Positions 1 to 64,000 of a stretch of DNA of 64,000 bases are shown here, piece after piece; positions within the stretch are counted from its first letter, which is position 1, and the number at the start of each line of letters is the position of its first letter. Made by a program: the position numbers and the translations under genes. Source of the DNA: Olsenella sp. An188 (lineage in GTDB: Bacteria > Actinomycetota > Coriobacteriia > Coriobacteriales > Atopobiaceae). The notes under the pieces are model-generated. The model was not told where the DNA came from, did not search any database, and worked only from the letters and a program-made list of their open reading frames with translations. The stretch spans positions 186,001-250,000 of the forward strand of contig NZ_NFKF01000003.1 in NCBI RefSeq assembly GCF_002160255.1, given 5' to 3'.

Positions 1-19
1 GGCTATCATATCCTGGAGT

Positions 20-33
20 TGGAAACGTTTCCA
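20..33. promoter_or_regulatory. LacI/GalR-type operator upstream of MFS permease
   Basis: The 14-bp perfect palindrome TGGAAACGTTTCCA lies about 30 bp before the permease start. It has the central CG and A/T-rich half-sites typical of LacI/GalR-family operators and is one base off the CcpA cre consensus. Inference: a sugar- or carbon-responsive LacI-family repressor controls the permease. No such regulator lies in the window; it could be just beyond the left edge. Confidence 0.6.
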
Positions 34-64
34 TATACACATACGCACGCACCTCGGAGGCACC

Positions 65-1255
65 ATGTCCACCGTCCTTCTCGTCGTCATTTACGTGGCC
101 TTCGTCGGCCTGGGCATTCCCGACTCGCTCTTCGGCGCGGCGTGGCCCGCCGTCTACGCCGACCTCGGCGTCCCCGTCTCGTGGGGGAGCGTTGTCACCA
201 TGGTCGTCTCGTGCGGGACCATCGTCTCGAGCCTGGCCTCCGCCGCGGTGATCTCCCGCTTTGGGACGGGTCGCGTCACCGCCGCGTCCACCGCGCTCAC
301 TGCCGTGGCGCTCGCGGGCTTTGCCGTGGCGCCCTCCTTCCCGTGGCTGTGCGTGCTCGCCGTCCCGCTGGGCCTGGGCGCCGGCGCCATCGACACGGCG
401 CTCAACAACTACGTGGCGCTGCACTACCGCGCCACACACATGAACTTCCTGCACTGTGCCTACGGGGTGGGGGTGACCGTCAGCCCGTTCATCATGTCCG
501 TCGCGCTCTCGGGCGGCACGTGGCGCGACGGCTACCTCGGGGCGACGCTCTGCCAGGTGCTCATCTGCGTGCTCACGGTGGCCATCCTGCCGCTCTGGGG
601 CCGCGTCGGGCACGAGGCCGACGAGTCGGGCGAGAAGGACGTGGAGACGCGCGCCGTAAGCCCGCTCTCCCTCGTGCGCCGCCACGACGTCCGCCTGGCG
701 TGCCTGGTCTTTCTCTGCTCGGTGGCCATCGAGTGCGTCTGCAACAACTGGGGGACGAGCTACCTCGTCAACGACCGGGGGCTTGATCCCGCCGCAGCCG
801 CGGGCATGGTCACGGTCTACTACGTGGGCGTGACGGCGGGACGCTTCCTCTCCGGCGTGCTCGCCAACCGGCTCTCGAGCAAGCAGCTCGTGGGGCTGGG
901 GCAGATCGTCACCTTCGTGGCCGTCCTCGTCCTGCTCCTGCCGCTTCCGGCGTCGGCCGCGCCGGTGGGGCTGTTCCTCGTGGGGTTTGGCAACAGCCCG
1001 CTCTACCCCAACATGCTCCACCTCACGCCCCGCCTGTTTGGCCGCGAGCTCTCCCAGGCGGTGATCGGCGTGCAGATGGCGGCGTCGTACCTGGGGTCGC
1101 TGCTGCTCGCCCCGCTCTTCGGCGTGCTCGGCCAGGCGTTTGGGTTCTGGCTCTTCCCGGTGTGCCTGCTCGCGCTCTCCCTGGTGGTGCTGGGCTCCTT
1201 CGTGGCGCTCATGCGCCTCAAGGGGTGGCGCCCGCGCCGGCCCGCGCGCTCGTAG
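65..1255 (+). CDS. MFS transporter, fucose-permease-like
   Basis: A 396-residue, strongly hydrophobic protein with the segment spacing of a 12-helix major facilitator permease. The N-terminus enters the membrane at once (MSTVLLVVIYVAFVGLG) and a charged central loop near residues 185-200 separates two six-helix halves. The start at 65 follows a GGAGG site. The general look is of the FucP-like sugar/proton symporter group, but the substrate cannot be read from sequence. The operator at 20-33 suggests carbon-source control. The central loop contains GEKD, encoded by one copy of the 12-mer GGCGAGAAGGAC (629-640). Confidence 0.85.
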   Translation: MSTVLLVVIYVAFVGLGIPDSLFGAAWPAVYADLGVPVSWGSVVTMVVSCGTIVSSLASAAVISRFGTGRVTAASTALTAVALAGFAVAPSFPWLCVLAVPLGLGAGAIDTALNNYVALHYRATHMNFLHCAYGVGVTVSPFIMSVALSGGTWRDGYLGATLCQVLICVLTVAILPLWGRVGHEADESGEKDVETRAVSPLSLVRRHDVRLACLVFLCSVAIECVCNNWGTSYLVNDRGLDPAAAAGMVTVYYVGVTAGRFLSGVLANRLSSKQLVGLGQIVTFVAVLVLLLPLPASAAPVGLFLVGFGNSPLYPNMLHLTPRLFGRELSQAVIGVQMAASYLGSLLLAPLFGVLGQAFGFWLFPVCLLALSLVVLGSFVALMRLKGWRPRRPARS

Positions 1256-1313
1256 GGGCGCGGGGCGCCGCACGGCGGCGGGTGCTATCCTCTTGGGCGA
1301 GGAGGGTGGTCGC

Positions 1314-1751
1314 ATGCGCATCTACAAGGGCAATCCCGAGCTTGTGTTCCGCGGTCGGGTGGCGCCGTGGTACGGCGCGGTCTCGGGCCTGGTGTGCGTC
1401 GCCGCGGCGGTGCTGGCGCTCCAGCCGGGGATGACCCCGTTCGTGCCGGCCTCGCTGCTCGTCGTGAGTGCCTTCGCGCTGTGGCCCGTGGTGGTCCGCA
1501 ACCGCGTGGAGCTCTACAAGGACCGCCTCGAGATTGTCTTTGGCTGGGGGCGCACGATCATCCCGTACGACCACGTTCGCGGCGTGCGGCGCTTCGGCGG
1601 CGCCGCGCACGAGCAGGCGACGATGCACAACTGCGCCGCCTCTATGGAGGGCGTCTTCATCGAGGCGCCCCGCGACGGCGACGCGGCGGTGTCGGTGATC
1701 GGCGACGACGTGCTGGTCGCGGAGCTGCGCCGCCGGGTGGGGCTGGATTAG
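1314..1751 (+). CDS. small membrane protein with bacterial PH-like domain
   Basis: This 145-residue protein starts at ATG 1314 behind a GAGGAGG site. Residues about 20-60 form two hydrophobic helices (AVSGLVCVAAAVLAL and SLLVVSAFALWPVVV). They are followed by a beta-rich tail (RVELYKDRLEIVFGWGRTIIPYDHVRGVRRF) typical of bacterial PH-like domains. Such proteins are usually small integral membrane proteins of unknown function. It lies 58 bp downstream of the permease and could share its transcript. No catalytic motif is visible. Confidence 0.7.
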   Translation: MRIYKGNPELVFRGRVAPWYGAVSGLVCVAAAVLALQPGMTPFVPASLLVVSAFALWPVVVRNRVELYKDRLEIVFGWGRTIIPYDHVRGVRRFGGAAHEQATMHNCAASMEGVFIEAPRDGDAAVSVIGDDVLVAELRRRVGLD

Positions 1752-1785
1752 CCCCTCGCGCCGCGGCGGTCGTTCTTCTCGGCCA

Positions 1786-1926
1786 AACCGTCCGGAACCT
1801 GCACCTTCCCGGAATACGTGCAGCTTGCGGTCGCTTTGGCGAGAAAAACCGTCCGGAACCTGCACGTATCCGGCACACGTGCAGCTTGCGGTCGAATCCG
1901 GGCCAAAAACCGTCCGGAACCTGCAC
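1786..1926. repeat. 61-bp tandem repeat with hairpin-forming units
   Basis: CCGTCCGGAACCTGCAC occurs at 1788, 1849 and 1910, exactly 61 bp apart. Between the copies ACGTGCAGCTTGCGGTCG is repeated at about 1816 and 1877, so each unit can fold CCTGCACGT against ACGTGCAG. The array ends 48 bp before the methyltransferase start. A related block with CCGTCCGCAACCTGCA lies at 42481-42622. With under three units and no leader or cas genes it is not a CRISPR. Confidence 0.85.
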
Positions 1927-1973
1927 GTCCTCCCTCCGGGTGGTATCGTCGACACCGTCGACCGAGGGAGGGG

Positions 1974-2912
1974 ATGCCCGTGCGCCACACGACCGTCTAC
2001 GACTCGCCGCTGGGCGAGATGCTGCTCGCGAGCGACGGCCAGGCGCTCACGGGCCTGTGGTTCGAGGGCCAGCGCCACGCGGCCGCGGGACTCTCGCCAG
2101 ACGCGACGCCCCGCGACGACCTGCCCGTCTTCGAGGCAGCCCGCTCCTGGCTCCGCTCGTACTTCTCGGGCGAGAAGAACGTCGAGCCGCCGGCCCTCAG
2201 GCTCGAGGGGACCCCCTTCCAGGGCTGCGTCTGGGACGCCCTGCGCGAGGTGCCCTACGGGAGTACCGTCACCTACGGCGAGCTTGCCGCCCGCGTCGGG
2301 CGGCGCCTCGGGCGCGCCACCTCCGCGCGGGCCGTGGGGTCTGCCGTGGGCCGCAACCCCGTCTCCGTCATCGTGGGCTGCCATCGGGTGCTCGGCGCGC
2401 GCGGCGAGCTCACCGGCTACGCGGGCGGACTCTGGCGCAAGCGAGCCCTTCTCGCCCTCGAGCGCGACGGCGTGGTCGCCCGGGAGGCGACCGAGCGCCC
2501 CGCGGCCCTCGTCGCCGCGCTTGCCGACGTCTGGGAGCGCTCGGTGCGCGCGACGCACGACTTCCTGCTCCCGGGCGAGGTCGAGCGCCTGCGCGCGGTG
2601 GTGCCGGACGCCCTCGAGGGGGTGCCGCGCCTCCTCGTGGCCGAGGAGGCCGGGACGCCCGTGGGGTTTCTCGGCGCGGACGGCGACTTCGTGGAGATGC
2701 TCTTCGTCGACCCAGGCTGGCGGGGCAGGGGAGTGGGCCGCGTCCTCATGTCCCGCGCGACGGAGGCGCTCGGCGCGCGCGAGGTCTCGGTCAACGAGCA
2801 GAACCCGCAGGCGGTGGGCTTCTACGAGCACCTGGGCTTCAGCGCCTACCGGCGCACGCCCGTCGACGACGACGGCCGCCCCTACCCGCTGCTCTACATG
2901 AGGCTCGCCTAG
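1974..2912 (+). CDS. O6-methylguanine-DNA methyltransferase fused to GNAT acetyltransferase
   Basis: A 312-residue fusion. Residues about 1-165 are an Ogt/MGMT suicide methyltransferase: TPFQGCVWDALREVPYGSTVTYGELA is the helix-turn-helix side and VIVGCHRVLG carries the acceptor Cys136. The usual PCHRV is GCHRV here, keeping Cys and His. Residues about 190-312 are a GNAT N-acetyltransferase with the acetyl-CoA loop VDPGWRGRGVGRVLM and the C-terminal NPQAVGFYEHLGF. The start at 1974 follows GGGAGGGG. The first domain repairs alkylated guanine; the acetyltransferase substrate is unknown. GEKN at about residue 67 is encoded by a copy of the 12-mer (2169-2180). Confidence 0.88.
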   Translation: MPVRHTTVYDSPLGEMLLASDGQALTGLWFEGQRHAAAGLSPDATPRDDLPVFEAARSWLRSYFSGEKNVEPPALRLEGTPFQGCVWDALREVPYGSTVTYGELAARVGRRLGRATSARAVGSAVGRNPVSVIVGCHRVLGARGELTGYAGGLWRKRALLALERDGVVAREATERPAALVAALADVWERSVRATHDFLLPGEVERLRAVVPDALEGVPRLLVAEEAGTPVGFLGADGDFVEMLFVDPGWRGRGVGRVLMSRATEALGAREVSVNEQNPQAVGFYEHLGFSAYRRTPVDDDGRPYPLLYMRLA

Positions 2913-2913
2913 C

Positions 2914-3147
2914 GTGCGCCGGCGCAGGGGCGTCGTGGAAGACGGACGGATTGAGACAGATAGGCTGGTGCTTCGCCTCGTGCGCCCGGAGGACGACGCG
3001 CCGGCGCTTCTCGCCATGCTCTCCGACGAGCGGGCGGCGGGCCTTGCCTTCCTCACCGCGACGCACGACGAGCTCAACCCCGCGAGCGGGGCCGTCATGC
3101 GCGCGTGCGGGCTCACGTATCGCTACCCGCGGCACTGGGTGGACTGA
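2914..3147 (+). pseudogene. internally deleted GNAT (RimJ/RimL-type) acetyltransferase remnant
   Basis: A 77-codon frame opens with GTG at 2914 (or 2935), just after the preceding stop. Its N-terminus (IETDRLVLRLVRPEDDAPAL) matches the start of RimJ/RimL-type acetyltransferases. Its C-terminus (NPASGAVMRACGLTYRYPRH) matches their end, but the roughly 90-residue middle, including the acetyl-CoA-binding loop, is missing. The junction is in frame (LTATHDELNPASG), so a short protein could still be made. I read it as a deletion derivative without activity. The acetyltransferase domain next door may reflect local duplication. Confidence 0.7.
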
Positions 3148-3221
3148 GCGCCGCATGCGGGCCCGCGCCGCCGTGCCCGGCCGGCGCGCTACCATGGGAG
3201 CACGACGAGGGAGGAGGCCCC

Positions 3222-4367
3222 ATGAGCACGCCCGCGCGACCCGATCTCACCCGCGGCGAGCTTCTCGCCGTCACGCTGGAGCGCCAGCACCTCCTGCGCC
3301 GCGACGCGTCGTGCGTGCAGGTGGCATCCGACCTGCTGGGCCTCCAGGCGCAGTTCTCGACCGGCCCGCGTGACGCCCTGCGCGCCCGCGCGGCCGACTT
3401 CTCGCCGCAGGGCTGGGACCGTGGCCTGGTCAAGATCTGGTCGCACCGCGGCACCATCCACGTGGTGCCCGCCCACGAGCTGTGGCTGCACCTCTCCGCG
3501 CGCGACAACCGCGGCTCGCTCACCGACCTCTGGGACGGCTGGGGGATCCCGGCCGGGGAGGCCGAGCGCTGGGCGGACGTCATCCGCGCCGAGGTCTCGT
3601 CCGGCCCGCGCGGGCGCGAGGAGCTCAAGGAGGCGTGCCGCGCGGCGGGCATGTCGGACTGGCTGCTGGAGCGCGTGTTCAACGGCTGGGGCGGCCTGCT
3701 CAAGGAGATGTGCGACCGCGGCATGCTCGTCTACGAGGCGGGAACGGCCAAGCGCTTCGCTGCCGCGCCCTCTCCGGCCAGCTGGCTCCCGCGCGACGAG
3801 GCGCGCGCCGAGCTCGCGCGCCGCTACTTCGAGCGCTACGGCCCCGCAACCGTGCAGGACTGTGCGGCCTTCCTGGGCTATCGCGCCTCGGAGGTGGCGT
3901 CGCTCGTCCGTCGCTCGGCGCTGCCGCTGCGCGAGCTCACCTGCCGGGGCGCCACGCTCGCCTACCTCGGGGAGCTGCCCTCGCCCTCGGAGGCGCACGT
4001 GCCCGGCTGCGTGCTGCTCGCCCCCTTCGACCAGCTCGTGCTCGGGTACCGCGACCGCTCGCGCCTCATCGACGCGCCCGACCTGCCGCGCGTCACCAAC
4101 CGAGCGGGCATCGTCTTCGCGACGGTCCTCTACCGCGGCCGCGCCCGCGCCCGCTGGAGGCGGGAGGGGAGGCGCGTGACGGTCACGGAGTTCCGCCCGC
4201 TCTCGGACACGGCGCGCGCCGCGATTGCGGGCCGCGTGAGGAGGTTCTTCTCGCCGGAGCGTGTGGAGGTTCGCTTTAGGGGCGAGAAGGACGCGCCCGC
4301 CCCGCGCCCCTTTGACACGGACGGCCTCCCGAGCGAGCTGCGTGCGCGCGGGGGAGCGGAGGGGTAG
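3222..4367 (+). CDS. AlkZ/YcaQ-family DNA glycosylase (HTH_42)
   Basis: A 381-residue protein of the winged-helix HTH_42 superfamily. The signature LLGLQAQFSTGPRDAL at residues 38-53 contains the Q-x-Q motif (Gln42, Gln44) used by AlkZ-type glycosylases to excise bulky or crosslinked bases. It is followed by WSHRGTIHVVPAHEL, a conserved family block. Later blocks (PATVQDCAAFLGY; LLAPFDQLVLGYRDRSRLI) also fit. The start at 3222 follows GGAGGAGG. The family is known for DNA crosslink repair, often self-resistance to genotoxins; with the methyltransferase at 1974 it makes a small alkylation-repair neighbourhood. The substrate is not inferable. Confidence 0.8.
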   Translation: MSTPARPDLTRGELLAVTLERQHLLRRDASCVQVASDLLGLQAQFSTGPRDALRARAADFSPQGWDRGLVKIWSHRGTIHVVPAHELWLHLSARDNRGSLTDLWDGWGIPAGEAERWADVIRAEVSSGPRGREELKEACRAAGMSDWLLERVFNGWGGLLKEMCDRGMLVYEAGTAKRFAAAPSPASWLPRDEARAELARRYFERYGPATVQDCAAFLGYRASEVASLVRRSALPLRELTCRGATLAYLGELPSPSEAHVPGCVLLAPFDQLVLGYRDRSRLIDAPDLPRVTNRAGIVFATVLYRGRARARWRREGRRVTVTEFRPLSDTARAAIAGRVRRFFSPERVEVRFRGEKDAPAPRPFDTDGLPSELRARGGAEG

Positions 4368-4371
4368 CGGC

Positions 4372-4908
4372 TCAGCCCCGCAGGTGCTCGAGCACCGGCT
4401 GCAGGTACTCGCGCCGCGTGCCGTCAAAGCCCTCGCGCATGGCTTCGAGCGCGAAGGCGACGCGCGGGTCGGTCCTGGCCGCCTTGGCCTGCATGCGGAA
4501 GAACGCCCGCATGGCCAGCCTGTCGAGCGCGCACAGGCGGTCGAAGTCAAAGCCGCCCTGGCAGTAGAAGCGCGCGAGGCGGGGGTAGCGGTCTTGCGGG
4601 AACGCCTGGTCGAAGGCGGCGTCGGTCTCGCTCTTTGGCCACTCGTCGCTCGGCATGGGGTAGGCCCCCACGCCCACGACCACGTAGCGGCGCTCGGGGC
4701 GCTCCTCCATGAGGTCGCGCAGCCAGCGTGCGCCCTTGAGCCCTCCCGCGTGGAACCAGCTGAGAAAGACGAGCGTCTCCGCAGCGGCCACGGAGGACGA
4801 GGCGCGCTCGTCGAACGGGACGGCCCTGGTCTCGAGGGACTCCGCGAGCCAGCGCGCGTACCTCTCGGTAAACCCGGTCTGCGAGCAGTAGACGACGGCG
4901 ATGCTCAT
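4372..4908 (-). CDS. flavodoxin-domain protein
   Basis: 178 residues starting MSIAVVYCSQTGFTERYA, whose S-Q-T-G-F-T stretch is the FMN phosphate-binding loop of flavodoxins. The rest is consistent with the flavodoxin/HemG-like family (VFLSWFHAGGLKG, VVVGVGAYPMPSDEWPK). ATG 4908 has an AAGGAG site six bases away; an in-frame GTG at 4914 overlaps the TetR stop as GTGA and is the alternative start. It follows the TetR gene on the same strand, so the two likely form an operon under TetR autocontrol. The electron partner is unknown. Confidence 0.75.
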   Translation of the reverse strand: MSIAVVYCSQTGFTERYARWLAESLETRAVPFDERASSSVAAAETLVFLSWFHAGGLKGARWLRDLMEERPERRYVVVGVGAYPMPSDEWPKSETDAAFDQAFPQDRYPRLARFYCQGGFDFDRLCALDRLAMRAFFRMQAKAARTDPRVAFALEAMREGFDGTRREYLQPVLEHLRG

Positions 4909-4910
4909 GC

Positions 4911-5534
4911 TCACTCCTTCGCTCGGTGCTGGGCGAGAAACGCCTCGAGGTGGCGCTCGACGAGGCGGCGCGCCTCCGGCCAGGGCGTGCCCTCGCAGAG
5001 CGCGAGGAACACGGGCCCGTGGAACTGGCGGGCCGCGAGGTCGACCTCGCAGGGGGAGAAGAGGCCGGCGTCGACGAGGCGCGAGAAGATCGCGCGCTGC
5101 AGCTCGAGCGGGCGCTCGACGAAGACGGTGCGGTAGAGCTCGTCGCAGCGAGGGTCCGCGTGGCGCGCGCCCTCGAGCACGCGGCGCAGGCGCACGATGC
5201 CGGCGTCCGCGAAGAAGGGCTCGTAGCTGGCGAGAACCACCTCGGTGAGCGCGGGACCGTCTGCGAGGTAGGCGCTCGCGTCGTCGGTGGGGTGGGCGAG
5301 GGCGCGCCGGGAGCGCAGCGCCTGCGTCAGGCGGTCGAGTTGGTGTTCCACCGCCGCGCCGAAGATGGCCTGCTTGCCGGGGAAGTGGCTGTAGAGCGAG
5401 GCCTCGCGCAGGCCCACCGCGGCCGCGACGTCGCGCATCGTCGTCGCGGCGTAGCCCTTCTCGGCAAACACCTCGAGGGCGCGCTCGCAGATGAGGCGCT
5501 TGGTGTCGCGCGTTGGCCCGGCCGGTCGTCCCAT
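4911..5534 (-). CDS. TetR-family transcriptional regulator
   Basis: 207 residues. The N-terminal helix-turn-helix (LICERALEVFAEKGYAATTMRDVAAAVGLREASLYSHFPGK) is classic TetR; the C-terminal half is the variable ligand domain. The start at 5534 (MGRPAG) has a GGGAGGAAGC site, unlike the more upstream frame-open codons. It precedes the flavodoxin gene with translational overlap or a two-base gap. The palindrome at 5556-5575, immediately upstream, is the probable operator and would also cover the divergent YjbR-TipAS promoter. The effector is unknown. Confidence 0.88.
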   Translation of the reverse strand: MGRPAGPTRDTKRLICERALEVFAEKGYAATTMRDVAAAVGLREASLYSHFPGKQAIFGAAVEHQLDRLTQALRSRRALAHPTDDASAYLADGPALTEVVLASYEPFFADAGIVRLRRVLEGARHADPRCDELYRTVFVERPLELQRAIFSRLVDAGLFSPCEVDLAARQFHGPVFLALCEGTPWPEARRLVERHLEAFLAQHRAKE

Positions 5535-5555
5535 GCTTCCTCCCGTGGTCGTCAA

Positions 5556-5575
5556 AACCTAGTATACGCTAGGTT
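5556..5575. promoter_or_regulatory. probable TetR operator in divergent promoter
   Basis: AACCTAG and CTAGGTT form a 7-bp inverted repeat around TATACG, 22 bp upstream of the TetR start and in the gap to the divergent gene at 5654. The internal TATAC also resembles a -10 box. Position and symmetry suit autorepression by the adjacent TetR protein. Confidence 0.6.
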
Positions 5576-5653
5576 TACGGTGACGGGCAAGGACGGGAGG
5601 GCGCTCTGATATGCTGGCCCCAGGCGAGTCGCGCGACGTGCGGAGGAGGGGCC

Positions 5654-6490
5654 ATGGACCTTGCGAGCATCGAGGAACGCCTGCTCTCGCGTCCCGGCGC
5701 CACCCGCGCCCTGCACGAGAAGTGGGGCTGGATGGTGTACTGGGTGGGCGGCCGGCAGTTTGCCTGCGAGTTCGAGGTGTCCCCGGACGCCAGGCCGCCC
5801 TACGCGGGGCGCCACCTGCTCTCGCTCAAGTGCGACCCCGACCGCATCCGGGAGCTCCGCGAGGAGCGGCCCGACGCGGTGCTGCCGGGCTACTACTCCG
5901 ACGGGCGGACGTGGATCTCCGTTGACCTGAGCTCGGACCTTCCGGAGGGCCTCGTGCTCGAGCTCTGCGACCTGAGCTACGACCTCGTCTTCTCCCGGCT
6001 GACCAAGCGCGCCCAGCGCGAGATCCTTGCCGAGAGCGCTGCCGCGGCGAAAGGGGTCGAGGACATGGACAAGCACGAGGCCTTCGAGGCGCTCAAGCGC
6101 CGGGAGATCGAGGAGAACGAGCGCGCGTACGGCCGCGAAGCGCGCGAGCGCTACGGCGACGACGCGGTGGACGCGGCAAACGAGCGCCTGTCCTCGCTTT
6201 CTCGCGACGAGTGGGGCGAGAAAGGCCAGCTCGAGCAGGCCATCAAGGAGCAGCTGCGCGCTGCCATGGCGACGGGCGACCCGGCGGGCGACGCTGCCCG
6301 CGAGCTCGCGCAGATGCACGAGCGCTGGATTCGCCTGCACTGGGGAGAGGGGCACTACTCGCGCGAGGCGCATCGCGGTCTCGCGCAGATGTATCTTGCG
6401 GACGACCGCTTTCGCGCGTACTACGATGAGGCGGCGGGCGAGGGTGCGACGGAGTTTCTGGTCGCCGCGCTCGAGTCATACCTGGCGTAG
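5654..6490 (+). CDS. MmcQ/YjbR domain fused to TipAS antibiotic-recognition domain
   Basis: A 278-residue fusion. Residues about 1-118 are MmcQ/YjbR-like (CyaY-like fold): FACEFEVSPDARPPYAGRHL, then CDPDRIRELREERPDAVLPGY and W(I)SVDLSSDLPEGLVLELCDLSYDLV. Residues about 138-278 match TipAS, the all-helical thiopeptide-binding domain of TipA regulators (EVDAA-type linker, ERLSSLSRDEW, ARELAQMHERWIRLHW, YLADDRFRAYYDEAAGEGA). TipAS normally follows a MerR winged helix; here the partner is YjbR. It starts 11 bases after a GGAGG and is divergent from TetR-flavodoxin. Role inferred: drug binding or sensing, with unknown output. Confidence 0.82.
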   Translation: MDLASIEERLLSRPGATRALHEKWGWMVYWVGGRQFACEFEVSPDARPPYAGRHLLSLKCDPDRIRELREERPDAVLPGYYSDGRTWISVDLSSDLPEGLVLELCDLSYDLVFSRLTKRAQREILAESAAAAKGVEDMDKHEAFEALKRREIEENERAYGREARERYGDDAVDAANERLSSLSRDEWGEKGQLEQAIKEQLRAAMATGDPAGDAARELAQMHERWIRLHWGEGHYSREAHRGLAQMYLADDRFRAYYDEAAGEGATEFLVAALESYLA

Positions 6491-6507
6491 CCGGCGGGAG
6501 GGGCCTC

Positions 6508-6573
6508 ATGGGCGAGAAGGGCGTGCAGCTCACCAACTTCCTCATGGAGAAGGACCTGGGCACTGGGCGGTAG
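6508..6573 (+). CDS. possible 21-residue peptide (doubtful)
   Basis: ATG 6508 follows GGGAGGGG by a few bases and opens MGEKGVQLTNFLMEKDLGTGR before a stop at 6571. It is too short to recognise. The GEK at its start is the GGCGAGAAG word again. It may be the 5' fragment of a lost gene or chance. Confidence 0.2.
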   Translation: MGEKGVQLTNFLMEKDLGTGR

Positions 6574-6601
6574 GCAGGTGCCCAGGCCCGCACCCCTCTC
6601 G

Positions 6602-7387
6602 CTATTCGTTCAGCTTGCCCGCCACGAGGATCGGCACGAAGAAGACCGCGCAGCCGAGAAGCCCGACCGTGGTGTTGGCCAGGACGTCTCCCAGCGCAAG
6701 CTCGAGCGCCGGCAGCAGCACCGCCGCGGCGGCGGCCGACCAGCGGGCCGCGCGGCAGATGGCGGGCCAGTTGCCGTTGTGGACGCGCATGAGGCAGCCG
6801 AGGTTCATGCGGAAGGGGCCCTGCGTCACGAAGGAGATGCGGTTCTCGTCGTAGTATCCGGGCAGGGTCTCGTGGCAGAAGAACGAGAACCACGCCAGCG
6901 CCACGAGCATGAGGAGGCCTCCGGCGACGGCCGGATCGGCGAGGCCCGAGAGGAGCTGGTCAAGATTGCGCGAGAAGACCACGCGCGCGGTGAGCAGGCC
7001 CCAGACGGCGACCGTCGCCGCAAAGGCGGCGCACCGCAGCGCCCGCTGCCGCCCGGTGAGCGTCGCGCCCGAGAGGTCGAGCGAGGCGGCGATGAGCCAG
7101 TCGGCCTCGGCGCGCCCCAGGCGCTCCTCGTTCGGTGCCTCCTCGCAGGCCATGAGCTCGGAGATGGAGAGGCCGAGCGCGTCGGCGAGCGGCACGAGCA
7201 AAGGGACACTCGGCAGGCTGAGGCCACGCTCCCACTTGCTCACGGTCTTGTCGCTCACGTAGAGGCGCTCGGCGAGCTGTCGCTGCGTGAGGCCGCGCTC
7301 GGCGCGGACGCGGGCGACAAACGCGCCGAGGGTCGCGGCGTCGAGCTGCGGGGTCTTCGGCTCGCGCGGCTTTGGGTCGTCTGCCAT
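6602..7387 (-). CDS. XRE-family regulator with C-terminal membrane domain
   Basis: 261 residues. Residues about 15-75 hold a Cro/CI-type helix-turn-helix (VRAERGLTQRQLAERLYVSDKTVSKWERGLSLP). The C-terminal half has four hydrophobic segments (for example AAFAATVAVWGLLTARVVF, AGGLLMLVALAWFSFF, TTVGLLGCAVFFVPILVAG). The start at 7387 has a perfect AAAGGAGGAG. Membrane-tethered XRE regulators are common in Coriobacteria and Firmicutes; the signal is not predictable. The convergent gene to its left ends before 6573. Confidence 0.82.
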   Translation of the reverse strand: MADDPKPREPKTPQLDAATLGAFVARVRAERGLTQRQLAERLYVSDKTVSKWERGLSLPSVPLLVPLADALGLSISELMACEEAPNEERLGRAEADWLIAASLDLSGATLTGRQRALRCAAFAATVAVWGLLTARVVFSRNLDQLLSGLADPAVAGGLLMLVALAWFSFFCHETLPGYYDENRISFVTQGPFRMNLGCLMRVHNGNWPAICRAARWSAAAAAVLLPALELALGDVLANTTVGLLGCAVFFVPILVAGKLNE

Positions 7388-7498
7388 GTGGTCTCCTCCT
7401 TTGGGTCGAAGCGTGGCCACGATGCTGCGCCGCGGTGCCGGGCGCGTCAATCGACCGTTGGGCGAGTTGGCGTCTACCTGCGAAAACGCATGCGACGG

Positions 7499-7849
7499 CT
7501 ACGAGCGCAGGATCTTCTCCATGGCGCGCCCGCGGGCGAGCTCGTCGACGAGCTTGTCGAGGTAGCGGGCGTTCTGTTCCACGGGGTCGGCAATGGCGGC
7601 AACGTCAACGCCGCAGACCTTGCCGGTGATGAGCGCGCGGTTGGGGTTCAGCGCGGGAGCCTCCGAGAAGAACGTCTCGTAGTCAACGCCGGCCGCGATC
7701 TGGCGCTCGAGGCCGGCGACGTCGTATCCGGTGAGCCAGCAGGTCACCTCGTCGACCTCCTCGCGCGTGCGGCCCTTGCGCTCGGCCTTCTGGACGAGCA
7801 GCGGGTAGACCTTGGCGAGCGACATCCTTGCGATCGGCGTGCGCGGCAT
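7499..7849 (-). CDS. DUF2200 family protein
   Basis: A 116-residue protein matching DUF2200: the N-terminal MSLAKVYPLLVQKAERKGRT, then EEVDEVTCWLTGYDVAGLE, and the C-terminal IADPVEQNARYLDKLVDELA. Start ATG 7849 has AAGGAGG. The family is cytosolic, widespread and of unknown function. It is divergently arranged with the GrpB/deaminase gene. Confidence 0.85.
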   Translation of the reverse strand: MPRTPIARMSLAKVYPLLVQKAERKGRTREEVDEVTCWLTGYDVAGLERQIAAGVDYETFFSEAPALNPNRALITGKVCGVDVAAIADPVEQNARYLDKLVDELARGRAMEKILRS

Positions 7850-7897
7850 GGTGCCTCCTTCGCGTGGCGCGGGCGTGCGCCCAGTGTAGCGCGTGGG

Positions 7898-8644
7898 GTG
7901 GCGGCGCGCGGCCTCGAGGAGGTCGACGCCGCGGAGCCGCGTATGCGCGAGGTGGGCTACGAGTGCCTCGGCGAGTTCGGCATCCCGGGGCGGCGCTACT
8001 TTCGCAAGGGCGGCGACGAGCGCACGCACCAGGTCCACGTCTTTGACGCGGGCGACCGGGAGAACGTCATCCGTCACCTTGCGCTCTGCGACTACCTGCG
8101 CTCCCACGAGGGCACGCGTGACGAGTACGCCGCCCTCAAGCGCTCCCTCGCGCGCCGCTTTCCGTACGACATCGAGGGCTACTGCGACGGCAAGGACCGC
8201 TTCGTGCGCGCGCTGGAGGCGCGGGCGCTCGCGTGCTACGACGACTCCTGGGACCGTCTCTACCTCGCCGCCCGGAGCGTGCAGCGCCCCCGCGAGGTCT
8301 CCCCGCTCGTGGAGGCGGGCTCCGTCGCGGCGGCGTTGCTCACGGAGGCCGGCAACGTCTACGTGGGCGTCTGCATCGACACGGCGTGCTCGCTCGGGAT
8401 GTGCGCGGAGCGCTCGGCGATCGCAGCCATGGTCACGGCGGGGGAGTCGCGGATTCGAAGGATCGTCGCCGTCATGCCGGACGGGCGTGCCGGGATGCCG
8501 TGCGGGGCGTGCCGCGAGCTCATGATGCAGCTCGACCCCGCGGCGCGGGAGGTCGAGGTGCTTCTCGACTACGAGTCCCGACGCACGGCTCGGCTCGGCG
8601 AGCTGGTGCCGGGATGGTGGGCGGACGCGCGCATGGCGCCCTGA
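7898..8644 (+). CDS. truncated GrpB (UPF0157) domain fused to cytidine-deaminase-like domain
   Basis: Residues about 15-110 correspond to the C-terminal half of GrpB/UPF0157 proteins (GIPGRRYFRKGGDERTHQVHVF, CDYLRSHEGTRDEYAALKR, YCDGKDRFVRALEARA). The usual N-terminal half with the VEHIGSTAVPGL motif is absent, and only about 50 bp separate this start from DUF2200. Residues about 130-248 are a tetrameric-type cytidine deaminase: CAERSAIAAMV supplies the zinc Cys and catalytic Glu, PCGACREL the two other Cys ligands. No good ribosome site was found; GTG 7898 and ATG 7943 are both possible starts. Either a real fusion or a GrpB remnant joined to an intact deaminase. Confidence 0.65.
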   Translation: MAARGLEEVDAAEPRMREVGYECLGEFGIPGRRYFRKGGDERTHQVHVFDAGDRENVIRHLALCDYLRSHEGTRDEYAALKRSLARRFPYDIEGYCDGKDRFVRALEARALACYDDSWDRLYLAARSVQRPREVSPLVEAGSVAAALLTEAGNVYVGVCIDTACSLGMCAERSAIAAMVTAGESRIRRIVAVMPDGRAGMPCGACRELMMQLDPAAREVEVLLDYESRRTARLGELVPGWWADARMAP

Positions 8645-8700
8645 CCAGACCGCCTCGAGGTTGCCGGCGAGCGGATCGCGGCCGCCTTGAGGAGTGGGGA

Positions 8701-8834
8701 AATCGGGTTGTCTGTGGTTTTGCCGGGGTTCGTTAAGTATCACCTTGCAAGTAGCATTTTCTGACCTGCGGGTTTGCGGGAACCCAAGGGGTCGGTACTC
8801 GAGGGGCTCCCGAAAAACCACAGACAACCCGATT
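8701..8834. repeat. 134-bp element bounded by perfect 21-bp inverted repeats
   Basis: AATCGGGTTGTCTGTGGTTT... at 8701-8721 is the exact reverse complement of 8814-8834. The 92-bp interior has a lower G+C stretch (about 8730-8765) and no frame of note. It fills the 234-bp gap between the convergent ends of the deaminase gene and the kinase gene. This could be a strong bidirectional terminator or a non-autonomous inverted-repeat element. No second copy lies in the window. Confidence 0.85.
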
Positions 8835-8878
8835 CTTGTCCTGCATGGGGCCCTCAGGTCCGGTGTCGCGCTCTCTTG

Positions 8879-9397
8879 CTAGGCGACGAGCTCCGCCACC
8901 TCGCGGGGCGAGCGCCCGGTGGTGTCCACGAGCTCGGATCCGAGCTCCCGGTAGAGCGGCAGGTAGGCGAGGGCGCGCTCCACCGTGTCTGCCTCGCGCA
9001 GCCCGGCGCCCACGTCCCGCTCGATGCGCCCGCGCAGCTCCTCCTCGCTCGCCACGAGCGAGACCCAACGCACCCCCGCGTCGCACTCGGCTATCGGCAG
9101 CCGCGCGAGAATCTCCTTGACGATCGCGCGCTCGTGCATCACCCAGCACAGGATCACGTTCTCGTAGGCGTCGCAGCGCAGGAAGTTGCCGAGCGCGTGA
9201 CAGATGTTGTCGAGCACCACCGCCTTGGTCTCGGGCGTCACCTGAAAGGGGTCTGCCTGCCAGCACCAGTCCCCGTCGAGAAGGACCGAGCGCGGCAGCA
9301 TGCGGTTGAGCTCGCGGCAGGCCGTCGACTTGCCGACGCCCATCGGCCCGCCGACGAGGTAGAGGGTCTTGCGCGTGGCGGCGGGCGCGTTGTCCAT
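8879..9397 (-). CDS. P-loop nucleotide kinase-like ATPase
   Basis: 172 residues with the Walker A motif GGPMGVGKST near residues 16-25 and an AAA_33/adenylate-kinase-like layout (LLDGDWCWQADPF, then a C-terminal LVDTTGRSPREVAELV). The start at 9397 is preceded by GAGGGAG. The family phosphorylates small molecules or nucleotides; the substrate is not identifiable. It is convergent with the GrpB/deaminase gene. Confidence 0.75.
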   Translation of the reverse strand: MDNAPAATRKTLYLVGGPMGVGKSTACRELNRMLPRSVLLDGDWCWQADPFQVTPETKAVVLDNICHALGNFLRCDAYENVILCWVMHERAIVKEILARLPIAECDAGVRWVSLVASEEELRGRIERDVGAGLREADTVERALAYLPLYRELGSELVDTTGRSPREVAELVA

Positions 9398-9504
9398 GGG
9401 GCTCCCTCGGGGTGCGTGGGGTTGCATGCGGATAGCGTCAGGATAGCTCAGGGGCCGCGACTCGTGGGGGTGGTCGGGGAGTCTCTGCCGTCGTCCCCTC
9501 TCCA

Positions 9505-9628
9505 CACAATTTCGAAATTGTGCGGGGAGAAGGTGATCTGGCGAGAAGAAATACCTGTTGGAGGTTCTTCTCGCTCTGAAAAACGCCGTCTTGAGGGGTG
9601 CTGGCTCGCACAATTTCGAAATTGTGCG
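9505..9628. repeat. palindrome-bounded element, copy 1
   Basis: Two palindromes CACAATTTCGAAATTGTG sit at 9505-9522 and 9609-9626, 104 bp apart. The second extends to CGCACAATTTCGAAATTGTGCG (9607-9628). Between them, read on the minus strand, is CGGCGTTTTTC followed by GCGAGAAGAACCTCCAACAG. The same core, in the opposite orientation, lies inside copy 2 at 11696-11826. The element ends about 90 bp before the MFS exporter start, whose promoter must lie within or just after it. Confidence 0.88.
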
Positions 9629-9717
9629 GCGTGGGGGCTCGCAGCGTGGGGGCTCGCGGCGCGGGGCCGCCGCGCGGCTGTGGTAGCATCGTTCACCCGG
9701 CCGACGAGAGAGGACGC

Positions 9718-10965
9718 ATGACGGACAGGGCCAGCTCGTGGGGCGCAAAGCTCGCCTTCGTGTGGGGTGGCGAGCTCGTCTCCGTGCTCACGAGCTCCAT
9801 CCTGCAGATGGGGTTCATCTGGCACATCACCATGACCACGAACTCGGCGAGCATGCTCTCGCTCGCATCGCTCGTGGGCTTCCTGCCGCTCGCGCTTCTC
9901 GGCCCGTTTGCGGGGACCATCGTGGACCGGCTCTCGGTGCGCCGCGTGCTCATCGGGGCTGACCTCTTCATCGCGGCGGTCAGCGCCGTCGTGGCGCTCG
10001 TCTCGCTGACGGGGGAGCTGCCCGTGGCCGCCGTGATCGTGGCGCTGTTCTTCCGCGCCATCGGCAGCGCCTTCCACACGCCCGCCTTCCAGACGCTCAC
10101 GCCGCTCGTCGCGCCTCCCGAGCACCTCACGCGCCTGGCGGGCGTGTCGCAGGCGGTGCAGTCGGGCGGCTACATCCTGGGCACCGCGGTGGCCGCGGTG
10201 ATCTATCCGCTCTGGGGGCTCACGGCCATGATCGCGCTCGACGTGGCCGGCGCCCTTCTCGCCACGGTGGCGGTGCTCGCGGCCCGGCTCGAGCTTCCCG
10301 TCCCGGACGGCCCGACCGACCGGCGGGGCTCCGGCATCGCCGCCCAGGTGCGGGCGCTTCTCGCCGAGACCGCGGAGGGCTATCGTGTCCTGCGGGCCCG
10401 CCCGGGCCTGTTTGCGCTGCTGTGGTGCGGCTTTGCCTTCACGCTGGTCTTCTCGCCCATCTCGGCGCTCTTTCCGCTGATGAGCCTCGACCACTTTGGG
10501 GGCACCACCGGCGACGCCGCCCTTGCGGAGATCGTCTTCTCCGTGGGGATGATCGCGGGCTCGGCGCTGCTTGCCTCGACGGGCGGGCTGCGCAGCCGCG
10601 CGCTCACGGTGGTCGCTGCGACGGCGCTCTACGGTGCGGCGACGCTCGTTGCGGGGCTGCTGCCGCCCGGCGGCTTTCCGGCGTTTCTCGCCATGAGCTT
10701 TCTCATGGGCCTGAGCTCGCCGTTCTACTCCGGCCCGCAGACGGCGCTTATGCAGGAGAAGATCCCACCCGAGTATCTGGGGCGCGTCTTTGGACTGTAC
10801 GGGTCCATCATGTCGTGGGCGCTGCCGATGGGTCTTGCCGTGTCGACCCTCTTTGCTGACTCGGTGGGCGCGCCGCTGTGGTTTGCGGGCGCGGGCGGCG
10901 CGATGGCCGTGCTCGCGGTGGTGACCTGGGCTATCCCGAGCATCCGCTCCATCGAGCGGGAGTAG
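9718..10965 (+). CDS. MFS exporter, DHA3/macrolide-efflux type
   Basis: 415 residues, 12 predicted membrane segments. The N-terminus (WGAKLAFVWGGELVSVLTSSILQMGFIWHITMTT), the motif-A-like loop FAGTIVDRLSVRRVLIGAD and the helix-5 region match the MefA/MFS_3 drug-efflux group. The start at 9718 follows GAGAGGACGC. Members export macrolides or other hydrophobic drugs; the actual substrate is unknown. The gene is bracketed by the CACAATT palindromes (9505-9628 upstream, 10993-11014 downstream). Confidence 0.85.
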   Translation: MTDRASSWGAKLAFVWGGELVSVLTSSILQMGFIWHITMTTNSASMLSLASLVGFLPLALLGPFAGTIVDRLSVRRVLIGADLFIAAVSAVVALVSLTGELPVAAVIVALFFRAIGSAFHTPAFQTLTPLVAPPEHLTRLAGVSQAVQSGGYILGTAVAAVIYPLWGLTAMIALDVAGALLATVAVLAARLELPVPDGPTDRRGSGIAAQVRALLAETAEGYRVLRARPGLFALLWCGFAFTLVFSPISALFPLMSLDHFGGTTGDAALAEIVFSVGMIAGSALLASTGGLRSRALTVVAATALYGAATLVAGLLPPGGFPAFLAMSFLMGLSSPFYSGPQTALMQEKIPPEYLGRVFGLYGSIMSWALPMGLAVSTLFADSVGAPLWFAGAGGAMAVLAVVTWAIPSIRSIERE

Positions 10966-10992
10966 CGTCGCCGCGCTCGGTTGGCGGGTCGC

Positions 10993-11014
10993 CGCACAGT
11001 TCCCAAATTGTGCG
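10993..11014. repeat. solo palindrome related to the CACAATT elements
   Basis: CGCACAGTTCCCAAATTGTGCG, an imperfect 22-bp palindrome with the same outer arms (CGCACA/TGTGCG) as the boundaries at 9607 and 11696. It lies 27 bp after the MFS stop in the convergent gap, so may serve as a terminator or be a solo remnant of the element. A 12-mer GTTCTTCTCGCC follows at 11067-11078. Confidence 0.7.
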
Positions 11015-11086
11015 GCGCGCGGGGGGTTCGGGCGAAGGCACGGGCGAGTGCCGCCTCCGGGCCGCCGTTCTTCTCGCCCCGTTGCC

Positions 11087-11536
11087 CTACGCGTCGCGCC
11101 AGCGCTCGAGGGTGGGCAGCACCGCGCCCAGAAGCGACGCGCTCTCGTCCACGGTCCAGCCCATCGCCTCGGCCATGCGCGGCGCGCAGTCCTCGATCAT
11201 CTCGTCCATCGTGGTCTCGTAGGTGTAGGCGCCGCCCTCGTAGCACCAGCGGCAGAAGTCGGGGTTCTCGGCGCCGTTGGCGTCGTGCCCGAGCTGGTCG
11301 GGCCCGGTGAACATCATGCCGCAGCTCTGGCAGTAGTGCTCGGGCATCTCCAGCAGCTCGGTCACGGGGACGCCCAGCTCGCGCGCGATGAGCTTGGTCA
11401 TGTCGATCCCGGGCGTGGTCTCGCCGCGCTCCCAGCGACTCACCGCCTGCCGGGTGATGTAGAGCCTGCGCGCCAGCTCCTCCTGCGTGAGCCCGCGCTC
11501 GCGGCGCAGGCGGGGCAGCACGTCCTTGATGGCCAT
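11087..11536 (-). CDS. XRE regulator with C-terminal zinc-ribbon domain
   Basis: 149 residues. Residues 1-65 are a Cro/CI helix-turn-helix (LRRERGLTQEELARRLYITRQAVSRWERGETTP). Residues about 78-120 are a putative zinc ribbon of the PF12674 kind: CQSCGMMFTGPDQLG and FCRWCYEGGAYTYE supply four Cys. Start ATG 11536 follows GAAGGGAGG. XRE plus zinc-ribbon proteins are common regulators in gut Firmicutes and Actinobacteria. It is convergent with the MFS exporter; its target is unknown. Confidence 0.85.
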   Translation of the reverse strand: MAIKDVLPRLRRERGLTQEELARRLYITRQAVSRWERGETTPGIDMTKLIARELGVPVTELLEMPEHYCQSCGMMFTGPDQLGHDANGAENPDFCRWCYEGGAYTYETTMDEMIEDCAPRMAEAMGWTVDESASLLGAVLPTLERWRDA

Positions 11537-11695
11537 GTCGGCCTCCCTTCGGCTTGGTTGCCGGCAACTAGTATCGCCGCACGGGGGTCTCGGTCCAAGC
11601 AACGCTTCGTTGCGCGCGGGCGAGGCGGCGGGGCGGCCCCTTGGCCTCCTGCCGGTGCTTCTCGGTCGAAGGGTTCCGGACGTCGCGGCGACTGG

Positions 11696-11826
11696 CGCAC
11701 AATTCCGGAATTGTGCGAAACCCGGCTTGCCCGGGCGGCGTTTTCTTAAGCGAGAAGAACCTCCAACAGGGCTTTTGTCCCGTGACGCTCGACCGCCGGC
11801 GCACAATTCCGGAATTGTGCGCCGGC
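11696..11826. repeat. palindrome-bounded element, copy 2
   Basis: CGCACAATTCCGGAATTGTGCG at 11696-11717 and a 32-bp perfect palindrome at 11795-11826 (GCCGGCGCACAATTCC and its complement). The interior carries CGGCGTTTTCTTAA followed by GCGAGAAGAACCTCCAACAG, which matches copy 1 in inverted orientation. It lies in the gap between two minus-strand genes. A transcript reading through would form two strong hairpins about 100 nt apart. Confidence 0.88.
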
Positions 11827-11838
11827 GGGTGGGGCGCG

Positions 11839-12399
11839 CTACTCGACCTCGGCCTCCGCACGGAAGCGCGCCCGGTACGAGAGCTTGATGGCGAGCAGCG
11901 CCAGCGAGAGAAACACCAGCGTCGCGGCCACGGCCGCCATCGCCTCGAAGCTCACGAGCGCCCCAGCGAAGATCGCCACCACGGAGAGGGCGGGGATGCC
12001 CCGCACGAACGTCCGCGCCACCTCGCGCTCCATGTGGGCCGTGAGCTCGTCGTTCTCGCGCGCGTAGTAGCGGCGCAGCTCCTGCTCGTCTGCGAGCGCG
12101 CGCCTGAGCGCCGCGACCTGGCGGACGCTGACGACGCCCGCGACGCAGAAGAGGCCCATGAGAGCGCCGCTCAGGAAGCTGGACGAGAGCGTGCTGCCGC
12201 GCAGGGCAGGCAGGCTCTCGGTCACCGCAAGGACGCTCAGGGCGACGATCGAGGCGCAGATGACGGCCACTGAGGCGCTCTCGCGGCCCAGGCGGCGCCG
12301 TGCGTCCGCGCGCATGGCGCCGAGGGAGCGTCCGGGCGCGGGGTCCTTCTCGCCGGGGAAGAGGTCGAGGCCGCGGCGCAGGGTGTCAAGCTTGCTCAT
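11839..12399 (-). CDS. membrane protein paired with XRE regulator
   Basis: 186 residues from ATG 12399; a GTG at 12408 overlapping the upstream stop as GTGA is the alternative. Four hydrophobic segments fall in two pairs (VAVICASIVALSVLAV, FLSGALMGLFCVAGVVSV; GIPALSVVAIFAGALV, AAVAATLVFLSLALLAI) separated by a charged helical loop. This matches the DUF3169-like membrane proteins encoded just after a short Cro-type regulator. Function unknown. It is co-transcribed with the XRE gene. FPGEKDPAPG near the N-terminus is encoded by a 12-mer copy (12343-12354). Confidence 0.72.
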   Translation of the reverse strand: MSKLDTLRRGLDLFPGEKDPAPGRSLGAMRADARRRLGRESASVAVICASIVALSVLAVTESLPALRGSTLSSSFLSGALMGLFCVAGVVSVRQVAALRRALADEQELRRYYARENDELTAHMEREVARTFVRGIPALSVVAIFAGALVSFEAMAAVAATLVFLSLALLAIKLSYRARFRAEAEVE

Positions 12400-12404
12400 G
12401 TGAA

Positions 12405-12614
12405 TCACAGCTCCTCGTCTATCTCGGAAAAGTCAAAGACCTCCTCGATGGTGAGCCCGAAGTAGCGGGCTATCTTGTGGGCGAGCGGCAGCGATGCCGT
12501 GTATCTTCCCACCTCGATGGAGGTGATGGTCTGGCGCGTGGTGCCCACGGCGTCGGCGAGCTCGGCCTGGGAGAGCCTCCGCTCCCGACGCAGCTCTTTG
12601 ATCCTCGTTCGCAC
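12405..12614 (-). CDS. short Cro/XRE-type regulator (YozG-like)
   Basis: 69 residues, essentially one helix-turn-helix domain (IKELRRERRLSQAELADAVG, TTRQTITSIEVGRYTASL) and the tail FGLTIEEVFDFSEIDEEL. GTG 12614 is chosen as start because AAGGAGG lies nine bases upstream. This single-domain type is typically encoded with a membrane protein, as here, and represses its own operon. Three 23-bp-phased repeats directly upstream (12656-12709) are the likely binding sites. Confidence 0.88.
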   Translation of the reverse strand: MRTRIKELRRERRLSQAELADAVGTTRQTITSIEVGRYTASLPLAHKIARYFGLTIEEVFDFSEIDEEL

Positions 12615-12655
12615 CGCATCGCCTCCTTGGTCGTCGGCCACAAAATGACAAGCGC

Positions 12656-12709
12656 GCTTTGCAAGATAAGCATAGTACGCTTTGCAAAAAGTGACAAGTA
12701 AGCTTTGCA
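12656..12709. promoter_or_regulatory. three phased operator repeats upstream of XRE gene
   Basis: GCTTTGCA (TGCAAAGC in the gene direction) occurs at 12656, 12679 and 12702, spaced exactly 23 bp. Two copies are preceded by TGACAAG. The block is noticeably A/T-richer than its surroundings. Even two-turn phasing puts all sites on one DNA face, as expected for cooperative binding by the adjacent regulator. It may also affect the divergent YcxB-like gene at 12810. Confidence 0.78.
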
Positions 12710-12809
12710 TAAGCCGGAGAGAAGGGCGCTGCCGGCGAGAAGCACCTGGGCGAGAGGGCGGCTCACGGCCCGCGGGCTATACTAGGGTCATCCGAGCCGG
12801 GAGGTGCCT

Positions 12810-13337
12810 ATGGTCTCCTATCAGATGGACCTGAACGACGAGCGGCGAGCCGTGGCGATTGACGTTGCGCTGGAGAGCCCCGGCAACGTGCGCCGGCGTC
12901 GCATCGGCGGGCCCGCCCTCGTCGTCCTGGGGGCGCTGCTCGTCGCGATCGGGGCGCTGCTGCTCGGCTCGGGGTCGGACGTCCTCGGCATCGCCTACCT
13001 CGTCCTCGGGGCCGCGGCGATCGTGCTCGGCGCGCGGGCGCGGGCGTTCCAGCGCTTCGTGCTCAGGCGCGCGGAGACGCTCGTCGACGACGCCTTCCGC
13101 TCGGGGGAGGTCCGCTACTCCTTCGACGAGGACGGCGTGACCGTCGACTCGCAGGTCGGTCACGGCGTGAGCTACTGGCCCTCCTTCAGGGGGTGGGGGA
13201 CCATGGGGGACTACCTCTACCTCAGGCGCGGGGACAACAAGCTGGTGCTCGTGGATTGCCGCGAGCTCGCCCCGGAGGAGCTCGAGGAGGTCAGGGCGCT
13301 CGTGGAGCGCCACGTCGAGAGCCGCCGGGACGCCTAG
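12810..13337 (+). CDS. YcxB-like membrane protein
   Basis: 175 residues. ATG 12810 is favoured over an in-frame GTG at 12804 because GGGAGG is seven bases away. Two hydrophobic helices (ALVVLGALLVAIGALLLGSG and GIAYLVLGAAAIVLGARA) are followed by a YcxB-type soluble domain (VRYSFDEDGVTVDSQVGHGV, WGTMGDYLYLRRGDNKLVLV, LAPEELEEVRALVERHV). A TATACT box lies at about 12777. Function of the family is unknown. It is divergent from the XRE operon and may share its control region. Confidence 0.75.
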   Translation: MVSYQMDLNDERRAVAIDVALESPGNVRRRRIGGPALVVLGALLVAIGALLLGSGSDVLGIAYLVLGAAAIVLGARARAFQRFVLRRAETLVDDAFRSGEVRYSFDEDGVTVDSQVGHGVSYWPSFRGWGTMGDYLYLRRGDNKLVLVDCRELAPEELEEVRALVERHVESRRDA

Positions 13338-13379
13338 GTCCGGGAGGCCCGTCGTTCTTCTCGCCAGCGCCCGCGGGCG

Positions 13380-14381
13380 CTACCTCAGCACGGACGCCGC
13401 GATGTAGGCGGCGTAGAGCACCACGAAGATCACGCCGTTCACGCGGCTCATCTCGTGGCGCCTGCCCACGTAGCAGAAGCCCACGAGCGCAAGCGAGAAC
13501 GCCGCCACGAGCGCGAGGTCAAGGTTGTACGCCGCGTCGTAGGGGATGGACGAGACGAGCGCCGGGCCGCCCATCACGAGCAGCAGGTTGGCGATGTTGG
13601 AGCCGGTGACGTTGCCCACGGCGATGTCGGAGTTGCCGCGCAGCGCGGCCACGACGCTCGTCACGAGCTCGGGCAGGCAGGTGCCGAGCGCCACCACGGT
13701 GATGCCGATGACGCGCTCGGAGATGCCGGCGGTGGTGGCGACGAGCGTGGCGTTGTCCACCACGAGGTCGGCGCCCACCTTGAGCATGACGGCGCCCACG
13801 ACGACGAGCCACAGCGCCCAGGCGACGCTCGGACGCCGTCCGCCCGCGGCCTGCTCCCCGGCGCCCTCCCGCGAGCCCGCGTCCTTCTCGTCCGCGCCCT
13901 CCTTCAGGCCCATCTGCGTGGTACGCACGAGAAACGCCGCGAAGGCCAGGAGCAGCACGACTCCCTCGAACCGCGTGACCTCGCCTCCGGTGTTGGCGAG
14001 CAGCGCGAGCAGCGCGCAGGCCGCCACGCTCACCGGGATCTCGAAGCGAATGGTGCCGCGCGAGAGCGCGACGGGGGCGATGACGGCGGAGAGGCCGAGG
14101 ATGAGCAGCAGGTTGGCGAGGCAGCTGCCCACAACGTTGCCGAAGGCCATGTCGGCGTGGCCCGCGGCGGCCGAGGTGATGCTCACGACGAGCTCGGGCA
14201 ACGAGGTGCCGATGGCGACGACGGTGAGCCCCGCCACGCGCTCGGGCATGCCGAAGCGCGCGGCGAGCCGGCACGCGCCGTCCACGAGGAGGTTGGCGCC
14301 GCCCACGAGCAGGCCAAAGCCGACGACGATGGCGAGAAGGCTCAGAAGCACGACGATCCTTTCGGGTCGGGGATACCACAT
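13380..14381 (-). CDS. calcium/sodium:proton antiporter, CaCA family
   Basis: 333 residues with two inverted homologous halves, each carrying an alpha-repeat: GTSLPELVVSITSAAAGHADMAFGNVVGSC and GTCLPELVTSVVAALRGNSD followed by GNVTGSNIAN. The acidic residues of the GTSLPE repeats coordinate the cation in the family. Ten membrane segments are expected. The central loop is charged (GADEKDAGSREG), with a variant 12-mer. The start at 14381 has only a weak AGGA site. It exchanges Ca2+ for Na+ or H+. Divergent from the guanidine exporter. Confidence 0.88.
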   Translation of the reverse strand: MWYPRPERIVVLLSLLAIVVGFGLLVGGANLLVDGACRLAARFGMPERVAGLTVVAIGTSLPELVVSITSAAAGHADMAFGNVVGSCLANLLLILGLSAVIAPVALSRGTIRFEIPVSVAACALLALLANTGGEVTRFEGVVLLLAFAAFLVRTTQMGLKEGADEKDAGSREGAGEQAAGGRRPSVAWALWLVVVGAVMLKVGADLVVDNATLVATTAGISERVIGITVVALGTCLPELVTSVVAALRGNSDIAVGNVTGSNIANLLLVMGGPALVSSIPYDAAYNLDLALVAAFSLALVGFCYVGRRHEMSRVNGVIFVVLYAAYIAASVLR

Positions 14382-14540
14382 CTAGTATTCCTGAGGGAAA
14401 ACCGCCCAAGATGCGGTCGCCCTCCGACTCCCAAGCGAATCCACAGATGCGCGTCTACGCGCGCTCACCCGGCGGGCACCGCCATGCTGGCACAACCTCC
14501 GCGCGCACGGCGTGCTACACTGCCCTGTGGCCTACCGGGC

Positions 14541-14581
14541 CCCTGACGAGGGCAGCCGTACCAGGAACGCAAAGACGGCGC
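14541..14581 (+). promoter_or_regulatory. guanidine-III riboswitch (ykkC-III)
   Basis: The segment CCCTGACGAGGGCAGCCGTA CC AGG ... GCAAAGACGGCGC matches the compact pseudoknotted guanidine-III class: ACGAGG after the first strand, CCTG pairing with CAGG (P1), GCCGT pairing with ACGGC (P2), and the conserved AAGACGGC end. It stops nine bases before the AAGGAGG of the exporter, so ligand binding can control ribosome access. Seen: the pairing and conserved bases. Known: this class controls guanidinium exporters in Actinobacteria. The adjacent gene fits. Confidence 0.85.
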
Positions 14582-14601
14582 ATCTACCGAAGGAGGCTTT
14601 C

Positions 14602-14925
14602 ATGGACTGGGTCGTGCTCGTGTGCTCCGGGATGCTTGAGGCGGTGTGGGCGCTGGCGCTCGACCGCGCGGAGGGCTTCACCAGGCTCCTGCCCTCGGTC
14701 GTCTTCGTGGCGGCGCTCGCGGCGAGCATGCTTGGCCTCAGCCACGCCGTGCGCACCATCCCCATCGGGACCGCGTACGCCGTCTGGGTTGGGATCGGGG
14801 CGGCGGTCACGGTGGGCTACGGCATCGCCACCGGGGCGGAGCCCTTCTCGTGGGCCAAGGTCCTGCTGCTCGCGGGGCTCGTCGGCTGCGTGGTGGGGCT
14901 CAAGCTCGTAGGCGAGTCCCACTAG
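14602..14925 (+). CDS. sugE: SMR-family guanidinium exporter (SugE/Gdx)
   Basis: 107 residues with four hydrophobic helices, the length and layout of small multidrug resistance proteins. GTAYAVWVGIGA in helix 2-3 and the early membrane Glu (LEAVWALALDR) are SugE/Gdx features. Start ATG 14602 follows AAGGAGG. Gdx proteins export guanidinium by proton exchange as dual-topology dimers. The guanidine-III riboswitch directly upstream supports this substrate over general drug efflux. The gene appears monocistronic; a 19-bp hairpin follows at 14963. Confidence 0.9.
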   Translation: MDWVVLVCSGMLEAVWALALDRAEGFTRLLPSVVFVAALAASMLGLSHAVRTIPIGTAYAVWVGIGAAVTVGYGIATGAEPFSWAKVLLLAGLVGCVVGLKLVGESH

Positions 14926-14962
14926 CTCGGTCAGAGGCCCGAAGACCCTTCTCGCGCTAAAC

Positions 14963-15010
14963 TGTGACAGGGGGACGGAGGTGTGACAAACCCTCCGTCC
15001 CCCTGTCACA
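14963..15010. repeat. perfect 19-bp hairpin (REP-like)
   Basis: TGTGACAGGGGGACGGAGG at 14963-14981 is the exact complement of 14992-15010; the 10-nt loop repeats TGTGACAAA. It lies between the exporter and the next gene with no T-run. The G-rich arm resembles REP-type intergenic palindromes. It may end exporter transcription or be an independent short repeat. Confidence 0.85.
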
Positions 15011-15029
15011 ACGGGGGCGGGAGGCGCAC

Positions 15030-15944
15030 ATGGCAATCGAGAGCGTGGCGATCATCGGGCGCGGCGCGGTGGGGATGCTCTACGGCTCCATCGCCGAGAG
15101 GAACCTCGGGCCGGGCGCCGTCGAGTTCGTGATGGACGACGAGCGCTTTGCCCGTCACGCGGGGGAGGTGCCGCTGGTAAACGGGGAGCCGCTGCGGGTG
15201 CGCACCCTGCCTGCGAGCGAGGCCGCCCCCGTCGACCTGGTGATCATTGCCACCAAGGCGACCGGGCTCGACCGGGCGCTCCACACCATGGAGCGGCTCG
15301 TGGGCCCGCGCACGGCGATCGCCTCGCTGCTCAACGGCATCACGAGCGAGGAGCGCGTGGCAGAGCGCTTTGGCTGGGGGCGCACCGTGCTCTCGGTCGC
15401 GCAGGGCATGGACGCCGTCTTCATCGGCGGCGAGATGACCTACACCCATCCCGGCGAGATACGCTTCGGCGCCGCGCAGGGGACCGAGCCGGGCGTAGTG
15501 GGCGACGTCGCGGACCTCTACGGGCGCGCCGGCATCCCGCATGTGGTCGAGGCGGACATCCGCCGTCGCATGTGGGTGAAGCTCATGCTCAACGTTGGGA
15601 TAAACCAGACCTGTATGGCCTACGGCGGCACGTACGGCACCGCGAGCGAGCCGGGCGGCGAGCAGAACCGCTGCTTCGTCGCCGCCATGCGCGAGGCCCT
15701 GGCCGTGGCGCGCGCCGAGGGGGTCGACATCACGGAGGCGGACCTCGCGCAGATGGCCGACCTCGTCGCGGGCCTCGAGCCCGACGGCCTGCCCTCCATG
15801 GCGCAGGACCGCATCAACCGCAAGCCGACCGAGGTGGAGGAGTTTGCCGGCACCGTCATCCGGTTCGCCGAGAAGCACGGCATCCTCGTCCCCACCAACC
15901 GCTGGCTCTACGGGCGCATCCACGAGATCGAGGCGGGCTTCTAG
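15030..15944 (+). CDS. ketopantoate reductase family (ApbA/PanE-like) oxidoreductase
   Basis: 304 residues. An N-terminal NAD(P) Rossmann motif (VAIIGRGAVGMLYG), the VDLVIIATKATG strand, and LLNGITSEE followed by the C-terminal helical domain (RMWVKLMLNVGINQTCMAYGGTYG; PSMAQDRINRKPTEVE; PTNRWLYGRIHEIE) are typical of PanE-family reductases. The Lys in MWVKLMLN corresponds to the catalytic Lys. It starts 20 bases after the hairpin, behind GGGAGG. It may make pantoate for CoA, but no other pan genes are near, and many paralogues act on other 2-keto acids. Confidence 0.85.
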   Translation: MAIESVAIIGRGAVGMLYGSIAERNLGPGAVEFVMDDERFARHAGEVPLVNGEPLRVRTLPASEAAPVDLVIIATKATGLDRALHTMERLVGPRTAIASLLNGITSEERVAERFGWGRTVLSVAQGMDAVFIGGEMTYTHPGEIRFGAAQGTEPGVVGDVADLYGRAGIPHVVEADIRRRMWVKLMLNVGINQTCMAYGGTYGTASEPGGEQNRCFVAAMREALAVARAEGVDITEADLAQMADLVAGLEPDGLPSMAQDRINRKPTEVEEFAGTVIRFAEKHGILVPTNRWLYGRIHEIEAGF

Positions 15945-15997
15945 CCGGAGGCTGTGCCACCCGTCCTAGGACCGCGCTGCCCGCTGGGGGCCCGACG

Positions 15998-16230
15998 TGT
16001 CACAAAGTGGCGCCGATTGGGCGTTTGCCGGTCCCCGCGCACCGGAGGGGCGCCCCCGTGCCAGAAACCCCTTGCGATTGGGCGGCATCCTTGATGCCGG
16101 GGCGTGCCTCGGGGCCGTCGGAGGACCTCGCGGGCCCGAGGTTCTTCTCGCCACCTGCGGTTTTTCTGGCGAGAAGGACCGCGTGCGGGCCCGCGTATCA
16201 AACATGCCGCCCAATCGCACGCGGTTTTGG
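15998..16230. repeat. 218-bp intergenic element, copy 1
   Basis: Order: box TGTCACAAAGTGGCGCCGAT (15998), left arm ATTGGGCGGCATCCTTGAT (16077-16095), an inverted pair of 12-mers (GTTCTTCTCGCC 16141, GGCGAGAAGGAC 16168), right arm ATCAAACATGCCGCCCAAT (16197-16215), then GCACGCGGTTTTGG. Box-to-left-arm is 79 bp and arm-to-arm 120 bp, the same as in copies 2 and 3. It fills the convergent gap between the PanE-like gene and the nitroreductase gene. The central stem is inverted relative to copy 2. No coding capacity. Confidence 0.92.
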
Positions 16231-16277
16231 CCGGGAGGCCCTCGCCCGCGTCCCGGAGAGGTCGTGGCGGCGCCCCG

Positions 16278-17006
16278 CTACCGCTCGAACGCCCAGTCGC
16301 GCGAGACCGCGCCGGCTCCCAGCTCGAAGTGCAGCCTGGCGATGCCGAGGTCGATCTTGCCGCACGAGAGCGCCGGCAGCGCGCGGGCGCGCACCGTGCG
16401 CCCGTCCTCGAGCAGCTCGAAGCGGAAGCGCTGCTGGTTCAGGGCCGTCGGGGCCAGGCGCGCCGCCTCGACGCCCGCGGTGAACCACGCGGGCGCCTCG
16501 CCGCTCACGCGGCAGAGCCGCTCGACCGGCTTGACCGGGTGCCGCGTGCCGGGCTTCTCGCCGTATCCCAGGGCGATGGCCAACGCGTACCTCTCGCCCG
16601 CTCCCACGCGGGCGGGGCTCCTCCTGCGGTCGTAGGTGAGCGCCACCCAGCAGGAGTCCACGCCCAGGGCTCGCGCCAGCAGCACGACCTTCTCGCCGGC
16701 GTAGCCCACGGCCTCGTCCAGGCCGGGGCCGGCCGGGCCCACGAGGGCGAGGTGGTTGCGCACGTTGCGGAAGCTTCCGTAGTGGGCGAGCCTGCCGTCG
16801 AAGGCGCCCGGCGCGTCAAGGCAGAGCTGCATGTCGAGGCCCGCGCGCTCGTTCTCCGCCGCCACCTGGGCCTCCAGCGCCTCGCGCACCGTGCCCTCGA
16901 TCGGGCGGTCGGTGAAGGCGCGCACGGAGTGGCGGCCGCGCATGAGCTCGGCGAGGGCGTCGGAGTCGAGCGCGGCGACGCGGGCGTCAAAGGGCGTCGT
17001 GGTCAT
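16278..17006 (-). CDS. nitroreductase family protein, TM1586-like
   Basis: 242 residues. RGRHSVRAFTDRPIEGTVREAL near the N-terminus is the FMN-phosphate-binding segment of nitroreductases. GYAGEKVVLLARALGVDSCWVALTYDR and LAIALGYGEKP... and the late NQQRFRFELL fit the two-half TM1586 subfamily, in which one chain holds a duplicated domain. Such enzymes bind FMN and reduce nitro compounds or quinones. It overlaps the upstream short frame. It is flanked on both sides by copies 1 and 2 of the 218-bp element, so this segment may be a small exchangeable module. Confidence 0.82.
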   Translation of the reverse strand: MTTTPFDARVAALDSDALAELMRGRHSVRAFTDRPIEGTVREALEAQVAAENERAGLDMQLCLDAPGAFDGRLAHYGSFRNVRNHLALVGPAGPGLDEAVGYAGEKVVLLARALGVDSCWVALTYDRRRSPARVGAGERYALAIALGYGEKPGTRHPVKPVERLCRVSGEAPAWFTAGVEAARLAPTALNQQRFRFELLEDGRTVRARALPALSCGKIDLGIARLHFELGAGAVSRDWAFER

Positions 17007-17220
17007 CTGGGTGTTCCTCTCGGTCGGCTGCGTCTTTCCCGTCTCGGCGGGAGCATCCCTCCCCGCGCGCCTCGAGCGCCACCATGGCGCGAACGAAGCG
17101 CTCCGCGTCGCTCGTCACGCGCACGAGCTCGCCCCAGCGGGCGCCGCCGTGGCTCTCAAGCAGCGCCATGAACTCGCGCGCGAGCTCGCGCATGGAGCGG
17201 GCGATGAGCTCCTGGTCCAC
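16987..17220 (-). CDS. small hypothetical helical protein
   Basis: A 77-codon frame (GTG 17220) runs into the nitroreductase gene by 20 bases. The translation is helix-prone and charged (QELIARSMRELAREFMALLE, RFVRAMVALEARGEG), with a polar tail. The frame remains open upstream with plausible residues (AGIIPHDIRLALRAIGC), so the true start is unclear and no ribosome site was recognised. Not identified. It could be the 3' end of a gene disrupted by element copy 2, which begins about 150 bp upstream. Confidence 0.35.
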   Translation of the reverse strand: MDQELIARSMRELAREFMALLESHGGARWGELVRVTSDAERFVRAMVALEARGEGCSRRDGKDAADREEHPDDHDAL

Positions 17221-17369
17221 ACTGCACCCAATGGCTCGCAAGGCCAAACGGATGTCGTGAGGGATTATCCCCGCGAGGCGCCCCCGCGCAACCGTCGGTA
17301 AAGAAAGGCGAGACGAACGGCGCGGGTGGCGGCCCTTTGGCTCCGAGCCGCCGCCCGGCCCCGCCGGGG

Positions 17370-17606
17370 TGTCACAAAGTGGCGCCGATTGGGTGTTTGT
17401 GGGCTCCCGCGCTCCCGAGGTTGGCCTCCGTGCCCAAAACCCCGTGCGGTTGGGTGGCATGTTTGATATGCGGGCTCGCGCGTGGTCCTTCTCGCCAGAA
17501 AAACCGCAGGTGGCGAGAAGGACCTCGGGCCTTGGGGGCGCCCCGGCGGCCCCGAGGTGTGGTCGGACATCAAACATGCCACCCAACCGCGCGGGGTTTT
17601 GGGCAC
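17370..17606. repeat. 218-bp intergenic element, copy 2
   Basis: Box TGTCACAAAGTGGCGCCGAT at 17370, left arm GTTGGGTGGCATGTTTGAT at 17449-17467, right arm its exact complement at 17569-17587. Including flanking bases the arms reach about 38 bp with one mismatch (17430-17467 against 17569-17606, ending TTTTGGGCAC). The core has a perfect 14-bp stem of GGTCCTTCTCGCCA and its complement, holding both 12-mers (17485, 17512). It ends four bases before the stop of the surface-protein gene, so also sits where its terminator should be. Confidence 0.93.
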
Positions 17607-17610
17607 GGGC

Positions 17611-20600
17611 TCATCGCCCGCCGTGCCTCCTGACTACCACGATGCCGGCGGCCACGAGCGCGGCACCGCACGACCCCACGGCGAGAAGAACCCCGGGGGA
17701 GCTCGTCGCGTCGCCGGACTCGGGGAGGGGCTCGGCGTCTGCCTGGCCGTCGGGCGCCTCGCCCGCGGGCTCGGGCTCGGGCGTCGGCTCGGGGTCAGGC
17801 TCCGGCGTCGGCTCGGGGTCAGGGTCCGGCGTTGGCGTCGGGTCCGGATCAGGCTCCGGCGTCGGCTCCGGGTCCGGATCAGGCTCCGGCTCGGGGTCCT
17901 TCTCGCGCACGTGCACGAAGTAGGTCGCGCTCACGGCGTCCCCGCCCGCGACGGTCCCCTCGGCAGAGGTGGCCTCCCTGCCTGCCGCGACCTCGTCGGC
18001 GCTCCCCGCGTAGATGACGTAGCCGTCGGCGAGAAGCGCGTCGGCGTCGAGCTCGCTCACCGTGTACGAGGCCCCCTCCGGAAGCCCGGACACGAGCAGG
18101 CCCGATCCCCCCGTGAGCCCCTCGACGCGTGCCACGCCGTCGGTCCCTCCCTCCACGCGCGTGAACACGAGCCGCCCCTGCGTCACCCGGTCGCCCGCGT
18201 GGCGCGTCGCCCCGAAGGCGAGCTCGTCCTCGTCGGGGTGCGCCGCGAAGAGGCCGCGCACGACCACCTCGAACGAGACCGCGCGGTCGGGCTCGGAGTC
18301 GTTGCCCGCCATCACGCTGGCGATTCCCAGGTCGCCCGCGCCCCACACGTTGGTGAAGGACGCGCGTGCCTCCGCTCCGGCCCCTATGGTCCCCTCGCTG
18401 CCCGTTCGCAGCGCGAGGTAGCCGGAGCCCGAGTAGTCGTCCTCCCGCACGAGGTAGCGCGTGCCCTCGGGCAGCCCCTCGACCACGAGCTCCTGTCCGT
18501 CGGAGAGCTTCGCCGAGAAGGACCCGCTGCCGTCGAGCGCGGCCGTCTCCGCGGAGTCACCCACGCGATATCCCACCTCCCCGGACAGGGGCGCGCCCCC
18601 CGCGTCTAGGAGCGTGACGGTGAAGGCGAAGCTTGCGCCGGGCGCGCCGCCGTCCACGCCCTTGCTCACGCGCAGCGTGCCCAGTCCGACCCCGGCCGGC
18701 ACGACGAGCGCGCCGTTGTTCCCGAGGCTCGCCGCGAGGTGGACGCCCCCGGACTCGGGAGCCTCCACGGAGAGGCGCTCCACGTAGGGGGCGCTCGCGG
18801 TGGCGTTGGGGCTCTTCTCCACCGAGCCGAGCGCCTCGGCCGTGACGTAGCGCGGGGTTCCGGCGAGCGCCACGCACTGCCCGTTGCGCACGGCAAAGCG
18901 GCTCGGGGCGTCGGTGGCGTCGACCGCCATCACGTAGGGCACGTACGCCCGCTCGACGCGCGCCGGGACCTCTGCGTCGGGCGAGGGGAGGCTCGCCGAG
19001 TACGTGGTCCTCTCGAAGTAGTACGTCTCGCCGGCCACGGGCATCGTGGCGAGCGGCACGTAGGCGCTGCCCTCTCGCACGAACAGGGGAGTGTCGCGCG
19101 TGAAGGCGTAGTAGGAGTTCGTCTGGGCGGCCCAGGCGTCAGCCGTCGCCCCCGCCTCGGCGGAGTCTCCCGAGCCGGTGAAGTCGCTCGCAAAGATCAG
19201 GCGGCTTGCGAGGGCGCCGTGCGCGACCTTCTCGCCGAGAGCGCCCTCGAGCTCCGCGTCGCTCACGAGCTCGCCGGCCTCCATGCGCTCGAGCAGCGCG
19301 GACACGGCGGGCGTGGGGGCAACCTGGTAGGCGAGCCGGATCGGGGTCGTCTCGAGCGCGTTGTCGAGCCGCATGGTGGCGGTGCCGTCCGTCTGCACGC
19401 TCACGTCAGCGCGCAGGGCCGGCACGGCCTCCACGGGGACGGAGAGCAGAAGCTCCTGCCGCCCCGTCGCGAGGCTGGTCTCCACCATCACCACGAAGTC
19501 GTAGAGGGTGACGTCTCCGCCGTCGTACTGGCTACGGTAGTCGCCGACGTAGAAGTAGGTCTCGCACACGGCGGTCGCGCCCGCCGCCCGGGCGGCCTCG
19601 ATGCGGCCGCGCACGTCCTCGTCTGCGCGCTCCTGCCAGTCGCCGTCTGCCGCGGCGTCGACCTCCGCCTGCGTGGCGAAGGTGTACGAGCTGCCCTGCG
19701 AGGGGACCATCTCGTGCGCGTCGTTCACGTACCAGGAGGCGTGGTTGGAGAAGTCGTCGTCACTCGCGTAGGAGAACTGGCCGTCAACGAGGGCCTGGTA
19801 GAAGAGGCTGTAGGTCTCGCTGCCCAGGTCGTAGCGGGCGTTCATCGCCTCCACGAGGTAGCTGAACTCGTGGGTGGCGTCGGGGTTGTACGGGTCCTCG
19901 AGGCTGACCTTCACCGCCTGGGCCGCTCCCGCCCCGCTGAGCAGGTGCGACCCGTAGACGATCCCGTCCACGCGCGTGACCTGCATGCCCGCGCCCACCC
20001 GGTCGGTGAGCTGGACGCGGCTGCCGCCCGGCGCGTCCTCGCCCGGGCCTCCCGAGGCGGGGGCGGTGTAGGAGACGCCGAGCGAGCGGCCCACGGCCGA
20101 CCCGAGCGCCCAGGTGAGCGCCCGGGCGCTGCGCGCGGGGAGGTAGTCGTCGACGGGGGAGACCGCGAGCGGGTCGTCGGCCGGGACCAGGCCCGCGGCC
20201 ACGGGAAGCGTCACCCGGTTGGCGACGAGCCCCCTTTGGCCCGAGCCAAACAGGTCGAGCTCCACGTCCTTCTCGACCCGCCCGGCCGCCTCGGCGTAGG
20301 CCTGCGCCGCGGCCCGGAGGTTGTCGCGCAGGTCCTGCCCGGCGGCCTCCCCCGAGCCCAGCAGCTCGTGGGCCGCCTGCTCGAGTGGGGTCTCAAGCAG
20401 GTAGGCGGCCGTCTCGCTCGTGTCGAGGCCGACGCTGTAGAAGGCGAGCTCGCGCCCGGCGCCCCACGCCTCGTCCACGCGGCTCGCCTCATAGCGCATG
20501 GTGAGCAGCGTGGCTAGAAGCGCGTCGGTGCCGTAGCCCGTCGTGCGGCTCCCGGGCAGCGGGCCCAAAAAGCCGCTGCCGTTCCCCGTGTAGGCGGGCG

Positions 20601-21420
20601 GGTCGAAGAGGCTCGTGCTCGCCATGGGCGGCGTCTCGACCCCCATCACCACGAGGACGGGCTCGCGCCCGGCGGCTCCGGCGTCGCCTGCCGCCCCCAC
20701 GAGGGACTCGCCCGCCAGGTGCACGGCGCGCTGCAGGTAGGAGCCGTTGCCGAGCGCGGCGTTCGTGGTCTGGCTCCCGCCCTTCGCGGTTGCCACCACC
20801 TCGAGCGAGCCCGCGTCGCCGCCCGAGCCGCCCGTGAAGCGCACGTAGTGGCCGTCCTCCGGCTCGTAGACGTCGAGCGGCATGAGCGTGACCACGTCCG
20901 AGTCGTAGCCGATCACGCTGACGCGCGTCGGCGTGGCCGAGCCGTCGTTTTGCGCCATGAGGCGCGCGATGGAGGTGTTGAGCGCGTCGGCGAGGTGGGC
21001 GGCCTGGGGCCTCCCGCCAAAGGACAGGTCGGACAGGACCTGGTTCGTGCTCACCACGAACACGACGTCGTGCGCCGGCCCGCCCTCCTGGCGCACGGAC
21101 ACGGCGGAGGAGAGCGCGGAGAGACCCACCACAAACCCGTGCCGCTCGTCGGCGAGCGTGACGTCGAGCCCGGCCGCCCGCGCCTCCTCGGTGCTGCCGT
21201 AGACGGACTTGTCGACCCAGATGCGCCCGGCCTGGTCGGTGGAGTAGCCGCCCTCGCCGGCATCGCCCGCAAAGACCGAGGTCCACCGCGCGGACGTGTC
21301 GGGGTCGGAGACCTTTGAGACGGCCTGCGCCAGGGCCCCCTCGGGCACGACGCACGCAAGAAGGACGGCAAGCGCAGCGCTGGCGAGAAGAACGGCGATG
21401 CGGGTGAGGGTGCGCGACAT
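17611..21420 (-). CDS. cell-wall-anchored surface protein: vWA-like, CnaB-type domains, LPESG sorting signal
   Basis: 1269 residues. The start at 21420 gives a signal peptide (MSRTLTRIAVLLASAALAVLL, cleavage near ALA-QA). Residues about 95-330 resemble a von Willebrand A domain (HDVVFVVSTNQVLSD, TRVSVIGYDSDV), but the metal-site DxSxS is replaced by VSTNQ. A long middle region follows. From about residue 970 come two CnaB/SpaA-like beta domains (FAFTVTLLDAGGAPLSG; SFEVVVRGLF). Then a Pro-Glu-Asp spacer, LPESG about 38 residues from the end, a hydrophobic segment and RRHGGR: a sortase signal. Probable adhesin or pilus-tip protein. No sortase is in the window. Confidence 0.85.
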   Translation of the reverse strand: MSRTLTRIAVLLASAALAVLLACVVPEGALAQAVSKVSDPDTSARWTSVFAGDAGEGGYSTDQAGRIWVDKSVYGSTEEARAAGLDVTLADERHGFVVGLSALSSAVSVRQEGGPAHDVVFVVSTNQVLSDLSFGGRPQAAHLADALNTSIARLMAQNDGSATPTRVSVIGYDSDVVTLMPLDVYEPEDGHYVRFTGGSGGDAGSLEVVATAKGGSQTTNAALGNGSYLQRAVHLAGESLVGAAGDAGAAGREPVLVVMGVETPPMASTSLFDPPAYTGNGSGFLGPLPGSRTTGYGTDALLATLLTMRYEASRVDEAWGAGRELAFYSVGLDTSETAAYLLETPLEQAAHELLGSGEAAGQDLRDNLRAAAQAYAEAAGRVEKDVELDLFGSGQRGLVANRVTLPVAAGLVPADDPLAVSPVDDYLPARSARALTWALGSAVGRSLGVSYTAPASGGPGEDAPGGSRVQLTDRVGAGMQVTRVDGIVYGSHLLSGAGAAQAVKVSLEDPYNPDATHEFSYLVEAMNARYDLGSETYSLFYQALVDGQFSYASDDDFSNHASWYVNDAHEMVPSQGSSYTFATQAEVDAAADGDWQERADEDVRGRIEAARAAGATAVCETYFYVGDYRSQYDGGDVTLYDFVVMVETSLATGRQELLLSVPVEAVPALRADVSVQTDGTATMRLDNALETTPIRLAYQVAPTPAVSALLERMEAGELVSDAELEGALGEKVAHGALASRLIFASDFTGSGDSAEAGATADAWAAQTNSYYAFTRDTPLFVREGSAYVPLATMPVAGETYYFERTTYSASLPSPDAEVPARVERAYVPYVMAVDATDAPSRFAVRNGQCVALAGTPRYVTAEALGSVEKSPNATASAPYVERLSVEAPESGGVHLAASLGNNGALVVPAGVGLGTLRVSKGVDGGAPGASFAFTVTLLDAGGAPLSGEVGYRVGDSAETAALDGSGSFSAKLSDGQELVVEGLPEGTRYLVREDDYSGSGYLALRTGSEGTIGAGAEARASFTNVWGAGDLGIASVMAGNDSEPDRAVSFEVVVRGLFAAHPDEDELAFGATRHAGDRVTQGRLVFTRVEGGTDGVARVEGLTGGSGLLVSGLPEGASYTVSELDADALLADGYVIYAGSADEVAAGREATSAEGTVAGGDAVSATYFVHVREKDPEPEPDPDPEPTPEPDPDPTPTPDPDPEPTPEPDPEPTPEPEPAGEAPDGQADAEPLPESGDATSSPGVLLAVGSCGAALVAAGIVVVRRHGGR

Positions 21421-21629
21421 GCGACCTCGATTCTGTGGGAGGGGGTGCAAATGTATCTTCTTTACCCCTGCCGCCCCCATTCTTTCACGGGGCGCCCCGC
21501 GCTCTCGCGGACGGCCGTCCGCCGCGGCGAGCGGTCCCGCTCGTGGGTCCGCGACGGCGCGCGGCGCGCAAGCGCTATGGTTGATGCAACGCCGTATCGG
21601 CGCCCCCGTGCGCCCAGGAAGGAAGTTCC

Positions 21630-23603
21630 ATGGCAACCGAGAAGAACGTCGCGTCGAGCTCGTCCGCCTACCCGCTGCTTTTCTCGCCCCTCAAGGTGGG
21701 CACCCAGGAGGTGAGAAACCGCGTCTTCATGCCGCCCGTCTCGACCAACCTGGCCGACCACGGCTACGTGACCGACGCGCTCATCGACCACTACGCCTCG
21801 CGCGCCGCCGGCGGCGTGGGGCTCATCGTCACGGAGGTCGTGACCGTCGAGCCCACCTACGTCTACCTGCCCGGGGACATGTGCATGGCGGACGACTCCT
21901 ACGTCGACGGCTGGACGCGGCTCGCCTCCGCCGTCCACGAGCACGGTGCCAAGATCTTGCCGCAGCTCTTCCACCCGGCCTACATGGCCTTCCCGCTGCC
22001 GGGGACGCCCCAGCTCATCGCCCCGTCGGCGGTGGGCCCCTACTACGCGCGCGAGGCGCCGCGCCCGGTCACGCGCGAGGAGCTCAAGGTGATCGTGCGC
22101 CAGTTCGGCGACGCCGCGGAGCGCATGAGGCGCGCCGGCACCGACGGCGTCGAGATCCACGCCGCCCACGCGCACGGCCTCCTCGGCGGCTTCCTCTCGC
22201 CGCTCTACAACAAGCGCACCGACGAGTACGGCGGCGACATCGACGCGCGCCTGCGCCTCACGCTCGAGGTCGTCCGCGAGGTGCGCGAGCGCTGCGGCGA
22301 GGACTTCATCATCGACGTGCGCATCTCCGGGGACGAGTACTCCGACGGCGGACTCACGATCACCGACATGTGCCACGTCGCGCGAGAGCTCGAGCGCGCG
22401 GGGGTGGACCTGCTGCACGTCTCGGGCGGCACCACCATCAAGCGCGGCAGCGCCATCCCGGCCGCGGGGACGCGGCAGGGGAGCCACGCGGCGGTGGCGC
22501 GCCAGATCAGGGGGTGCGTCTCCATCCCCGTGGCGACGGTCGGGCGCATCAACGAGGCCTGGATTGCCGAGGAGCTGCTCGAGGAGGGCGTGGCCGACGC
22601 CTGCATGATGGGCCGTGCCAACCTCTGCGACGCCCAGTTCTGCGCCAAGGCGGCCGAGGGCCGCGTCGACGACATCCGCCCCTGCATCGGGTGCCTCCGC
22701 TGCCTGACGGGCATCATGTTCGGCAAGCCCATCGCCTGCACGGTGAACCCCGACGTTGAGCACGACGACGGCGCGGTGGAGAGCGCCGCAACGAGGCGCG
22801 ACGTGCTCGTGGTCGGCGCCGGCCCGGCCGGGATGGAGGCGGCCTTCGTCGCGGCGCGCCGCGGCCACCACGTGGTCGTCGTCGACGCGGCGGACGAGCC
22901 GGGCGGCACCATGCGCGTCGCCTCCGTGCCCATCGCCAAGCAGGACCTCGCGCGCGTCATCAAGTTCCAGGCGCGCCGCCTCGAGCAGGCGGGCGTCGAG
23001 CTGAGGCTCGGGCGGCGTCTCACCGCGGAGGACGTGGAGCGCGAGTTCTCGGGCTACGAGGTCGTCCTCGCCACGGGCGCCGTCCCGATCGTCCCGGCGT
23101 GGGCGGGCGGCTTCCGCCAGGCCGTGACCGCCGACGACATCCTCGCCGGCCGCGCCTTCCCCGGCAAGAGGATCGTGGTGGTGGGCGGCGGCTCGGTGGG
23201 CTGCGAGGTGGCCGACTACCTCGCCCCGCTCGTGAACGACCTCGCCCGCGGCAACCGCGACGTCACGCTCGTGGAGATGGGTCCCACGCTCGACCCGACC
23301 GAGGGCGCCGCCGGTCGCGCCGCCCTCGTCACCCGCATGCTCGAGAAGGGCGTCCACGTGCTCACCGACGCGCGCGTCACCGGCGTGACTCAGGACTCGA
23401 TCTCCTACGAGAAGGACGGAGAGGAGCACGTCATCGAGGGCGTGGACACGATGGTGCTCGCGCTCGGCTACCGCCCCGACCAGACGCTGGCCGAGTCCCT
23501 GGCCGCCGCGGGCGCACGGGTCCACGTGATCGGCGACGCCGAGAAGCCCGGTAACATCAAGGACGCCATGGCGGCCGCCTACGAGCTCGCTCGGACGCTC
23601 TAG
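21630..23603 (+). CDS. NADH:flavin oxidoreductase of the old yellow enzyme / 2,4-dienoyl-CoA reductase family
   Basis: 657 residues, three parts. Residues about 14-365 are an FMN-binding TIM barrel (LFSPLKVGTQEVRNRVFMPP; GTDGVEIHAAHAHGLLGGFLSP). Then a 4Fe-4S cluster motif with four Cys (CIGCLRCLTGIMFGKPIAC). Residues about 390-657 are an NAD(P)/FAD domain (VLVVGAGPAGMEAAFVAARRG; IVVVGGGSVGCEVADYL). This is the architecture of DCR, trimethylamine dehydrogenase and bile-acid BaiCD/BaiH; the substrate cannot be assigned. ATG 21630 follows AGGAAGG. It is divergent from the surface protein and apparently monocistronic; a strong hairpin follows. Confidence 0.88.
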   Translation: MATEKNVASSSSAYPLLFSPLKVGTQEVRNRVFMPPVSTNLADHGYVTDALIDHYASRAAGGVGLIVTEVVTVEPTYVYLPGDMCMADDSYVDGWTRLASAVHEHGAKILPQLFHPAYMAFPLPGTPQLIAPSAVGPYYAREAPRPVTREELKVIVRQFGDAAERMRRAGTDGVEIHAAHAHGLLGGFLSPLYNKRTDEYGGDIDARLRLTLEVVREVRERCGEDFIIDVRISGDEYSDGGLTITDMCHVARELERAGVDLLHVSGGTTIKRGSAIPAAGTRQGSHAAVARQIRGCVSIPVATVGRINEAWIAEELLEEGVADACMMGRANLCDAQFCAKAAEGRVDDIRPCIGCLRCLTGIMFGKPIACTVNPDVEHDDGAVESAATRRDVLVVGAGPAGMEAAFVAARRGHHVVVVDAADEPGGTMRVASVPIAKQDLARVIKFQARRLEQAGVELRLGRRLTAEDVEREFSGYEVVLATGAVPIVPAWAGGFRQAVTADDILAGRAFPGKRIVVVGGGSVGCEVADYLAPLVNDLARGNRDVTLVEMGPTLDPTEGAAGRAALVTRMLEKGVHVLTDARVTGVTQDSISYEKDGEEHVIEGVDTMVLALGYRPDQTLAESLAAAGARVHVIGDAEKPGNIKDAMAAAYELARTL

Positions 23604-23620
23604 CGAGGGGCCGGCCTGAC

Positions 23621-23657
23621 GCCTGCCGGCGCGCTCACCCCCGGCGCGCCGGCAGGC
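23621..23657. terminator. strong 14-bp hairpin after the oxidoreductase
   Basis: GCCTGCCGGCGCGC (23621-23634) pairs perfectly with GCGCGCCGGCAGGC (23644-23657) around a 9-nt loop, 18 bp after the stop. There is no T-run, as often seen in high-G+C actinobacteria. Confidence 0.6.
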
Positions 23658-23696
23658 GCACCTCGAAGACCGACCCCCTGCCCGGTGTGCTCTGAC

Positions 23697-23712
23697 TTTT
23701 GCTCGAGCAAAA
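23697..23712. promoter_or_regulatory. 16-bp perfect palindrome, possible operator
   Basis: TTTTGCTCGAGCAAAA, A/T-flanked and unlike the surrounding sequence, in the 520-bp gap before the ECF locus. Symmetry suggests a repressor or activator site; no regulator can be named. It is over 400 bp from the next start, so its target is uncertain. Confidence 0.4.
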
Positions 23713-23823
23713 CTTGACGCTTCTGGTTTGATCTTTAGTTTTCGCTGGTAGACGGGATGGCGGTTCTTCTCGCCGGGCGAAGCCGCCTCGCCGCCGCGGC
23801 ACGCCCGCCGCTGTACGCCCGCC

Positions 23824-23920
23824 ACTCGAGTGCGTAATAAATCATAGAATCAAAAGAAAAGACCAGTTGGAGAGAGCGCCGGCGAGAAGCCGGGGACTTT
23901 GGTACGCACTCGACTGCGTA
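23824..23920. repeat. inverted repeat around CACTCGAGTGCGTA
   Basis: ACTCGAGTGCGTA (23824-23836) is matched in inverse at 23903-23915 (TACGCACTCGACT, one mismatch). The right copy also forms its own palindrome TACGCA...TGCGTA (23903-23920). The spacer is A/T-rich on the left and carries GGCGAGAAG at 23881. CGAGTGCG also appears in the elements at 52391 and 62820. Function unknown. Confidence 0.6.
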
Positions 23921-24123
23921 TAAAATCCGCACGACCTGCTACACTGGGGTCTCCAACAGCATAGAGGGCACGGTTCGAAGAGCTGCTACGCCTAGTAGAT
24001 GAAAAAAGGATTCCGGTTTGACTCCGGAACAGCACAAGACTGTGTTCATAGGTTGGCGGCCGCGCGCGCCGCCTGTCCTGCCTTGCCCTCCCGACGCCCC
24101 CTGGGGGCAGAGAGCGAGGCACG
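23921..24123 (+). other. structured leader of the ECF locus, no known riboswitch recognised
   Basis: After a possible -10 (TACACT, 23940-23945) the leader contains a CTAC/GTAG stem and a TTCCGG (24011) / CCGGAA (24024) hairpin preceded by an A-run, then a G+C-rich stretch to the start. A leader of about 170 nt before a vitamin-type transporter suggests RNA control. I looked for the cobalamin-riboswitch core and did not find it. Confidence 0.35.
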
Positions 24124-24597
24124 ATGTCTCAGAAGAACAGCACTGTCGAGAAGAACCTGCTCACGCGCCTCGGCGCCGCCTTCGCGGCGCTCGCGCTCGT
24201 CGCGGGCCTGGCCGCGTGCGGCACCGCGCCCGCCACGGACGGCTCCGCGGCCTCCGGCACCGACGCGGCCCAGGAGCAGCAGGCCACCATCTCCGTCACC
24301 GTGGAGATCGACGCCACGGCCGGCGAGGGCGAGTCGACCACCGCCGACGTGGACCTTCCCGAGGGCGCCACGGTCTACGACGCCCTGGTCGCCACCGGCG
24401 CCGACGTCAACGCGTCGGACTCCGACTACGGCATGTACGTCCAGGGCATCAACGGCCTCGCCGGAGGGGACTTCGGCGACATGAGCGGCTGGATGTTCGA
24501 GGTCAACGGCGAGATGGCCGAGGTCGGCTGCTCCCAGTACGAGCTCAAGGCCGGCGACGTGGTGACCTGGACCTACGTGACCGAGTTCACCGAGTAG
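24124..24597 (+). CDS. DUF4430 lipoprotein, candidate extracellular vitamin-binding component
   Basis: 157 residues with a lipoprotein signal: basic start, hydrophobic AAFAALALVAGLAAC, lipidation at Cys32. The mature part begins with a Ser/Thr/Ala linker and continues as DUF4430 (VTVEIDATAGEGES, VYDALVATGADVNASDSDYG, MSGWMFEVNGEMAEVGCSQYELKAGDVVTWTY). DUF4430 shares the transcobalamin C-terminal fold. It lies directly before ECF T, A and S genes, so probably delivers substrate to that transporter; cobalamin is the leading guess by analogy. The ribosome site is weak (GAGCGAGG). Confidence 0.8.
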   Translation: MSQKNSTVEKNLLTRLGAAFAALALVAGLAACGTAPATDGSAASGTDAAQEQQATISVTVEIDATAGEGESTTADVDLPEGATVYDALVATGADVNASDSDYGMYVQGINGLAGGDFGDMSGWMFEVNGEMAEVGCSQYELKAGDVVTWTYVTEFTE

Positions 24598-24602
24598 CGG
24601 CC

Positions 24603-25475
24603 ATGGCGTCCGCGCGCGTCATAGCCTTTGACGCCTGCCACGCGGCCGTCCCGGCGGCGCTGTTCGCCGGGACGGTCGCCGTGGCCGTGTGCGCGGTCGA
24701 GCCGGTCTGCGTGTGCGTCTCGCTCGCCGGCGCGCTCGCCTTCTCGGCCGTCGCGCGCGGAGGCCGAGCTACGCTGCGCGGGCTCGCCTGGCAGCTGCCG
24801 ATGCTCGCGCTCGTGTGCCTGGCCAACCCGCTCTTCTCCGCCTCCGGCTCCACGCTGCTGCTCAAGCTGGGCCCGCGCAGCGTCTACCTCGAGAGCCTTG
24901 CGTACGGGGCCACGATGGGCGCGCTGCTCGTGTCCACGGTGCTGTGGTTCGAGGGCGCCGCGGCGGTGCTCACCCAGGACCGGCTGCTCGCCCTCGCGCC
25001 CCGGCGCGCCCGGGCGCTTCCGCTCGTGGCATCGATGGCGGCCCAGCTCGTGCCGCAGCTGCTCTCCCGCGCGCGCACCGTTCGCGCGACGCTCGCCGCC
25101 TGCACGGCGGCCGGCGGCCGTCCGAGCCTGCGCTCCGAGCTCACCCGCACCTCCACGATGCTGCTCACCTGGTCGCTCGAGGACTCCCTCGAGCGCTCCG
25201 ACGCCATGCGCGCCCGCGGGTGGGAGTCGGGCGAGCCGCGCACCCGCTACCGCCCCGAGCGCCTCCGCGCCTCCGACGTCGCGGCGCTGGCTGCCGTGGG
25301 GGCCCTGGTCGCGCTCGCCGCGGCGGGGGCGTGGGTCGCGTGCTCCGCGTGGCGCTTCTACCCCAGGATGTCCGGGCCCAGCCCCTGGTGGGCCTACGCG
25401 CCGTGGGTTCTTCTCGCCGCGACGCCCGCCGCCTGCGAGGTCGTGGCCCGCCTCGTTGAGCGGAGGCTTCCGTGA
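24603..25475 (+). CDS. ECF transporter transmembrane (T) component
   Basis: 290 residues, mostly hydrophobic, starting at ATG 24603 five bases after the lipoprotein stop. The C-terminal coupling region contains the Ala-Arg-Gly motif in SDAMRARGWESG, which docks EcfT on the ATPases. RARTVRATLAACTAAGG and a preceding LVPQLLSRA form the other coupling helix. The stop overlaps the ATPase GTG by four bases. With the next gene it forms the energising module for S components. Confidence 0.85.
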   Translation: MASARVIAFDACHAAVPAALFAGTVAVAVCAVEPVCVCVSLAGALAFSAVARGGRATLRGLAWQLPMLALVCLANPLFSASGSTLLLKLGPRSVYLESLAYGATMGALLVSTVLWFEGAAAVLTQDRLLALAPRRARALPLVASMAAQLVPQLLSRARTVRATLAACTAAGGRPSLRSELTRTSTMLLTWSLEDSLERSDAMRARGWESGEPRTRYRPERLRASDVAALAAVGALVALAAAGAWVACSAWRFYPRMSGPSPWWAYAPWVLLAATPAACEVVARLVERRLP

Positions 25476-26881
25476 GCTCGCCGGCCCTCGAGCTCGCCGG
25501 CGTGACCTTCTCCTATGCCGGGTCTCCGGCGGGGTCGGCGCCCGTGCTGAGCGGGCTTGACCTCGCGGTCCCGCAGGGGGCCTTCGCGCTGCTCGTGGGG
25601 GCCACGGGGTCGGGGAAGTCGACGGTTCTGCGCCTCGCCAAGCCGGAGGTCGCGCCGGCCGGCGAGCTCTCGGGCTCGGTGAGGCTGTTCGGCGAGGAGG
25701 CGCGCTCGCTCGGGCCCCGGGCCTCGGCGCGCGCCGCCGGGTACGTCTTCCAGAGCCCGGACGCCCAGGTCGTGTGCGACACGGTCTGGCACGAAATGGC
25801 CTTCGGCCTGGAGAACCTCGGCGTCGGCGAGCCCGAGATGCGCCGGCGCGTTGCGGAGACCTGCTCCTTCCTGGGGATGGAGCCGTGGTTTCGGGCGCGC
25901 ACGGCCGAGCTCTCGGGCGGGCAGCGCCAGCTGCTCTCGCTCGCCGCGGCGCTTGCCCTGAGGCCCCGCGCCCTTCTGCTCGACGAGCCGACCAGCATGC
26001 TCGACCCCCTTGCCGAGAAGAACCTCCTGTCGATGCTCTTCCGGGCAAACCGCGAGCTCGGCGTCACCGTGGTCGTCGCCACGCACGCCCCCGTGCCCAT
26101 GGTCGACTACGCGACGTGCGCCTTCAGGCTGGAGGGGGGGCGCGCCCGGGAGGCGGCGCTCTCCGAGCTGCGGGGGGAGCCGGCGCCCGAGGTGGCGGGG
26201 CGGGGCGGCGGGGCGCCCGGCGAGGGCTCCCTGCTGCGCGCGGACGGCCTGTGGCTTCGCTACGCGCGCGACGGCCGGTGGGTGCTGCGCGGGCTCGACC
26301 TGGACGTGGCGCCCGGGGAGGTGCGCGCGGTCGTGGGGTCAAACGGCTGCGGCAAGTCCACGCTGCTCCAGGCGCTCGCCGGCGTGGCCCGTCCCCAGCG
26401 CGGGCGCGTGCGCAACGCGGCCGCCCGCAGCCAGGCGCTCCTCCCACAGTCGCCCAAGGCGCTGCTCTCGTGCGAGACGGTCGAGGGCGAGCTCCTCGAG
26501 TGGTCGGGCGCGGGCGGCTACGGCGAGCGGGAGGTGGGGGAGGCCCTGGATCGCCTCGCCCTCGCGGACGCCGCCCGGCGCCACCCCTACGACCTCTCGG
26601 GCGGGCAGCAGCAGCTGGTCGCCCTGGAGAAGCTGCTGCTCGTGCGGCCGCGGCTGCTGCTGCTCGACGAGCCCACCAAGGGGCTTGACCGCGCGGCGAG
26701 GGAGCGCGTCGCCGCGCGCGTGGCCGCGGCGCGCGACGGGGGCGCCACGGTCCTTCTCGCCACGCACGACACGGCGTTCGTCCGCGCCGTGGCGGACAGG
26801 GTGTCGCTCATGTTCGACGGGTCCCTCACGGTGACCGAGCCGACCGGGGACTTCCTCGCGTCCTCGTGGGTCTACGGCTAG
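25472..26881 (+). CDS. fused double ATPase of ECF transporter (EcfA-EcfA')
   Basis: 469 residues with two complete ABC domains. Domain 1: Walker A GATGSGKST, signature LSGGQRQ, Walker B LLLDEPTSMLD. Domain 2 (from about residue 255): GSNGCGKST, LSGGQQQ, LLLDEPTKGLD, plus His switches (ATHAPV, ATHDTAF). ECF transporters normally use two separate ATPases; here both are in one chain. GTG 25472 overlaps the T-component stop. The linker between the domains is Gly/Ala-rich. The 12-mer at 26750 is read as VLLA just before the second His switch. Confidence 0.9.
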   Translation: MSSPALELAGVTFSYAGSPAGSAPVLSGLDLAVPQGAFALLVGATGSGKSTVLRLAKPEVAPAGELSGSVRLFGEEARSLGPRASARAAGYVFQSPDAQVVCDTVWHEMAFGLENLGVGEPEMRRRVAETCSFLGMEPWFRARTAELSGGQRQLLSLAAALALRPRALLLDEPTSMLDPLAEKNLLSMLFRANRELGVTVVVATHAPVPMVDYATCAFRLEGGRAREAALSELRGEPAPEVAGRGGGAPGEGSLLRADGLWLRYARDGRWVLRGLDLDVAPGEVRAVVGSNGCGKSTLLQALAGVARPQRGRVRNAAARSQALLPQSPKALLSCETVEGELLEWSGAGGYGEREVGEALDRLALADAARRHPYDLSGGQQQLVALEKLLLVRPRLLLLDEPTKGLDRAARERVAARVAAARDGGATVLLATHDTAFVRAVADRVSLMFDGSLTVTEPTGDFLASSWVYG

Positions 26882-26903
26882 GGCCGCCACGCGCGGACCG
26901 AGC

Positions 26904-27341
26904 CTAGAAGAGCAGGAACGGCTCCTGGGAGACGAGGTCGTCATCGTCGAGGTCGTCCAGGTCCTCGAAGTCGACGTCGTCGGCGTGCTCGTGCTCCTCC
27001 TCGTCCTCGCCCCACGCGTAGGCGTTGGCGAAGTCGCTGTCCTCGTCCGTGACGGGCAGCGCGCTCGTGATGCTGCAGAGGCCGTCCATGGCCGGGACGA
27101 TCTTCTGCCACTGGCAGATGACCGGGTCGCTCGGCGCCCCCTCGAGCTCGGTGAGGGAGTCGAGGAAGATCTCGTGGGCGCCGTCCAGCAGGTCCGAGTC
27201 GCGGCGGATCTGCTGGAAGTGCGAGGCGAACTTGTCCATGGCCTCGTCGGCGTTCTCGGCCTCCACGACGCAGGGCATGAGGCAGTAGTTGTCCTTGCTG
27301 TCGGAGTCGTCGTTGTAGCTGAAGCTGCCGATGTAGAGCAT
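26904..27341 (-). CDS. conserved acidic hypothetical protein
   Basis: 145 residues from ATG 27341, preceded by GAGGAGG. The first 100 residues look folded (MLYIGSFSYNDDSDSKDNY, CLMPCVVEAENADEAMDKF, ICQWQKIVPAMD). The C-terminal 40 are almost all Asp/Glu with a final EPFLLF. Not recognised. It stands on the opposite strand between the ATPase and S-component genes, splitting the ECF cluster and convergent with the ATPase. Whether it has any role in transport is unknown. Confidence 0.7.
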   Translation of the reverse strand: MLYIGSFSYNDDSDSKDNYCLMPCVVEAENADEAMDKFASHFQQIRRDSDLLDGAHEIFLDSLTELEGAPSDPVICQWQKIVPAMDGLCSITSALPVTDEDSDFANAYAWGEDEEEHEHADDVDFEDLDDLDDDDLVSQEPFLLF

Positions 27342-27386
27342 GGTGTCCTCCTCGCACGCGGCCGGCGCTATGGCAAACTGGTACCC

Positions 27387-28097
27387 ATGATTGACCGGGG
27401 GCAAACACCGCGCGCGCTCACCCGCGCTTTTGCCGCCGCTGAGGCGCCCGCCCTCGTGGCGGTCCCGGCGGCGATGGTCGCGCTCGCCGCGGCGGGCGTC
27501 CCGGCCACGGCGGGGCTCACGCTCGCGTGCGCGCTTCTCGCCGTGTGCCTCGTGATGGCGAGCTTCGAGGCGTCGCGCCCGGCCCTGCGCCAGCTCATGC
27601 CCACGGCGGTGCTCGCCGCGGTTGCCGCCGCCGGCCGCGTGCTCTTCTCGCCGCTCCCGGACGTCAAGCCGGTCTCGGCCATAGCGATCGTTGCCGGGGC
27701 CACGCTGGGCAGGCGCAGCGGCTTTGTGGTGGGCGCGCTCGCGGCGCTGCTCTCCAACGTCTTCTTCGGGCAGGGCCCGTGGACGCCCTGGCAGATGTAT
27801 GCCTGGGGGCTCGTAGGCTACGTCGGGGGCGTGCTCGCCGAGCGCGGGGCGCAGGAGCGTCCGGCCGTGCTGTACGGCTGGGGCTTCGCCTCGGGGATCG
27901 TCTACGGCCTCATCCTGAACGGCTACCACGTGCTCGGCTACGTCCAGCCGCTCACCTGGCCCGCCGTGCTCGCCGCGTGCGCGGCGTCGCTGCCGCTCGA
28001 CGTGGTGCACGGCGCCTCCACGGTGGCGTTTCTCGCGGCGATCCGAGGCGTCTGGGGCCGCGCGATACGTCGTGTCGTGGCAAAGTACGACCTGTGA
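27387..28097 (+). CDS. ECF transporter substrate-binding (S) component
   Basis: 236 residues, six predicted membrane helices. The family block FGQGPWTPWQMYAWGLVGYVGG and the Ala-rich helix AAGRVLFSPLPDVKPVSAIAIVAG match S components of the kind linked to DUF4430 proteins, with DVVHGAS near the end. It captures the vitamin in the membrane and docks on EcfT. Start ATG 27387 lacks a clear ribosome site and lies 14 bases after a CTATGG stretch, so it may be nearly leaderless. It is not contiguous with the T-A genes but clearly belongs with them. Cobalamin or a related cofactor is inferred, not shown. Confidence 0.8.
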   Translation: MIDRGQTPRALTRAFAAAEAPALVAVPAAMVALAAAGVPATAGLTLACALLAVCLVMASFEASRPALRQLMPTAVLAAVAAAGRVLFSPLPDVKPVSAIAIVAGATLGRRSGFVVGALAALLSNVFFGQGPWTPWQMYAWGLVGYVGGVLAERGAQERPAVLYGWGFASGIVYGLILNGYHVLGYVQPLTWPAVLAACAASLPLDVVHGASTVAFLAAIRGVWGRAIRRVVAKYDL

Positions 28098-28152
28098 GGG
28101 CGCCGCGCGGACGTGCGCGCACTTTACAAGCGTCTCCCGCTTCGCTATCGTA

Positions 28153-28167
28153 GGCATGTTTCATGCC
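28153..28167. promoter_or_regulatory. short palindrome upstream of yebC
   Basis: GGCATG-TTT-CATGCC, a perfect 6-bp-arm inverted repeat 65 bp before the YebC start. It could be an operator or a leader hairpin. No regulator can be proposed. Confidence 0.3.
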
Positions 28168-28231
28168 ACGAGTCAGTTCGAGGGCCCCGCGCGCGCCGGC
28201 ACGCCGCGGGCGGGACAAGAAGGGGATGTAC

Positions 28232-29032
28232 ATGTCCGGACACTCTAAGTGGGCAACCACCAAGCACAAGAAGGCCGCGATCGACGCCAAGCGCTCGTCG
28301 CTGTTCTCCAAGCTCTCCCGTAACATCACCGTCGCGGCCAAGCTCGGCGGCGACCCCAACCCGGACAACAACGCGACGCTCGCCGCCGCCGTGGCCCGTG
28401 CCCGCATGGTCTCCATGCCCAACGCCAAGATCAAGGCCGCCATCGACAAGGCCTTCGGCTCCGGCGCCGACGCCGCCAACTACGCCGAGATCACCTACGA
28501 GGGCTACGGCCCTGCCGGCGTGGCCGTCTACGTCGACTGCCTGACCGACAACAAGAACCGCACCGCCGCCGACGTGCGCTCCGCCTTCTCCCACTCGGGC
28601 GGCTCGCTCGGCACCTCCGGCTCCGTTGCGTTCCAGTTTGAGCGCAAGGGCTCCATCGCCGTGGAGAAGGTCATCAAGTCCGAGGACAAGAAGGTGGCCG
28701 ACCGCGAGAACGCCGTGGACGAGGACGAGTTCATGATGGCCGTGGCCGAGGCCGGCGGCGAGGACTACGAGGACGCCGGCGAGGAGTGGATCGTCTGGAC
28801 CGCCTACGACAAGATGCAGGACGTCCAGAAGGGCCTCGAGGCCCAGGGCATCGAGGTCAAGGGCTCCGAGCTCACCATGGTCCCCACCACGCCGACCGAC
28901 GTCTCCGTGGCTGACGCCAAGAAGGTCCAGCGCCTCGTCGACCGCCTCGACGAGCTGGAGGACGTCCAGAACGTCTACCACACCATGAACGTCACCGACG
29001 AGATCGCGGAGGCGCTGGCCGAGGACGAGTAG
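28232..29032 (+). CDS. yebC: YebC/PmpR (TACO1) family protein
   Basis: 266 residues. The start MSGHSKWATTKHKKAAIDAK is the universal family signature, followed by FSKLSRNITVAAKLGG, YEGYGPAGVAVYVDCLTDN and the acidic C-terminal domain. ATG 28232 is preferred over ATG 28226 by spacing to AAGGGG. The family was described as a transcription regulator and more recently as a translation factor easing stalling at prolines. Codon use is notably optimal, as expected for a highly expressed gene. In many bacteria it precedes ruvC; here it does not. Confidence 0.93.
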   Translation: MSGHSKWATTKHKKAAIDAKRSSLFSKLSRNITVAAKLGGDPNPDNNATLAAAVARARMVSMPNAKIKAAIDKAFGSGADAANYAEITYEGYGPAGVAVYVDCLTDNKNRTAADVRSAFSHSGGSLGTSGSVAFQFERKGSIAVEKVIKSEDKKVADRENAVDEDEFMMAVAEAGGEDYEDAGEEWIVWTAYDKMQDVQKGLEAQGIEVKGSELTMVPTTPTDVSVADAKKVQRLVDRLDELEDVQNVYHTMNVTDEIAEALAEDE

Positions 29033-29060
29033 GCCGCGCTCGCTTCGTACGCTTCTGAGG

Positions 29061-29221
29061 GTGCCCCCGGCGCTTCTCTCCAGCTCACTGCGCGTTGCGC
29101 AGAAGTCACTGGCGAGAAGCGCCGGGGGCACGTCGCTTTTGAATCGAAGGTCGCTTACCGGGCGTGCCGGGCGAGAAGGACGGGCGGCTTGTTCGTTCAA
29201 ATCGAGGGTCGCTTACCGGGT
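29061..29221. repeat. 18-bp inverted repeat plus two 58-bp-spaced direct repeats
   Basis: GTGCCCCCGGCGCTTCTC (29061-29078) is the exact complement of 29114-29131, with a nested CTGCGC/GCGCAG hairpin between. Then TCGAAGGTCGCTTACCGGG (29144) recurs at 29202 with one change, each followed by GGCGAGAAG (29114 region, 29171, 29229). It lies in the convergent gap between YebC and the small hypothetical gene. Confidence 0.85.
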
Positions 29222-29255
29222 GGGGCTGGCGAGAAGGGCCGCGGCCCGCGGCCCG

Positions 29256-29522
29256 CTACTCTACCGTTCCGTAGACCGCGCCCCAGCCGTGGCCGACGAC
29301 GATCGAGTTGAGCTGGTCGCAGAGGCGCTGGCGGGTGTAGGTGCGCGAGGGCAGCGCCTCGACCACCTCGGCGAGGTCGTCGCAGAGGTCGAATATCTCC
29401 GCGCGCGCCACCACGTCGAGCTTCGTGCAGGTGGCAGCCGACGAGATGCCCGGCACAAAGACGCTGTCGACGAGCCGCTGCAGCTCGCCGTACTCCTCCG
29501 CGCGCATGTCCGCACCGTGCAT
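29256..29522 (-). CDS. small conserved hypothetical protein
   Basis: 88 residues from ATG 29522, which follows GGGAGGGG. Mostly helical: RAEEYGELQRLVDSVFVPG, VVARAEIFDLCDDLAEVVEA, TYTRQRLCDQLNSIVVGHGW. Soluble, no signal peptide or cysteine motif. Not recognised. Divergent from the aminotransferase; they share a 106-bp control region with a cre-like site. Confidence 0.65.
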   Translation of the reverse strand: MHGADMRAEEYGELQRLVDSVFVPGISSAATCTKLDVVARAEIFDLCDDLAEVVEALPSRTYTRQRLCDQLNSIVVGHGWGAVYGTVE

Positions 29523-29538
29523 CTCTCGCCCCTCCCGT

Positions 29539-29552
29539 TGTAAGCGCTTGTT
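29539..29552. promoter_or_regulatory. cre/LacI-like operator in divergent region
   Basis: TGTAAGCGCTTGTT matches 13 of 14 positions of the cre consensus TGWAARCGYTWNCW. It lies 17 bp upstream of the small hypothetical gene and about 45 bp before the TATACT box (29594) of the aminotransferase. Control by a LacI-family protein is inferred. Confidence 0.45.
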
Positions 29553-29628
29553 TTCGTCTGGAACATGGTAGCAGCTCGCCGGGCGCTTGCGTCTATACTC
29601 TGACACGACCAACCAGAAGGAGGACCCC

Positions 29629-30918
29629 ATGACATCCGCGTACCAGAAGATGACCGACGCCGAGCTCGACGCCGCCCTCGCCGAGCTCGAGCGCGAGGCC
29701 GCCGACCTCAGGGCGGCCGGCCTCAAGCTCGACATGGCCCGCGGCAAGCCGAGCCCGGAGCAGACCGCGCTCTCCCGCCCCATGCTCGACCTCGTGACCT
29801 CCGGGTCCGACCTCACCGACGGCGGCTCCTTCGCCGACAACTACGGCGACCCCGACGGCCTGCCTTCCGCGCGCGCCCTCGCCGCCGAGCTCATCGGCGT
29901 CGACGCCGCCAACGTCTCCGTGATCGGCTCCTCCAGCCTCAACCTCATGTACGACTGCGTGATGAACGGCTACGTCCACGGCATCGCCGGCGAGAGGCCC
30001 TGGTGCCAGCAGGGCACTGTCAAGTTCCTGTGCCCCGCGCCCGGCTACGACCGCCACTTCACCGTGACGGAGAGCTTCGGCATCGAGAACGTGCCGGTCC
30101 CCATGCGCGAGGACGGCCCGGACATGGACGTGGTGCGCGAGCTCGTCGAGGGCGACCCGCAGGTCAAGGGCATCTGGTGCGTGCCCCGCTACGCCAACCC
30201 CACCGGCGTCACCTACTCCGACGACGTGGTGCGCGCCTTCGCCGCCCTGCGCCCCGCGGCCCCCGACTTCCGCATCTTCTGGGACAACGCCTACTGCGTC
30301 CACACCTTCGCGGGCGAGGGCGACCCGCTCATGAACATCTTCGACGCGCTCGCGGAGCAGGGGGGCGAGAAGAACCTTGTGTACGAGTTCGCCTCCACGG
30401 CCAAGGTGACCTTCCCCAGCTCCGGCATGGCCTGGGTCGCGGCCTCGCCGGCGGACATGGCCGAGCTTCGCGCGGCCTTCTCCGCCATGCGCGTCTCGCC
30501 GGAGAAGATCTCGCAGCTCGCGCACGTGCGCTTCCTGAAGGACGCCGCGGGCGTGGCCGAGCACATGAGGCGCCACGCCGAGCTCGTCGCCCCGCGCTTC
30601 GCGCTCGTCGAGGAGAAGCTCTCCGCCGGCCTCGGTGACCTTGGCGTGGCCAGCTGGACGCACCCCAAGGGCGGCTACTTCGTCTCCTTCGAGGGCCCCG
30701 AGGGCTCTGCCAAGGCGATCGTGGAGCTCGCCGGCGAGCTCGGCGTCAAGCTCACCCCGGCGGGCGCCCCCTGGCCCTACGGCGCGGACCCGGCGGACAC
30801 CAACATCCGCATCGCGCCGACCTACCCCTCGCTCGAGGAGCTCGGAAAGGCGCTCGATGTCTTCGTGGTGGCGGTCAGGCTCGTTGCCGCCCGCCTCGCC
30901 CGCGCGGAGCGCGCCTAG
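29629..30918 (+). CDS. PLP-dependent aminotransferase (aspartate aminotransferase, Aminotran_MocR type)
   Basis: 429 residues. LDMARGKPSPEQTALSRPMLD near the start is the hallmark of the PF12897 aspartate-aminotransferase group. The PLP Lys is Lys259 in EFASTAKVTFPSSG; Asn/Asp/Tyr contacts are in YANPTGVTY and IFWDNAYCVH. ATG 29629 has AGAAGGAGG and a TATACT box about 30 bp upstream. Cytosolic enzyme interconverting aspartate and oxaloacetate with a 2-oxoacid partner. GEKN near residue 248 is encoded by a 12-mer (30364). Confidence 0.88.
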   Translation: MTSAYQKMTDAELDAALAELEREAADLRAAGLKLDMARGKPSPEQTALSRPMLDLVTSGSDLTDGGSFADNYGDPDGLPSARALAAELIGVDAANVSVIGSSSLNLMYDCVMNGYVHGIAGERPWCQQGTVKFLCPAPGYDRHFTVTESFGIENVPVPMREDGPDMDVVRELVEGDPQVKGIWCVPRYANPTGVTYSDDVVRAFAALRPAAPDFRIFWDNAYCVHTFAGEGDPLMNIFDALAEQGGEKNLVYEFASTAKVTFPSSGMAWVAASPADMAELRAAFSAMRVSPEKISQLAHVRFLKDAAGVAEHMRRHAELVAPRFALVEEKLSAGLGDLGVASWTHPKGGYFVSFEGPEGSAKAIVELAGELGVKLTPAGAPWPYGADPADTNIRIAPTYPSLEELGKALDVFVVAVRLVAARLARAERA

Positions 30919-31083
30919 CCGGGCGGGGGTCCGCGGGTGCGGCGGTGCCGCCCCGCAGAACCCTCCCAGCATTCTGTTATTCTCGCCGGGGCGTCGCCGT
31001 TTGCTTGCAAGCGGGGCTTCGTGGCATATTCTTAGAGTTTGCGGGCGCTCGCCCGCAGCTCGAACGTGAGGGGTGTCGTCTGC

Positions 31084-31869
31084 ATGGCAAAGAGGCCAGC
31101 GTCCAAGAGCGGGTCCAAGGGGTCCCAGAAGCAGGGTACGGCCAAGGCCAAGCCCGCGCGCAAGCCGGGCGAGCTCTCCCGCTTCCAGAAGGTCGTCATC
31201 ATCCTCTTTGTGGTGGTCTTCGCGCTCTCCACGCTCGCGGGCGCGCTGGCGTCCGTCTTCCAGGCGCAGCAGAGCCAAAGCGTGGAGTACAACGTCGACT
31301 ACCTGGACGAGAACTACGAGCCGCTCGTCTCCGACCTCGAGGCGACGCTCGCCGAGAGCCCCGACGACATGTCCACCGTCCTCTCGCTGGCCAACTACTA
31401 CTCCTCGTGGGGCTCGGGCGTGCTCATGCTCGCCACGACCGACGAGGAGACCTCGCACGGAAACGAGCTCCTCGACAAGGCGGTCGGCTACTACGACCAG
31501 TACATCGCGTCGGGCGAGACCGAGAGCGTCGAGTCGGCCAGCACGAGCCGCGCCATGTGCCTGTACTACGGCGGGGACGTCTCCGGCGCGCTCTCCGCGC
31601 TCGAGCAGGTCACGCAGGACTGGCCCGAGTACGCCCCCGCGTGGGCCGACCTCGGCCTGCTCTACGAGGTCCAGGGGCAGACCGACGAGGCGCGCACGGC
31701 CTACGAGAAGGCCGTCGAGCTCGACCCGGACGACGAGCAGGGCGCCAAGAGCTACGCCGAGGAGCGCCTCTCCGCGCTTGACGAGGCCGCCGAGGACGGC
31801 ACCGACGAGAGCTCCGACGGCACCGACGCGAGCTCGAACGATTCGACAGACGCGGGCTCCGGCGAGTAG
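31084..31869 (+). CDS. membrane-anchored TPR protein
   Basis: 261 residues. A Lys/Ser-rich cytoplasmic N-terminus, one membrane helix (residues about 35-57, VVIILFVVVFALSTLAGALA), then an extracytoplasmic helical domain with tetratricopeptide repeats (YAPAWADLGLLYEVQGQTDEARTAYEKAVELDPDDE). It ends in an acidic Ser/Asp tail. Probably a scaffold at the membrane. It is followed by the STAS gene and then tatA-tatC, all in one direction with short gaps, suggesting an operon. Confidence 0.75.
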   Translation: MAKRPASKSGSKGSQKQGTAKAKPARKPGELSRFQKVVIILFVVVFALSTLAGALASVFQAQQSQSVEYNVDYLDENYEPLVSDLEATLAESPDDMSTVLSLANYYSSWGSGVLMLATTDEETSHGNELLDKAVGYYDQYIASGETESVESASTSRAMCLYYGGDVSGALSALEQVTQDWPEYAPAWADLGLLYEVQGQTDEARTAYEKAVELDPDDEQGAKSYAEERLSALDEAAEDGTDESSDGTDASSNDSTDAGSGE

Positions 31870-31892
31870 CCACGGCCTGAGAAGGAGAAGCC

Positions 31893-32225
31893 ATGAGTCT
31901 TTCCATAACCGTCACCAACAACGTGAGCTCCCAGACGGGCGCCGTCGAGAGCGTCGTCCTCGTCGACGGGGAGGTCGACGTCTCCAACGCAGACCAGCTT
32001 CGCACCGTGCTCGACGGGCGCGTCGAGGACGCCCCGACCGAGCTCGTCGTGGACCTCTCCAAGGTCCCCTACATCGACTCCACCGGCATCGGGGTGCTCG
32101 TGGGCGCCGCCCACCGCGCCGCCGAGAAGAACGTCCGCTTCGAGGTCGCCAACCCGCAGAGGAACGTCGAGCGCGTGCTCGGGCTTCTCGGCGTGTCGAA
32201 CGACCTCAACGTCCGCGGGGCCTAG
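31893..32225 (+). CDS. STAS-domain anti-sigma factor antagonist
   Basis: 110 residues, a single STAS domain. VDLSKVPYIDSTGIGVLVGAAHRA holds the DSTG motif, whose Ser is phosphorylated by the cognate anti-sigma kinase in SpoIIAA/RsbV proteins. ATG 31893 follows GAGAAGGAG. It would sequester an anti-sigma factor when unphosphorylated; no such kinase or sigma factor is in the window. Confidence 0.88.
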   Translation: MSLSITVTNNVSSQTGAVESVVLVDGEVDVSNADQLRTVLDGRVEDAPTELVVDLSKVPYIDSTGIGVLVGAAHRAAEKNVRFEVANPQRNVERVLGLLGVSNDLNVRGA

Positions 32226-32262
32226 CCCCGGCGTCGTCCCTAAGAGGGAAGGAAATCAACTC

Positions 32263-32814
32263 GTGTTTGGAATTGGAGAAGGCGAGCTCGTCCTCATCGC
32301 GCTCTTCGCGTTCATGATCTTCGGACCCGACAAGCTCCCGGGGATGGGCCGCACCCTCGGCCGCGCGCTGCGCCAGTTCAGGAACGCCCAGGAGGGCTTC
32401 ACCGAGGTCGTGCAGACCAACATCGTCGACCCCGCGGCCGAGGCCATGAGCGACACGCCCAAGCGGCCCAACCGCAAGCGCGCCGCCGAGCTCGACGAGG
32501 ACGCGGACATCGACCTCGCCGAGGGCGAGGAGGCGCCGCGCGCTCGCCGCGCGGAGACCTTCGCCGAGCGCAAGGCGCGCCTGGCCGAGGAGAAGAAGGC
32601 CCGCGAGGCCGCCGAGGCTGCCACCGCCGACTCCGCCGAGCCCGCGGACGCGGACGCCGACTCCGCCGAGCCCGCGGCGGCCCCCGCCGAGCCGCAGGCC
32701 GACACCGCCCCCGCCAAGCCGAGCGTGTCCGACCTCTACACGATGAGGCGTCCTTCTCGCCCCGCCGCGAGCGCCGCTGACGGAGCCACCCCCGACGCCA
32801 CGAAGGAGGCCTAA
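32263..32814 (+). CDS. tatA: Tat translocase TatA/TatB subunit
   Basis: 183 residues. A short N-terminal membrane helix (ELVLIALFAFMIFGPDKLPGMGRTLGRALRQFRNA) with the FGP hinge and amphipathic helix is TatA/B. The long charged C-terminus (Glu/Ala/Lys) is more TatB-like. GTG 32263 follows GGGAAGGAA. It acts with TatC, three bases downstream, to export folded proteins with twin-Arg signals. RPSRP near the end is a third-frame reading of a 12-mer (32750). Confidence 0.9.
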   Translation: MFGIGEGELVLIALFAFMIFGPDKLPGMGRTLGRALRQFRNAQEGFTEVVQTNIVDPAAEAMSDTPKRPNRKRAAELDEDADIDLAEGEEAPRARRAETFAERKARLAEEKKAREAAEAATADSAEPADADADSAEPAAAPAEPQADTAPAKPSVSDLYTMRRPSRPAASAADGATPDATKEA

Positions 32815-32817
32815 GCC

Positions 32818-33606
32818 ATGCCGATCGGACCCGCGCGCATGCCCATCATGGACCACCTCGGCGAGCTGCGCCGCCGCATCACCATCGTGGTGGTCGCCGT
32901 CATCGTGACGGCGCTTGTCGTCTACATGGCCACGCCCACGCTGATCGAGCTCATGATCGGCCAGATCGAGGAGGCCATGCACGGACAGGAGCTCGTCGTC
33001 CTCTCCGTGCTCGGCGGCTTCACCATCCGCTTCAAGGTCGCCCTGTTCTTCTCGGTGATCATATGCTGCCCGATCATCATCTGGGAGGTCATGGCGTTCT
33101 TCCTGCCGGCCCTCAAGCCGAGCGAGCGCAAGTGGGTCGTGCCCACGGTGGCCGCGATGGTCGCCCTCTTCTTCCTGGGCATGGTCTTCTGCTTCTTCGT
33201 CATCCAGCCCGCCGCCTTCGGCTGGCTGCTCGACCAGTCCTTCGAGATCGGCTCCATCGTCCCCAACGCGGAGGACTACCTCGACATCTACATGATGCTC
33301 GAGATCGGCTTCGGCCTGGCGTTCCAGCTGCCGCTCGTGATCTTCTACCTCTCGATCTTCCACCTCGTGCCGTACAAGACCTTCCGCAGCCAGTGGCGCC
33401 TGGTCTACGTGAGCCTCATGGTGCTCTCCGCCGTGGTGACGCCCGACGCCTCGCCGATGACGATGGTCCTCATGTTCGGCGTGCTCATCTTCCTCTACGA
33501 GGCCGCGCTCGCGGTCGCGCGCTACATCATCATCGCGCGTGACGGCAAGGAGGCGCTCAAGTGGAGCCGCGAGGACTACGAGCAGCGCGAGTTCGACAAG
33601 CTGTAG
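32818..33606 (+). CDS. tatC: Tat translocase TatC subunit
   Basis: 262 residues, six membrane helices. The cytoplasmic N-terminus MPIMDHLGELRRRITIVVVA, the conserved Glu in the first periplasmic loop region and PDASPMTMVLMFGVLIFLYE in the last helices are TatC signatures. It forms the receptor for twin-arginine signal peptides. ATG 32818 lies three bases after the tatA stop with GGAGG inside tatA, so the two are translated together. Confidence 0.95.
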   Translation: MPIGPARMPIMDHLGELRRRITIVVVAVIVTALVVYMATPTLIELMIGQIEEAMHGQELVVLSVLGGFTIRFKVALFFSVIICCPIIIWEVMAFFLPALKPSERKWVVPTVAAMVALFFLGMVFCFFVIQPAAFGWLLDQSFEIGSIVPNAEDYLDIYMMLEIGFGLAFQLPLVIFYLSIFHLVPYKTFRSQWRLVYVSLMVLSAVVTPDASPMTMVLMFGVLIFLYEAALAVARYIIIARDGKEALKWSREDYEQREFDKL

Positions 33607-33627
33607 ATCCAAAAGGACGTGCCCCAA

Positions 33628-36150
33628 GTGAAGCTGATCGTCACCGAGAAGAACGACGCCGCGCAGCAGATCGCGCGCCTGCTCTCCACCTCCGGCAAGC
33701 CCAAGGCCGACAAGGTCTATAACACCCCGGTCTATCGCTTCGCCTGGGACGGCGAGGACTGCGTGACCATCGGCCTGCGCGGGCACATCCTCAAGGTGGA
33801 CTTCCCCGTCCAGCTCACCTTTGACCCCGAGGCGGGGTGGCAGGGCGTGACGGCCGACGGCGAGCTGCTGCCCGCCGACGTGCCCGACGGCCTCGAGCGG
33901 CCGCCCTACAAGTCCAAGCGCAAGCCCTACCTCGCCAACGGGATCGACCTCAAGGGCTGGAAGATCGCGAGCCTGCCGTACCTGGTGTGGGCGCCCATCG
34001 AGAAGCTCCCGGCCGAGAAGGAGATCATCCGCGCCCTCAAGAACCTCGCCAAGAAGGCCGACAGCGTCATCATCGGCACGGACTTCGACCGCGAGGGCGA
34101 GCTCATCGGCTCGGACGCGCTGCGCCAGATCCGCGAGGTGGCGCCCGGCGTGCCCGTCTCGCGCGCCCGCTACTCCGCGTTCACGCGCGCCGAGATCGAC
34201 CACGCCTTCTCCAACCTCGTCGAGCTCGACCAGGACCTCGCCGACGCCGGCGAGTCCCGCCAGTACATCGACCTCATCTGGGGCGCCGTCCTCACGCGCT
34301 ACCTCACGGCGGCCCGCTGGAGCGGCCTGGGCAACGTGCGCTCTGCCGGCCGCGTGCAGACGCCGACGCTCGCCCTCGTCGTGGAGCGCGAGCGCGAGCG
34401 GCTTGCCTTCAAGCCCGAGGACTACTGGGTGCTCCAGGGCCAGGGCGAGAAGGACGGCGACGCGGCGGGCCCCTTCCGCATCACGCACGCCACGACCCGC
34501 TTCTGGGACCAGGGCGAGGCGCAGGCGGCGTTCGGCCACGTGGAGGGCGCCACCGAGGGCCGCGTGACGGCCGTGGAGCGCAAGCGTCGCACGCAGCGCC
34601 CGCCCGCGCCGTTCAACACCACGAGCCTGCAGGCCGCGGCCGCCGCGGAGGGCCTCTCGCCCGCGCGCACGATGCGCCTCGCCGAGAGTCTCTACATGGA
34701 CGGCCTCATCTCGTACCCGCGCGTGGACAACACCGTCTACCCCAAGTCGCTCGACCTGCGCGACTGCGTGCGCATGCTCTCCACCGTGCCCGCCTACGGG
34801 GCCGTGTGCCACGAGCTGCTCAAGCAGGACAAGCTCACGGCCACCCGCGGCAAGCAGGAGACCACCGACCACCCGCCGATCTACCCCACGGCGCCGGCCA
34901 GCCCGGACAGCCTCCAGCCGGCCGAGTGGAAGCTCTACAACCTCATCGCGCGGCGCTTCCTCGCCACGCTCATGGGCCCGGCAACCATCGAGGGCACCAA
35001 GGTCACCGTGGACGTGGCGGGCGAGCCCTTCACGGTGAGCGGCTCGGTGCTCGTGGACGCGGGCTTCCGCGCGGCCTACCCCTACGGCCTCAAGAAGGAC
35101 GACCAGCTCCCGGCGCTGGCCGAGGGCGACGTGGTGAGTGTCTCCGACATGGAGCTTCTCGCCAAGCAGACCGAGCCCCCCGCGCGCTACAGCCAGGGCA
35201 AGCTCATCCAGGAGATGGAGAAGCGAGGTCTGGGCACCAAGTCCACGCGCGCGAGCATCATCGACACGCTCTACGAGCGCAAGTACTTCCGCGGGGACCC
35301 GGTCGAGCCGAGCCAGCTGGGCATGGCCATCATCGACGCGCTTACGGCCTACGCCCCGCGCATCACGAGCCCGGACATGACGGCCGAGCTCGAGGACGAC
35401 ATGACGCGCGTGGCCGACGGAGTGGAGACGCAGGAGCAGGTGGTCACGCACTCCCGCGCGCTTCTCGCCGGCCTCATGGACGCGCTCGTGGAGCACACCG
35501 ACGACCTCTCCGAGCAGATCGCGGACGCCGTGACGGCGGACGCCAAGATCGGCGTGTGCCCCAAGTGCGGGCGCGACCTCGTGGTCAAGACCTCGGCCAA
35601 GACGCGCGGCAGCTTTGCCGGCTGCATGGGCTGGCCGGAGTGCGACGTCACCTACCCGCTGCCGCAGGGCAAGATCGTCGCGCTCGAGGGCGAGGCGGCC
35701 GTCTGCCCCACGTGCGGGGCGCCGCGCGTCAAGGTGCAGCCGTTTCGCAGCCGCGCCTACGAGGTGTGCGTCAACCCCGCGTGCGAGACCAACCGCGAGC
35801 CGGACGTGGACGTGGGGGAGTGCCCCGCGTGCAGGGAGGCCGGGCGCTCCGGGCGCCTGATCGCCCACAAGTCCGAGAGGAGCGGCAAGCGCTTCATCCG
35901 CTGCACCAACTATGACGAGTGCGGCACGAGCTACCCCCTGCCGGCGCGCGGCGCGCTCGAGGCCACGGGCGAGACCTGCCCGGACTGCGGCGCCCCGATG
36001 GTCGTGGTGACCACGGCGCGCGGGCCCTGGAAGCTCTGCCCCAACATGAGCTGCCCCGGTCGCGAGAAGAAGGAGGCCGCGCGGGGCTCGCGTGGCCGCG
36101 GCGGGCGAGCGGGCGGCGGGCGCAAGGCGGCTCCCAGGAAGAAGTCCTAG
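33628..36150 (+). CDS. topA: type IA DNA topoisomerase I, archaeal-type
   Basis: 840 residues. The N-terminal Toprim domain starts KLIVTEKNDAAQQIA and contains GTDFDREGELIGSDALR. The catalytic tyrosine is Tyr363 in GLISYPRVDN. RVQTPTLALVVERE and EGLSPARTMRLAESLYMDG fit the archaeal topoisomerase I subgroup rather than the usual bacterial TopA. The C-terminus has at least three Cys4 zinc ribbons (CPKCGRD, CPTCGAP, CPACREA, CPDCGAP) and a basic tail. GTG 33628 has better spacing to AAAAGGA than GTG 33619. It relaxes negative supercoils; probably the cell's only topoisomerase I. Confidence 0.92.
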   Translation: MKLIVTEKNDAAQQIARLLSTSGKPKADKVYNTPVYRFAWDGEDCVTIGLRGHILKVDFPVQLTFDPEAGWQGVTADGELLPADVPDGLERPPYKSKRKPYLANGIDLKGWKIASLPYLVWAPIEKLPAEKEIIRALKNLAKKADSVIIGTDFDREGELIGSDALRQIREVAPGVPVSRARYSAFTRAEIDHAFSNLVELDQDLADAGESRQYIDLIWGAVLTRYLTAARWSGLGNVRSAGRVQTPTLALVVERERERLAFKPEDYWVLQGQGEKDGDAAGPFRITHATTRFWDQGEAQAAFGHVEGATEGRVTAVERKRRTQRPPAPFNTTSLQAAAAAEGLSPARTMRLAESLYMDGLISYPRVDNTVYPKSLDLRDCVRMLSTVPAYGAVCHELLKQDKLTATRGKQETTDHPPIYPTAPASPDSLQPAEWKLYNLIARRFLATLMGPATIEGTKVTVDVAGEPFTVSGSVLVDAGFRAAYPYGLKKDDQLPALAEGDVVSVSDMELLAKQTEPPARYSQGKLIQEMEKRGLGTKSTRASIIDTLYERKYFRGDPVEPSQLGMAIIDALTAYAPRITSPDMTAELEDDMTRVADGVETQEQVVTHSRALLAGLMDALVEHTDDLSEQIADAVTADAKIGVCPKCGRDLVVKTSAKTRGSFAGCMGWPECDVTYPLPQGKIVALEGEAAVCPTCGAPRVKVQPFRSRAYEVCVNPACETNREPDVDVGECPACREAGRSGRLIAHKSERSGKRFIRCTNYDECGTSYPLPARGALEATGETCPDCGAPMVVVTTARGPWKLCPNMSCPGREKKEAARGSRGRGGRAGGGRKAAPRKKS

Positions 36151-36228
36151 CGCCGGCCGCAGGTCCTTCTCGCCGTATGCGGGGTTCCCTGCGCCGGCCT
36201 GGCCGCACTCCCGCGCAAAGTCGCCGCG

Positions 36229-36446
36229 ATTGGGTGGCATCCTTGATACGGGCCGTGGTCTCGCGCCCGGGTTTTTGCCAGATCGGCACGCGAGGCCGAC
36301 GTTGCTGCAGGATTCTTCGTCGCCCTTCCGGCGAGAAGGGCCTGCGGCATCAAGGATGCCACCCAATCGGAGGGGGTTTCCGCCAAAACCGGCCTCCCGC
36401 GCAGCGCGGAGGCGGGCAAACACCCACAATCGGTCAAAATGTGGCA
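36229..36446. repeat. 218-bp intergenic element, copy 3 (reversed)
   Basis: Arms ATTGGGTGGCATCCTTGAT (36229-36247) and its exact complement (36349-36367), again 120 bp apart. The outer box comes after the right arm in reverse (GGCAAACACCCACAATCGGT, ending about 36446), 79 bp out. So the whole unit is flipped relative to copies 1 and 2. The core differs: only one GGCGAGAAG (36331) and a weaker stem. A 12-mer lies just outside at 36163. It separates topA from the GH2 gene and so could carry the GH2 promoter. Confidence 0.9.
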
Positions 36447-36487
36447 GTGAGTGTGACCGGGAGCGCCCGAGTGCAGGGAGGGACGCC

Positions 36488-38386
36488 ATGCTGGATCTGA
36501 GGCGCGTGCTCGCAAGCAAGCCCAAACCGCCGCAGGACGTGGAGCTTACCGAGCTCTGGACGCCCTGGGGCGCACGCGTTGCCTCCGGCGAGAAGGACCT
36601 CGCCACGGCGCCTGCCTCCCACCCGCGCCCGCAGCTCGCACGCGAGCGGTGGACGTCGCTCAACGGCTGGTGGGAGTGCGCGTTCGTTGCGGCGGGGCCG
36701 GACGCGGGCGCGGCCTGGCGCAAGGCCGCCCCGCCCGCGGACGGCTGGCGGCCCATCCGCGTGCCCTTCTCGCCCGAGGCGCCGCTCTCGGGCGTGCGGC
36801 GCCAGCTCAAGCCGACGGAGCTGCTGTGGTACCGCCGCGCGCTCGCGGCCCCCGCCCTCGGGCCCGGCGAGCGGGCGATCCTGCACCTCGACGCCGTGGA
36901 CTGGGCGTGCGCCGTCCTCGTGAACGGATCGCGCGTGGCCGAGCACGTGGGCGGCTCCCTGCCCTTCTGCGCGGACGTCACCGACGCGCTCCGCCCCGGC
37001 GAGAACCGCCTCGAGCTCTGCGTCCACGACCCCTCCGACGCCGGCCCCACGCTGCGCGGCAAGCAGCGGCTGGCGCGCGGTGGCATCTGGTACACGGCGC
37101 AGAGCGGCATCTGGCAGGACGTGTGGCTTGAGGCGGTCCCGGCGGCGCACGTGCGCTCGCTCGCGGTGGACGCGCGCCCGGGCAGGGGAGGCGCCCCGGC
37201 CAGCGTGGCGCTTCTCGCCGAGGTCACGGGCTCAGACGAGCTCCTCGTCCGCGTGCTCGACGAGGGCCGGGAGGTGGCTCGCGGCCTGGTCCGCGCGCGG
37301 GACGGCCGCGCGACCCTCACGCTGGAGCTGCCCGACGCGCGCCTCTGGTCCCCGGACGACCCGCACCTCTACGACCTCGACCTCGCCTACGGCGCGGACC
37401 GCGTGCACAGCTACCTCGGCGTGCGGGACGTGCGCGTGGCGCCTGACGCCCATGGCACCCCGCGCGTCCTGCTCAACGGCGAGCCCGTCTTCCTGCGCGG
37501 CGTGCTCGACCAGGGCTACTGGCCGGACGGCCTTCTGAGCGCACCCGGCGAGGAGGCGCTTGCCCATGACATCCGCACGGCCCGCGAGCTGGGCTTCAAC
37601 CTGCTGCGCAAGCACCTCAAGGTGGAGCAGCCGCGCTTCTACGCCCTCTGCGACCGCATGGGCATGCTCGTCTGGCAGGACATGGTCTCCGGCGGCGACC
37701 CCGGCCCCTACGACGCTCTCCACACGAGCTACCTGCCCACGCTGCTGCGCGCGAGCTGGTCACGCCACGCAGACGCGGGTCCGCGCGCGGCTCGCCAGCT
37801 CTCCGCGGCAGACCCCGCCTACCGCGCGGCGTGGCGCGAGGCCTGCGAGGGGACGGTGCGCCTGCTCGGCGCGCACCCCTGCGTCATCGGCTGGACGCTC
37901 TTCAACGAGGGCTGGGGCCAGTTCGACGCCCGTGCCGCCGCGGAGGCGGTCCGCGCGCTCGACCCCACGCGCCCCATCGACGCTACGAGCGGCTGGTACG
38001 ACCAGGGCTGCGGCGACTTCTTCAGCGTCCACAACTACTTCCGCCCGCTTGAGGTCTGGCCGGACCCGGCGCGGGGGAAGGCGCCCGGGCGTGCCTTCGC
38101 CATCTCGGAGTTCGGCGGCGTGAGCTGCGCGGTCCCCGGCCACGTGAGCCTGGGGACGTCCTACGGCTACGAGCGTGCGGACGACCTCCCCGCGTTTGCC
38201 CGCGAGGTGCGCGCACTTCTCGCCCGGGCGGACGCCCTGGAGGCCGAGGGCCTGGCCGGCTACGTCTACACACAGCTTACGGACGTCGAGGAGGAGACCA
38301 ACGGGCTTCTCACCTACGACCGCCGCGTCAACAAGCTGGCGCCCGGTGATTCGGGGCGGGACTCCGGGGTAGAATTGGCAACGTAA
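36488..38386 (+). CDS. glycoside hydrolase family 2 enzyme
   Basis: 632 residues with the GH2 order: jelly-roll sugar-binding domain (LNGWWECAFVAAG; GERAILHLDAVDWACAVLVNG; GGIWYTAQSGIWQDVWLEAV), immunoglobulin-like domain, then TIM barrel. Acid/base Glu474 in LFNEGWGQ and nucleophile Glu541 in ISEFGGVS are present. No signal peptide, so it acts on imported sugars. Shorter than LacZ and nearer to beta-glucuronidase or galactosidase types; specificity unknown. ATG 36488 has AGGGAGGG. GEKD at residue 35 is encoded by a 12-mer (36587). Confidence 0.87.
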   Translation: MLDLRRVLASKPKPPQDVELTELWTPWGARVASGEKDLATAPASHPRPQLARERWTSLNGWWECAFVAAGPDAGAAWRKAAPPADGWRPIRVPFSPEAPLSGVRRQLKPTELLWYRRALAAPALGPGERAILHLDAVDWACAVLVNGSRVAEHVGGSLPFCADVTDALRPGENRLELCVHDPSDAGPTLRGKQRLARGGIWYTAQSGIWQDVWLEAVPAAHVRSLAVDARPGRGGAPASVALLAEVTGSDELLVRVLDEGREVARGLVRARDGRATLTLELPDARLWSPDDPHLYDLDLAYGADRVHSYLGVRDVRVAPDAHGTPRVLLNGEPVFLRGVLDQGYWPDGLLSAPGEEALAHDIRTARELGFNLLRKHLKVEQPRFYALCDRMGMLVWQDMVSGGDPGPYDALHTSYLPTLLRASWSRHADAGPRAARQLSAADPAYRAAWREACEGTVRLLGAHPCVIGWTLFNEGWGQFDARAAAEAVRALDPTRPIDATSGWYDQGCGDFFSVHNYFRPLEVWPDPARGKAPGRAFAISEFGGVSCAVPGHVSLGTSYGYERADDLPAFAREVRALLARADALEAEGLAGYVYTQLTDVEEETNGLLTYDRRVNKLAPGDSGRDSGVELAT

Positions 38387-38410
38387 CGTCGCCTATGGAG
38401 AGGGGCACAC

Positions 38411-39052
38411 ATGAAGGTCCTGATGCTCAACGGAAGCCCGCACCAGGCGGGATGCACCAACCGCGCGCTCGAGGAGGTTGCCAAGACGCTTGCCGAGAAC
38501 GGCGTGGAGTCGGAGGTCTTCTGGGTGGGCGCGCGTCCGGTGGGCGGCTGCACGGCCTGTCACGCCTGCGACAAGCTGGGGCGCTGCGCGTTCGGCGAGA
38601 AGGACGGCGTCAACGAGTTTCTCGCCAAGGCGGCAGACGCCGACGGCTTCGTCTTTGGCGCCCCGGTGCACTACGGTCGCGCCGGCGCGTCGCTGCTCGG
38701 CTTCATGGACCGCGTCTTCTACGCCAACGGACGCGCCGGGCAGCCCAACGTCTTTGCCTACAAGCCCGCGGCGGCCGTGACCTCCGCACGCCGCGCCGGC
38801 ACCACCTCGGCCCTCGCCGACATCGAGAAGTACTTCACCATCTCCCAGATGCCGATCGTGAGCAGCCGCTATTGGAACATGGTGCACGGTCAGAGCGCCG
38901 AGCAGGTCGAGCGGGACGAGGAGGGCCTGTGGACCATGCGCCAGCTCGGGCGCAACATGGCGTGGCTGCTCAGGTGCGTCGAGGCCGGGCGTGCCGCGGG
39001 CGTGGGCCTGCCGGAGGCCGAGCCGGGCGCCTGGACCAACTTCGTGCGGTAG
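38411..39052 (+). CDS. NADPH-dependent FMN reductase / iron-sulfur flavoprotein-like
   Basis: 213 residues. MKVLMLNGSPHQAGCTNRAL is the FMN-binding start of the NADPH-FMN reductase/flavodoxin-like family. CTACHACDKLGRCAFGEKDG provides the Cys cluster characteristic of iron-sulfur flavoproteins or their relatives, and APVHYGRAGASLLGFMDR the second flavin loop. ATG 38411 follows GGAGAGG, 24 bases after the GH2 stop. Likely a cytosolic flavin oxidoreductase. Substrate unknown. Confidence 0.82.
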   Translation: MKVLMLNGSPHQAGCTNRALEEVAKTLAENGVESEVFWVGARPVGGCTACHACDKLGRCAFGEKDGVNEFLAKAADADGFVFGAPVHYGRAGASLLGFMDRVFYANGRAGQPNVFAYKPAAAVTSARRAGTTSALADIEKYFTISQMPIVSSRYWNMVHGQSAEQVERDEEGLWTMRQLGRNMAWLLRCVEAGRAAGVGLPEAEPGAWTNFVR

Positions 39053-39157
39053 CCGGGCCTGCGGCCGCGGCCGCTCCGCCGCCCCGTGGTTTTCTCGCGG
39101 CAGGACCCTCGTCGCGCTATCATGAAAAGGTTCACTAGCTCGTGAGGGGGAGGATGT

Positions 39158-39783
39158 ATGCGCGGGGTCTTCATCACGCTCGAGGGGGCGGACGGCTGCG
39201 GCAAGTCCACGCAGGCCGCGCGTCTGGCCGACGCGCTCGAGGCGTCCGGCCGCGAGGTCGTGCGCCTGCGCGAGCCCGGCGGCACCGCGATCTCCGAGAA
39301 GGTCCGCGCCATCCTGCTCGACCCGGCCAACGCCGAGATGTGCCCGGAGTGCGAGCTCATGCTCTACGAGGCCAGTCGCGCCCAGCTCGTGCGCGAGGTG
39401 GTCGAGCCCGCCCTCTCGCGCGGCGCCGTGGTGCTGTGCGACCGCTTCTACGACTCGACCTACGCCTACCAGGCCGGGGGGCGCTCCCTGCCCGAGGACC
39501 TCGTCCGGCGCGCGAACGCCCTCGGCAGCTGCGGACTCGACCCCGATCGCACGCTTGTCTTCGACCTCGACCCCGAGCTCGCCTACGCGCGCGCCACGGC
39601 CGGCGGCGCCGACCGCATGGAGGCCGAGGGGCTTGCGTTCCAGCGTCGCGTGTGCGACGCCTACCTGCGCCTCGCCCAGGCCGAGCCCGCCCGCGTGCGC
39701 GTCGTGGACGCCTCGGGCGAGCGGGAGGCGGTGGCGGGGCGCGCCCTCGCCGCGATCGCCGACCTCGTGGACGTGAGCCGCCC

Positions 39784-39787
<4 letters not shown>
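39158..39787 (+). CDS. tmk: thymidylate kinase
   Basis: 209 residues. P-loop GADGCGKST, the DR(F/Y) motif in LCDRFYDSTYAYQ, and the LID region ADRMEAEG define dTMP kinase. LREPGGTAISEKVR is the conserved substrate-binding segment. It phosphorylates dTMP to dTDP. ATG 39158 follows GGGGGAGG. The last four bases overlap the holB start (ATGA), the usual tmk-holB pairing. Confidence 0.96.
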
Positions 39788-40913
<1,126 letters not shown>

Positions 40914-40935
<22 letters not shown>

Positions 40936-42446
40936 AGTTCACCTATGCCGCCCGCGACCTGTGGTTCGACCCGGCCGGCACCGGCGCGCAGGAGGGCGAC
41001 CACGTCATCTGCGCCACCGAGCGCGGCCACGAGATAGGCCTGGCCGTCGGCGACGCGCGCGAGGTCACGCCCGAGGAGCTCTCCTCCACGATCGGCGGCG
41101 CCCAGCTGCGCGACGTGGTGCGCATCGCGACCGAGGAGGACCTCGTGCGCGCCGACGAGCTCGCCCGCCGCGGCGAGGAGTCCATGCCCGCCTTCCGCCG
41201 CCACGTGGCGGAGTCGGGGCTCGACATGAAGCCGGTGGGCGTGGAGTACCTCTTCGACGGGGAGAAGGCCGTGTGCTACTTCGCCGCCGAGGAGCGCGTG
41301 GACTTCCGCCAGCTCGTGCGCGACCTCGCCCGCGAGTTCCACGTGCGCATCGACATGCGCCAGATCGGCGTGCGCGAGGAGGCGGCCATCGTGGGCGGCT
41401 ACGGGCACTGCGGCCAGGAGCTCTGCTGCCGCCGCTTCGCCACCGGCTTCGACCCGGTCTCCATCCGCATGGCCAAGGAGCAGGACCTGCCCCTCAACTC
41501 CACCAAGATCTCCGGCGCGTGCGGCCGCCTCATGTGCTGCCTGCGCTACGAGTTCGAGGCCTACCGCGACTTCAAGAGCCGCGCGCCCAAGAGAAACGCC
41601 GTGATCGACACGCCGCTCGGCAAGGGCAAGATCGTCGAGTACGACACGCCCAAGGAGCAGATTTGCCTGCGCCTCGAGAACGGCAAGCAGATCCGCGTGG
41701 CGCTCGCGGACATGACGGCCTCCGAGGCGGCGCACAGGAAGAGCGAGGAGCTCGGCTGCCCGTGCCGCCCCGACACCGTGACGCGCGAGGTGCTCGACCG
41801 CCTCGAGTCGCCCGACGTGCAGATGGCGCTCGCCGAGCTCGACCGCAAGAACGGCGTCGTCGCGGAGCCCGAGGTGGACGCGGCCGACCTCTTCGTGGAG
41901 CCGCGGCGCAAGAGGCGTCGCGCCACGGCCGGCGGTCCCGCGTCCGGCGAGAAGAACGAGCGCGTCGCGGGCTCGTCGGCGCCGTCCGGCGACGAGGCCG
42001 CCTCGGGGCGCCGCCGCCGCAAGCGCCGTCCGGGCGACGGCGGGGGAGCGTCCTCGGCGGCGTCGTCCGAGCAGCAGGCCGCCCCGGCGGCCGGCACGCA
42101 CCGCAGGCGCCACCACCAGGCGGCCGAGGGCGGAGCTGCCGGCGAGGGCGCTCAGCAGGCCGGGCAGCGCCGCACGCGCCGCCCGGGCGACAAGGGCGGC
42201 CAGGCCGCGGCGGGCGAGAAGGGCGCGCAGCCGAGGGGCATGCAGCCGTCGCGCCGCCGGCGCGCCCAGCAGGGTGGCGCGGCCGCCGCCGGCGGCGAGC
42301 GGCCGGCGCCGCAGGGCGGCCAGGCGCCGCAGCAGCCGGGCGCCGAGGGTGCACCCAAGCGCCGGCGCCGCCGTCGCGGCGGCCGCGGGCGCGGCGGCGC
42401 GGGCTCGCCCGGCGAGGGCGGCGCGCCGGCGGGCGGCGCCGAGTAG
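40914..42446 (+). CDS. PSP1-domain protein (RicT/YaaT-like) with long basic tail
   Basis: 510 residues. Residues about 1-275 are PSP1/RicT (VKFTYAARDLWFDPAG; HCGQELCCRRFATGFDPVSIRMAKEQ; ISGACGRLMCCLRYEFEAY). The CC pairs match Cys that bind Fe-S in the Bacillus RicAFT complex controlling RNase Y. From about 340 on the protein is disordered: Arg/Ala/Gly/Gln with GEKN (12-mer at 41946) and GEKG. The order tmk-holB-PSP1 is conserved in Gram-positives. The tail is unusual and may bind RNA or be G+C-driven expansion. Confidence 0.9.
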
Positions 42447-42480
42447 CGTCGAGCCCGCGTTCTTCTCGCCTAGATGGTAT

Positions 42481-42622
42481 GGGCCGTCCGCGACCTCGCA
42501 CGCCCCAGAGCGCGTAGGTTGCGGACGGTTTTCTCGTCTGAATCGACCGCAACTCGCACGTGCGTGGGCTACGTGCGGGTTGCGGTCACTTTGGGAGGCC
42601 AAACCGTCCGCAACCTGCATAT
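42481..42622. repeat. hairpin block related to the 1788 tandem repeat
   Basis: CCGTCCGC (42484) pairs with GCGGACGG near 42530; ACCGCAACTCGCACGT pairs with ACGTGCGGGTTGCGGT (42545-42587, one bulge); then CCGTCCGCAACCTGCA at 42604. The shared CCGTCCGSAACCTGCA word and ACGTGC loops link it to 1786-1926. A 12-mer precedes it at 42459. It lies right after the PSP1 stop. Confidence 0.78.
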
Positions 42623-42655
42623 GTCCCCCGTGCGGCCGTGGCCGGCGCCGGCGTT

Positions 42656-42898
42656 GCTTAGGGATACGGGGTTATGGCAACCGCGTTGCCCCGCGTGCTT
42701 AGAAATCCCGGGTTATGGCAGCCAAGGAGTGCCCATGGCGCGCGGCAAGGCGAGAAACCCCAGGTGGCGAGAAGCCCGACGGTCCTTCTCGCTGCCATAA
42801 CTCCACTTTCGTAAGCGCGCGGCGGGTCAGTGCTGCCATAACCCCGTATCCCTAAGCAGGTCGTGGCCCGGCGCTGCCATAACCCCAGTTCTTTAAGC
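42656..42898. repeat. array of five 24-bp sites, two forward and three inverted
   Basis: Consensus TGCCATAACYCC-n7-TAAGC. Inverse copies at 42656-42679 and 42697-42720; direct copies at 42793-42816, 42834-42857 and 42875-42898. The three direct copies are 41 bp apart, and the two inverse copies are also 41 bp apart. Copies 42656 and 42834 are perfect complements. Between the groups lie GGCGAGAAG (42767) and CCTTCTCGC (42783). Followed by a low-complexity GGCGGCGCG tract to about 42975. No coding sense. Confidence 0.92.
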
Positions 42899-43004
42899 GG
42901 CGCGGGGCGGCGGCGCGCGGTGGTGGTGCGGCGCGGGGCGGCGGCGCGGCGCGGTGGCGGTGTGGTGCGGCGCGGGGTGGCGCCGTGCGTCGCGCCTGGC
43001 CCCG

Positions 43005-45638
43005 CTACGCGAGCGCGGCCAGGCGCAGCACGAGCTCGACGGTCCCGACCGCGTAGCCGCCGCGCGCGAAGAGCCCCACCGGCGCGCCCGCCGCGCGGCA
43101 GTCCGCGAGCAGGCAGAGCGGCAGCGCCTCCGGGTCGGCGAACATGCGGCGCGCGAGGCGCTCGGGGAGCTCGGAGAAGTCGTCGCGGACGAGCGTCACG
43201 ACCACGCCGGCGTCGCGCAGCACGGAGAGGGAGCGCGCGAGCGTGGGGTCGGCCGCCGCGGCCTCGGCGTCCTCGCGCGTGACGAGCGTCACGCCCACGC
43301 CGGCCGCGCCCACGCCGGCCGCGCTGTCGGCGAGCTCGTTCAGCAGGTGCTCCGTCGGCTCCTCGGCAAGCTCCAGGAACGCCACGAGGCCAAGGCCCTT
43401 CTCGCCGGCGCGCACGAGGCCCCCCGCGGCCGGGAGCTCGATTGCCTGGAACATGTCCTCGGCCGCGGGCTCGCGCATCCGCAGCGCCACCTCGCACGTC
43501 CCGTCCACCTCGAGGGCGCGCTCGAGGACCTGCTGGTTGCCGCCCGGCAGGCGGACCGTGGTGGTGAGCCGGTACGTCCCGGCCGGCACCGAGAGCGTCA
43601 GCGCGCCGTCCTCGAACTCAGAGCCCCACAGGTCGAGCGGCGCAAAGCCAAAGAGCTCCTGGCCGCCCACCTGCATCGACGTGGTGAGCCGGGCGAGCGA
43701 CCAGTCCACGCCGTAGACGGGCGCGCGGCCCTCGTCGCAGGTAAGGCGCAGCGAGGCGTCCCGCTCGCCCGGGGACTCGGGCGAGCCCTCCACGCACGCC
43801 CACCGTCCGCAGGCGAGAAGCGCCTCGGCCCGCCCGTCGGCCTCCCCCAGTCGCGCGGGCACCCCGAGCGAGCGGCAGGCCGCCACGAAGAGCGTGCGGC
43901 GCGTGACCTCCGACGCCTCGCCCGAGGCGAGCGCCCCGACGGGCGTCCCCACGAGCTTGGCCACGTGCTCCGCCGGCGAGAAGCGCAGGTGGTCGGCGAG
44001 CCACGCCCAGGCGGCGCGCGGGTCGCGCCCGACCAGCGCCGCGAGCTCGTCCGGCAGCGCCGCGGGCAGCACGGGGCGCCAGGCGCTCAGGTGCTCGAGG
44101 CCGACGCGCGGGCAGAGCACGTAGCGCTCCCAGGTCTCGCGCGCCTCCTCCGGCGCGAGCCCCGCGGCGGCCAGCCGCGCCAGCGCCGTGTCGCGCCCGG
44201 CGAGCGCGGCGGCGAGGTGGCCCTCAAGCACGTCGGCGGAAAGGTCGAGCCAGTCCTTCTCGGCAAGGCCCGCCAGCATCGTCAGGCGCTCCGGCTCCGG
44301 ACCGGCGCACAGGAACGCAAGCACCTCGTCGGCGTTCCCGAGCGCTCCGCCCAGCACGCGCGCCACCACGGCGGGGTCGTCTTCCGGGCGCAGCCCGGCG
44401 GCGCGCGCCGCAAGCGCCTCGGCGTGCGCGCGCATGGACGCCACGGAGGCGCGGCGCCTCTCGTCCGCCTCGGCCTTGCGCGCTCGGCCGCGCTCGGCCA
44501 TCTCGGGCGTGAGCGCGCCGGACGGGGCCGGGTGGTCCCTGGGCGCCCGCACGTCGATCGCGCGCCAGCCGGAGTTGCTCTCGCTCACGCGCGCGGCCGA
44601 GAGCGCCAGGCACACCTGCGAGACGAGGGCGGTGTCCACGTCCTTCTCGGCCATGAGCGCGCCCGCGCTGGCGTGGACGCGGACGCTCCCGTGGCCCAGC
44701 ACCGCGCCGCAGCGGCCCTCGTCGTCGGCGGTGAGGGTGACGAGCGGCCGCCACCCGGCCATGTTGAGGACCTCGAGCGAGACCGTCGCCCCCGCGGCCG
44801 GGCGCTCGTCAGCCCCGAGGACGCGGACCTCGAGCGGCGAGGACTCGGCGTAGGACTGCGTGACGCCCACCGTGACGGAGCAGCCGCTGCGCATGAGCAC
44901 GTCCTCGGGGGCGCAGCCAAAGTCCGAGAAGAGCCGCGTGGCCACCATCGGCGCGCGACCGGAGGCCGCCGTGAACCACCCGCGGTCGAGCGCCTCCTCG
45001 GGCTCGCAGGCGCCGAGGTAGTGCCAGCGGCCGCCCGCGTAGGCCTCCACCCAGGCGTGGTTGTCGTCGCAGTGGGCCCACCAGGGCACGTAGAGCTGGC
45101 GGGCCGGGATGCCCACGGCGCGCAGCGCGGAGACGAGCAGCGTGGACTCCTCGCCGCAGCGGCCCGCCGCGCCCGCGATCACGCCGAGGGCGCCCAGGGT
45201 GCGCCCGTCGGTGGTCTGGTAGGTCGCCACCTCGGCGCACCAGTAGTTGACCTCGATTACGGCGCGCTCGGCGGCAAGCCCGGCCACGCGCGGGGCGAGC
45301 GCCTCCCAGAGCGCCTCGCGGCAGCGGTCGAGCGGCTCGTTGTTCACGCGCGGGCACGCCACGTAGTGCACGAAGACGTCCTCGGGCAGCGCCGCGGTCT
45401 CCGGGCGGGACTCGCGCAGCATGAGCGCGTGGCGCGCGTGGGCGGCGAGCACGTCGAAGGGGGTGTCGAAGACGTCCGTGAGCGGCAGCGTGGCGCAGAA
45501 GTAGCGCGCGAGGACGGCGTCGTCGATCGGCAGCGCCTGGAGGGCGGCGTCGAGCTCGCGGCCCTTCTCGCCGAGAAGGGGGCGGCGGGCGTCGAAGCGC
45601 GAGGCTGCGTAGTCTGCGAGCTGCTCGGAGAGCTGCAT
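43005..45638 (-). CDS. large transglutaminase-like domain protein
   Basis: 877 residues from ATG 45638 (AAGGAG). Residues about 140-235 form a transglutaminase-like papain fold: Cys in AAGRCGEESTLLVSALRAVG, His in CDDNHAWVEAYAGGRW, and the acidic residue in YLGACEPEEALDRGW. Residues about 255-345 look like an Ig-like domain (SPLEVRVLGADERPAAGATVSLEV), followed by helices, a possible second transglutaminase-like stretch without the Cys, and a C-terminal thioredoxin-like segment (GVGVTLVTREDAEAAA). No signal peptide seen. Function unknown; related large proteins occur in gut Firmicutes. Confidence 0.78.
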   Translation of the reverse strand: MQLSEQLADYAASRFDARRPLLGEKGRELDAALQALPIDDAVLARYFCATLPLTDVFDTPFDVLAAHARHALMLRESRPETAALPEDVFVHYVACPRVNNEPLDRCREALWEALAPRVAGLAAERAVIEVNYWCAEVATYQTTDGRTLGALGVIAGAAGRCGEESTLLVSALRAVGIPARQLYVPWWAHCDDNHAWVEAYAGGRWHYLGACEPEEALDRGWFTAASGRAPMVATRLFSDFGCAPEDVLMRSGCSVTVGVTQSYAESSPLEVRVLGADERPAAGATVSLEVLNMAGWRPLVTLTADDEGRCGAVLGHGSVRVHASAGALMAEKDVDTALVSQVCLALSAARVSESNSGWRAIDVRAPRDHPAPSGALTPEMAERGRARKAEADERRRASVASMRAHAEALAARAAGLRPEDDPAVVARVLGGALGNADEVLAFLCAGPEPERLTMLAGLAEKDWLDLSADVLEGHLAAALAGRDTALARLAAAGLAPEEARETWERYVLCPRVGLEHLSAWRPVLPAALPDELAALVGRDPRAAWAWLADHLRFSPAEHVAKLVGTPVGALASGEASEVTRRTLFVAACRSLGVPARLGEADGRAEALLACGRWACVEGSPESPGERDASLRLTCDEGRAPVYGVDWSLARLTTSMQVGGQELFGFAPLDLWGSEFEDGALTLSVPAGTYRLTTTVRLPGGNQQVLERALEVDGTCEVALRMREPAAEDMFQAIELPAAGGLVRAGEKGLGLVAFLELAEEPTEHLLNELADSAAGVGAAGVGVTLVTREDAEAAAADPTLARSLSVLRDAGVVVTLVRDDFSELPERLARRMFADPEALPLCLLADCRAAGAPVGLFARGGYAVGTVELVLRLAALA

Positions 45639-45828
45639 GGGTGCTCCTTGGGTCGGGGCGCGCGGGGCGCCGCGGTCTGGCGGCCTGCTATGGTAGCCCA
45701 ACGCGCCGGCCCGCTGCCGCGACGTCCGCGAGGCGGCGCGTGCGCAGGCCCCGTGGTTTGGGCGCGCCGGCGAGAAGGGCCGCGCGTCGCCTGCGCTACC
45801 ATGGACCCACCCGACCGAGAGGATCCCC

Positions 45829-46251
45829 ATGTACGGACTCAAGACCGAGGCGAGCTTCGACTCCGCGCACTTCCTGGCCGACTACCACGGAAAGTGCGAG
45901 AACCTCCACGGACACCGCTGGCGCGTCGTGTGCTACCTGCGCTCCGGCGAGCTGGGCGGGGCCGGGACGGAGCGCGACATGGTCTGCGACTTCGGCGCGT
46001 TCAAGCGCGAGGTCCGCTCGCTCGTGGCGGAGTTCGACCACATGTTCCTCGTGGAGGAGGGAACGCTCGCGCCGGCCACCGTCGCGGCGCTCGAGTCCGA
46101 GGGCTTCACCCTCAAGGTCCTGCCCTTCCGCACCACGGCCGAGAACCTCGCGCGGCACTTCTGCGAGCGCCTGCGCGAGCGGGGGCTGCCGTGCTCGCAG
46201 GTCGACGTCTACGAGACCCCGCTCAACTGCGCGACCTACCTCTGGGAGTAG
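45829..46251 (+). CDS. queD: 6-carboxytetrahydropterin synthase-like (QueD)
   Basis: 140 residues, PTPS/QueD family. Zinc His residues are in FDSAHFL and NLHGHRWR, the catalytic Cys in GKCENLHGH, and FDHMFL plus PTAENLARHF-like segment (RTTAENLARHF) complete the set. Start ATG 45829 follows GAGAGGATCCC. It makes the second intermediate of queuosine synthesis. No queC, queE or queF is in the window, so a role in another pterin route cannot be excluded. Confidence 0.9.
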   Translation: MYGLKTEASFDSAHFLADYHGKCENLHGHRWRVVCYLRSGELGGAGTERDMVCDFGAFKREVRSLVAEFDHMFLVEEGTLAPATVAALESEGFTLKVLPFRTTAENLARHFCERLRERGLPCSQVDVYETPLNCATYLWE

Positions 46252-46428
46252 CCCCGGGCGCAGTTCAGGGAGGGACTGGGGGCGGCCTTTCCGGCCCCGA
46301 GCCGCCCGTCGCCGACGCAGCGCCGCCGGCCCCCTAGTTTTTCTTGCGCATCGGTTGCGTCCGGCGGGGTCGCTATACTCTCAGGTGGGGGGAGAGAGTC
46401 GGGAGACTGGGAGAGGCGGAGGTGCGTC

Positions 46429-47472
46429 ATGGGAAGCAACTCCCTGCACGGTGTCAATCTCACGGGCTGGCTGACGCTCGAGTCGTGGGTCACGCCCGAG
46501 CTCTTTGCCGAGGCGGGCGCCCTTGACGAGGAGGCGCTCGTCACCGCGCTCGGGCCGCGGCGCTACGCCGAGCTCGTGCGGCGCCACCGGGCCTCGTTCG
46601 TCACGCGCGAGGACTTCGTCAAGATAGCCTCCCGCGGCTTCAACGCCGTGCGCCTGGGCGTGCCCTGGTACGTCTACGGCGAGCAGGGTCCCGAGCCCGG
46701 CCCCTACGTGGGCTGCATCGAGCACGTCGACCAGGCGCTCGACTGGGCGGAGGAGATCGGCCTCAAGGTCGTCTTCACGCTGGCGATAAACCCGGGCGGC
46801 CCGCACTCGGGCAACGGCATCGCCCCCGACCTGGCCGACTGCCACGTCCCGCGCGACGGCGTGCTCGACGTGGTCTATGCGCTCTCCAAGCGCTACGCCT
46901 CGCGCGTGGGCTTCTTCGGCCTGGAGCTCGCCGACGACGCGGTCCCGCAGGTCCGCCGCGGCCTCACCCTCACAGACGGCGTCCCCCTGCACCGCCTGCG
47001 CAACTACTACCGCGAGGCCTACGAGCTCGTGCGCAGCGCCGCCGGGGAGGACCCGGTCGTCATCATGCCCGACGGCGGGGTCGCCAACGGCTGGGGCCGC
47101 TTCATGGCGCAGCGCCACTACCGCAACGTCTGGCTCGACTGCCACCTCGACCGCTCCGCCCCGCGCGTGGACGTCTCCGGACCCTCCGGCGTGCGGCGCC
47201 TCGTCGCCGCGCACGCGCGCCACGTCCGCGACGCCCAGCGCTCCGGCATGCCGGTCATGGTGGGCAAGTGGTCGTCCTCCCTGCCGATCGCCGACTCCCA
47301 GATGACGCCTGAGGGGCGCATCGCACTCGAGCGGGTCTACACCTCCGAGCAGCTCGGCTCCTACGAGAAGTGCCCCGCGTGGTTCTTCAACACCTGGAAG
47401 ACGAGCGGGATGCTCGCCGGCTGGGACGCGCGCGTCGCGCTCGCCACCTTCGAGCGCGGGATGATCGTCTGA
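46429..47472 (+). CDS. GH5-like protein lacking both catalytic glutamates
   Basis: 347 residues resembling GH5 exo-glucanases (LHGVNLTGWLTLESWVTPELF; FNAVRLGVPWYVYG; VDQALDWAEEIGLKVVF). In active members the acid/base lies in an NEP motif after the strand GLEV; here it reads GLELADDA (Asp169-Asp170). The nucleophile lies in GEWS; here it reads VGKWSSS (Lys280). So both catalytic Glu are gone while the fold is kept. No signal peptide. TATACT at 46374 and GGAGG precede the start. Possibly a carbohydrate-binding pseudoenzyme. The stop overlaps rsmI (TGATG). Confidence 0.8.
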   Translation: MGSNSLHGVNLTGWLTLESWVTPELFAEAGALDEEALVTALGPRRYAELVRRHRASFVTREDFVKIASRGFNAVRLGVPWYVYGEQGPEPGPYVGCIEHVDQALDWAEEIGLKVVFTLAINPGGPHSGNGIAPDLADCHVPRDGVLDVVYALSKRYASRVGFFGLELADDAVPQVRRGLTLTDGVPLHRLRNYYREAYELVRSAAGEDPVVIMPDGGVANGWGRFMAQRHYRNVWLDCHLDRSAPRVDVSGPSGVRRLVAAHARHVRDAQRSGMPVMVGKWSSSLPIADSQMTPEGRIALERVYTSEQLGSYEKCPAWFFNTWKTSGMLAGWDARVALATFERGMIV

Positions 47473-48329
47473 TGGCCGGACTGCTCAGCGTCGTCGGAAC
47501 CCCCATAGGAAACCTCGAGGACGCCTCGCCCCGCGTGGTCCGCACGCTCGGCGAGGCGGACCTCGTGCTCTGCGAAGACACGCGCGTCACCGGCAGGCTC
47601 CTGAGCGCGCTCGGCGTGCGCGCGCGACTCGAGCGCTGCGACGAGAACGTCATGGCCAGTCGCATCGAGGGGGTGCTCGCGCGCCTGGCGGCCGGCGAGC
47701 GGGTCGCCTTCGTCTCGGACGCCGGCATGCCGGGCGTCTCCGACCCGGGCCAGCGCCTCGTGGACGCCGCCCTCGACGCCGGCGAGCGGGTCGAGGTGGT
47801 GCCCGGTCCGAGTGCCGTGACCTGCGCGCTCGTAGCGTCGGGGCTCGCGAGCGAGCACTTCTTCTTCGAGGGGTTCCTCCCGCGGCGTCCCGGCGCGCAG
47901 CGCGCGCGGCTTGAGGAGCTCGCCGCGGTGCCGGGCGCGATCGTGGTCTACGAGAGCCCGCGCCGCGTCGCCGAGACGCTCGCCAACGTCGCCGAGGTGA
48001 TGGGCGGCCGGCGCGTCGCGCTCGTGCGCGAGCTCACCAAGCTCCACGAGGAGGTCGTGCGCGGCGAGGCCGCCGAGCTCGCCGCCGAGGTCGCCGCGCG
48101 CGGCGAGGTGCGCGGCGAGTGCGTCGTCGTGATCGCCGCGCCGGGCCCCGACGAGCTCGAGCGCCGCCGTGCCGCCGCGGCGGGCCCCGCGCGCCCGCTC
48201 GAGGAGGAGATCTCCGCCGGCCTCGCGGCGGGGGAGCCCAAGAGCGCGCTTGCCAAGCGCCTGGCGCGCGCCTTCGGCCTGCCGCGCGCCGAGGTCTACG
48301 ACGCCGTGGTGGCCGCGGCGGGCCGGTAG
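47472..48329 (+). CDS. rsmI: 16S rRNA (cytidine1402-2'-O)-methyltransferase
   Basis: 285 residues, tetrapyrrole-methylase fold. LLSVVGTPIGNLEDASPRVVR, CEDTRVTGRLL, FVSDAGMPGVSDPG, VVPGPSAVTCALVASGL and the C-terminal KRLARAFGLPRAEVYDAVV are RsmI signatures. It 2'-O-methylates C1402 of 16S rRNA with SAM. ATG 47472 overlaps the upstream stop by one base, coupling it to the GH5-like gene; an unusual partner. Confidence 0.95.
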   Translation: MAGLLSVVGTPIGNLEDASPRVVRTLGEADLVLCEDTRVTGRLLSALGVRARLERCDENVMASRIEGVLARLAAGERVAFVSDAGMPGVSDPGQRLVDAALDAGERVEVVPGPSAVTCALVASGLASEHFFFEGFLPRRPGAQRARLEELAAVPGAIVVYESPRRVAETLANVAEVMGGRRVALVRELTKLHEEVVRGEAAELAAEVAARGEVRGECVVVIAAPGPDELERRRAAAAGPARPLEEEISAGLAAGEPKSALAKRLARAFGLPRAEVYDAVVAAAGR

Positions 48330-48395
48330 CGGGCGGACCTCGAGGTTCTTCTCGCCCGGGCCCGGGCCGGGGTGTGGCCGTGGCCCGCCGAAACG

Positions 48396-48660
48396 GCGAC
48401 CCGATTGGGCACGACGCGGCTGCCCGCGGCACAAGCGCGCGACCCTGGTCTGCCAGAAAAGTGGCCCGATTGGGTGTCTGGCCCTTCCCGCGTCTCCGGG
48501 GAGCCCCGTCCTGTCACAAAACCCCTTTGGTTGGGTGGCATGTTTGATGCCCGACTCCACCCAGGGGGCCGCCTGGGGCCGTTTTGCCAGGTTTTTCTCG
48601 ACATTGGGTGGCATTCTTGATGCACCCCATCAAACATGCCACCCAATCGCGGCCCTTTTT
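48396..48660. repeat. rearranged fourth copy of the 218-bp element
   Basis: GTTGGGTGGCATGTTTGAT (48530-48548) and inverse ATCAAACATGCCACCCAAT (48629-48647) are the same arms, now 99 bp apart, with a third arm ATTGGGTGGCATTCTTGAT at 48603. Two outer boxes with CCGATTGGG lie at about 48400 and 48467, and TGTCACAAAACCCC at 48512. The core lacks the 12-mer stem. A 12-mer precedes it at 48345. The copy looks decayed or hybrid. It fills most of the gap between rsmI and metG. Confidence 0.85.
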
Positions 48661-48668
48661 TGCGGCGG

Positions 48669-48752
48669 GGCGAGAAGGACGCCGCGGAGTCGGAGGACGC
48701 GGCGGGGCGAGAAGGACGCGGCGGGGCGAGAAGGGCACAGCAGGGCGAGAAG
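48669..48752 (+). repeat. cluster of four same-orientation GGCGAGAAG words
   Basis: GGCGAGAAG starts at 48669, 48706, 48725 and 48744. The first two are full 12-mers (GGCGAGAAGGAC). The last three are exactly 19 bp apart, in the unit GGCGAGAAGGACGCGGCGG. It lies about 100 bp before metG. This is the densest run of the word in the window. Confidence 0.9.
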
Positions 48753-48849
48753 CGCGCGGCGCCGACAAGCGCGCTCCGCCCGCCCGTCGCGTGGGCGTTA
48801 GCGCTACAATCGACCCCGCATGCCAAGATCCGTCATGAGGAGTCGTCAC

Positions 48850-50460
48850 ATGGCAGAGAAGCCGTCCTACTTCATCACCACCCCCATCTACTACGTCAAC
48901 GCCGCCCCGCACCTGGGGACCGCGTACTGCACCGTCCTGACCGACGTCCAGGCGCGCTTCCGCCGCGCCGCCGGCTACGACGTCAAGTTCCTGACCGGCA
49001 TGGACGAGCACGGCGAGAAGGTCGCCGAGGCCGCCGCCGAGCACGGGATGACGCCGCAGGAGTGGTGCGACTCCCAGGCGCCGCTCTTCACCGAGCTCTG
49101 GCGCGAGCTGGAGATCTCCAACGACGACTTCATCCGCACCACCGAGCCCCGCCAGCACCACGCGGTCCAGTACCTGTGGGAGCGCATGCGCGAGTCCGGC
49201 TACCTCTACAAGGGCTCCTACGACGGCTGGTACTGCGTGCCCGAGGAGACCTACTTCACCGAGACCCAGGTGGAGAAGGCCGACGAGGAGCGCGGCACGA
49301 AGGGCGAGCACCTCTGCCCGGACTGCGGCCGCCCGCTCGAGCGCGTCCAGGAGGAGTCCTACTTCTTCAAGCTCTCCGCCTTCCAGGACCGCCTGCTGGC
49401 GCTCTACGACGAGCACCCCGAGTTCGTGCAGCCGGACTTCCGCATGAACGAGGTTCGCACCTTCGTGGCCGGCGGGCTCCAGGACCTCTCCGTGTCCCGC
49501 ACCACCTTCGACTGGGGCATCCAGGTGCCCTTCGACGACGGCCACGTGACCTACGTGTGGTTTGACGCGCTGCTCAACTACATGACCGCCGTGGGCTACA
49601 GCGTGGACTCCGACGAGGCCCGCGCCGAGCTCGCGCGCCGCTGGCCCGCCCAGTGCCACGTGGTGGGCAAGGACATCATCCGCTTCCACTGCGTGATCTG
49701 GCCGGCCATGCTCATGGCCATCGGCGAGGCCCTGCCCGAGCACGTCTTTGCCCACGGCTTCCTCACGGTGCGCAACTCCGAGACCGGCAAGGCCGAGAAG
49801 ATGAGCAAGTCCCGCGGCAACGCCATCGCCCCGCGCGACGTCATCGATCTGCTCGGCGTGGAGGGCTACCGCTACTACTTCATGACCGACGTCTCCCACG
49901 GCGAGGACTCCGCCATCTCCTTCGAGCGCATGGAGCAGGTCTACAACGCCGACCTGGCCAACAGCTGGGGCAACCTCGTCTCCCGCGCGCTCAACATGAG
50001 CGCCAAGTACTTCGACGGCGCCACGCCCAAGTGCCCCGAGGGCTGGGGCGAGAAGGACGGCGTGCTGCGCGGCGTGGCCACGGGCATCTACGACCGCTAC
50101 GCCGCGTGCATGGAGCGCTTCGACTACGTGGGCGCAAAGGACGCCGTGATGGAGCTCGTGCACGCCGCCAACCACTACATCGAGGACTCCGCGCCCTGGG
50201 CCGTGGCCAAGGACCCGGAGCGCGCCGGCGAGCTCGCGGACATCATCCGCGACCTGCTCGAGTCCATCCGCATCTGCGCGCACCTGCTCGCTCCGCTCAT
50301 GCCCGAGACCTCGGCCGAGGTCCTGCGCCGCATGTCGCTCGCGGGCGAGGCCGGCACCGACGACCTGCGCGCGGCCTGCGCGTGGGGCGGGCTTGCCGGC
50401 GGCGTGGCGGTGACCAAGGGAGACGCGCTCTTCCCGCGCCTCGACACCAAGAAGAAGTAG
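48850..50460 (+). CDS. metG: methionyl-tRNA synthetase
   Basis: 536 residues, class I synthetase. FITTPIYYVNAAPHLGTAY is the HIGH-type motif (HLGT), EKMSKSRGNAI the KMSKS loop, and WFDALLNYMTAVGY the methionine pocket. A CPDCGRPLE pair marks a reduced zinc knuckle. The protein ends near the anticodon-binding helices without the C-terminal EMAP/tRNA-binding domain found in about 650-residue forms. ATG 48850 follows GAGGAG. rsmA and tatD follow with 6- and 2-base gaps. GEKD is encoded by a 12-mer at 50047. Confidence 0.96.
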   Translation: MAEKPSYFITTPIYYVNAAPHLGTAYCTVLTDVQARFRRAAGYDVKFLTGMDEHGEKVAEAAAEHGMTPQEWCDSQAPLFTELWRELEISNDDFIRTTEPRQHHAVQYLWERMRESGYLYKGSYDGWYCVPEETYFTETQVEKADEERGTKGEHLCPDCGRPLERVQEESYFFKLSAFQDRLLALYDEHPEFVQPDFRMNEVRTFVAGGLQDLSVSRTTFDWGIQVPFDDGHVTYVWFDALLNYMTAVGYSVDSDEARAELARRWPAQCHVVGKDIIRFHCVIWPAMLMAIGEALPEHVFAHGFLTVRNSETGKAEKMSKSRGNAIAPRDVIDLLGVEGYRYYFMTDVSHGEDSAISFERMEQVYNADLANSWGNLVSRALNMSAKYFDGATPKCPEGWGEKDGVLRGVATGIYDRYAACMERFDYVGAKDAVMELVHAANHYIEDSAPWAVAKDPERAGELADIIRDLLESIRICAHLLAPLMPETSAEVLRRMSLAGEAGTDDLRAACAWGGLAGGVAVTKGDALFPRLDTKKK

Positions 50461-50466
50461 GCCGCC

Positions 50467-51321
50467 GTGGCTAGATCACCGCTTGCGAGCCCCGGCGCCA
50501 CGCGTGCGCTGCTCGAGGCCTACGGCCTGGCCACCAAGCACAGCCTGGGCCAGAACTTCCTGGTGAGCGACCGCGTCATCGAGAAGATCATGGACCTCGC
50601 CGACCTCGCCGGGACCGAGCGCGTGCTCGAGGTGGGGCCGGGCATCGGCACGCTCACGCTCGCGCTGCTCGACGACGCCGCGCGCGTCGTCTCGGTGGAG
50701 ATGGACCGTTCGCTCGAGCCGGTGCTCTCCGCCCACGCCGCCGCGCACCCCAACTTCGCCTACCTCATGGGCGACGCGCTCGCGGTCCCGGCCGAGGCGA
50801 TCGCCGAGGCGGCGGGCGGGGAGCCCACGGTGATGGTCTCCAACCTGCCCTACAACGTGGCCGCCACGATCATCCTGGACTTCTTCCAGCGGATGGGCTC
50901 GCTCGAGCGCGCCGTGGTGATGGTGCAGGCCGAGGTGGCGGACCGCATCTGCGCCAAGCCGGGTGGCCGCACCTACGGCGCCTACACCGCCAAGCTGGCG
51001 CTTCTCGCCCGCGTGACGGGACGCTTCGAGGTGGGGCCGGGCAACTTCATGCCGCCCCCGCACGTGGACTCCGCCGTGGTGCGGCTGGAGCGCGCGCCGC
51101 TCGAGGGCGCGGGCGACGTCGCGCGCGTGTCGGCCGTGATAGACGCCGCGTTCGCCCAGCGGCGCAAGACCATAAGAAACTCGATGTCCGCGTCCGGGTT
51201 CGCGCGCGAGGCGCTCGACGCCGCCTTCGCGGCCTGCGGCATCGCGCCCACCTGCCGTGCGGAGACGCTCGCGCCGGAAGACTTCGTGCGGCTCGCCGCC
51301 GCGCTCGACGAGGGGGAGTAA
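50467..51321 (+). CDS. rsmA: 16S rRNA dimethyladenosine transferase (KsgA)
   Basis: 284 residues. KHSLGQNFLVSDRVIEKIMD, the SAM site LEVGPGIGTLTLALL, NLPYNVAATIILDFF and the C-terminal RRKTIRNSMSASGFAREAL are KsgA signatures. It dimethylates A1518 and A1519 of 16S rRNA. GTG 50467 starts six bases after metG; the order metG-tatD/rsmA is common in Gram-positives. VKLALLARV uses a partial word (CTTCTCGCC at 51000). Confidence 0.95.
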   Translation: MARSPLASPGATRALLEAYGLATKHSLGQNFLVSDRVIEKIMDLADLAGTERVLEVGPGIGTLTLALLDDAARVVSVEMDRSLEPVLSAHAAAHPNFAYLMGDALAVPAEAIAEAAGGEPTVMVSNLPYNVAATIILDFFQRMGSLERAVVMVQAEVADRICAKPGGRTYGAYTAKLALLARVTGRFEVGPGNFMPPPHVDSAVVRLERAPLEGAGDVARVSAVIDAAFAQRRKTIRNSMSASGFAREALDAAFAACGIAPTCRAETLAPEDFVRLAAALDEGE

Positions 51322-51323
51322 CC

Positions 51324-52337
51324 ATGCCCGAGCCCGTTGCCCTCGACCACCTCACGCTCGCCGACCGCGAGCTCTTCCACGACCGCAGGGGGCGCGCGTG
51401 CCCGCTGCCCGCGCCGCTCGCCCCGCTCGCGGACACCCACGGGCACCTCACGAGCTTCCGCGCCCACGACCCGGCGCTCGCCATCGCGCGCGCCGCGCTC
51501 GCGGGCGTGCGGCTGCTCGTGGTGCCGGTCGACCCGGTGAGCGACGTCGGGCGCAAGTGGCCGGACGTGCAGGCGTTTCTCGCCTGGCTCGACGAGCAGG
51601 TAGAGATCGCGCGCGAGTGCCTTGCGGAGTGCGCCGGGCAGGGCTTCGTCCCGCCGGCCTTCGAGGGCTTCGACGACGTGCCGGACCTGCTGGACAACGT
51701 GAGGATCGTCGCCGGCGCGCACCCCTACGGCGCCGAGGCGCTCGACGACGCGGCGCTGGGGCGCCTTCGCGAGCTGCTCGAGAGCCCGCGGGCCGTGGGC
51801 GTGGGCGAGTTCGGCCTGGACTACGGCCCGTACAGCGGCGTGGGCCCCGCGGCGCAGGAGGCGGCCTTCCGCGCCCAGCTGCGCATCGCCCACGAGCTGA
51901 ACCTGCCCGTCGAGCTGCACATCCGTGACGCCGCGGGTGACGTGCGCGCCACGGCCCACCTGCAGGCGGCGCGCATCCTGCGCGAGGAGGGCGTGCCGGC
52001 GCGCGGCTGCGACCTGCACTGCTTCACCTCGGGCCTCAAGGTGATGGAGGACTTCACGCGCCTCGGCTGCCACGTCGCCTTTGGCGGCGCGGCCACCTTC
52101 AGCCGCTCGGACGACATCCGCGAGGCGGCCGCGTACTGCCCCGAGCGCTACCTGCTCACGGAGACCGACAGCCCCTACATGGCGCCGGTGCCCCTGCGCG
52201 GCGAGGAGTGCGAGCCCGCCATGGTGGCCTACACGGCAGCCTGCGTGGCCGACGCGCGCGAGGCGGCGGGCCGAGAGGACCGGGCGGCCACGTACGCGGC
52301 GCTCTGGAAGAACGCCCGCACGCTGTTCGGCGTGTAG
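51324..52337 (+). CDS. TatD-family metal-dependent nuclease
   Basis: 337 residues. Metal ligands: HxH in LADTHGHLTSF, Glu in VGVGEFGLDYG, His in ELHIRDAAGD, His in LHCFTSGLKVMEDF, Asp in LLTETDSPYMAPVP. The spacing fits TatD DNases, with an extra N-terminal stretch of about 35 residues and a longer insert after the first strand. Cytosolic 3'-5' nuclease or related hydrolase. It is two bases after rsmA, in the metG operon. Confidence 0.88.
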   Translation: MPEPVALDHLTLADRELFHDRRGRACPLPAPLAPLADTHGHLTSFRAHDPALAIARAALAGVRLLVVPVDPVSDVGRKWPDVQAFLAWLDEQVEIARECLAECAGQGFVPPAFEGFDDVPDLLDNVRIVAGAHPYGAEALDDAALGRLRELLESPRAVGVGEFGLDYGPYSGVGPAAQEAAFRAQLRIAHELNLPVELHIRDAAGDVRATAHLQAARILREEGVPARGCDLHCFTSGLKVMEDFTRLGCHVAFGGAATFSRSDDIREAAAYCPERYLLTETDSPYMAPVPLRGEECEPAMVAYTAACVADAREAAGREDRAATYAALWKNARTLFGV

Positions 52338-52390
52338 GGGCCCGGACGGTCGCGCGACGGCGCCCCTCGCCCCGTCTGCGCCCGAGCCTC

Positions 52391-52593
52391 GCCTGCACTT
52401 CTCGTCCCCGGCGCCCGCACTTCTCGCCTAGCCCGCACCTGATGCCCGCACTTCTCGCCCGCACTCCAGAAGTGCGGGCCTTCCGGCTGGGCGGAACCGC
52501 ACTCAAGGGCGTCTGTCGAGAAGAACCCCGCACTCGACGTCCTTCTCGCCGTTCGGCGCCCGCACTTCTTGGGTGAGGCCATCGAGTGCGGGC
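52391..52593. repeat. cluster of CCCGCACTTCT / CCCGCACTCGA inverted repeats
   Basis: GCCCGCACTTCT (52444-52455) pairs with AGAAGTGCGGGC (52468-52479). CCCGCACTCGA (52527-52537) pairs with TCGAGTGCGGG (52582-52592). Further direct copies of CGCACTTCT lie at about 52394, 52416 and 52561. Three of the CTTCTCG words run into the repeat and a full 12-mer lies at 52539. It occupies most of the 304-bp gap between tatD and the convergent flavodoxin-like gene. Confidence 0.85.
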
Positions 52594-52641
52594 ACGCCCC
52601 CTGCGCTACGGTCGCCCCAGCGCCCCGCACGCCCCCCCGCG

Positions 52642-53823
52642 CTACGGTCGCGCGTCGAGGTCAACGCCGTTCGCGCGGGCCAGGTCGCGCCAGCACTTCT
52701 CGGCGGCACGTCGGTAGGCCTGGCGCGGGACGCCCTGGCGAACGCCGTCGAAGCCCGCGGCCGAGCCTGAGCGCATGGCGGCGATGAGGCGGTCCACTGC
52801 CTCCGAGACCGCCCTGCGCGCCCAGCCCATGCGTGGGCCGCGCGCCGTGGCCGCGACCATGGGCCCCGCCCCCACGGCGACGCCCCCCATCCATCGCGCG
52901 CCCGCCATCCGGCAGAACTGCCCGAGCAGGGCAAACGACGGCTCGATCTGCTCGGGCTCGTAGAACCCCATGTTGGCCAGCGCGTAGACGCGCGTCCCGG
53001 GCGCGATCAGCCCCGCCGCGCGCCCGAGGAGGTCCACGAGCCCGGCGGGCGGCGCGTCCACGTAGAGCGGATAGCCGAGAAGCACCGTGTCGCAGCCAGA
53101 GAGCGCGTCGCCGTCCGCCCCGGAGCGCGGGCAGCCCACGTGGACCACCTCCGGCGCGGGGCCGTCCCCGTAGACGCGCGCGTAGACGCCGAGCGCCTCC
53201 TCGAGGTCGGCGAGAAGGGCGGCGGTGGTCGAGCGCTCGCCGCGCGGGCTGGCGTTGACGAGCGCGACGCGGCGGGGGAGCGCGGGCACCCCCGACGCCG
53301 CCGGCTCGCACGGCGCTGACGCCGGCGCGTCCCTCTCGGCGGGTATGCCGCTCACGTCGCCGGGAAAGCCGACGCCCGCGAGGCGGGCGCCAAAGTTGAG
53401 GGCGTTTCTCCCGGCGAGCCGCCGCGCCGTGGCGCGCTCGGCGTCCGTGGAGGGGCCGTAGAGAACAAACCGCAGGTCAAAGGTGTGGTCGTAGCGCATG
53501 CGATGGTGCAGCTCGCCATCGGTCACGGCAAAGCGCGGGTGCAGGTAGCCGAGGGAGCGCTCCAGGGCGCGCTTGGCGAGCGGCGAGAGCCAGCCGAAGG
53601 TCATCTTGGACACGACGACCAGCTCGTCCGTGCGGGAGAGCAGGCTCCCGAGGTCGCCGAGCGCGTCGCGCGCCACGCAGGCCCCGGGCGTGCGCGTCCA
53701 GCATCCAAAGCACCCGGCGCAGTCGCGCGCGGCGAGAAGGTCCTCGCGCACGACGGCCGCGTCGGGACAAAGCCCGAGCTCGTCGAGCTGCCTTCGTGTG
53801 AGGTCGCAGAAAACCGTGCGCAT
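52642..53823 (-). CDS. two-domain flavodoxin-like oxidoreductase
   Basis: 393 residues with two flavodoxin-like halves. The first is atypical: RDCAGCFGCWTRTPGACVARDAL supplies four Cys, then ELVVVSKMTFGWLSPLAKRALERS. The second, from about residue 190, starts VALVNASPRGERSTTAALL (FMN loop) and has DTVLLGYPLYVDAPPAG and ANMGFYEPEQIEPSF. Both resemble the NADPH-FMN reductase/iron-sulfur flavoprotein superfamily. ATG 53823 follows GAAGGGAGG. Divergent from comF. Function unknown. Confidence 0.75.
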   Translation of the reverse strand: MRTVFCDLTRRQLDELGLCPDAAVVREDLLAARDCAGCFGCWTRTPGACVARDALGDLGSLLSRTDELVVVSKMTFGWLSPLAKRALERSLGYLHPRFAVTDGELHHRMRYDHTFDLRFVLYGPSTDAERATARRLAGRNALNFGARLAGVGFPGDVSGIPAERDAPASAPCEPAASGVPALPRRVALVNASPRGERSTTAALLADLEEALGVYARVYGDGPAPEVVHVGCPRSGADGDALSGCDTVLLGYPLYVDAPPAGLVDLLGRAAGLIAPGTRVYALANMGFYEPEQIEPSFALLGQFCRMAGARWMGGVAVGAGPMVAATARGPRMGWARRAVSEAVDRLIAAMRSGSAAGFDGVRQGVPRQAYRRAAEKCWRDLARANGVDLDARP

Positions 53824-53948
53824 GGGCGCCTCCCTTCTCACTAGCGATGATACCCGCGCGGCCTCGCGCCCGAGCGGGACTTCGCCGTCCGCCCGTGCTA
53901 GACTTCTCCCTACCGAGCGACCCCCAGCCTCAGCGGAAGGGGGTCGCT

Positions 53949-54695
53949 GTGCGTATAGGGGGTCTTGTCCGTGCGGCGGGGGAGGGGCTCGCGGAGGTCC
54001 TGTGGCCCACGCGCTGCGTGGGGTGCGACCAGCCCGGCGAGCTCCTCTGCGACGAGTGCCGCGCCCGCCTGCCGTGGGTCGAGCAGCGCCTCGCGTGCCC
54101 GGCGTGCGGGGTCCCGTACGGGCACCTCACGTGCACCGAGTGTCCCGGAGAGCCGGGCGGCGCGGCGTGGCCCGCGCGCGCCACGATAGCCGCGCTCGGC
54201 TTCCGCGGCACGCCGGCACGCATGGTCACCTGCCTGAAGGACGCCCACGAGCTGCGCCTGGCCCCGGCCATGGCCGCCGCCATGCTCACCGCGCTCGAGG
54301 AGGCGTCGGCGTGGCCCGCGGCGGACGGCCGGCCGCGCTTCTCGCCGCGCGAGACCGACGGCGTGTGCTTCGTCCCCGCCACGGCCGCCGCCTTCTCCCG
54401 GCGCGGGTTCGACCACATGGAGCTCGTGGCCCGCTCCCTCGCCGGGTGCGCGGGGCTGCCGCTCGCGGACGCGCTCGTGCGGGCTCCGGCGCGCGACCAG
54501 CGCGAGCTCGGCCGCGAGGAGCGCTCGGCCAACCTCTCGGGCACGGCCCGCGTGGTGCAGGACGTCGCGGGGGCGCGCCTGCTGCTGCTCGACGACGTCG
54601 CGACGACCGGCGCCTCGCTCGCCGAGGCGACCCGCGCCCTCCTCGCCCGCGGCGCCGCGTCCGTGACCGCCTGCGTCTTCGCGCGCGTCTGGTGA
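53949..54695 (+). CDS. comF: ComF-family phosphoribosyltransferase-like protein
   Basis: 248 residues. An N-terminal zinc module has CVGCDQPGELLCDECRA and CPACGVPYGHLTCTEC. Then a phosphoribosyltransferase domain with the PRPP loop RLLLLDDVATTGASLAEAT and NLSGTARVV. This is the ComFC architecture; in Bacillus, Haemophilus and others ComF proteins are needed for natural transformation. GTG 53949 is chosen for its GGAAGGGGG site. It precedes the candidate structured RNA and hpf, an order common in Firmicutes. Its presence is compatible with, but does not prove, DNA uptake. Confidence 0.88.
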   Translation: MRIGGLVRAAGEGLAEVLWPTRCVGCDQPGELLCDECRARLPWVEQRLACPACGVPYGHLTCTECPGEPGGAAWPARATIAALGFRGTPARMVTCLKDAHELRLAPAMAAAMLTALEEASAWPAADGRPRFSPRETDGVCFVPATAAAFSRRGFDHMELVARSLAGCAGLPLADALVRAPARDQRELGREERSANLSGTARVVQDVAGARLLLLDDVATTGASLAEATRALLARGAASVTACVFARVW

Positions 54696-54802
54696 GCCCC
54701 CCGGCCGCGCCCAGCCCGCCCGCCGGCCGCCCGCCGTCCGCCCGCCGGCGCGTTGCCGGTTGGAGAACGCTGCCCCCGACGTCTTCTGGGGGCGGGTATA
54801 CT

Positions 54803-54981
54803 CGAGTGGTCTCGACCAGGTCTGTGGTTGCGGGAGGGGCGGGCGTCTGCCCGCGCCGACCAAGTCCATGCCAGACGAGGGCAAAGGGATCCACGTAAGC
54901 CCGGGCGTGCGCGCCCGTGCGATCATGGCTCGTCCTAGAGGTAAGTCGTACCGCCCGTCATACGCATGAGGCATCCGGCCT
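54803..54981 (+). ncRNA. candidate structured RNA between comF and hpf (raiA-motif position)
   Basis: A clear TATACT box (54797-54802) begins this non-coding stretch. Just after comes the hairpin TGGTC-TC-GACCA (54807-54818), then several paired G+C-rich segments (GGGCGGGC/GCCCGC; GGGCGTGC/GCGCGCCC) and GAGGC/GCCTC near the end. No convincing protein is encoded. The raiA-motif RNA, a large structured RNA of Firmicutes and Actinobacteria, is known to lie near comF and raiA/hpf, which is this setting. I cannot confirm the consensus by eye; the identity is inferred from location, promoter and structure. Confidence 0.45.
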
Positions 54982-55114
54982 CGCGGGCGAGAGGGGCTAG
55001 AGTGGAGGCGCCGCGGCGCCGAAAGCGACGCTCCCGGTACGCGGGTGTGGGGGCAAAGACCAGGTCAGCTGGGAGAGACGCGCAGAAGGTCCCCGCCGGG
55101 AAGAAGGGCTTGCC

Positions 55115-56074
55115 ATGCTGAGCAACCACATTCGCGCCGCAGCGGCCACCGTCGCCGCCCTCGGCCTCGCGCTGGGCCTCGGAGGGTGCTCCGTGGGCCC
55201 CGTCGACCTCGACGACTTCCTCATGAGCACCTCCGTCGCGGACGCCCAGGCCGCCGCCCGCGCCGAGCTCGCGCCCGTGGTGACGAGCGACGCGCTGCGC
55301 CAGGCCGACACCCTCACGGTGGGCATCCTCACCACCGAGTCCGCCCCGCTCTCCCTCGCCGCGTCCGACGGCAGCCAGAGCGGCATAGACGTCGACGTGG
55401 CCCACGCCCTCGCGGACGCGCTCGGGCTCGGCACGGTCTCGTTCGTCTCGGTCTCGGACGTGGACACCGCGCTCGCTGAGAGCTGCGACGTCGTGATGGG
55501 CGTCACGGCTGAGAACGCCGGCGGCGCCACGGTGGTGGGCTCCTACGTTCAGAGCGCCACGGGCGTCTTCACCAAGCAGGGCCTCGACGTCCCCGCCGAC
55601 GCCTCGGCGCTCTCCGGCGCGCGCGTCGCCGTGCAGGGCGGCTCGGTCTCCGAGAGCGTGCTCATGGGCTACGAGCTCGACGTCACCGAGGTGAACGTGG
55701 ACAACCTCAACGCGGGCTTCGACGCGCTCGACGCCGGCGAGGCCGACTTCGTCGTCTGCGACGCCTACGCGGGCGCCTACCTCGCCACCGCCTACCCCGG
55801 CACCTCCTTCGTGGGCACGCTCGACTCGCCCTCCGCGGTGGGCATCGCGGTCTCGGGGTCCAACGCGGAGCTCCAGGCGGCGCTCGCCACGGCCCTGGAC
55901 ACGATCTCCACCAACGGCGTGGGCGACGTCGCGCGCGCCCGTTGGGTGGGCTCGCTGCCCGTGCTGACCGACGAGACGCGCGTGGCGAACCTCGTCGAGC
56001 GCACGCCGTCCGCCGACGCCGAGGCGTCCGCCGACGGCGCCGAGACCCCCGACGACACCACGCCCGCCGAGTAG
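55115..56074 (+). CDS. solute-binding lipoprotein, amino-acid ABC type
   Basis: 319 residues. Signal peptide with lipobox GLGLALGLGGC, lipidation at Cys25. The mature protein matches family 3 solute-binding proteins (LTVGILTTESAPLSLAASDGSQSGIDVDVAHALADALG; CDVVMGVTAENAGG; FDALDAGEADFVVCDAYAGAYL). It would bind a polar amino acid or similar ligand at the cell surface. No ABC permease or ATPase is adjacent, so it is an orphan. The C-terminus ends in a Ala/Asp/Thr-rich tail. ATG 55115 follows AAGAAGGG. Confidence 0.85.
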   Translation: MLSNHIRAAAATVAALGLALGLGGCSVGPVDLDDFLMSTSVADAQAAARAELAPVVTSDALRQADTLTVGILTTESAPLSLAASDGSQSGIDVDVAHALADALGLGTVSFVSVSDVDTALAESCDVVMGVTAENAGGATVVGSYVQSATGVFTKQGLDVPADASALSGARVAVQGGSVSESVLMGYELDVTEVNVDNLNAGFDALDAGEADFVVCDAYAGAYLATAYPGTSFVGTLDSPSAVGIAVSGSNAELQAALATALDTISTNGVGDVARARWVGSLPVLTDETRVANLVERTPSADAEASADGAETPDDTTPAE

Positions 56075-56193
56075 CTTCGCCCGCCGGGGGAACGCCGCGG
56101 GCGTTTCTGCCGTCCGGCGAGCGCCCAATTGGGTATCAGTGTTCTAGGGACGGGCCCGTCGCCCGCCCCCAGGCCAACCGATAGGAGGTTCGC

Positions 56194-56784
56194 ATGGTGG
56201 ACATCAAGATCTCGGGTCGCAAGGTGAGCGTCTCCGACTCCCTGCGCGAGCATGTCGAGGAGAAGGTGGGCAGCGCCCTCAGGGTGTTCGACATCAAGCC
56301 CATGACCTGCGACGTCGTTCTTCGCGTCGACAAGAACCCCTCGAACCCCGAGCGCAAGGCCTGCGAGGTCACCGTCTTCGTCCGCGACAACGTGGTCCGC
56401 GTCGTCGCCAGCTCCGACGACATGTACTCCGCCATCGACGAGGCGGCCGACAAGGTCACCCGCCAGCTCCGCAAGTACAAGACGCGCGTCATCGACCGCC
56501 GCCAGCGCGTCGCCCAGGCCAAGGGGGGCACCGTCACCCAGGAGGACCTCGCCGCCCTCATCGAGCCGGTCCCCGGCGAGACCGAGGACGACCAGCTCGT
56601 GCGCGAGAAGTACATCGACCTCGTGCCCATGACGGAGGAGGAGGCGCTCGTCCAGACCGACCTCATCGGCCACGACTTCTACGTCTTCACCAACGCCACC
56701 ACGGGCCTCATCAACGTGATCTACCACCGCAAGAACGGCGGCTACGGCATCATCAAGCCCAAGATCGAGGAGGAGAATGAGTAG
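56194..56784 (+). CDS. hpf: ribosome hibernation promoting factor, long form
   Basis: 196 residues. The N-terminal RaiA/YfiA domain (VDIKISGRKVSVSDSLREHVEEK; VFVRDNVVRVVASSDDMYSAIDEAADKVTRQLRKYK) and the C-terminal dimerisation domain (LVREKYIDLVPMTEEEALVQ, DFYVFTNATTGLINVIYHRK) define long HPF, which dimerises ribosomes to 100S in slow growth. ATG 56194 has AGGAGG. Downstream of the candidate raiA-type RNA. The 3' end overlaps the DegV gene by eight bases. Confidence 0.95.
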   Translation: MVDIKISGRKVSVSDSLREHVEEKVGSALRVFDIKPMTCDVVLRVDKNPSNPERKACEVTVFVRDNVVRVVASSDDMYSAIDEAADKVTRQLRKYKTRVIDRRQRVAQAKGGTVTQEDLAALIEPVPGETEDDQLVREKYIDLVPMTEEEALVQTDLIGHDFYVFTNATTGLINVIYHRKNGGYGIIKPKIEEENE

Positions 56785-57853
56785 CACCCAGACCGACGTC
56801 AGGGCCGTCCCGGACTCCGGGGCGACCGCTCCCGCGGCGGACGCCGCGGACTCGGCCGACAACGCCCAGGCGTCGCAGGAGGCTGCGCGCCTGGGCCGTG
56901 CCTATCACCGCAAGGCCAGCGTCAACATCATCGTGGACTCCTGCGCGGACTTCGCGCCGGAGGTCGCCGACGCCCTCGGCGTGGAGGTCGTGCACTTCAC
57001 CTACGTCATGAGCGGCCAGGAGTACGCTGACGACCTCTGGAAGACCATGTCCGCGAAGGAGTTCTACGACCGGATGCGCGCCGGCGAGGTGGCCACCACC
57101 TCGGCCGTGACCCCCGGGCACTACCTCGAGGTCTTCGAGCGCGCCGCCGAGGAGGGCACCCCGACGGTCTACCTGGCCTTCACCCGCGGCCTCTCCTCGA
57201 GCGTGGACGCCGCGCGCCAGGCGGCGGACATGGTCCGCGAGAGCCACCCCGACTTCGAGATCTACGTCGTGGACAACGTCTGCCCGTCGGCCGCGGCGGA
57301 GCTGCTCGCCATCGAGGCGGTCCGCCAGGCGGCCAACGGCCTCACGGCCAAGGAGCTCGTGGCGTGGGTCGAGGAGGCCCGCTACTACGTCCACGGCTAC
57401 TTCACCCTGGAGTCCTTCGACGCGCTCGCCCGGGGCGGCCGCATCCCGCCGGCCGCCGCCACGGTCGGGGGCAAGCTCGACATCAAGCCCGAGCTCTCCT
57501 ACGACACCAACGGCGCCCTCACGCTGCGCGGTATGTGCCGCGGCCGCAAGAAGGCCCTGCGCGCCATCCTGGCCGACTTCAAGGCCAACTACCTCGGCGC
57601 CGAGGGTGGGGACGAAAAGCTGCCCATAGGCATCGTCTCCGCAGACGCCGAGAAGGACGCGCGCTGGCTCGCCGACCAGGTGCGCCGCGAGCCGGGCTGC
57701 GCCGACGTCCCGATCATCTACAGCTCCGTCGGCCCGGTCATCGGCGCGCACGTCGGCCCCGGCATGGTCGCCCTGCTCTTCTGGGGCAAGGACCGCCGCG
57801 AGGCGCTCTCCTTCACCGACCGCATCGCGCGACGCGTGAAGGGCGAGAAGTAA
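56777..57853 (+). CDS. DegV-family fatty-acid-binding protein
   Basis: 358 residues. NIIVDSCADFAPEVADALGVEVVHFTYVM, TSAVTPGHYLEVFERA, FTLESFDALARGGRIP and KLDIKPELSYDTNGALT are DegV/FakB signatures. FakB proteins hold a fatty acid for phosphorylation by FakA. An extra N-terminal 45 residues are Ala/Asp-rich and look disordered. ATG 56777 lies inside hpf behind GAGGAGG. The end GEK is encoded by GGCGAGAAG followed by the stop. A hairpin terminator follows at 57925. Confidence 0.9.
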   Translation: MSSTQTDVRAVPDSGATAPAADAADSADNAQASQEAARLGRAYHRKASVNIIVDSCADFAPEVADALGVEVVHFTYVMSGQEYADDLWKTMSAKEFYDRMRAGEVATTSAVTPGHYLEVFERAAEEGTPTVYLAFTRGLSSSVDAARQAADMVRESHPDFEIYVVDNVCPSAAAELLAIEAVRQAANGLTAKELVAWVEEARYYVHGYFTLESFDALARGGRIPPAAATVGGKLDIKPELSYDTNGALTLRGMCRGRKKALRAILADFKANYLGAEGGDEKLPIGIVSADAEKDARWLADQVRREPGCADVPIIYSSVGPVIGAHVGPGMVALLFWGKDRREALSFTDRIARRVKGEK

Positions 57854-57924
57854 CGCGCGTGTGGAGAGGCTCCCCGCCGCGCCACGGCGGCGGGCGCCCC
57901 CTCCCGACAGCTGGTATTATCTGA

Positions 57925-57953
57925 GCGCCCCCGTACCCGCGGGGGCGCCTTTT
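57925..57953 (+). terminator. rho-independent terminator after DegV
   Basis: GCGCCCCCG (57925-57933) pairs with CGGGGGCGC (57940-57948) around a 6-nt loop, followed by CTTTT. It ends the hpf-DegV unit. A TATTAT box at 57914 just before could be a promoter for the next gene, in which case this hairpin would act as an attenuator. Confidence 0.8.
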
Positions 57954-57984
57954 GGGAAAAGTTGCGAAAGGAAACGCACACGAC

Positions 57985-59016
57985 ATGACCACCCACATCC
58001 GCAAGGTCGCCCTCGTCGGCACCGGCATCATGGGCGCCGCGATCGCCTCCCACATCCTCGACGCCGGGTTCGACCTCACCGTCCACAACCGCACGCGCGA
58101 GAAGGCCGAGGCGCTTCTCGCCAGGGGAGCCCACTGGGCCGACAGCCCCGCCGAGGCCGCGGCGGACGCCGACGTCGTCCTCACGATGGTCGGCTACCCC
58201 TCCGAGGTCGAGGACGTCTACCTGGCCACCGACGGGCTCATCCGCACCGCCAAGAAGGGTGCCTGGCTCATCGACCTCACCACGAGCTCCCCGCAGCTCG
58301 CCCGCGACATCCACGACGCCGCCGAGGTCGAGGACAAGCACGCCTTCGACTGCCCCGTCACGGGCGGCGAGCAGGGGGCGCTCGACGGCACCCTCACGCT
58401 CATCGTCGGCGCGGCCGAGAAGGACGTCGCCCCGGTGCTGCCCCTGCTCGAGTGCTTCTCCGCGCGCCGCTTCTACTTCGACGTTCCGGGCGGCGGCCAG
58501 GCGGCCAAGCTCTGCAACCAGGTGAGCCTCGCCTCGTGCATGGTCGGCTACGCCGACGCCCTCGCCCTCGCGGAGCAGTCCGGGATCGACCCCGAGCGCG
58601 TGCTCGAGGTCATGGCGAGCGGCACCGGCGGCTCGGGCGCGTCGGCCACGCTCGCGCCCAAGTCCCTCGCCGGCGACTACCGCCCCGGCTTCATGGCCGA
58701 GCACCTGCGCAAGGACATCGCGCTGGCGCTGCAGCGCTCCGAGGAGCTCGACATCACGCTGCCCGGCGCCGAGACCGCCTTCACGCTCTTCGACATGCTC
58801 TGCCAGATCGGCGGCGCGCGCATGGGCACCCAGGCGCTGACGCTGCTCTACCGCGAGGAGGCCGACTGCGTGGCCGCCGGCCTCGACTGGTCGCTGCTCG
58901 AGCGCGACGAGGACGAGCACGAGTGCGGCTGCGGCCACGACCACGGCGAGGGCCACGAGTGCCACTGCGGCCACGACCACGGCGCCGACCACGAGTGCCA
59001 CTGCCACGACCACTAG
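57985..59016 (+). CDS. 3-hydroxyisobutyrate-dehydrogenase-like enzyme with His/Cys metal-binding tail
   Basis: 343 residues. Residues 1-300 are a beta-hydroxyacid dehydrogenase: VALVGTGIMGAAIASHILDAG (NAD(P) site), DCPVTGGEQGALDGTLTL (substrate loop), GGGQAAKLCNQV with the catalytic Lys, and HLRKDIALAL. Residues about 306-343 are unrelated: two near repeats of ECGCGHDHGEGH and a final ECHCHDH, dense in His, Cys and Asp. This should bind Zn, Ni or Cu. Such tails are known on metallochaperones but not usual in this family. ATG 57985 follows AAAGGAAA. Substrate unknown. Confidence 0.88.
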   Translation: MTTHIRKVALVGTGIMGAAIASHILDAGFDLTVHNRTREKAEALLARGAHWADSPAEAAADADVVLTMVGYPSEVEDVYLATDGLIRTAKKGAWLIDLTTSSPQLARDIHDAAEVEDKHAFDCPVTGGEQGALDGTLTLIVGAAEKDVAPVLPLLECFSARRFYFDVPGGGQAAKLCNQVSLASCMVGYADALALAEQSGIDPERVLEVMASGTGGSGASATLAPKSLAGDYRPGFMAEHLRKDIALALQRSEELDITLPGAETAFTLFDMLCQIGGARMGTQALTLLYREEADCVAAGLDWSLLERDEDEHECGCGHDHGEGHECHCGHDHGADHECHCHDH

Positions 59017-59053
59017 GCGCCCGGCATCAACGCAGTAAGGAGACCCACCCACC

Positions 59054-59836
59054 TTGAACGGTAACGACATGCCCCAGAGCTCCATCGCGGTGCTCATCGA
59101 CTTCGAGAACCTCGCGCTCGGCACCGGCCGGCGCAAGCGCAACGGCCACCAGGAGCCGGGCCCGCTGCCCGACGTCAAGCTCATCCTCGAGCGCCTCGTC
59201 GACAAGGGCCGCATCACGGCCAAGCGCGCCTACTGCGACTGGCAGCGCTTCTCCGACGCCGTGACGCCCCTGCACGAGCTCGGCATCGAGCTCATAGAGA
59301 TCCCCGACCGCGCCTTCACCGGCAAGAACTCGGCCGACATCCGCCTTGCCGTGGACGCGATGGAGATCTGCCTCACGAAGGACCACATCGACACCTTCGC
59401 CATCCTCTCCGGCGACTCGGACTTCTCGCCGCTCGTCTCCAAGCTCAAGGAGTTCGGCAAGACGGTGATCGGCGTGGGCATGAAGGAGGCCACGAGCTCG
59501 CTTCTGACCGAGGTCTGCGACGAGTTCATCTTCTACGAGGACATCAGGAGCTCCGGCGGCATCCCCGACTACGCCGCCAAGGTGCCCAAGGACCGCCACG
59601 AGTGCTACCAGCTGCTCTTCGAGACCATCGACGCGCTGCAGCGCGAGAGCGACAGCTTCATCCTCGCCTCGCGCCTGAAGGACACGATGAAGCGCAAGCG
59701 CCCGCAGTTCTCCGAGGGCAGCTACGGCTACCGCTCGTTCACGGCGCTTTTGCGCGAGGCGGCAAAGCTCGGATTCATCGAGATTCACCAGGACCCCAAG
59801 AGCGGCACGGCCGTGGTCGACGGGTTCTGCGAGTAG
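59054..59836 (+). CDS. NYN-domain RNase with LOTUS/OST-HTH domain
   Basis: 260 residues from TTG 59054 (AAGGAG at suitable distance) or 255 from ATG 59069. Residues about 10-165 are a NYN/PIN-like nuclease: acidic sites in VLIDFENLAL, KNSADIRLAVDAMEI and ILSGDSDFSPLV. The C-terminal stretch (ECYQLLFETIDALQRESD, FSEGSYGYRSFTALLREAAKLGFIEI) matches the LOTUS/OST-HTH RNA-binding fold. LabA/DUF88 family. Probably RNA-cleaving. The next gene is 13 bp downstream, same strand. Confidence 0.87.
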   Translation: MNGNDMPQSSIAVLIDFENLALGTGRRKRNGHQEPGPLPDVKLILERLVDKGRITAKRAYCDWQRFSDAVTPLHELGIELIEIPDRAFTGKNSADIRLAVDAMEICLTKDHIDTFAILSGDSDFSPLVSKLKEFGKTVIGVGMKEATSSLLTEVCDEFIFYEDIRSSGGIPDYAAKVPKDRHECYQLLFETIDALQRESDSFILASRLKDTMKRKRPQFSEGSYGYRSFTALLREAAKLGFIEIHQDPKSGTAVVDGFCE

Positions 59837-59848
59837 GAAGGACGCAAG

Positions 59849-60412
59849 ATGACCGAATCCACCAACCCCGAGATCGCGGGTCTCATCGAGGAGCTCTCCG
59901 GCGCGAGCCGCCGTCGCCGCCAGGAGGTCGCGCACCAGCTCGCCCTCACCGCGCGTGCCCACCCCGAGCTCATGCTTCCCCACGTCGACGCCCTCGTGGA
60001 CGCCCTCTCCCGCCCCGAGGCGCAGACGCGCTGGGAGGTCCTCGACGCCCTGTCCGCCGTCGCCGAGACCAACGCCGACAGCGTCGCGGGCGCCTACGAC
60101 GGCGCGGAGGCGTCGCTGTTCGACGACGCCTCGGCCACGGTGCGCCTGGCGGCGTTCGTCTTCCTGACCCGTCTCGCGGGGAGCTCCCCCGAGCGCTCCG
60201 ACGAGGCGTGGCCCCTGCTCGACGAGGCCATCCAGTGCTACCACGGAGACGCCGAGTACCGCGACATGCTCGTCGCCCTGCTGGCGCTCGCCCGCGGCCA
60301 GGCGTCCGAGGCCACCCGCGCGGCCCTCGCCGATCGCGTCCGCTTCGACGCGGAGAACGGCGCCGGCTACATCAAGACCCTCTCCGCGGAGATCCTTCAA
60401 GCTCTCGCATAG
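59849..60412 (+). CDS. HEAT-repeat-like hypothetical protein
   Basis: 187 residues, all helical. ASRRRRQEVAHQLALTARAHPELMLPHVDALVDALSRPEAQTRWEVLDAL and TVRLAAFVFLTRLAGSSPERSDEAW have the paired-helix periodicity of HEAT repeats. No catalytic motif or signal peptide. It follows the NYN nuclease and is likely co-transcribed. Probably a protein-interaction scaffold; function unknown. Confidence 0.7.
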   Translation: MTESTNPEIAGLIEELSGASRRRRQEVAHQLALTARAHPELMLPHVDALVDALSRPEAQTRWEVLDALSAVAETNADSVAGAYDGAEASLFDDASATVRLAAFVFLTRLAGSSPERSDEAWPLLDEAIQCYHGDAEYRDMLVALLALARGQASEATRAALADRVRFDAENGAGYIKTLSAEILQALA

Positions 60413-60470
60413 GATTGTGCGTTGCGCAAGGAGCCGGCGCGGCTCGTCTAGAATTCACGGCACGTGACGT

Positions 60471-60492
60471 GGGCCCGCCCTGTGGCGGGCCC
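60471..60492. other. hairpin in leader of the SurA-like gene
   Basis: GGGCCCGCC (60471-60479) pairs with GGCGGGCCC (60484-60492), four-base loop, 19 bp before the start. No T-run; it may separate this gene from the upstream operon or stabilise the leader. Confidence 0.45.
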
Positions 60493-60510
60493 GTCCCTAA
60501 GGAGGACCAC

Positions 60511-61404
60511 ATGGCAGATGACAGGCTGGCGAAGTCCGGGCGCCCGGACGGCGAGAAGGACCAGGCGGCGCGCAGGACGCTCCCGACCCCGGCGTGGGCC
60601 GCGATCTGCGCGGCGGCGCTCGTGGTGGGCGTCCTCGCCGGCTACTTCCTGCTGCGCGGCACCGGCGGGGCCATATCCCTCTCCGGCCGCACCTCGCTCT
60701 CGGCGGGTGAGCTCGACAGCACCATCGCGACCTACACCCTCGACGGCCAGAGCCACGCCGTGACCGCGCGCGAGGTCCTCGCCGAGACCTACGGCTCGAG
60801 CATCCCGGCGAACGACGACGGGACCTACGAGGTGCCTGCGGCGAGCGACGTGGTCTCCTACGCGCAGAACCAGATCCTGCTCGCCGAGGCCGAGTCCCGC
60901 GGGCTCACCGCCACCGACGAGGAGGTCTCGAGCTTCACCTCGAGCATCTACGGCAGCGACGACTACGCCACGATCGGCGAGCAGTGGGGCCTCGACGAGG
61001 ACAGCACCAGGCAGATCCTGAGCGAGCAGACCTCCATCAAGAAGCTCCAGGACGATGTCGTCACCGTGACGCTGCCGACCTACCCCACGGCCCCGACCGA
61101 GCCCGCGGAGGGGGAGGAGGACGTCGCCACGGCCGACTACGCCTCCTACGTCATCGACCTGCTCGGGGACGAGTGGGACAGCGAGGCCAACACCTGGGCC
61201 CGCACGGACGGCACCTACTACGCCACGCTCTCCGGCTACGAGATCTCAAACGACTCCGCGACCTACGCCGCCGCCCAGGCAGCCTACTCCGTGGCCCAGA
61301 GCGCCTACTCCGACGCCTACAACCGGCTGAGCGCCGAGTGGACGGACTTCGCCAACGGCATTCTGTCCAACGCGACGATCCAGCTCGGCTCGCTCGCCGA
61401 GTAG
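60511..61404 (+). CDS. membrane-anchored SurA/PrsA-like N-terminal domain protein
   Basis: 297 residues. A charged cytoplasmic start, one membrane helix (AWAAICAAALVVGVLAGYFLL, residues 31-51), then an extracytoplasmic helical part with SurA_N-like features (VVSYAQNQILLAEAESRGLTATDEEVSSFTSSIYG, EDSTRQILSEQTSIKKLQD). No PPIase domain is present. Possibly a chaperone for secreted proteins. ATG 60511 follows AAGGAGG. GEKD is encoded by a 12-mer (60550). The DUF523-phosphorylase gene follows after nine bases. Confidence 0.72.
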   Translation: MADDRLAKSGRPDGEKDQAARRTLPTPAWAAICAAALVVGVLAGYFLLRGTGGAISLSGRTSLSAGELDSTIATYTLDGQSHAVTAREVLAETYGSSIPANDDGTYEVPAASDVVSYAQNQILLAEAESRGLTATDEEVSSFTSSIYGSDDYATIGEQWGLDEDSTRQILSEQTSIKKLQDDVVTVTLPTYPTAPTEPAEGEEDVATADYASYVIDLLGDEWDSEANTWARTDGTYYATLSGYEISNDSATYAAAQAAYSVAQSAYSDAYNRLSAEWTDFANGILSNATIQLGSLAE

Positions 61405-61413
61405 GGGCGAGCC

Positions 61414-62610
61414 GTGCGCGTGGCGATAAGCGCCTGCCTGCTCGGCGCGCCGGTGCGCTACGACGGCGGGTCCAAGCCGGTTCCCGAGGTGATCGAGCTG
61501 GCCGGGAAGGAGGGCGTCGAGGTCCTGCGGGTGTGCCCCGAGACCGCGAGCGGCCTTCCCGTCCCGCGCCCTCCGGCCGAGCAGCGCGGCGGGCGCGTCC
61601 TTCTCGCCGACGGGCGGGACGTGACCGAGGAGTTTGCCCTGGGCTCGCGGCTCTGCGGGGACGACGTCGTCCGCTCGGGGGCGCGTTTGGCGGTGCTCAA
61701 GGCAAAGAGCCCCTCGTGCGGGGTGGGTCTGGTCTACGATGGAACCTACTCTGGAAGACTCGTTGCGGGCCAGGGCGTCTTTGCGGCGCGGCTCGATGAG
61801 GAGGGGATCTGCGTGGTCACCGAGGACACCGTGAGGGCGTGCAAGCCGAGCGTCGAGCACCCCGTCGCCATCGTCTTGGGAAGCGGCCTGGGCCACCTGG
61901 GGACGCTCGTGCGGCCGGTCCGTCGCATCGACTACCGTGACATCGAGGGCTTCCCGCTCTCGGCGCGGCCCGTGGCGGGACACAGCTTCGAGGCCACGGT
62001 CGGCACGATCGACGACGTGCCCGTGGTCGTCTACCCCGGGCGCATCCACCTCTACCAGGGCTACTCCGCCGCCGAGGTGACCTCGCTCGTGCGCCACGCT
62101 CACCACCTGGGCTGCCGCGACATCGTCTTTGCCTGCGCCACGGGCGCGGTGCCGGGCATGGCGCACGTGGGCCTGGGCATCCTCACGGACCAGATCAACC
62201 TCACCGGGCGCAACCCGCTCGCGGAGTGGGACGGACTGCGCGACGTGGAGAGCCCCTTCGTGGACATGAACGAGGCGTACTCCCCCTACCTGCGCACGAT
62301 CGCGCGCGGCGTGGCCGACGACCTGGGCGTGGCCGTGGAGGAGGGCGTCTACGCGGGCGTGCTCGGCCCGTGCTTCGAGACCCCGGCCGAGGTGGCCGCG
62401 CTGCGCACGCTCGGCGTCTCCTACGTGGGCATGAGCACGGTGAACGAGGTCATCATGGCCAAGGCGCTCGGCATGCACGTACTTGGCCTCACGCTCGCGG
62501 CCAACGAGTCCGGCGCGCCGTCGGTGACCCACGAGACCGTCCTGACCGAGGCTGAGAGGCACGCGGAGGACTTCGAGCGGCTCGTCCGCGGGGTGCTGCG
62601 CCTGCTGTAA
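61414..62610 (+). CDS. DUF523 domain fused to purine nucleoside phosphorylase
   Basis: 398 residues. Residues 1-140 are DUF523 (AISACLLGAPVRYDGGSK, VCPETASGLPVPRPP, LKAKSPSCGVGLVYDGTYSG), with four conserved Cys suggesting a metal or Fe-S site. Residues about 148-398 are a trimeric purine nucleoside phosphorylase (AIVLGSGLGHL; VVYPGRIHLYQGYS; FETPAEVAALRTLGVSYVGMSTVNEVIMA; TLAANESG). It cleaves inosine or guanosine to base plus ribose-1-phosphate. The combination in one chain is unusual; DUF523 may modulate or supply an activity linked to nucleosides. GTG 61414. Confidence 0.88.
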   Translation: MRVAISACLLGAPVRYDGGSKPVPEVIELAGKEGVEVLRVCPETASGLPVPRPPAEQRGGRVLLADGRDVTEEFALGSRLCGDDVVRSGARLAVLKAKSPSCGVGLVYDGTYSGRLVAGQGVFAARLDEEGICVVTEDTVRACKPSVEHPVAIVLGSGLGHLGTLVRPVRRIDYRDIEGFPLSARPVAGHSFEATVGTIDDVPVVVYPGRIHLYQGYSAAEVTSLVRHAHHLGCRDIVFACATGAVPGMAHVGLGILTDQINLTGRNPLAEWDGLRDVESPFVDMNEAYSPYLRTIARGVADDLGVAVEEGVYAGVLGPCFETPAEVAALRTLGVSYVGMSTVNEVIMAKALGMHVLGLTLAANESGAPSVTHETVLTEAERHAEDFERLVRGVLRLL

Positions 62611-62620
62611 AAAACGGGGC

Positions 62621-62649
62621 TTGCGCGCGCGTCGCGCTTCTCGTATAGT
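62621..62649 (+). promoter_or_regulatory. promoter of tRNA-Thr
   Basis: TTGCGC (62621-62626), a 17-bp spacer and TATAGT (62644-62649), 14 bp before the tRNA. Good match to a housekeeping sigma factor promoter. Confidence 0.65.
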
Positions 62650-62663
62650 AGTTAGCCGCTTAC

Positions 62664-62739
62664 GCCAGCTTAGCTCAGTTGGTAGAGCACCGCTCTCGTA
62701 AAGCGGGGGTCACCAGTTCGAGTCTGGTAGCTGGCTCCA
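62664..62739 (+). tRNA. tRNA-Thr(CGU)
   Basis: 76 nt folding as a cloverleaf: acceptor GCCAGCT/AGCTGGC, D arm GCTC...GAGC, anticodon stem CCGCT/AGCGG with loop CTCGTAA (anticodon CGT, 62697-62699), T arm with GTTCGAGTC, discriminator T and encoded CCA (62737-62739). It reads ACG codons, frequent in this high-G+C DNA. Confidence 0.95.
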
Positions 62740-62750
62740 GCGTAAGTGCA

Positions 62751-62782
62751 GGCCGTCGGGTTTCTCGCCCGGCGGCCTTTTT
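62751..62782 (+). terminator. rho-independent terminator after tRNA-Thr
   Basis: GGCCGTCGGG (62751-62760) pairs with CCCGGCGGCC (62768-62777, one G-T) over the loop TTTCTCG, followed by TTTTT. A classic terminator. Confidence 0.9.
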
Positions 62783-62819
62783 CGTCGCCTCTCGGCCTCC
62801 GTCCCCGCCGTCGTTTTGC

Positions 62820-62941
62820 CGAGTGCGCGATATTCGGGGTTCTTCTCGCCGGCCGCGCCGACACCTCTTAGCTACCAACTGGGCAAACGTTGAGTTTGTG
62901 TCGGTGAACTTGAAAAGGAAACTCCGAATTTCGCGCACTCG
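62820..62941. repeat. 18-bp inverted repeat element with nested stem
   Basis: CGAGTGCGCGATATTCGG (62820-62837) pairs with CCGAATTTCGCGCACTCG (62924-62941), one mismatch. Inside are a 12-mer (62839), and GCCGACAC (62857 region) pairing with GTGTCGGT (about 62898). A second 12-mer follows at 62977. It lies between the tRNA and the phosphate transporter. Confidence 0.82.
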
Positions 62942-63023
62942 ACGGGGAGGGGGCGGGAAGGAGAGGGAAGGGGCGGGGCGAGAAGAACGCCGGGCCCCGG
63001 CCCTTGCCATGCGCGCAGACTAA

Positions 63024-63120
63024 TGTAAGCTCTTTGTAAGCAGCGGCGAGCGGGGGCACAAACGACGCCCTTCTCGGCCTTGCACGGCACATCCTTACGT
63101 TATCCTTAACGAGCGTTTAC
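63024..63120. promoter_or_regulatory. candidate Pho-box repeats upstream of pit
   Basis: Three 11-bp-phased copies of YTTAM (CTTACG at 63094, CTTAAC at 63105, TTTACA at 63116) and, further up, two TGTAAGC copies 11 bp apart (63024, 63035), which are the inverse of the same word. Phased 11-bp direct repeats are the form of PhoP/PhoB binding sites. A phosphate transporter follows at 63160, so control by phosphate limitation is likely. Confidence 0.6.
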
Positions 63121-63159
63121 AAAGCTGTGACAATTGGTCGGTAAGGGAGCGAGCCTGCT

Positions 63160-64000
63160 GTGATTAGCTTTGAGCAGTTCCTCGGCGTGCTGTCGAGTAA
63201 CCCCTTTCTTGTGATCGTCATGCTCCTCGTCATGGGGACCATCTTCGTCAACGGCGCCACAGACGCCGCAAACGCAATCGCCGAGCCCGTGGGCACCCGC
63301 TCGATAGACGTGGACTCGGCGATTCTCATGTCGGTCGTCTGCAACTTCGTGGGCCTCGTGGCCATGTCGTTCATCTCCACGGCCGTGGCGGACACGATCA
63401 GCGGCATGGTCGACTTTGGTGGCGACTCCCACGCGGCGCTCATCGCGCTCGCTGCGGCCACGGTGGGCATCGTGGCGTGGGGCCTGGGGGCCTGGGCCTT
63501 CGGCATCCCCACCTCCGAGAGCCACGCCCTCATCGCCGGCCTCACGGGCGCCGCGCTCGCCGTCTCCGGCGGCCTCGACGGCGTCAACATGAACGAGTGG
63601 ATCAAGGTCGTCTACGGGCTCGTGCTCTCCACCGGCCTGGGCTTCGCTGCCGGCTGGGTCATCTCCAAGGTCATCCCGATCGCGTGCAGAAACGCCGACC
63701 GCCGCAGGGCGAACAACTTCTTCGGGCGCATGCAGGTGCTCGGCGCCGCGGGCGTGGCCCTCATGCACGGCGCCCAGGACGGCCAGAAGTTCATGTCCAC
63801 CGCGATGCTGGCCATCGCGCTCTCGCTCAACCTGACGGTGGGGGACATGGGCGGCTTCCCGCTGTGGATCATGGTGCTGTGCGCCGCGGTCATGGCCATC
63901 GGCACGGCCGTGGGCGGAAAGAAGATCATCAAGAAGGTCGGCATGGAGATGGTGCGCCTCGACAAGTACCAGGGCTTTGCCGCCTCGGTCTCCGCCACCG
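63160..64000 (+). CDS. pit: PiT-family inorganic phosphate transporter (3' end outside window)
   Basis: 280 codons to the window edge with no stop. GTG 63160 follows GGGAGCGAG; the translation begins MISFEQFLGVLSSNPFLVIV. NGATDAANAIAEPVGTR is the PiT signature in the first half, and PTSESHALIAGLTGAAL the second conserved motif. HGAQDGQKFMSTAMLAI begins the repeated half, followed by GGKKIIKKVGMEMVRLDKYQGFAAS. It imports phosphate with protons or as a metal complex. Candidate Pho boxes lie upstream. In other genomes pit is often followed by a PhoU-like gene, which cannot be seen here. Confidence 0.92.
   Translation, partial: MISFEQFLGVLSSNPFLVIVMLLVMGTIFVNGATDAANAIAEPVGTRSIDVDSAILMSVVCNFVGLVAMSFISTAVADTISGMVDFGGDSHAALIALAAATVGIVAWGLGAWAFGIPTSESHALIAGLTGAALAVSGGLDGVNMNEWIKVVYGLVLSTGLGFAAGWVISKVIPIACRNADRRRANNFFGRMQVLGAAGVALMHGAQDGQKFMSTAMLAIALSLNLTVGDMGGFPLWIMVLCAAVMAIGTAVGGKKIIKKVGMEMVRLDKYQGFAASVSAT

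Follow-up and report, generated by a model that had tools for sequence, protein, structure and literature searches.

Within the stretch of DNA analysed here (the window, 64,000 nucleotides), a single open reading frame carries two enzyme domains (Table 1). Its N-terminal half matches the Pfam family PF04463, 2-thiouracil desulfurase (TudS, formerly DUF523), with E 2e-37, and its C-terminal half matches PF01048 (PNP_UDP_1) with E 2.7e-35, as expected from the preliminary description, which had read the frame as a fusion of DUF523 to a purine nucleoside phosphorylase (PNP). GC content is 0.72 in the TudS half and 0.71 in the PNP half, and third-position GC is 0.88 and 0.96, respectively. The closest PDB sequence matches of the protein are PNPs; the N-terminal half alone matches only TudS (6Z92 and four further entries). 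An AlphaFold model of the whole fusion protein reaches a pLDDT of 92.6 and a pTM of 0.91; the structure-search rows listed (Foldseek and VIA) concern the PNP half only, and the TudS half is supported by sequence and pLDDT. Because the stop codon of the upstream 297-residue gene lies 9 bases ahead of the start of the fusion, the two genes probably form one transcript. Farther upstream on the same strand lie a gene for an NYN-domain protein (59054-59836), which has an OST-HTH/LOTUS match slightly below cut-off, and one for a 3-hydroxyisobutyrate-dehydrogenase-like protein (57952-59016), whose His/Cys-rich C-terminal tail of about 35 residues has a metal-binding-like look.

Table 1. Features of the TudS-PNP locus (window coordinates).
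Feature	Position	Strand	Details
TudS-PNP fusion gene	61414..62610	+	398 aa, GTG start, TAA stop
TudS (ex-DUF523) desulfidase domain, residues 3-138	61420..61827	+	Pfam PF04463, alignment to PDB 6Z92 chain
Purine nucleoside phosphorylase domain, residues 150-396	61861..62601	+	Pfam PF01048, NCBIfam PRK08202, residue tables, AlphaFold model, PDB matches
Upstream gene, 297 aa	60511..61404	+	No Pfam match at E 0.1; conserved locus neighbour
tRNA-Thr(CGT), directly downstream of the fusion	62664..62739	+	Outside the enzyme; end-of-locus marker

We then sought the same architecture in other genomes, counting a fusion as full-length when a tblastn row ran from residue 5 or earlier to residue 393 or later without a stop. 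By this measure at least 94 of 396 Coriobacteriia genomes encode the one-frame fusion, and an assembly accident or an error of one genome was accordingly rejected; a PF04463 match of any kind is present in 250 of the 396. In the window's family (f1) at least 83 of 111 genomes have the fusion, including 26 of 26 in the window's genus, as do at least 11 of the 61 genomes of a second family (f3), with none in the other 224 genomes among the matches listed, which extend down to about E 5e-52. The family totals and the 94 fusions were counted by hand, and the 94 leave aside partial or broken fusions in G042, G217 and G366. The copy in G042 (L124), whose genome is rated 99% complete, loses its reading frame around residue 240, either truly or through a sequencing error. 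A sample of the phylum (396 genomes, about 35 of them Coriobacteriia already covered) likewise gave full-length matches only in f1 and f3 among the matches listed. Five genomes whose matches reach the TudS region or contain stops (G673, G724, G464, G145 and G095) were rejected as fusions, each matching PNP but not TudS. In another collection, all 32 named loci (L034-L065) hold TudS and PNP domains in a single frame, and 31 of these 32 also hold a homologue of the NYN-domain protein. Named relatives bear the titles Olsenella, Thermophilibacter, Lancefieldella and Atopobiaceae; because those included in the PNP tree group among f1 rows, f1 is taken to be Atopobiaceae, though one such row is titled Coriobacteriaceae. 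The 88 fusion loci assembled for residue and neighbourhood comparison include duplicates (the window gene three times, and named loci that repeat species already sampled) and reduce to 61 distinct proteins, two of which are incomplete (L124, and L171 with a short TudS end) and leave single gaps in the residue counts given below.

The preliminary description treated DUF523 as a domain of unknown function, a label that is out of date: PF04463 is now named 2-thiouracil desulfurase, and the available text of PMC10611767 describes TudS as a [4Fe-4S] desulfidase whose substrates include 2- and 4-thiouracil, 4-thiouridine and 4-thio-UTP, with 4-thio-UMP the best. According to the same text, the cluster is bound by Cys10, Cys43 and Cys104, catalysis is assisted by Glu45, Ser101 and Ser103, and Arg17 touches the nucleotide phosphate in docking. 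The fused domain scores 128.8 bits against PF04463 (cut-off 34.7) over profile positions 1-140 of 141. Its C8, C41, C102, E43, S99 and S101 align with C10, C43, C104, E45, S101 and S103 of TudS_A, and R15 is present at the TudS arginine position in the alignment to the 6Z92 chain. Across the 61 distinct fusions, C8, S99 and C102 are present in all, C41, E43 and R15 in 60, each with one gap, and S101 in 59. The fused domain and TudS (6Z92, PF04463) are thus alike in domain length, the three cysteine ligands, the glutamate, two serines and the arginine; they differ in that the proteins studied in PMC10611767, as far as its available text goes, are single-domain, whereas the window protein joins TudS to a PNP. 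By analogy with the studied enzymes, the fused TudS would hold a [4Fe-4S] cluster on its three cysteines with one iron open; this iron would take the sulfur of a thiolated pyrimidine, best from 4-thio-UMP and less well from 4-thiouridine or 4-thiouracil, and water, aided by glutamate and serine, would substitute for the sulfur to give the plain uracil compound and sulfide. Elsewhere in the family, C. difficile TudS expressed in S. aureus relieves 4-thiouracil toxicity (available text of PMC12210855), and Desulfosarcina sp. BuS5 has a DUF523 protein predicted to be a selenoprotein (available text of PMC12013277).

Judged from its sequence, the C-terminal domain is a trimeric-type PNP, and a trimer is its presumed assembly. 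The fusion scores 228.8 bits against NCBIfam PRK08202 (NF006054; cut-off 218), 196.6 bits against TIGR01697, just below the cut-off of 197.1, and far below the cut-offs of TIGR01700, TIGR01698 and TIGR01699. Residues 145-397 of the AlphaFold model superpose on solved PNPs with Z of 31-34 and rmsd of 1.8-2.2 (50 matches listed). At its phosphate, ribose and purine sites the window protein carries S157, R210, H212, Y214, E322, M340, S341, N364 and H373, which we take to be S33, R84, H86, Y88, E201, M219, S220, N243 and H257 of human PNP; E322 and N364 would then be E201 and N243, the pair that reads 6-oxopurines. R210, H212 and Y214 are present in 61 of the 61 distinct fusions, E322 and S341 in 60, and N364 and H373 in 59; the position of human M219 is Met in 56, and that of human S33 is Ser in 45 and Thr in 16. 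An altered purine pair that had lost Asn243 was considered and rejected, the alignment showing this residue kept. The domain resembles the known trimeric PNPs (PunA/XapA type; PRK08202; PDB 6TK9, 8SWU, 4M1E and 3LA8) in predicted fold and active-site residues, and differs from them in its added N-terminal TudS and at the position of human Asn115, where the fusions, like the f1 and f3 proteins that have PNP alone, carry Cys, Ala or Gly; the remaining PNPs compared have Asn there, L160 excepted.

The fusion is the sole TudS and the sole PNP found in the window genome. Pfam identifies one PF04463 protein there, the fusion, and two with a PF01048 match: the fusion again, plus a 254-residue MTA/SAH nucleosidase on another contig (PRK05584, 220.5 bits; cut-off 169). 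Because the genome, like 383 of the 396 Coriobacteriia genomes, encodes a ThiI-domain match, this protein is a likely internal source of 4-thiouridine; ThiI also works in thiamin synthesis, and its presence alone is no proof of s4U.

Given what is observed in the protein, namely both domains, their conserved catalytic residues and the predicted PNP fold, we propose, at a probability of roughly 0.6, that TudS-PNP is a bifunctional nucleoside-salvage enzyme whose two catalytic centres run separate, parallel reactions. Alongside desulfuration by TudS, the PNP domain would carry out the phosphorolysis of inosine- and guanosine-type nucleosides and would supply the cell's PNP activity. Both domains would act in parallel on compounds from degraded RNA and from the environment, not in series on a single molecule, and we would expect no channelling between them; the gain from fusion would lie in joint expression in equal amounts. 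Because TudS prefers nucleotides and PNP takes nucleosides, no shared purpose other than salvage readily suggests itself.

The covalent joining of the domains, and the retention of the fusion in most f1 genomes, would also suit an enzyme that works sequentially, in which thiolated purine nucleosides (6-thioguanosine, 6-thioinosine) are desulfurated by TudS and cleaved by PNP, or the reverse. PNPs accept 6-thiopurine nucleosides, which counts in favour of such a sequence, and we know of no TudS that acts on purines, which counts against it; our literature search, which covered few subscription papers, found no paper on TudS with purines or on a desulfidase linked with thiopurines. The main text of PMC10611767 contains no words starting with purine, thioguan-, mercapto-, thioinosine or 6-thio, and purines were seemingly not tried there. 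The fused TudS retains the arginine that, in the docking described in the available text of PMC10611767, contacts the 5'-phosphate of 4-thio-UMP, and TudS and PNP have each been lost without the other, both of which argue against sequential action; we regard it as improbable.

A second possibility is that the PNP half has been re-aimed at thiopyrimidines, cleaving 4-thiouridine to 4-thiouracil that TudS would convert to uracil. The altered Asn115 position of the fused clade is in keeping with this, as is the arrangement in a third family (f9), in which both genomes examined encode tudS and a pnp-like gene as separate, adjoining genes on one strand (L160/L211, and L210 at 5037-6593, its PNP-like protein at 5763-6593). 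The f9 PNP-like proteins keep the phosphate-site residues, lack the purine pair (Glu replaced by Leu, and Asn by Ser or His) and reach 199 and 173 bits with PRK08202, whose cut-off is 218. Two genomes are a slim basis, but in no other case here does a TudS neighbour of the phosphorylase type look re-aimed or decayed. One f9 genome, G368, encodes a canonical PNP at a separate locus (L224, 303.5 bits). In the other, G373, no canonical PNP was found, its remaining PF01048 proteins being a nucleosidase and an MTA phosphorylase; because of this the altered protein there need not be a spare copy, a point against the shift. Within the fusions themselves the purine Glu is kept in 60 of 61 and the Asn in 59, and the window's fusion is the one PNP found in its genome. 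Because the purine pair is retained, we consider a thiopyrimidine shift of the fused PNP very improbable. There is a slender chance that the fused and the adjoining genes reflect one theme, a dedicated thionucleoside-clearing unit in which both enzymes act on the same sulfur-bearing nucleoside, a thiopurine in the fusion and possibly a thiopyrimidine in f9; if so, the substrates in gut bacteria could include thiopurine drugs.

To place the fusion in the history of its two families, we built a tree of each domain. The PNP tree holds 63 rows (100 distinct domains in 69 clusters at 88% identity, minus six clostridial rows). A branch (91/90, not starred) separates all 46 f1 and f3 rows, fused or not, from the rest. 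The fused label requires six changes on this tree, of which the starred branches force at least four; these may represent one gain and five losses. The TudS tree (98 of 160 rows, clustered at 80%; 137 columns, many weak forks, a quick method) places 36 of 36 PNP-fused rows in one group (SH-aLRT 94, not starred), which also contains the TudS-only genus g5 and the proteins of g15; free-standing TudS proteins of f3 form a separate group (97, starred). A homologue of the window's upstream gene lies at 87 of the 88 fusion loci, duplicates counted (L141 is the exception), at 16 of 16 f1 and f3 loci with PNP alone, and at 4 of 4 g5 and 2 of 2 g15 TudS loci examined, and is absent from all 25 other PNP loci. 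This pattern fits a single fusion event at a syntenic locus, from which one or the other half was later lost.

These losses run in both directions. TudS is missing and PNP kept in nine f1 genomes (g13) and seven f3 genomes. At the g5 locus TudS is retained without PNP, and in g15 (L162 and L163) TudS is followed in frame by a remnant of about 110 PNP residues that has no Pfam match and is alike in the two genomes; this remnant may be decaying or reused. In the f3 genome G114 (L133) the fused PNP lacks the E, N and H residues, which fits active-site decay. Separate canonical PNPs (PRK08202, 320-338 bits) occur elsewhere in four of five g5 genomes, which is what would be expected if the fused PNP is a housekeeping enzyme. 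With tblastn at E 1e-10, no canonical PNP was found in the fifth g5 genome (G096), no trimeric PNP in any of three g15 genomes, and none in G114 besides its decayed copy. The named PF01048 proteins of the g15 genomes and G114 are MTA/SAH nucleosidases, and several others are unnamed; unless one of the unnamed proteins serves, the g15 lineage does without a trimeric PNP, and likewise G114 and G096. A TudS is present elsewhere in six of the seven PNP-only f3 genomes and in none of the nine PNP-only f1 genomes. A lost PNP half is thus often, not always, replaced, and the TudS and PNP functions vary independently.

The ease with which the halves separate (PNP alone at 16 f1 and f3 loci, TudS alone in g5, a decayed tail in g15, and G114) counts against the bifunctional reading, and raises the alternative that two adjacent salvage genes merged once by a neutral or expression-level accident, with selection acting on each domain singly. 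Fission and decay in several lineages, the separate adjoining tudS and pnp-like genes of f9, the replacement of a lost half by a separate gene (PNP in g5, TudS in six of seven PNP-only f3 genomes) and the fusion of TudS to other partners all favour such an accident. We nonetheless judge it unlikely, the fused form being retained in at least 83 of 111 f1 genomes and in all 26 of the window's genus, and keep the bifunctional salvage enzyme as our preferred interpretation.

TudS is joined to further domains in other proteins: to GNAT at four loci (L009, L015, L078 and L138) and to DUF5662 at two (L006 and L010). Because of these other partners, and because halves have been lost or have decayed singly, the fusion partner alone is no guide to TudS function and the Rosetta-stone argument is weak. 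The preliminary description had used this argument to propose that DUF523 acts on or near nucleosides; the direction was right, since TudS desulfurates thiouridine compounds (available text of PMC10611767), and the point was already published. The TudS-GNAT arrangement occurs both in Coriobacteriia and in Lachnospiraceae, where the GNAT is a different one, and tails that look similar by eye are present at L020, L031, L033 and L079. DUF5662 is a family of unknown function and a candidate for a thionucleotide-related role; tails that by eye resemble those of L006 and L010 lie behind TudS at L004 and L008.

The available text of PMC11417400 gives 58.9% of TudS-family sequences as single-domain and 40.1% as fused to DUF1722, and describes RudS (TudS-DUF1722) as stripping s4U from tRNA. 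RudS and the window protein both join TudS to a second domain; they differ in that the second domain of RudS is DUF1722, which the available text of PMC11417400 credits with tRNA targeting, whereas that of the window protein is an enzyme for free nucleosides. Pfam matches at E 0.001 include no DUF1722 in the fusion, PF01048 being the only other domain. No paper on a TudS-PNP fusion was found in a title- and abstract-level search that covered few subscription papers. TudS-PNP is a new architecture of known enzymes, the thionucleoside role of DUF523 having been published before. Occurring in a group of anaerobic bacteria, it extends the TudS family by a pairing of two enzymes, links sulfur removal from RNA building blocks with general nucleoside salvage, and makes purine desulfuration by TudS an easily tested question. 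If TudS does desulfurate purines, this would bear on the fate of thiopurines in such bacteria; if it does not, the fusion would be a neat example of a pair of salvage enzymes linked for the sake of their expression.

The neighbourhoods of free-standing DUF523 genes, in which the preliminary description had expected links to nucleoside genes, give a mixed answer. In a small sample of nine free-standing tudS genes outside Coriobacteriia, with 10 neighbours, two neighbours, both from Brevibacillus, belong to the uridine-kinase family, six fall in families unrelated to nucleosides, and the last two lack any Pfam match at E 1e-5. A wider Pfam scan took in 121 open reading frames of 90 to 900 codons at 14 of 16 available tudS loci from outside Coriobacteriia (one a GNAT fusion, the other 13 stand-alone), omitting L079 and L089; its gene finding was rough and recovered just 11 of these 14 tudS genes. 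Among the 25 of 137 families listed, with singletons mostly outside the list, are two xanthine/uracil permeases and two members of the uridine-kinase family, and no PNP. In two Brevibacillus species (L086, 3661-4965; L088, 4015-4974) a uridine-kinase-family gene lies directly upstream of a free-standing tudS, an adjacency in keeping with 4-thio-UMP as the substrate.
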